DNA of 22,375 nucleotides. Origin: Gammaproteobacteria bacterium. Lineage in GTDB: Bacteria > Pseudomonadota > Gammaproteobacteria > Xanthomonadales > Xanthomonadaceae. Positions within the stretch are counted from its first letter, which is position 1. Every line of letters starts with the position of its first letter. The translations under genes and the position numbers were made by a program. This document shows, piece after piece, positions 1-22,375 of this stretch. The notes below the pieces were generated by a model, which was given only the letters and a program-made list of their open reading frames with translations, was not told where the DNA came from and made no database searches. The stretch lies in assembly GCA_025360985.1 (NCBI GenBank), contig JANYBA010000382.1, positions 1 to 22,375 on the forward strand. The letters are read 5' to 3'.

Positions 1-22
1 AAAGGGATCTGACCCCTTTTTC
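1..22. repeat. Dispersed palindromic repeat, copy 1 (inside the polA frame)
   Basis: A 22-nt stretch identical to 14627-14648. The element is an imperfect palindrome with arms A-run+GGG and CCC+T-run around the 7-nt loop ATCTGAC. The left arm is cut by the window edge. Here it is read in frame as part of polA, in contrast to the intergenic second copy. The window starting inside a repeat could also reflect an assembly break. Confidence 0.8.
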
Positions 23-1859
23 CACCCCTATTTCCGCGGAGCTCGCTGCCCCAGGCGAATACGAGTGCGTGAGCACCGAGGCGCAACTCTCGGCCTGGAT
101 CGCTCGCCTGCGCGCTGCCGACGAATTCGCCTTCGACAGCGAGACCGATTCGCTCGACCCGATGCGCGCCAACCTGGTCGGCCTGAGCTTTTGCATCGAG
201 CCCCGGCAAGCCTGCTATATCCCGCTCGCCCACGACTATCCCGGCGTACCGACGCAGCTGCCACGCGCCGCGACGCTGGCGGCACTCAAATCCTTGCTTG
301 AGGATTCGGGCAAGGCCAAGGTCGGCCAACACGGCAAGTACGACCTGCACATCCTGCGCCGCCATGGCGTCGAGGTCCGTGGCTATCGCGACGACACCAT
401 GCTCGAGTCGTTCGTGCTCGAGGCCGGCCTGCAGCGCCACGACATGGACTCGCTGGCCTTGCGTCACCTCGGCTACACGACCCTCAAGTACGAGGACGGC
501 GCCGGCAAGGGTGCCCAGCAGATCCTGTTCTCGCAGGTCGCGCTCGACGACGCGACCAAGTACGCGGCTGAGGATGCCGACGTGACCTTGCGCCTGCACC
601 GCGTGCTGTCGGAAAAGCTCGGCAGGTTTCCCGGCCTGGAGCGGGTCTATCGCGAGATCGAGATGCCGTTGGTGCCGGTGCTCGAGCGCATGGAGGCGAA
701 CGGGGTCAGCATCGACGTGGCCGAATTGCGCCGGCAAAGCGTTGATTTGTCGCAACGGATGCTCGCCGCGCAGCAACGCGCCACCGAACTGGCCGGGCGC
801 ACCTTCAACCTCGATTCGCCCAAGCAGATCGGCGCGCTCCTGTTCGAAGAGTTGAAATTGCCGGCTCTGGTCAAGACACCAACCGGCGCGCCCTCGACCA
901 ACGAAGAAGCGCTGGAGGCGATCGCCGACCAGCACGAACTGCCGCGCCTGATCCTCGATTACCGCGGCCTGGCCAAGCTGCGCAGCACCTACACGGACAA
1001 GCTGCCGGAGATGGTCAATCCGGTCACCGGCCGCGTCCACACCAGCTACCACCAGGCCGGCGCCGCCACCGGCCGCCTGAGTTCGAACGACCCCAACCTG
1101 CAGAACATCCCGATCCGCACCGAGGACGGCCGGCGCATCCGCCGCGCCTTCGTCGCGCCGCCGGGGCGCGTGCTGGTGGCCTGCGACTATTCGCAGATCG
1201 AGCTGAGGATCATGGCGCACCTGTCCGGAGACGCGGGGCTGCTCAAGGCCTTCGGCAGCGGTGAAGACGTGCACCGCGCGACGGCGGCGGAAGTATTCGG
1301 CGTGCCCTTGAAAGACGTGAGCGGCGACCAGCGCCGCGCCGCCAAGGCGATCAATTTCGGCCTCATGTACGGCATGAGCGCCTTCGGCCTCGCACGCCAG
1401 CTTGGCATCGGCCGCGGCGAGGCGCAGGACTACATCGCGCTCTACTTCGCGCGCTACCCGGGCGTGCGCGAGTACATGGACCGCACCCGCGCCCAGGCGC
1501 GCGAAGCCGGTTACGTCGAGACGCTGTTTGGTCGCCGGCTGACGCTGCAGGAAATCCATTCGCGCAACCAGGCCCAGCGCGCCGGCGCCGAGCGCGCGGC
1601 GATCAACGCGCCGATGCAGGGCACCGCCGCCGACATCATCAAGCGGGCGATGGTCGCGGTCGATGCCTGGCTGCAGCCGCACGCGGCCAAGGCGCTGATG
1701 CTGATGCAGGTCCACGACGAACTGGTGTTCGAGTGCGAAGCGGGCTTTGCCGACACCCTGGTCGCCAACGTACGCGCGCGCATGGAGTCAGCGGCGGAAC
1801 TGCGGGTGCCGCTGGTGGTCGATGTTGGCAGCGGCGCCAACTGGAATGAAGCGCACTGA
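3..1859 (+). CDS. polA: DNA polymerase I, 3'-5' exonuclease and polymerase domains (5' end cut by window edge)
   Basis: DNA polymerase I fills gaps and removes RNA primers during replication and repair. The frame is open from the window edge, so the GTG at 69 is not a convincing start: the residues before it (EYEC, then VSTEAQLSAW) align with the linker that precedes the Klenow domain in E. coli. From the GTG, 596 residues remain, about the Klenow fragment length; the 5'-3' exonuclease domain must lie outside the window. The proofreading residues are visible (FDSETDSLD, KYDLHIL, YAAEDADVTLRLH). Polymerase motif A is CDYSQIELRIMAHLS, the O-helix is RRAAKAINFGLMYGMSAFG with the usual Phe, and motif C is QVHDELVFE. 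It ends in the family's typical VGSGANWNEAH. All catalytic residues are intact. Positions 3-22 encode RDLTPF from a dispersed palindrome, an oddity in the interdomain linker. Confidence 0.96.
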   Translation, partial: RDLTPFSTPISAELAAPGEYECVSTEAQLSAWIARLRAADEFAFDSETDSLDPMRANLVGLSFCIEPRQACYIPLAHDYPGVPTQLPRAATLAALKSLLEDSGKAKVGQHGKYDLHILRRHGVEVRGYRDDTMLESFVLEAGLQRHDMDSLALRHLGYTTLKYEDGAGKGAQQILFSQVALDDATKYAAEDADVTLRLHRVLSEKLGRFPGLERVYREIEMPLVPVLERMEANGVSIDVAELRRQSVDLSQRMLAAQQRATELAGRTFNLDSPKQIGALLFEELKLPALVKTPTGAPSTNEEALEAIADQHELPRLILDYRGLAKLRSTYTDKLPEMVNPVTGRVHTSYHQAGAATGRLSSNDPNLQNIPIRTEDGRRIRRAFVAPPGRVLVACDYSQIELRIMAHLSGDAGLLKAFGSGEDVHRATAAEVFGVPLKDVSGDQRRAAKAINFGLMYGMSAFGLARQLGIGRGEAQDYIALYFARYPGVREYMDRTRAQAREAGYVETLFGRRLTLQEIHSRNQAQRAGAERAAINAPMQGTAADIIKRAMVAVDAWLQPHAAKALMLMQVHDELVFECEAGFADTLVANVRARMESAAELRVPLVVDVGSGANWNEAH

Positions 1860-1976
1860 CAGTCTTCACGCCGTCATAACGGTCTGGATCGGGCAGCTAA
1901 ACGCAGCCTGAATGACGCCGGAAACCATGACTTATGGTTCACGAACTTCTCATGCCCGAGGGGGTCTACTAGCTGC

Positions 1977-2098
1977 GACGGATGCAATGTCCGCCGCGGA
2001 TCGTCTCCCTCCCCTGAGAACGATCCACAGGAGCCAGCTCTCCCCAGCTGGCTCCAAACCCGGCCCCGCAAGCTTCCCCTGGCTTGCGGGGTTTTTTT
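1977..2098 (+). ncRNA. sX13-like small RNA candidate: three stem-loops with CCCC loops
   Basis: Three near-contiguous hairpins each expose four cytosines. SL1 (1998-2026) has arms GGATCGTCTC and GAG-A-ACGATCC with one bulged A and loop CCTCCCCT. SL2 (2030-2055) is a perfect 10-bp stem, GGAGCCAGCT/AGCTGGCTCC, with loop CTCCCC. SL3 (2064-2091) is a perfect 10-bp stem, CCCCGCAAGC/GCTTGCGGGG, with loop TTCCCCTG and seven T residues after it. The 5' end is inferred: TCTACT at 1965-1970 is a weak -10, giving a start near 1977 and a length near 120 nt. From memory, sX13 of Xanthomonas is about 115 nt, lies downstream of polA, and uses C-rich loops to pair with G-rich mRNA leaders; architecture and location match. 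Homology itself has not been tested, and the 5' boundary is uncertain. Confidence 0.72.
2064..2098 (+). terminator. Intrinsic terminator (SL3 of the sRNA candidate)
   Basis: Perfect 10-bp GC-rich stem at 2064-2073/2082-2091 followed directly by seven T residues (2092-2098). It terminates plus-strand transcription, i.e. the sRNA candidate and any polA read-through. On the minus strand there is no T-run after the stem, so it is not an obvious terminator for the convergent hemF. Confidence 0.92.
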
Positions 2099-2113
2099 AT
2101 TTTCCGATCGGGA

Positions 2114-4055
<1,942 letters not shown>

Positions 4056-4059
<4 letters not shown>

Positions 4060-5438
4060 CCGCCGATCGCCTTCGCGCCATCATCCGCGGCTGGCGGGCC
4101 ATCGCCCTGCTCGCGTTCGCCGGTCCGTCCCTGGCGACGCCCGCCGCGGCCGGGGCCGCGGGCCAGCCGCCGCAGCGATTGGTCCTGGCCATCGATGGCG
4201 TGCCTTACGACCTGTTCGCCGAACTGCAGCGCGAGGGCCACTTCGCCGCCTTCCGTCCGGCGGCAAGGATGGTCGCGCCCTTCCCGTCGCTGTCGGATGT
4301 CTCGTTCGCCGCCATCGGTGGCAGCGCGCCGCCGGCCGGATACCAGGTCATGCGTTTCGATCCGGACCGGAACAAGGTGGTCGGCAACACTCTGTTCTCG
4401 CTATCGAGCAAGGCCCACCCGAACATCCCCGCCGACTCCAGCGAGCACAACAGTTGGCACCGCATGATCGGCTACGTCGCCGCCTACCACGTCGCGACCT
4501 ACGACCTGCACCGCATCGGCGCCGAGTTGCTGGCCAGCCAGAAGCCGACCTTCGTCGCCTACCTCGAACAAAGCGACGCGGTCATGCACGTCGAGGGCCG
4601 CGCCGGCGGCACCCGCCTGTTGCTCGAACTCGACCGCTTCCTGCAGCAGTTGCAAACCGAGGTGCGCGCGCGCAGCGGCCGCGGCCTGATGGTGGACATC
4701 GTCTCCGACCACGGTTCGACCATGCAGCGCGGCCGCAACGTGGCGATCGAGTCGGAGCTGCGCCGCTGCGGCAACGAGCGCCGATCGCGCATCGACAACG
4801 ACCGCCAGGTCGCTTTTTCCTACGCCGGCATCATCGGCGCGGTGGCGATCACCGCGCGCCCGGCGCAGGTGGATCCGGTCGCGGCCTGCCTCGCGCCCGT
4901 CGATGGCGTCGACCTGGTCGCCGTCGACCACGGCGACCACGTGCTGGTGCTGGCCGGAGCCGACGCCGCGGAAGTGCGGCTCGCGCCGGGGCCGGAAGAG
5001 GCCTACCTGTACCGGGCGTTGCACGGCGACCCGCTGGGCCTGGCCGCCGGCCGAACGGGCGAGCGGCGCCTGGTCGAACGCGAGCTGTTCCGCGCCACGA
5101 TCGACGCGCCCCGCCCCGATCCCTTGCGCCGGCTGTGGCGCGCCTTCCACGGCGCGGTCGAACAGCCGACGCCGATCCTCGTGTCCCTGGCCGACGGCCG
5201 CGAGGCCGGCAACGAGACGGTGCGCGCGCTGGCGCAACTACGCGGTCGCGCCGGCACCCACGGCTCGATGACGCGACTCGCCTCGCTCGGTGTGATCGCC
5301 TCGAATTGGCGCAATGTCGATGATGTCGATGCCTGGCAGGCACACTGGCGATTGTTCGGACCGGAAACCGACCTCGCCGCGCGCGCCCATGCCCGCGCCT
5401 GGCCCGCCGCCGCCACTGGCAAGATCACGGCGCCGTGA
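4056..5438 (+). CDS. Exported alkaline-phosphatase-superfamily (nucleotide pyrophosphatase/phosphodiesterase-like) protein
   Basis: 460 residues starting with a positively charged stretch and hydrophobic core (RGWRAIALLAFAGPSLATPAAA), a likely Sec signal peptide cleaved near residues 27-36, so probably periplasmic. The metal-dependent phosphatase fold is suggested by its ordered metal-site motifs: LAIDGVPYD (Asp 47), FPSLSDVSF holding a candidate Ser nucleophile (about 78-83), EQSDAVMH (Asp 174, His 178), VSDHGS (Asp 218, His 219) and GTHGSM (His 402). These match the type I phosphodiesterase/alkaline phosphatase arrangement. The substrate is unknown; a phosphodiester, phospholipid head group or sulfate ester are all possible. 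Its ATG overlaps the chorismatase stop, suggesting co-translation, yet one enzyme is cytosolic and the other exported, so the functional link is unclear. The 3' end overlaps xth by 14 bp on the other strand. Confidence 0.75.
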
Positions 5439-6198
5439 TTTCCACCCACACCGGCGCATGGTCGCTGGGCCGGTCCCAGGTGCGCGGTTCGCGATCGATC
5501 TCCGATGCCGTGCAGCGCGCGCGCAGCGCGTCGCTGACCAGGGCCAAGTCGATGCGCAGGCCGAGGTTGCGGCGAAAGCCGGCGGCGCGGTAATCCCACC
5601 AGCTGAACTGGCCGCCGTCCTCGCTGTGCAGGCGGAAGCTATCGTGCAGGCCGAGCGCCTGCAGGCGGCGCAGCGCCGCGCGCTCGGCGGTCGAGGTCAG
5701 GATGCTGTCGTCGTTCCAGATACTCGGATCGTGGACGTCGCGATCGTCCGGCGCGATGTTGAAGTCGCCCAGCACCACCAGGTCCGGATGGGCCTTGATC
5801 TCGTCGGCAAGCCAGCCGTGCACGGCTTCCAGCCAGCGTAGCTTGTAGTCGTATTTCTCGCTGCCGACGTCCTGGCCGTTGACCACGTACAGGTTCACCA
5901 CGCGCACGCCGCCGACGGTGGCGGCGATGGCGCGCTTTTGTTCGTCGGCGAAACCGGGGATGCCGAGCTGCACGTCTCGGGCCGGTTCGCGGCTGAGGAT
6001 CGCCACGCCGTTGTAGGTCTTCTGCCCGGCGAACACGCTGCGGTAGCCCAGGCCCGCCAGAGCTGAATCCGGGAAGCGGCTGTCCTCGAGCTTGGTCTCC
6101 TGCAAGCCCACGACGTCCGGTTGCCGCAGGCGCAGCCATTCCTCCAGGTGCGGCAGGCGGACGTTGAGCGAATTGACGTTCCAACTGGCGATTTTCAC
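5425..6198 (-). CDS. xth: Exodeoxyribonuclease III / AP endonuclease (ExoA/Xth family)
   Basis: Mg-dependent nuclease that cleaves 5' of abasic sites and degrades DNA from 3' ends in base excision repair. The 257-residue protein is full length for the family and begins MKIASWNVNSLNVRLPHL. The active-site set is complete: Asn 7, Glu 34 (LQETKLED), LYVVNGQ (Tyr 104), GDFNIAP (Asp 145, Asn 147), RIDLALVSD (Asp 217) and PSDHAPVW (Asp 246-His 247). The body YDYKLRWL and PSIWNDDSILTSTAERAAL resemble XthA of proteobacteria. It is divergent from the cytochrome b561 gene with 100 bp between. Its stop codon lies inside the 3' end of the convergent phosphatase-like gene and no terminator separates them. 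Confidence 0.95.
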   Translation of the reverse strand: MKIASWNVNSLNVRLPHLEEWLRLRQPDVVGLQETKLEDSRFPDSALAGLGYRSVFAGQKTYNGVAILSREPARDVQLGIPGFADEQKRAIAATVGGVRVVNLYVVNGQDVGSEKYDYKLRWLEAVHGWLADEIKAHPDLVVLGDFNIAPDDRDVHDPSIWNDDSILTSTAERAALRRLQALGLHDSFRLHSEDGGQFSWWDYRAAGFRRNLGLRIDLALVSDALRARCTASEIDREPRTWDRPSDHAPVWVEITAP

Positions 6199-6228
6199 GA
6201 CGACAATCCTAACCCGTCATGCGCGGGA

Positions 6229-6242
6229 TTGACCCGCGTCAA
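6229..6242. promoter_or_regulatory. CRP/FNR-type palindrome TTGAC-N4-GTCAA
   Basis: A perfect 5+5 inverted repeat with a 4-bp centre (TTGAC CCGC GTCAA) in the intergenic region between divergent xth and the cytochrome b561 gene. FNR/ANR/FixK-family sites are TTGAT-N4-ATCAA with C/G variants at the inner position. The centre (6235.5) is about 63 bp before the ATG at 6299; if transcription starts near 6276 it sits near -41, the class II activator position. The protein that binds is an inference. Confidence 0.4.
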
Positions 6243-6298
6243 GCAGACAGGCGACGCTAGGCGGAATATCGGCGCATCGCCCCCGACCCGAGGATTCC

Positions 6299-6838
6299 AT
6301 GGCCACTGCCCCAACGTCGCGCTTCCCACCCTGGCAACGCGCCCTGCATTGGCTGATGTTCCTGCTGGTGGCAGTGGCCTACCTGCTGATCGAACTGCGC
6401 GAGGACGCGCCGCGCGGCAGCGCCCTGCGCTCGAACCTGCTGCAATCGCACGTGCTTGCCGGGCTGGCGATCCTGGCGCTGGTCTGGCCGCGGATCTGGA
6501 TGAAGCTGCGGCGCGGTTCGCCGCCGATCACGCCGCCGCTGCAGCGCTGGCAGACCCAGCTGTCGGCGCTGACCCATTTCGCGCTCTACGCCTTCCTGTT
6601 GGTGCAGCCCATCCTCGGGATGCTGACGATCTGGATGGCCGGTCGCGGCCTGCCGATCTTCCTGACCGGGCTGGAAATCCCGTCGCCCTTCGTCGGCAAC
6701 CACGACTGGCACGAATGGTTCGAGGGCGCCCACAAGCTGTTGGGCAACGCCTTCTACTGGGTCATCGGCCTGCACATCGCCGCCGCGCTTTACCACCACT
6801 TCCTGCGCCGCGACGACAGCCTGACGCGCCTGCTCTGA
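6299..6838 (+). CDS. Cytochrome b561 (prokaryotic CybB family)
   Basis: Four-helix membrane diheme cytochrome that passes electrons between quinone pools and other acceptors. The 179-residue protein has four hydrophobic segments at about 16-32, 50-66, 90-112 and 148-166. His 17 (RALHWLM), His 51 (LQSHVLAG), His 145 (GAHKLLGN) and His 159 (GLHIAAAL) are spaced like the heme b ligands of E. coli CybB. The C-terminal ALYHHFLRRD is typical. GAGG-like GAGG at 6290-6293 lies 5 nt before the ATG. A CRP/FNR-type palindrome upstream suggests redox- or oxygen-linked control. The stop codon lies inside the first copy of a 14-nt tandem repeat. The exact electron partner cannot be told. Confidence 0.9.
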   Translation: MATAPTSRFPPWQRALHWLMFLLVAVAYLLIELREDAPRGSALRSNLLQSHVLAGLAILALVWPRIWMKLRRGSPPITPPLQRWQTQLSALTHFALYAFLLVQPILGMLTIWMAGRGLPIFLTGLEIPSPFVGNHDWHEWFEGAHKLLGNAFYWVIGLHIAAALYHHFLRRDDSLTRLL

Positions 6839-6888
6839 AGCGACTGTTCTGAAGCGACTGTTCTGAAGCGACTGTTCTGAAGCGACTG
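6834..6888 (+). repeat. Tandem repeat, four copies of a 14-nt unit
   Basis: Unit TCTGAAGCGACTGT occurs three times in full (6834-6847, 6848-6861, 6862-6875) and a fourth time for 13 nt (6876-6888). The copies are exact. The first contains the cytochrome b561 stop codon and the array ends 2 nt before the prlC stop complement at 6891. It fills the whole gap between the convergent genes. The unit length is not a multiple of three, consistent with a non-coding, slippage-prone array. Confidence 0.95.
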
Positions 6889-6890
6889 CG

Positions 6891-8936
6891 CTAGGCGGCG
6901 AAACCGTAACTGCGCAACAGCGCGTCGGGTTCGGGCTCGCGGCCACGGAACGCAACGAAGCTTTCGAGGGCGGGTCGCGAACCGCCGACCGTGAGGATCT
7001 CGCGCCGGTAGCGCGTGCCGGTGGCGGGATCGAACACGCCGGCTTCCTCGAAGGCCGCGAACGCGTCGGCGCTCAGCACTTCCGCCCACAGGTAGCTGTA
7101 GTAACCGGCCGCGTAGCCGCCGGAAAAAATATGGGTGAAGGCGTGTGGCCCGCGCTGCCAGGCCGGTGGCGGCAGCACCGCGACTTCGCGCCGCACTTCG
7201 TCGAGGATATCCAGCGTGCGCGGGCCGCGCGCCGGGTCGTAGTCCAGGTGCAGGCGGAAATCGAACAGGCCGAACTCGAGTTGCCGGACCAGGAACAGGC
7301 CGGCGTGGAAATGCCGCGCCGCCAGACTTTTTTTGTACAAGGCTTGCGGCAGGGTCGCGCCGGTCTGCCAATGCCTGGCGAAGCTGTCGAGCGCGCCGCG
7401 CTCCCAGCCGAAGTTCTCCATGAACTGGCTCGGCAATTCGACCGCGTCCCATTCGACGCCGTTGATGCCGCCGACGCTCGGCCAGTGCACCTCGGTCAGC
7501 AGGTGATGCAGGCCGTGGCCGAATTCATGGAACAGGGTGAGCACGTCGTCGTGGGTCAGCAGCGAGGGCTTGCCGTCGTTCGGCGGGGCGAAATTGCAGG
7601 TCAGGAAAGCAACCGGGATGCGCGCGGTCGCGCCATCGAGCAGCGGCGTCCGGCAGACATCCATCCAGGCGCCGCCGCGCTTGCCGGCGCGGGCGAAGTG
7701 ATCGAGGTAGACGCCGGCGCGGACCCGGCCATCGCCATCGAGTACGTCAAAAAACTGCACGTCGGCATGCCAGGTGTCGACATCGTGGCGCTCGACCAGG
7801 CGCACGCCGAACACGCGCTCGGCCAGCGCGAACAGCCCGGCCATGACGCTGGGCAGCGGGAAATACGGCTTGAGGTCTTCCTCGGAAAAATCGAAACGGC
7901 GCTCGCGCAGTTTTTCGCTCGCGAAGGCGACGTCCCAGGGCTGCAAGTCGGCGATGGCGAGTTCGGATGTCGCAAACGCGCGCAGTTCGCCCAGCTCGCG
8001 TTCGGCCACCGGCTTGGCGCGAGCCGCGAGGTCGCGCAGGAAGGCCAGTACTTTTTCCGGCGTGCCGGCCATCTTGTCAGCCAACGACAGCTCGGCGCTG
8101 GAGGCGAAACCGAGCAGCCGCGCCGCTTCGTGGCGCAGCGCCAGGATCTCGGCGATGCGCGCGGAATTGTCGAATTGCCCGGCCTGCGGGCCCTGGTCGG
8201 AGGCGCGGGTGTTGTAGGCGGCGTAGACCTGCTCGCGCAAGGATCGATCGTCGGCGAAGGTCAGGATCGCCTGCACCACCGGACCCTTGAGCGTGGCCAG
8301 GTGGCCCGGTTGCTCGTGTTCCTGCGCCGCTTGCGCCAGCATGGCGCGCGCCGATTCCGGCAGGCCGGCCAGTTCGGTCTCGGTCACCGCACGCGTCCAG
8401 GCGTCGGTGGCGTCGAGCACGGCTTCCTCGAATTCGGTTTCAACGCGGCTCAGGCGATTCTGGATATCGCGAAAACGCGTGCGCGCCGGCTCTTCCAGGG
8501 CCACGCCGGACAGCCGGAAATCGCGCAGGCTGTCTTCCACCAGGGTCTTGCGGGCGCGATCCAGGGCGGCGAATCCCGGACCCTCCTGCACCGCCTCGGT
8601 GGCCAGGTAGAGGGCACGGTTCTGGCCCAGTTCGGTCGAATGGGCGGTGATCTTTTCCAGCGCGGCCGAATAAGCCTCGCGCAATTCCGGCGAATCCTTG
8701 ACCCCGTGCAGGTGCGAGACCGGCGCAAAGGCCCGGCCCAACCGTTCCTCCAGGCGCTCCAGCGGCGCGATCAGGCGATCGAAGTCGCGCGCGCCGGGAT
8801 CGGCCACGAGCCGGTCCACCTCGGCCTGGAAATCGGCGAGCACGGACTCGACGGCAGGCAGGACATGGTTCGGCGCGATCGTCGAGAACGCCGGCAATTC
8901 GCCGTCGGCGAGCAAGGGGTTGGAGATAGTATTCAT
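6891..8936 (-). CDS. prlC: Oligopeptidase A (M3 family zinc metallopeptidase)
   Basis: Cytosolic thimet-type peptidase that degrades short peptides, including cleaved signal peptides. Starting at 8936 gives 681 residues, against 680 for E. coli PrlC, and the N terminus MNTISNPLLADGELPAFSTI follows the family pattern of NPLL...LP.FS.I. The longer open frame upstream (to 9140) runs into the divergent patatin-type gene and lacks family similarity. The zinc site is HEFGHGLHH (470-478), with the third ligand Glu 500 in GVEWDAVELPSQF. Other M3 hallmarks are YFPL, GVYLDHFARAGKRGGAWM, LTCNF, FMENFGWE, and the substrate loop HIFSGGYAAGYYSYLWAEV. The Shine-Dalgarno is weak. A 12-bp perfect palindrome lies 9-20 nt upstream of the start. 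Confidence 0.95.
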   Translation of the reverse strand: MNTISNPLLADGELPAFSTIAPNHVLPAVESVLADFQAEVDRLVADPGARDFDRLIAPLERLEERLGRAFAPVSHLHGVKDSPELREAYSAALEKITAHSTELGQNRALYLATEAVQEGPGFAALDRARKTLVEDSLRDFRLSGVALEEPARTRFRDIQNRLSRVETEFEEAVLDATDAWTRAVTETELAGLPESARAMLAQAAQEHEQPGHLATLKGPVVQAILTFADDRSLREQVYAAYNTRASDQGPQAGQFDNSARIAEILALRHEAARLLGFASSAELSLADKMAGTPEKVLAFLRDLAARAKPVAERELGELRAFATSELAIADLQPWDVAFASEKLRERRFDFSEEDLKPYFPLPSVMAGLFALAERVFGVRLVERHDVDTWHADVQFFDVLDGDGRVRAGVYLDHFARAGKRGGAWMDVCRTPLLDGATARIPVAFLTCNFAPPNDGKPSLLTHDDVLTLFHEFGHGLHHLLTEVHWPSVGGINGVEWDAVELPSQFMENFGWERGALDSFARHWQTGATLPQALYKKSLAARHFHAGLFLVRQLEFGLFDFRLHLDYDPARGPRTLDILDEVRREVAVLPPPAWQRGPHAFTHIFSGGYAAGYYSYLWAEVLSADAFAAFEEAGVFDPATGTRYRREILTVGGSRPALESFVAFRGREPEPDALLRSYGFAA

Positions 8937-8944
8937 CCACGAAA

Positions 8945-8956
8945 GGTGGCGCCACC
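8945..8956. promoter_or_regulatory. Perfect 12-bp palindrome GGTGGCGCCACC between divergent genes
   Basis: A gap-free palindrome in the 64-bp region between prlC and the cNMP/patatin gene, 9 bp upstream of the prlC ATG. It could be an operator affecting either gene. GC-rich sequence makes such palindromes fairly common, so this is tentative. Confidence 0.25.
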
Positions 8957-8988
8957 GCCCGGCGATTGCAAGGGCGGGTGCTGCCGGA

Positions 8989-8994
8989 AGGAGG
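8989..8994 (+). promoter_or_regulatory. Shine-Dalgarno that sets the patatin-protein start
   Basis: AGGAGG, 6 nt before the ATG at 9001. It is the strongest ribosome binding site in the window and selects this ATG over upstream in-frame codons. Confidence 0.8.
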
Positions 8995-9000
8995 GCGGTC

Positions 9001-10749
9001 ATGCATTCGCGAGCGGAGTTGGCACGACGCGAGCTGCTCATCCAGCTGGCCACGATGCCGCTGTTCGCGGGCCTGGACGCATCCAGCCTGAGCGACCTGG
9101 CCGATGCCATGAACTGGCTGGCGTTACCGGGCGGCGCCACCCTGTTCGAGCAGGGCGAAGAATCGGATTCCCTGTACGTGCTGCTCTATGGCCGGCTGGC
9201 GGCGGTGCGCGTCAGCCTGGATGGCAGCAAGCGCACGCTCGGCTGCGTCGCACCCGGCGAATGCGTCGGCGAGATCGGCCTGATCACCGGCGACGTGCGC
9301 AGCGCCGGCGTTTTCGCCCTGCGCGACTGCGAATTGCTGCGGCTGCCGCGCCCGGCCTTCGAGAAACTGGTTGCGATGCATCCAGCGGCAATGCTCGGCA
9401 TGGCCCGCATCGCCCTGCGCCGCAACGGTCCGAACCTGGGCGCCCCGGCGATCCCGCGCTGCTTCGTGCTGTTGCCGGCGCAGCCCGGCGTCGACCTTGG
9501 CGCGTTCGCGCGTCGCCTGGCCGGTGCGCTCGGCGCCGATCCCGAATTGGCGCTGGTGACCGAGGCGCAAGGGCGTTATCGCGATGCCGGCTGGTTCAAT
9601 GCCCGCGAGGCGCACTCACCGACGCTGATCTACCTCGGCGAAGGCGACGCCGACTGGCAGAAGCGCTGCATGCGCCAGTGCGATTGCATGCTGGTCGTCG
9701 GCGAAGGCCTGGCGAAGCCGCAGTTGCCGCCACCCGATGCCAATCCGCACGTGCCGCTGCACCTGGTCCTGCTGCAATACGGCGAGCCGATGCCGGGCAG
9801 CACCCTGGCCTGGCGCGCGGCCTATCCGGGCGCGGCCGCCCACCACCACGTGCGCAGCGATGCCGACCTGGCGCGGCTGGCGCGGCGACTGTCGGGACGC
9901 GCGGTCGGCGTAGTGCTGTCCGGTGGCGGCGCGCGCGGCTTCGCGCACCTGGGCGTGGTCAAGGCCTTGCAGGAAGCCGGCATCACCATCGATTACGTCG
10001 GTGGCGCCAGCATCGGCGCCATCCTGGGCGCCGGCGTGGCGGCCGACTGGTCGCACGAGCAGCGGGTCGAGGTGTTCCGGCGCAGTTTCGTGGACACCAA
10101 TCCGCTCGGCGACTGGACCTTGCCGCTGGTGTCGCTGCGCGCGGGGCGCCAGGTGTCGCGACGCCTGCGCGAAGCATTCGGCGAACGCGACATCGAAGAC
10201 CTGCCGCTGCCGTTCTATGCGGTCTCGAGCAACCTGACCGAAGGCCACCTTGAGGCGCACGAAAACGGCTCGCTGTGGTGGGCCCTGCGCGCCAGCTGCG
10301 CGATCCCCGGCGTGTTGCCGCCGGTGCTCGGTGGCGGCCGCGTGTTGGTCGACGGCGGCGTGATCGACAACCTGCCGGTGGCGGAGATGCGCAAGCGCCT
10401 GTCCGGCGAAATCATCGCCGTCGACGTCGGCGGCAGCTATCGCCTGTCGACCAAGCTGGAGGAAACCGAATTGCCGCCGTGGTGGCGCTTGCTGCCGGAA
10501 TTCTTCGGCAAGCGAACCCATCCGAGCCTGGCGCAGGTGCTGCTGCGCGCCGGCATGGTCAATTCCGACGCGACCGTGCAGCGTCGGCGCAAGCAGACGC
10601 GTTTGCTGCTCAAGCCGGTGCTGGACGGCATTGACCTGCTCGAGTGGAACGAATTCCAACGCGCGATCGACCTCGGCTACGAATTCACCCGGCGCAAGCT
10701 CGACGAATCCCGCGACGCCTTGCGCGCCGAGCCGGCGCTCCTGCCCTGA
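9001..10749 (+). CDS. Cyclic-nucleotide-binding domain plus patatin-like phospholipase (NTE/RssA-type)
   Basis: Predicted serine lipid hydrolase regulated by a nucleotide-binding domain, similar in plan to neuropathy target esterase-like bacterial proteins. The 582 residues comprise a cNMP-binding domain (about 20-140), a middle region (150-295) and a patatin domain (300-460). The phosphate-binding cassette GECVGEIGLITGDVRSAG (86-103) keeps the Gly-Glu and Arg-Ser pairs of CRP. The patatin catalytic set is complete: oxyanion loop SGGGARGFAH (307-316), nucleophile elbow GASIG (Ser 337) and DGG (Asp 451). No signal peptide or obvious membrane helix. The start is set by AGGAGG at 8989-8994; the frame stays open further upstream only as a shadow of prlC. 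Convergent with the aldehyde dehydrogenase gene, 16 nt apart, with no terminator. Ligand and lipid substrate are unknown. Confidence 0.9.
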   Translation: MHSRAELARRELLIQLATMPLFAGLDASSLSDLADAMNWLALPGGATLFEQGEESDSLYVLLYGRLAAVRVSLDGSKRTLGCVAPGECVGEIGLITGDVRSAGVFALRDCELLRLPRPAFEKLVAMHPAAMLGMARIALRRNGPNLGAPAIPRCFVLLPAQPGVDLGAFARRLAGALGADPELALVTEAQGRYRDAGWFNAREAHSPTLIYLGEGDADWQKRCMRQCDCMLVVGEGLAKPQLPPPDANPHVPLHLVLLQYGEPMPGSTLAWRAAYPGAAAHHHVRSDADLARLARRLSGRAVGVVLSGGGARGFAHLGVVKALQEAGITIDYVGGASIGAILGAGVAADWSHEQRVEVFRRSFVDTNPLGDWTLPLVSLRAGRQVSRRLREAFGERDIEDLPLPFYAVSSNLTEGHLEAHENGSLWWALRASCAIPGVLPPVLGGGRVLVDGGVIDNLPVAEMRKRLSGEIIAVDVGGSYRLSTKLEETELPPWWRLLPEFFGKRTHPSLAQVLLRAGMVNSDATVQRRRKQTRLLLKPVLDGIDLLEWNEFQRAIDLGYEFTRRKLDESRDALRAEPALLP

Positions 10750-10765
10750 GCGATCAGCGCGTGAC

Positions 10766-12184
10766 TCATCGTGTCAACCAGTCGAAGAAGCGGCGCGCGA
10801 AACCGCTGTAAGGCGCGTCGAACAACTTCATGCCGTTGAGGCGCGACTGGTACAGCACCGGCATCTGCTTGCTGAAGGTCAGGAAGCCGGCGTGGCCGTG
10901 GTAGTGGCCCATGCCGCTGGCGCCGACGCCGCCGGCCGGCAGCGAATGCTGGCCGAAATGGATCAGCACGTCGTTGACGCAGACGCCGCCGGCGCTGACC
11001 CGGTCGAGCGTGCGCGAAAGCCGCGCGCCGTCGCGGTCGAAGGGATAGAAGGCCAGCGGCTTGTCGCGGGCGAGAATGAAGGCAATCGCCTCGTCCATGC
11101 TGTCGTAGCTCTTGAGCACCAGCAGCGGACCGAACAACTCCTGCTGCATGACGATGGCCTCGTCGGGCGGATCCAGCAGCAAAGTCGGCGGCACGATCTC
11201 GACGCCAGCCGGCGCGGTCTCTCCGGTCGGCCGGTGTTCGAGGACGGTGGCGCCGCGGGCGCGCGCGTCGGCGATCCAGTCACGCAGGCGCTGCGCCTGG
11301 CGCGGGCTGGCGATGGCGGTGTAGTCGGGGTTGTCGGCGAGGGTCGGATAACGCCGCCGCATCGACGCCAGGAAGGCCTGGGCGAAAGCATCGCGCTGGC
11401 CGCGCGGCACCAGCACGTAGTCGGGCGCCACGCAGGTCTGGCCGGCGTTGAAGCCCTTGCCGAATGCGACGCGATCGGCGGCGTGCTCGATCGGATAATC
11501 CGGCGCGACCAGCACCGGCGATTTGCCGCCCAATTCCAGCGTCACCGGCGTCAGGTTGAGCGCGGCCGCGGCCATCACCAGGCGGCCGACCGTGGTCGAG
11601 CCGGTGAACAGCAAATGGTCGAACGGCAATTGGCTGAAGGCGGCGCCGACGCTGGCGTCGCCCTGCACGACCACGACCTGGTCGGGCGTGAACACTTCGC
11701 CGACCAGGCGGGCGAGCAGCGCGCTCGTGCGCGGCGTGAATTCCGACGGCTTGAGCATCGCCCGGTTGCCGGCGGCGATGGCGTTGGCCAGCGGCGCCAA
11801 GGCAAGCAGGAGGGGGTAGTTCCAGGGCGAGACGATGCCGACCATGCCCAGGGGCGCGACCCGCAATTCGCCGCGTGCCGGCCGCGAGGTCCAGTTGACC
11901 GAACGCCGCCGCGGTCGCATCCAGCGGCGCAGGTGCTTGCGCGCGTAGTCGATTTCGTCGAGCGACATCATGACGTCGCTGCCCAGGGTCTCCAGCGGCG
12001 CGCGCCGGCCGAAATCGGCCGAGGCGGCCGCCAGCAAATCGTCCTTGCGGCGCCGCACCGCCTGGCCCAGACGGGTCAACAGGTCGATGCGCTCGCGAGC
12101 ATCGGGGATGTGTTCGCGCTGGGCAGCGCGCAGGCGCGCCAGCGTGGCGGCGAGGTCGACGTGATCGGGAACGGGCGTGTCCAT
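10766..12184 (-). CDS. Coniferyl-aldehyde-dehydrogenase-type NAD(P)-dependent aldehyde dehydrogenase
   Basis: Oxidises an aldehyde to the acid with NAD(P). The 472 residues fit the short ALDH class related to coniferyl aldehyde dehydrogenase (CalB) and the fatty-aldehyde group, about 470-480 residues. Motifs in order: GIVSPWNYPLLL (Asn 122), KPSE (Lys 145), LLFTGSTTVG (192-200), LELGGKSP (catalytic Glu 217), FNAGQTCVAPDY (catalytic Cys 251), ELFGPLLV, and INDVL-like VNDVLIHFGQHSLPAGGVGASGMG near the C terminus. No clear Shine-Dalgarno. The start lies 9 nt after the stop of the TPR gene on the same strand, so the pair is probably co-transcribed. Coniferyl aldehyde is the family name; an aliphatic or other aromatic aldehyde is equally possible. 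Confidence 0.88.
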   Translation of the reverse strand: MDTPVPDHVDLAATLARLRAAQREHIPDARERIDLLTRLGQAVRRRKDDLLAAASADFGRRAPLETLGSDVMMSLDEIDYARKHLRRWMRPRRRSVNWTSRPARGELRVAPLGMVGIVSPWNYPLLLALAPLANAIAAGNRAMLKPSEFTPRTSALLARLVGEVFTPDQVVVVQGDASVGAAFSQLPFDHLLFTGSTTVGRLVMAAAALNLTPVTLELGGKSPVLVAPDYPIEHAADRVAFGKGFNAGQTCVAPDYVLVPRGQRDAFAQAFLASMRRRYPTLADNPDYTAIASPRQAQRLRDWIADARARGATVLEHRPTGETAPAGVEIVPPTLLLDPPDEAIVMQQELFGPLLVLKSYDSMDEAIAFILARDKPLAFYPFDRDGARLSRTLDRVSAGGVCVNDVLIHFGQHSLPAGGVGASGMGHYHGHAGFLTFSKQMPVLYQSRLNGMKLFDAPYSGFARRFFDWLTR

Positions 12185-12193
12185 GCCGGCAGT

Positions 12194-14008
12194 CTAGCGC
12201 GGCGGCGCGACGGCCGGCAGCGGCACGTCGAACCGGATCGCCGCCAATTGCTCTGGCGCGCGACCGATCTTGCGCAGGAACGGCCGCCAACGCGGATCCT
12301 TGTGCAGGTTGGTGATCAGGTTATCCACGACGATCACGGCCAGGTTGGCATCATGCGCGGCGACGGCTTTGTCCAGCCACTCGAAGGCGTGGTCGGCGTC
12401 TCCCGTGTAGGCGTACGCATTCGCGATCGAGCAGGTCCAATCCGTGCCGTGCTTGGCAATGACTTCGGCGAATGCCGCGTCCGATTTCGCCCGATCGCCC
12501 AACGCGTGATAGGCCATCGGCAGCCCGATCATGCGCCAGCCCTCATGGGGTTCCTGCTGGAAGGCGGCCAGCGCCGCCGAATAATTCTTTTTGAGCAGCA
12601 GGGCCTCACCCATCCGGTAATGGGCGCTGATGTTGTCCGGACTGAGCACGAGTACCTTTCGAAAGGCATCGACGGCCGAGTCGAAGTGCCCAGCATAGCG
12701 AAAATCAATTCCGACGATGTTCTGCAAGGTCGGGTTCAAAGGATCGTGCTGCAGCGCGTATTGGTCCAGTCGCGAACTCAGGTCCAGCCGCCCCAGGCCT
12801 TCGGCGACACGAGCGGCGGTGTAGACGATATCGGGATCGTTCGGCGCCAGCGTCATCGCGCGCTCCAGTTGGCGCGCAGCGGCGGGAAGGTCGCCGTCGT
12901 GATCGAGCGCGATGCGGCCCAGCGCGGCGATCGACGGCGCGTATCCGGGTTCGATCGCCAGCGCCTTGGCGAGGGCCTCGTGGGCGAGGCGATAGCCTTC
13001 CTCGTTCGGGCGCATGCCGTTGTTCGCCTGCCGGCGGTAGTTGTAGGCCAGGCCGTCCCAGGCCGGCGCGTAGTTGGCATCGATCGCCAGGCCTTGCAAG
13101 TAGAGCGCGTTGGACTTCTCGTAGCCGTCGGCGGTATGCAGCCGCGACAGCGGGCGCGCCTGGAGGAACAACGCGTACGCCTTCGGGTCGACGACCTTGG
13201 ACTTCGGCGCGTCGCCGAGCAAGGTGATCTTCAGTTGCGCAACCACCGCCGCGGCGATTTCGTCCTGGACGGCGAAGATGTCGTCGAGCGGACGGTCGTA
13301 TTCTTCCGACCAGACCTCGGTGTCGGTGCGCGCGTCGATCAATTTCGCCGTCACTCGCAGGCGATTGCCGGCCTTGCGCACCGAGCCTTCCAGGACATGC
13401 GCGACATGCAACTGGCGGGCGATCTCGGCGATGCCGACTTCCTTGCCCTTGAAGGAAAACGCCGAGCTTCGCGACGTCACCTGCAAGGCGGGGATCTTGG
13501 CCAGCAGGTTCAGCACTTCCTCGGCGAGTCCGTCGGACATGTACTCCTGGTCCTTGGCCGACGACATGTCGGCGAACGGCAGCACCGCAACGGAATGCGC
13601 CTCGACGCCCTGGCGCGCGACCGCCGCTTCGGCCTGCTGCTGCGCTTGCGCCGCGCGCCGTGGTGCCAAGACGAACTTGTCGACGGCGAAATAGCCCAGC
13701 GCGAGCACCAGCGCGACGATGATTGCCCGATCCATGCGCCGGCCGGTGTCGTTGGAGATCGATGTCGCCGCGTCGACCTGTTGGTCGAGCCTCAGGCCTT
13801 CCGGCGTGAGCTGGAACACCCACGAGAACACCAACGCCGGCAAGAATCCGATCGCGAGCAGGACGACGATGCTGCGCGCCAGCCAGTCCGGCGTCCCGAA
13901 TACCGGCAACACCGTGGTGATCACCTGCACGACCAGCCACGCGCCGACCACGTACAGCCCGGCCATGCGCAACACGTTGCGACGTTTGAGTTCAGCGACA
14001 AAGCCCAT
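12194..14008 (-). CDS. Membrane-anchored TolB-like and tetratricopeptide-repeat protein
   Basis: 604 residues with the start chosen at 14008, where GAGGGGGG lies about 4-11 nt upstream; a TTG five codons earlier would overlap that ribosome site. The N terminus, ELKRRNVLRMAGLYVVGAWLV, begins a helix (12-35), with others at about 44-66 and 95-114. A TolB-like domain follows (138-262: SVAVLPFADMSS, YMSDGLAEEVLNLLA, VLEGSVRK, LIDARTDTEVWSEEYDR), then TPR-type helices from about 270 to 590 (AHEALAKALAIEPGYAPS, AVDAFRKVLVLSPDN). This plan is seen in proteins that elsewhere carry an adenylate cyclase or DNA-binding domain at the N terminus; neither is present here. Probably an inner-membrane scaffold or sensor with its repeats on one face. 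Function unknown. Likely first gene of an operon with the aldehyde dehydrogenase. Confidence 0.85.
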   Translation of the reverse strand: MGFVAELKRRNVLRMAGLYVVGAWLVVQVITTVLPVFGTPDWLARSIVVLLAIGFLPALVFSWVFQLTPEGLRLDQQVDAATSISNDTGRRMDRAIIVALVLALGYFAVDKFVLAPRRAAQAQQQAEAAVARQGVEAHSVAVLPFADMSSAKDQEYMSDGLAEEVLNLLAKIPALQVTSRSSAFSFKGKEVGIAEIARQLHVAHVLEGSVRKAGNRLRVTAKLIDARTDTEVWSEEYDRPLDDIFAVQDEIAAAVVAQLKITLLGDAPKSKVVDPKAYALFLQARPLSRLHTADGYEKSNALYLQGLAIDANYAPAWDGLAYNYRRQANNGMRPNEEGYRLAHEALAKALAIEPGYAPSIAALGRIALDHDGDLPAAARQLERAMTLAPNDPDIVYTAARVAEGLGRLDLSSRLDQYALQHDPLNPTLQNIVGIDFRYAGHFDSAVDAFRKVLVLSPDNISAHYRMGEALLLKKNYSAALAAFQQEPHEGWRMIGLPMAYHALGDRAKSDAAFAEVIAKHGTDWTCSIANAYAYTGDADHAFEWLDKAVAAHDANLAVIVVDNLITNLHKDPRWRPFLRKIGRAPEQLAAIRFDVPLPAVAPPR

Positions 14009-14055
14009 GCCAGCCCCCCTCAAGCAGTCGACAGCCTAACAGACCCCGCGGTGGC

Positions 14056-14061
14056 TACAAT
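14056..14061 (+). promoter_or_regulatory. Candidate -10 (TACAAT) for the gamma carbonic anhydrase gene
   Basis: TACAAT matches TATAAT at 5 of 6 positions and would start transcription near 14068, leaving a leader of about 27 nt. No good -35 at the standard distance. Confidence 0.35.
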
Positions 14062-14094
14062 TGAACTCCCCCGGTTGCGGAAATCCGAACGCTC

Positions 14095-14622
14095 ATGAAT
14101 CTCCGGCCCTTCCAAGGCGTCCTGCCGACCCTCGGCGAGCGTGTCTACGTCGACGAAGCCGCGCGCGTGATCGGCGACGTGGTGCTCGGCGACGACGTCT
14201 CGATCTGGCCGGGCACGGTGCTGCGCGGCGACGTGAACTACATCCGGGTCGGGGCGCGCAGCAATATCCAGGACGGCACGATCGTGCACGTCAGCCACGA
14301 CGGCCCCTACAACCCGCCGGGCGGGCTGGCGACGATCATCGGCGCCGACGTGACCATCGGCCACGGCGCGATCATCCATGCCTGCACGATCGAGGATGCC
14401 TGCCTGGTCGGCATGGGCGCGACCATCCTCGACGGCGCGCTGGTGCGCAAGCACGGCTTCGTCGGCGCCGGCGCGCTGATCGCGCCGGGCAAGACGGTGG
14501 GCAGCGGCGAACTATGGCTGGGGAATCCGGCGCGCTGCGTGCGCAAGCTCGGCGACAAGGAAATCGAGCAGCTGTACTACTCAGCGCAGCACTACGTGCG
14601 GTTGAAGGACAAGTACCTGTAA
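14095..14622 (+). CDS. Gamma carbonic anhydrase-like hexapeptide-repeat protein (YrdA/CaiE family)
   Basis: Left-handed beta-helix protein, a trimer with metal at subunit interfaces. The 175 residues align along their length with E. coli YrdA: LRPFQGVLPTLGERVYVD, VIGDVVLGDDVSIWP, LRGDVNYIRVGARSNIQDG, and YSAQHYVRLKDKYL at the end. Hexapeptide repeats run from about 25 to 150. Candidate metal ligands are His 65 (GTIVHVSH), His 90 and His 95 (TIGHGAIIHAC), matching the three-His pattern of gamma carbonic anhydrases. In E. coli, yrdA also neighbours aroE, though here the two converge. Carbonic anhydrase activity in this subgroup is often weak or undetected, so the function stays open. The stop codon runs directly into the dispersed palindrome. 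Confidence 0.93.
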   Translation: MNLRPFQGVLPTLGERVYVDEAARVIGDVVLGDDVSIWPGTVLRGDVNYIRVGARSNIQDGTIVHVSHDGPYNPPGGLATIIGADVTIGHGAIIHACTIEDACLVGMGATILDGALVRKHGFVGAGALIAPGKTVGSGELWLGNPARCVRKLGDKEIEQLYYSAQHYVRLKDKYL

Positions 14623-14649
14623 AGAAAAAGGGATCTGACCCCTTTTTCT
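14623..14649. repeat. Dispersed palindromic repeat, copy 2, likely bidirectional terminator
   Basis: Arms AGAAAAAGGG (14623-14632) and CCCTTTTTCT (14640-14649) pair perfectly around loop ATCTGAC. It begins immediately after the stop of the carbonic anhydrase-like gene and ends just before the aroE stop complement. Both strands show a run of T after the G/C step, so it could end transcription in both directions, although only three G-C pairs stand next to the loop. 22 nt are identical to window positions 1-22. Confidence 0.8.
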
Positions 14650-14650
14650 A

Positions 14651-15496
14651 CTAATCGCCGGTGGCGAGCGCCACCGCGCGGCCGCTGAGTTCGGCGTAAA
14701 TCGGCGCCGTGTCCGGGCGCACGCCGTGCCAGAGCGCGAAACTTTCGGCGGCCTGCTCGACCAGCATGCCGAGGCCGTCGATCGCCTGCGCGCAACCGGC
14801 GCTGCGTGCCCAGGCCAGGAACGGGATCGCCGCCTCGCCGTAGCTCAGGTCCACCGCCAGCGCGCGCGGCCCGACGATCGTATTCGGCAGCGGCATCGTC
14901 GATTGTTCGCGCCCCGCGGCGGTGGCGTTGACGATCAAGTCGAAGCCGCCGAGATTGCCGAGGTCGCTCCAATAGCGGGTATGCACGCGGCCGGGTTGGC
15001 CGAGCGCGTCGGCCAGGGCATCGGCGCGTTCCGGCGTGCGATTGATGATGTACAGGTCGCCGATGCCGGCGTCGACCAGCGCCGGCGCCACGCCGCGGGC
15101 CGCGCCGCCGGCGCCGATCAGCAAGGTCCGGCGCGCACGCAGGTCGAGCGCGTGGCGATCGGCCAGGTCGCGCACCAGGCCGCTGCCATCGGTATTGTCG
15201 CCATGCCATTCGCCATCGCGGCGGACCAGCGTGTTGGCCGCCCCGGCGCGGCGGGCGCGCTCGCTGGCACCGGCGCACAAGGCGAACGCCGCCTGCTTGT
15301 GCGGCAGGGTGATATTGGCGCCGCGTCCGCCACCGGCCGCGAACGCCGCCAGCGCCGCGGCGAATTCGTCCGGTGTCGCATCGATCGCCTCGTAAGCCAT
15401 GGCGATGCCCTGCTGGCGGGCGAAGGCCGCGTGGATGCGCGGCGACAGCGAGTGCTGCACCGGATGGCCGAACACCGCGTAACGCGCCATCGTCAT
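14651..15496 (-). CDS. aroE: Shikimate dehydrogenase (NADP+)
   Basis: Reduces 3-dehydroshikimate to shikimate, the fourth step towards chorismate, in the cytosol. The 281-residue protein carries the shikimate-binding [14 protein letters not shown] (6-19), the catalytic Lys 67 in ANITLPHK, the NTDG Asp 103, the NADP loop [18 protein letters not shown] for the cofactor phosphate, and the C-terminal [17 protein letters not shown]. Two starts are possible, ATG at 15496 or two codons later at 15490; the first is used because it follows the hemB stop by one nucleotide with GGGAAG upstream, indicating coupling in an operon. Chorismate made through this pathway is the substrate of the chorismatase encoded at 3094. 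Confidence 0.95.
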
Positions 15497-15497
15497 G

Positions 15498-16490
<993 letters not shown>

Positions 16491-16590
16491 TCACTCCTCG
16501 TGCCTGCATGATACCCCCGGCATCGCGCTAGTATGGGGCGGGCCTCCCTTTCGGCTATGCCGCTACGCCAAATTGATTAACAATCCGGCC

Positions 16591-19551
16591 ATGGCCAAGG
16601 CATCCAAGCATGCGTTGATGACCGACAGCGGCCCGTTCCTGCGCGAGCTGCTCGGCGCCCAGGACATGGCGGCCCTCGCCGGCATCGCCAAGCGCGTACT
16701 CGAAGAGCTGGGCCTGGAACACGTTGAGGTGATCTGGAGCCCCCTGCCCGGCGGCAACGAGCGCTGGCATACGCTTAGCGGCAAGCTGCCCACCGCCTCG
16801 ACCCAGGGCCTGCTGGAAAAAGCCCGGCGCGAAGGCCGGCGCGGCCCGCTGACGCGCGACGACGCGGCGCAGTCCGGAGAATTCGTGCAAATGCTGGCGC
16901 AGAACGCCGGCCTGTGGATGGCGGTCGCGGCCACCGTGGTCGGCGGCCGGGCGGCGCCGGAATGGCAGGAGTGGCTGCATCCGCTGGCGCAACGCTGCCT
17001 GTCCCTGTTGCATACCTTGCGGCTGCAGGTGGACGTCGAACGGCTCGCCAACGCCGAGCGCCTGCAGCGCGCGCTGTACACCATCAGCGACATCGTCAGT
17101 TCCGACCTGAGCACCGCCGAAGTGCTCAACAGCCTGCACCAGGTGGTCGGCCGGCTGATGTATGCCGAGAACTTCTACATCGTCCGCTTCGATCCAGCGT
17201 TGGAGACGATGCGCTTCATCTATTTCGCCGACAGCCACGACCTTTACCCGCCGGCGCCGGAGCAGGTGTTCGTGCCGGAGGAGATGCGCAACAGCCTGAC
17301 CCTGGCCATGCTCCGGCACGGCAAGCCGCTGCGCGGCGCCTCCGTGAATATTCGCGCCAAGATGCACTTGGCCCAGGAAGACCTGCTCGGTCCAGACAGC
17401 GTCGACTGGCTGGGCGTGCCGATCGTCGAGGACGGCGTGGTCCGCGGCGGCGTGGTGGTGCAAAGCTACGACACCGCCGTGCGTTACAGCGAAGACGACC
17501 AGGCCCTGCTCGGCTACGTCGCCCAGCACCTGCTCAGCGCGCTGTCGCGGCGCGAATTGCAGGAAGAACTCGAGCGCCGGGTCGATTCCCGCACCCGCGA
17601 ACTGCGCGAGGAAATCCACGAACGCCAGCGCGGCGAAAAATTGCAGCGCGCGCTGTACCGGATCGCCGAGCTGTCGACCAGCAGCGACAGCTTGCAATCG
17701 TTCTACGCGTCGGTCCACGAGATCGTCGGCGAGCTGCTCGACGCCCGCAACTTCTACATCGCCCTGCTCGAGGCCAACGGCACCGAGATCGACTTCCCGT
17801 ATTCGGTCGACGACCGCGACACCCTCCCGCCGCGGCGCGTGCTTGGTCGCGGTTTGAGCGAATACGTCTTGCGCACCGGCCGGCCGCTGCTGACCCAGCG
17901 CGCCGACGTCGACGCACTTGAAGCCGCCGGCGAAGTGGTCGTGACCGGAACCAAGTCGGTCTGCTGGCTGGGCGTGCCCTTGCAGATCGCCGGCAAGGTG
18001 GTCGGCCTGATCGCGGTGCAAAGTTATACGCCCGATTACGTGTACACCTCGCGCGACGAGGAACTGCTCAGTTTCGTCTCTTTCCACATCGCCAACGCGC
18101 TCGAGCGCCGGCAGGTGCAGGATTCGTTGCGCCTGGCCAATGCCGAACTGGAACTGCGCGTGAGCACCCGCACCAGCGAGCTGGCCGATACCAACCGCGA
18201 ACTGCGCAACCAGATCCGCGTGCGCGAAAGGGTCGAGGACAAGCTCAAGCACGAGGCCATGCACGACGCCCTGACCGGCCTGCCCAACCGCAACCAGCTG
18301 TTGAACACTCTGCAGCAGACCTTGGCGCGATACCGGCGCGATCCCGACCAGGTCTTCGCCGTGCTGTTCCTCGACCTCGACCGCTTCAAAGTCGTCAACG
18401 ATTCGGTCGGCCATCTGGTCGGTGACGAATTGCTCAAGGAAGCCGCGCGCCGGATCAGCCACTGCATCCGCGCGCCCGATTCGGTCGCCCGGCTCGGCGG
18501 CGACGAATTCGCCGTCGTCATCGACCTCATCCACGAGCCGACCGACGCGATCCTGGTCGCCGAACGGCTGATCCGCAGCCTGACCGAGCCGATGCGCATC
18601 GCCGGCAAGGAGCTTTACACCTCGGCCAGCATCGGCATCGCCCTGGCCCACGACCGCTACCGGCAGCCGGAAGAACTGCTACGCGACGCCGACGTCGCCA
18701 TGTACCGCGCCAAGGCCGCGGGGCGGCAGCGCTTCGCCCTGTTCGACGAATACCTGCACGAGGACGCGCTGCGCCAGCTCGAACTCGAAGGCGACCTGCG
18801 CCGCGCCCTGCTGCGCGAGGAATTCGTGCCTTATTACCAGCCGATCGTCCGCCTGTCCGACGGCGCCACGGTCGGCTTCGAGGCGCTGCTGCGCTGGCTG
18901 CACCCCGAGCGTGGCTGCGTGTATCCGGCCGACTTCCTGCCGACCGCCGAAGAGACCGGCATGCTGGCGCAGATCGACTGGCAGATCTACGAACAGGTCT
19001 GCCGCGACATCCGCCGCCTCGATTCGGCCGGCGCCTACGTGGCGATCAATGCTTCGCCGCGGCACCTGCGTACGCCCGATTTCGCCGACCGCCTGCTCGG
19101 CCTGCTGACCATCCACGGCGTCCGCCCGGAAGCGCTGCGCCTGGAGATCACCGAAGGCGCGTTGCTGGAAAACCCCGAGCAGGTCGAGCAATGCCTGGCG
19201 CAGCTGAGCATCGCCGGCGTGCACACCCTGTTCGACGATTTCGGCACCGGTTATTCCTCGCTGTCCTACCTGCACCGCTTCTCGCTGTTCGGACTGAAGA
19301 TCGATCGCTCCTTCGTCGTCGCCCTGCAACAGGGCGAGAGCGGCGGCAGCACGGCGATCATCCGCGCGATCCGGCTGATGGCCGATTCGCTCGGGCTGGA
19401 AGTGGTGGCCGAAGGCATCGAGACCGAGGACCAGCGCCAGCAACTGCGCCTGCACGGCCTCACCCTGGGCCAGGGCTATCTGTTCGCGCGGCCGGTGCCG
19501 ATCGACGAGATCGACGCCCGCCATTTCACCCGGGCGATTCCGCGACGCTGA
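16591..19551 (+). CDS. Cyclic-di-GMP signalling protein with GAF-GAF-GGDEF-EAL domains
   Basis: 986 residues, cytosolic, with no membrane helices. An N-terminal region (1-150) is followed by GAF1 (about 156-315), a coiled coil (320-350), GAF2 (350-505), a second coiled coil (508-552), GGDEF (552-715) and EAL (730-970). The diguanylate cyclase motif is an intact GGDEF (636-640), with an inhibitory site RAPD (627-630) five residues before it. The phosphodiesterase set looks complete: FEALLRW (Glu 764), ITEGALLENP, DDFGTGYSS (882-890), LKIDRSFV and VVAEGIETEDQ. Synthesis and breakdown of c-di-GMP are therefore both possible, with GAF ligands choosing. The two GAF-plus-coil units resemble each other. 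The ATG at 16591 has no Shine-Dalgarno and follows an AT-rich patch; a later ATG at 16618 is an alternative. It ends 4 nt from the convergent epimerase gene. Confidence 0.93.
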   Translation: MAKASKHALMTDSGPFLRELLGAQDMAALAGIAKRVLEELGLEHVEVIWSPLPGGNERWHTLSGKLPTASTQGLLEKARREGRRGPLTRDDAAQSGEFVQMLAQNAGLWMAVAATVVGGRAAPEWQEWLHPLAQRCLSLLHTLRLQVDVERLANAERLQRALYTISDIVSSDLSTAEVLNSLHQVVGRLMYAENFYIVRFDPALETMRFIYFADSHDLYPPAPEQVFVPEEMRNSLTLAMLRHGKPLRGASVNIRAKMHLAQEDLLGPDSVDWLGVPIVEDGVVRGGVVVQSYDTAVRYSEDDQALLGYVAQHLLSALSRRELQEELERRVDSRTRELREEIHERQRGEKLQRALYRIAELSTSSDSLQSFYASVHEIVGELLDARNFYIALLEANGTEIDFPYSVDDRDTLPPRRVLGRGLSEYVLRTGRPLLTQRADVDALEAAGEVVVTGTKSVCWLGVPLQIAGKVVGLIAVQSYTPDYVYTSRDEELLSFVSFHIANALERRQVQDSLRLANAELELRVSTRTSELADTNRELRNQIRVRERVEDKLKHEAMHDALTGLPNRNQLLNTLQQTLARYRRDPDQVFAVLFLDLDRFKVVNDSVGHLVGDELLKEAARRISHCIRAPDSVARLGGDEFAVVIDLIHEPTDAILVAERLIRSLTEPMRIAGKELYTSASIGIALAHDRYRQPEELLRDADVAMYRAKAAGRQRFALFDEYLHEDALRQLELEGDLRRALLREEFVPYYQPIVRLSDGATVGFEALLRWLHPERGCVYPADFLPTAEETGMLAQIDWQIYEQVCRDIRRLDSAGAYVAINASPRHLRTPDFADRLLGLLTIHGVRPEALRLEITEGALLENPEQVEQCLAQLSIAGVHTLFDDFGTGYSSLSYLHRFSLFGLKIDRSFVVALQQGESGGSTAIIRAIRLMADSLGLEVVAEGIETEDQRQQLRLHGLTLGQGYLFARPVPIDEIDARHFTRAIPRR

Positions 19552-19555
19552 ACCG

Positions 19556-20533
19556 TCACCGGGGCCGCAGCATGCCTTCGCTGCGCATCCAGGCAATCAT
19601 GTCGGCCAGCAGCGTGTCGAGCTCGGTCTCGCGGTAGTCGAGCAGCCGCATCGCCTTGCCCGAATCCACGCGCAACTCGTGGCAGGTGAAGGTTGCCGCT
19701 TCCGGCGTCACCAGCGGCTCGCGCCGCGTGATTCGCGAGACGCCGTCAAGGACGCGCGCATAAGCGAGCATCAGCCAGGCCGGCATCGCCCGCGCGGGCG
19801 TCTTGCGCCCGAGCTGGGCGCCGATCTTGTGAACCAGCTCCAGGAAGCTCGCATGCGGGCCCCCGAACAAAAAGGTTTCCCCGAACGCCTGCCGCTGCCA
19901 GGCGCGGACCTGGGCCTTGGCGATCTCGCGCACGTCGGCGAAGGAACCGAGCCCGGGCGGCGCGCCCGGCAATTTGCCCTGATCAATCACCAGGATCATC
20001 GTCGCCCAGTTGTGGCGATCGCCCGGGCCGAGGATGTGCCCGGGTTGGAAGATCACGAATGGCAAGCCGGAGCCACGCACCTCGAGTTCGGCCTGCATCT
20101 TGGTCCGTTCGTAGTTGATCCAGCTCTCCAGGCCGCGCTGCGGCACGTCCTCGCGCAGCACGCCGTGCACGAGGTGCGAATAGGTCGCCACGCTCGAGGT
20201 GTGCAGGAAGGCGCCGACACCAGCGGCCTTGGCGGCCGCCAGCAGATTCTGCGCGCCGCCGACGTTGGTGCGCGTCTGCGCGGCATTGTTCCGCGACCAG
20301 GTGTTGGTGTCGGCAGCGGCATGGAAAACCGCGTCGACGCCAGCCATCGCCTTGCCCAGCGCGGCGGCGTCGGTCACGTCGGCGCGCACCGGCGTCCCGC
20401 CGGCAGCGACGATCGCGGCGTCCGATTCCGGGCGTCGCGACAGTGCGCGCACGTCGTGGCCGGCCGCCTTGAGTTCGCGCAGCAGGTGTCCGCCCAGGAA
20501 GCCGCTGGCGCCGGTCAGGAACACGGTGGACAT
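19556..20533 (-). CDS. NAD(P)-dependent epimerase/dehydratase (extended SDR, dihydroflavonol-reductase-like)
   Basis: 325 residues from the ATG at 20533, chosen because GGGGAG lies 7 nt upstream and because [18 protein letters not shown] places the Rossmann motif at the very N terminus. The cofactor loop TGASGFLG spans 7-14. Asp in ADVTD and HAAAD follow the extended-SDR pattern. The catalytic residues are Ser 113/114 (HTSSVATYS), Tyr 141 and Lys 145 (YERTK). [11 protein letters not shown] and [10 protein letters not shown] are typical of the dihydroflavonol-4-reductase-like, hopanoid-associated or steroid-dehydrogenase-like group. The substrate cannot be told: sugar nucleotide, sterol or aldehyde are options. 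It is divergent from rsmG, with paired ATTCGAAT palindromes just upstream of the start. Confidence 0.85.
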
Positions 20534-20550
20534 GGCGGGGCTCCCCTTCA

Positions 20551-20571
20551 ATTCGAATCGCATTCGAATCG
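20551..20571. promoter_or_regulatory. Tandem ATTCGAAT palindromes, one helical turn apart
   Basis: ATTCGAATCG occurs at 20551-20560 and again at 20562-20571, so two ATTCGAAT palindromes are spaced by 11 bp. They lie 18-38 bp upstream of the epimerase ATG and within the 64-bp divergent region to rsmG. This spacing puts both sites on one face of the helix, as in many repressor operators. The cognate regulator is unknown. Confidence 0.45.
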
Positions 20572-20597
20572 GCAGTCTACCGAGACAATCGTGGACA

Positions 20598-21251
20598 ATG
20601 CCCGCGATGACCACGCCTTCGCCATTGCTGCCGGAACTGGAATCGGGCCTGGACGCGCTGGCGCTGCCGCGCGCGCTGGCGCCGCGCCTGCTCCACTACC
20701 TCGCCCTGCTCGATCGCTGGAACCAGGCCTACAACCTGACCGCCGTGCGCGATCCGCGCGCGATGGTGTCCCGGCACCTGCTCGATTCGCTGGCCATGCA
20801 TCCGTTCGTCGGCGCCGGACCGCTGGCCGACCTGGGTACCGGGCCGGGCCTGCCCGGCATCCCGCTGGCGATCGCCCGCTCCGACCTGTCAGTGGCCCTG
20901 ATCGAAAGCAATGGCAAGAAGACCCGCTTCCTGCGCGAGGCCGTGCGCAGCCTGGGCCTCGCCAATGCCCGGGTGATCGAAGCGCGCGCCGAAGCCGTGG
21001 CCGAACCGGGCGCCTACCAGGCGATCACCGCCCGCGCGCTGGACCGCCTCGCCGGAATCATCGCGGTCGGCGGCCACCTGTTGGCGCCGGGCGGCAGATT
21101 GTTGGCGCTCAAGGGCCAGCGCCCGATCGACGAGATTGCCGAGTTGCCACCGGGCTGGACCCTGGCCGGGGTGCACCGCCTGGCCGTTCCGGGACTCGCC
21201 GCCGAACGGCACCTGGTCGTGGTCACCCGGGACGCGGCCGACACGGCATAA
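20598..21251 (+). CDS. rsmG: 16S rRNA m7G527 methyltransferase (GidB)
   Basis: Methylates N7 of G527 in 16S rRNA using S-adenosylmethionine; loss gives low-level streptomycin resistance in several bacteria. The protein is 217 residues from ATG 20598, or 214 from ATG 20607; neither start has a strong Shine-Dalgarno. Family signatures: [17 protein letters not shown], the HLLDSLA motif, the SAM loop [34 protein letters not shown], and late [28 protein letters not shown]. The tail [10 protein letters not shown] is usual. It lies directly upstream of parA, the conserved gid-par order near the replication origin. Its stop codon sits inside a 14-bp inverted repeat. Confidence 0.95.
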
Positions 21252-21257
21252 TTGCCG
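21244..21257. promoter_or_regulatory. Inverted repeat CGGCA-TAAT-TGCCG with embedded -10-like CATAAT
   Basis: A perfect 5+5 inverted repeat around TAAT covers the rsmG stop codon. CATAAT (21247-21252) matches TATAAT at 5 of 6 positions, so it may be a promoter core or operator for parA, 50 nt upstream of its start. A second small stem, CGTCC-GCC-GGACG (21261-21273), follows. Confidence 0.3.
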
Positions 21258-21305
21258 TCCCGTCCGCCGGACGCGGTGCGCCCGCGCACGAGCCAGGATG
21301 CCTGC

Positions 21306-22088
21306 ATGACCCGAATCATCGCCTTCGCCAACCAGAAGGGCGGCGTGGGCAAGACCACCACCGCCGTCAACCTCGCCGCCGCGCTGGCGCAGGCGCCGCG
21401 CAAGGTGCTGCTGGTCGACATCGATCCGCAGGGCAACGCGACCATGGGCGCGGGCGTGGACAAGCGGGCGCTGGAAAATTCGGTCACCGAGGTGCTGCTC
21501 GGCGAATGCGCGCCGCGTGATGCGCTCCTCGCTACCGCCGAAGGCTACGACCTGCTGCCCGGCAATGGCGACCTGACCGCGGTCGAGATCCAGTTGATGG
21601 ATGCGGCGGGGCGCGAAGGCAAGCTCAAGGCGGCGCTGGCCGCGCTCGACGGCAACCACTACGACTACATCCTGATCGACTGCCCGCCATCGCTGTCGCT
21701 GCTGACCTTGAACGCGCTCGCCGCCGCCGACGGCGTGATCGTGCCGATGCAGTGCGAGTACTACGCGCTCGAGGGGCTGAGCGCGCTGATCGAGACGATC
21801 GAAGCGCTCAAGCACAAACTCAACCCGCGCCTGGAGATCTTCGGCGTGGTCCGGACCATGTTCGACGTGCGCAACAACCTCGCCAATGCGGTGTCGGCCG
21901 AGCTGACCCAGCATTTCGGCGACCTGGTGTTCCGCTCGATCATCCCGCGCAACGTCCGCCTGGCCGAGGCGCCCAGCCACGGCCGCAGCATCGTCGGCTA
22001 CGACAAGGGCTCGCGCGGCGGCATCGCCTACCTGGGCCTGGCCGGCGAAATCATCCGGCGCGAGAAGCAGCACAAGGAGACAGCCTGA
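21306..22088 (+). CDS. parA: Chromosome-partitioning ATPase ParA (Soj)
   Basis: ATPase that binds DNA non-specifically and drives ParB-parS complexes apart during chromosome segregation. From the ATG at 21306, with AGGA 7 nt upstream, the protein is 260 residues, the usual chromosomal ParA length without an N-terminal DNA-binding extension. It has a deviant Walker A, NQKGGVGKTT (9-18), switch residues VDIDPQGN (37-44), Walker B LIDCPPSLSLLT, the CEYYALEGL segment, and SIIPRNVRLAEAPSHG(R)SI near the C terminus, all standard. The upstream open frame extension lacks family similarity. The stop overlaps the parB start by one base, so the two are translationally coupled. Confidence 0.97.
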   Translation: MTRIIAFANQKGGVGKTTTAVNLAAALAQAPRKVLLVDIDPQGNATMGAGVDKRALENSVTEVLLGECAPRDALLATAEGYDLLPGNGDLTAVEIQLMDAAGREGKLKAALAALDGNHYDYILIDCPPSLSLLTLNALAAADGVIVPMQCEYYALEGLSALIETIEALKHKLNPRLEIFGVVRTMFDVRNNLANAVSAELTQHFGDLVFRSIIPRNVRLAEAPSHGRSIVGYDKGSRGGIAYLGLAGEIIRREKQHKETA

Positions 22089-22375
22089 TGTCGATCAAGA
22101 AGCGCGGGCTCGGCCGCGGCCTCGAGGCGCTGCTCGGCGGCCGCGCCGCCGCCGCGCCGGTCGAGGAAGCGTCCGGCGAAGTCCTGCGCCATCTTGCCGT
22201 CGGCCTGCTGCAACCGGGCCGCTTCCAGCCGCGCACCGGCATGGACGGCGAGCGCCTGGCCGAGCTCGCCGATTCCATCCGTTCGCAAGGCGTGATCCAG
22301 CCGATCGTCGTGCGTGAAATCGGCAAGGGCCGTTTCGAGATCATCGCCGGCGAGCGTCGCTGGCGCGCCGCTCAG
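22088..22375 (+). CDS. parB: Chromosome-partitioning protein ParB (Spo0J), N-terminal part cut by window edge
   Basis: CTP-dependent clamp that loads at parS sites and partners ParA. The first 96 codons are present, starting with ATG 22088-22090 that shares an A with the parA TGA. The N terminus SIKKRGLGRGLEALLGG is the ParA-stimulating peptide of chromosomal ParB. Next come the beginning of the ParB/Srx domain, LQPGRFQPRTGMD, LAELADSIRSQGVIQPIVVR, and the CTP-binding AGERRWRAA, where the window ends. The HTH and dimer domains are outside. No stop or frameshift is visible. Confidence 0.95.
   Translation, partial: MSIKKRGLGRGLEALLGGRAAAAPVEEASGEVLRHLAVGLLQPGRFQPRTGMDGERLAELADSIRSQGVIQPIVVREIGKGRFEIIAGERRWRAAQ

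Follow-up and report, generated by a model that had tools for sequence, protein, structure and literature searches.

The small RNA sX13 of Xanthomonas (Rfam RF02232) is described as a 115-nt RNA that lowers type IV pilus mRNAs, for whose action Hfq is dispensable and whose 5′ region is unstructured and likewise dispensable (PMC3771888). Its C-rich loops and the G-rich motifs near the starts of its targets were needed for reporter repression, loop 2 for two of the three regulated reporters; regulation was not regained when loop and target were mutated in a compensatory way, and not all Xanthomonas genes with a 4G motif are regulated by the RNA (PMC3771888). The hfq mRNA, which carries such a motif, is a reported target that does not define the family (PMC3771888).

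Other small RNAs share some of these properties. Spot 42 of Escherichia coli and the alpha-r7 sRNAs have polA-adjacent genes like sX13, and the alpha-r7 sRNAs also form three stem-loops with C-rich motifs; Spot 42, unlike sX13, needs Hfq, and the same source reports no sequence similarity of either to sX13 (PMC3771888). ErsA of Pseudomonas aeruginosa is likened to sX13 in locus, putative promoter type and twitching phenotype, a comparison of published descriptions (PMC5819304, PMC8575079, PMC7565897, PMC12153292, PMC6804348, PMC12189769, PMC5559785). Unlike sX13, ErsA is described there as having a U-rich single-stranded domain predicted to bind anr, whose activation needs Hfq, whereas its regulation of amrZ does not. 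No paper treating ErsA and sX13 together was found in the mostly open-access literature searched. RNAIII of Staphylococcus and HPnc5490 of Helicobacter belong to loci and lineages other than that of sX13. Both resemble sX13 in applying C-rich loops to G-rich mRNA sites, a likeness by analogy only (PMC3771888).

The window, by which we mean the whole 22,375-nt stretch analysed, carries an sX13 locus between polA and hemF (Table 1). It agrees with Xanthomonas sX13 in length, the three C-rich loops, the terminator, the place behind polA and the match to the Rfam model, and differs in a candidate σE-type promoter and in lacking the 4G site at hfq. The nearest relative of the window PolA is that of Arenimonas, with 81% identity. 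In a tree of 104 PolA sequences the window and 10 other sequences of the genus formed one clade (support 0.90), nested within the family clade (support 0.972). NCBI taxonomy places Arenimonas in Lysobacteraceae, which we take to be the current name of Xanthomonadaceae. On PolA sequence, the host is thus an Arenimonas-like bacterium within this family. The preliminary description had held out an extension of the family's range if the organism lay outside Xanthomonadaceae; because the host lies inside, that proviso does not apply to the window, and extension beyond the family is supported by other genomes instead. The 16-nt sequence AAAGGGATCTGACCCC, which we read as a REP-like repeat, is present at positions 1-16 and 14627-14642 and in 19 copies in the genome, where five inverted pairs lie about 20-40 nt apart; one copy sits on the contig edge that cuts polA.

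Table 1. Positions of the features at the sX13 locus of the window
Feature	Position	Strand	Description
polA (DNA polymerase I)	69..1859	+	596-aa ORF; Pfam DNA_pol_A 532.9 bits; 5′ end cut by contig start
Conserved promoter block	1938..1953	+	TTCACGAACTTCTCAT; identical in 11 genus sequences, by eye
Candidate σE-type promoter	1943..1970	+	GAACTT (1943-1948), 16-nt spacer, TCTACT (1965-1970)
Hairpin 0	1975..1997	+	arms 1975-1983 / 1989-1997; loop 1984-1988 GCAAU; one A.C mismatch (1978/1994)
sX13 small RNA, Rfam RF02232 bounds	1986..2098	+	cmscan 69.1 bits, E 3.1e-11, model 1-115 of 115
Hairpin 1	1998..2026	+	10 pairs with a single 1-nt bulge; loop CCUCCCCU at 2008-2015
Hairpin 2	2030..2055	+	10 pairs; loop 2040-2045 CUCCCC
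Hairpin 3 = intrinsic terminator	2062..2098	+	stem 2062-2093, 13 pairs; loop 2075-2080 UCCCCU; T7 2092-2098
hemF (coproporphyrinogen III oxidase)	2114..3046	-	310-aa ORF; Pfam Coprogen_oxidas 420.8 bits; convergent with the sRNA

The covariance-model search that the preliminary description had proposed matched RF02232 over its full length, well above the gathering cut-off of 50 bits, which bears out the identification as sX13 behind polA. No other Rfam family exceeded its own cut-off in the window, and the genome, 81.6% complete, yielded one RF02232 copy and no second. All three successive hairpins with CCCC-bearing loops were found. The claim of 10-bp stems throughout held for hairpins 1 and 2, that of hairpin 3 being longer (Table 1), and the run of seven Ts was found to close the last hairpin as described, the terminator being located independently by a consensus scan at 2062-2093. 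The stretch 1977-2098 folds with -64.7 kcal/mol against a mean of -38.6 for shuffled sequences (z -7.1), and 0 of 200 shuffles equalled it. Three or more hairpin loops with a run of at least three Cs were present in 142 of 150 distinct fetched homologues, a set that includes second copies and doubtful members. By sequence and predicted fold, these three hairpins with C-rich loops represent a true copy of the regulatory RNA known from Xanthomonas. A mechanically called 125-aa ORF spanning the RNA (1912-2289) was rejected; every reading frame across the RNA is interrupted by a stop in at least one of the nine genus sequences compared.

Within the genus, the stems vary under maintained pairing. 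In an alignment of 11 sequences 93.3% of the cells pair, and two-sided changes occur in 13 of 31 pairs, compared with a shuffled mean of 4.4 and a level reached by 0 of 500 shuffles. When partners were slid by one to three columns, pairing fell to 52.4% or less and two-sided changes to at most 2; the count of further pair types was not above that of shuffles (180/500). Variable columns numbered 1 of 22 in loops, 33 of 62 in stems and 18 of 38 at other unpaired positions. Compensatory stem changes around fixed C-loops, which the preliminary description had suggested looking for, are therefore present in the genus, and its contrary pattern of loops losing their Cs while stems drift was not seen.

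Across the order, RF02232 matched in 146 of 299 genomes, 84 of them above the cut-off. Among 80 fetched loci around such matches, a polA gene ended within 800 nt upstream in 8/8 from the genus, 26/30 others from the same family, 31/40 from family f12, which we suspect to be Rhodanobacteraceae, and 0/1 each from f4 and f11; contig ends, wider spacing or second copies account for some of those with no near polA. Conversely, sX13 follows polA in 79 of the 80 named loci; contig ends cut two of these. One Lysobacter polA locus (L094, around 4780-5400) had no sX13 match downstream, an apparent loss or relocation.

Four RF02232-positive copies had no polA in the fetched flank (L127, L128, L154 and L174). 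Three of them come from two genomes (L127 and L128 from G225, L174 from G230): one has hemF as its neighbour, one is located elsewhere in that genome, and one follows a frame that looks like the primase DnaG. In f12, three loci of genus g65 (L165, L166 and L170), again with no polA in the fetched flank, carry a shorter RNA with two CCUCCCC-type loops that reached the cut-off of no Rfam family; it is possibly a second C-loop sRNA. Other f12 loci, such as L153, L157, L160 and L164, have CACCUCCCUG as the loop of hairpin 1. This sequence resembles the anti-Shine-Dalgarno end of 16S rRNA, which hints at mimicry of a ribosomal site. The C-loops are absent from the fold of L176.

Upstream of these hairpins a fourth one, hairpin 0, was found, and the 5′ end of the Rfam model falls within its loop. 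The preliminary description had bounded the RNA at 1977 and 2098: the end agrees with Rfam, the start does not, and position 1977 falls in the 5′ arm of this hairpin, which it had not described. GCAA occurs in the loop in 11/11 genus sequences, 99/100 others of the family and 34/39 from f12. Among 64 distinct family sequences 93.1% of the cells pair, compared with 83.3% after shuffling (0/500); two-sided changes affect 7 of 9 pairs, as in 3 of 500 shuffles, and 70 cells, compared with 22.3 (0/500). For f12 the figures were 82.9% of cells pairing, 26 two-sided cells compared with 8.6 (0/500), and two-sided changes in 6 of 7 pairs, as in 10 of 500 shuffles, for 34 rows (30 distinct) that remained after the 5 of 39 with no GCAA were dropped, a choice that favours the hairpin. 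Sliding the partner left 24-38% of cells paired in the family and 32-51% in f12; kinship among sequences can by itself beat shuffles where there is no structure. Within the genus (7 distinct sequences) the single two-sided change was not significant (145/500 shuffles equal). Outside families f1 and f12, 24 of 55 sequences folded at p ≤ 0.05 by shuffling and 31 did not, and GCAA was present in 16 against 4.8 expected, doubtful matches being included among the 55. These comparisons suggest a conserved 5′ hairpin that straddles the Rfam 5′ end. The Xanthomonas account calls the region unstructured, and a dispensable 5′ region is at odds with a functional hairpin there (PMC3771888). The 115-nt Xanthomonas form would lack the 5′ arm of hairpin 0, provided that its 5′ end is that of Rfam.

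The region preceding hairpin 0 contains a candidate σE-type promoter, which stops 4 nt before the foot of the hairpin. Scored with a matrix derived only from 15 rpoE promoters, it obtained 8.1, a value that 0.5% of 3232 control windows attained. No sX13 region entered the matrix, which is nevertheless not free of our own expectation because the rpoE sites were chosen by a related string. Scores above the 99% control level were obtained for 11/11 genus sequences, 23/39 from f12 and 24/100 others of the family, and above the 99.9% level for 1/11, 7/39 and 2/100, respectively. AACTT stands at -42, with a 16-nt spacer, in all 11 genus sequences. The window's -10 element TCTACT is imperfect, and the stricter pattern AACTT-N14..18-TCNNA was present in 1/11 genus sequences and in 1/100 others of the family against 0.57 expected. 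TTCACGAAC occurs in 11/11 genus sequences, 66/100 others of the family and 0/39 from f12. A longer shared block, searched as TTCACGAACNNTCNAT, gave 0 matches, the window itself included; the pattern was mis-specified and supports no conclusion. In most of the sequences listed from Xanthomonas and Stenotrophomonas, the -35 element at the corresponding position has decayed. No match to a σ70-type promoter was found in 1850-2200. High salt, a temperature of 37 °C and minimal medium are reported to raise Xanthomonas sX13, but not H2O2 or 4 °C (PMC3771888), a pattern compatible with stress control and no proof of it. No paper joining Xanthomonas, RpoE, an sRNA and GAACTT was found in the mostly open-access literature searched, and a prior description of the hairpin or promoter is possible.

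More distant relatives were sought with R2, an extended model built from 38 sequences of both families that starts 14 nt further upstream, scores the 5′ hairpin as sequence only and does not include polA; its E-values are rough. R2 matched in 203 of 299 genomes of the order and in 39 of 369 class genomes, of which five belong to the order. All 34 class-level genomes outside the order were examined. A polA gene ended within 800 nt upstream in 21 of them, at least three C-loops were present in 25, and the string AACTT-N14..18-TC occurred in 18, against 0.34 expected by shuffling; 11 had both near polA and string, and 6 neither. Their promoter score exceeded the 99% level in 25, in a scan that lies mostly upstream of the model and overlaps its first 9-12 positions. 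Within the order, 21 of the 49 matches outside f1 and f12 were sampled: 13 had a near polA, 18 three C-loops, 13 a promoter score above the 99% level and 15 the string (0.20 expected), of which at least one (L292) looks like chance, and in 4 both polA and string were absent. A draw across the phylum gave matches in 14 of 398 genomes; 10 belonged to the order, 1 to the class and 3 to neither, these last near threshold (E 8e-5 to 8e-4). L305 (the same match as L347) and L313 were set aside as false or doubtful, having no credible anatomy, and L329, with no C-loop, and L331, with one, are doubtful. In one genus outside the order, four (L343; G467, family f173) and three (L344; G574) sX13-like matches stand in a row behind polA. 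sX13 has been said to be exclusive to Xanthomonadaceae (PMC3771888). The R2 matches suggest that divergent relatives exist outside the family, which are better called sX13-like than members of RF02232.

We therefore consider it highly probable that polA and hemF flank a free-standing sX13 gene of an Arenimonas-like bacterium, probably transcribed from a σE-type promoter of its own, with C-loops that would lower translation. Another reading, possible though on balance unlikely, accepts the sRNA as Rfam bounds it, gives it an ordinary housekeeping promoter and regards the 5′ inverted repeat as an operator or chance. Xanthomonas sX13 is described as constitutive (PMC3771888), 76 of the 100 other family sequences do not exceed the 99% σE level, and the stricter promoter pattern is as scarce among them as given above, the window's own -10 being imperfect. 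Against this, the same promoter type recurs at the same place in distant relatives, as in the 25 of 34 genomes outside the order, and covariation in a repeat whose sequence changes is easier to reconcile with pairing in RNA than with a fixed site for a protein. That sX13 is cut from the 3′ end of polA mRNA and has no promoter of its own is improbable: the short same-strand spacing, the σ70 scan and an Rfam 5′ end located in a hairpin loop, where a cut could fall, are in keeping with processing, but AACTT and the 16-nt spacer hold in every genus sequence, the distance to polA differs among relatives, and the RNA is retained in copies away from polA. That the locus is only the polA terminator region, its stacked hairpins stopping transcription and protecting the mRNA 3′ end with no regulation, is scarcely credible despite the good intrinsic terminator and an RNA starting 126 nt after the polA stop (1859 to 1986) on the same strand, since termination needs no more than one hairpin, the remaining loops are conserved on covarying stems, a promoter-like block is conserved upstream, the four polA-less copies exist, and the Xanthomonas RNA is an expressed, functional sRNA (PMC3771888).

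For the gene with its own σE-type promoter, the following mechanism is proposed, largely by analogy with Xanthomonas, with expression, start site, σE control, targets and repression all inferred. The transcript would probably run from near 1975-1977, some 10 nt before the Rfam start, to the T7 terminator that closes it at 2098. Its stems would keep the three C-rich loops exposed, and these would pair with G-rich stretches in the ribosome-binding regions near mRNA start codons and lower translation; the function of the loops is known from Xanthomonas only, and having the same loops argues for the same chemistry here. Hairpin 0 with its GCAA loop may shield the 5′ end, or may be cut in the loop to give the shorter published form.

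The hfq target was compared directly. GGGG is absent, by eye, at the hfq start of the window's own genome. Between -40 and +36 of the hfq start, it was found in 17/21 other genomes of the family (one, L220, with a start that is probably wrong), 9/12 of f12, 0/1 of f4 and 0/8 of the genus, where 8 genes of 9 were parsed and the host's own was the one read by eye. The hfq 4G motif is common in the two families and absent in Arenimonas, and the target list need not carry over from Xanthomonas for this reason. GGGG was also found at hfq in 0 of 16 genomes first taken as lacking sX13. That set proved wrong, as R2 matches 12 of these genomes at E ≤ 0.001 (G007 doubtfully), and the presence of sX13 therefore does not predict the hfq motif.

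A wider proposal, to which we attach even odds, is that sX13 is one branch of an old gammaproteobacterial family of sRNAs that are linked to polA, carry three C-loops and a 5′ hairpin and serve as a σE-driven envelope-stress output, possibly sharing an origin with ErsA of Pseudomonas. Arenimonas would have kept the stress promoter, and Xanthomonas and Stenotrophomonas would have exchanged it for a constitutive promoter, so that the RNA became available for other regulatory uses, while the 5′ end as published would result from processing or from a truncated annotation. If this is true, an sRNA known from a plant pathogen would prove to be an ancestral envelope-stress RNA that one lineage has rewired, and RF02232 would need extension both at its 5′ end and in its range. 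The comparison makes the question directly testable, since it supplies specific candidate loci, a promoter type that they share and a hairpin that had been missing.
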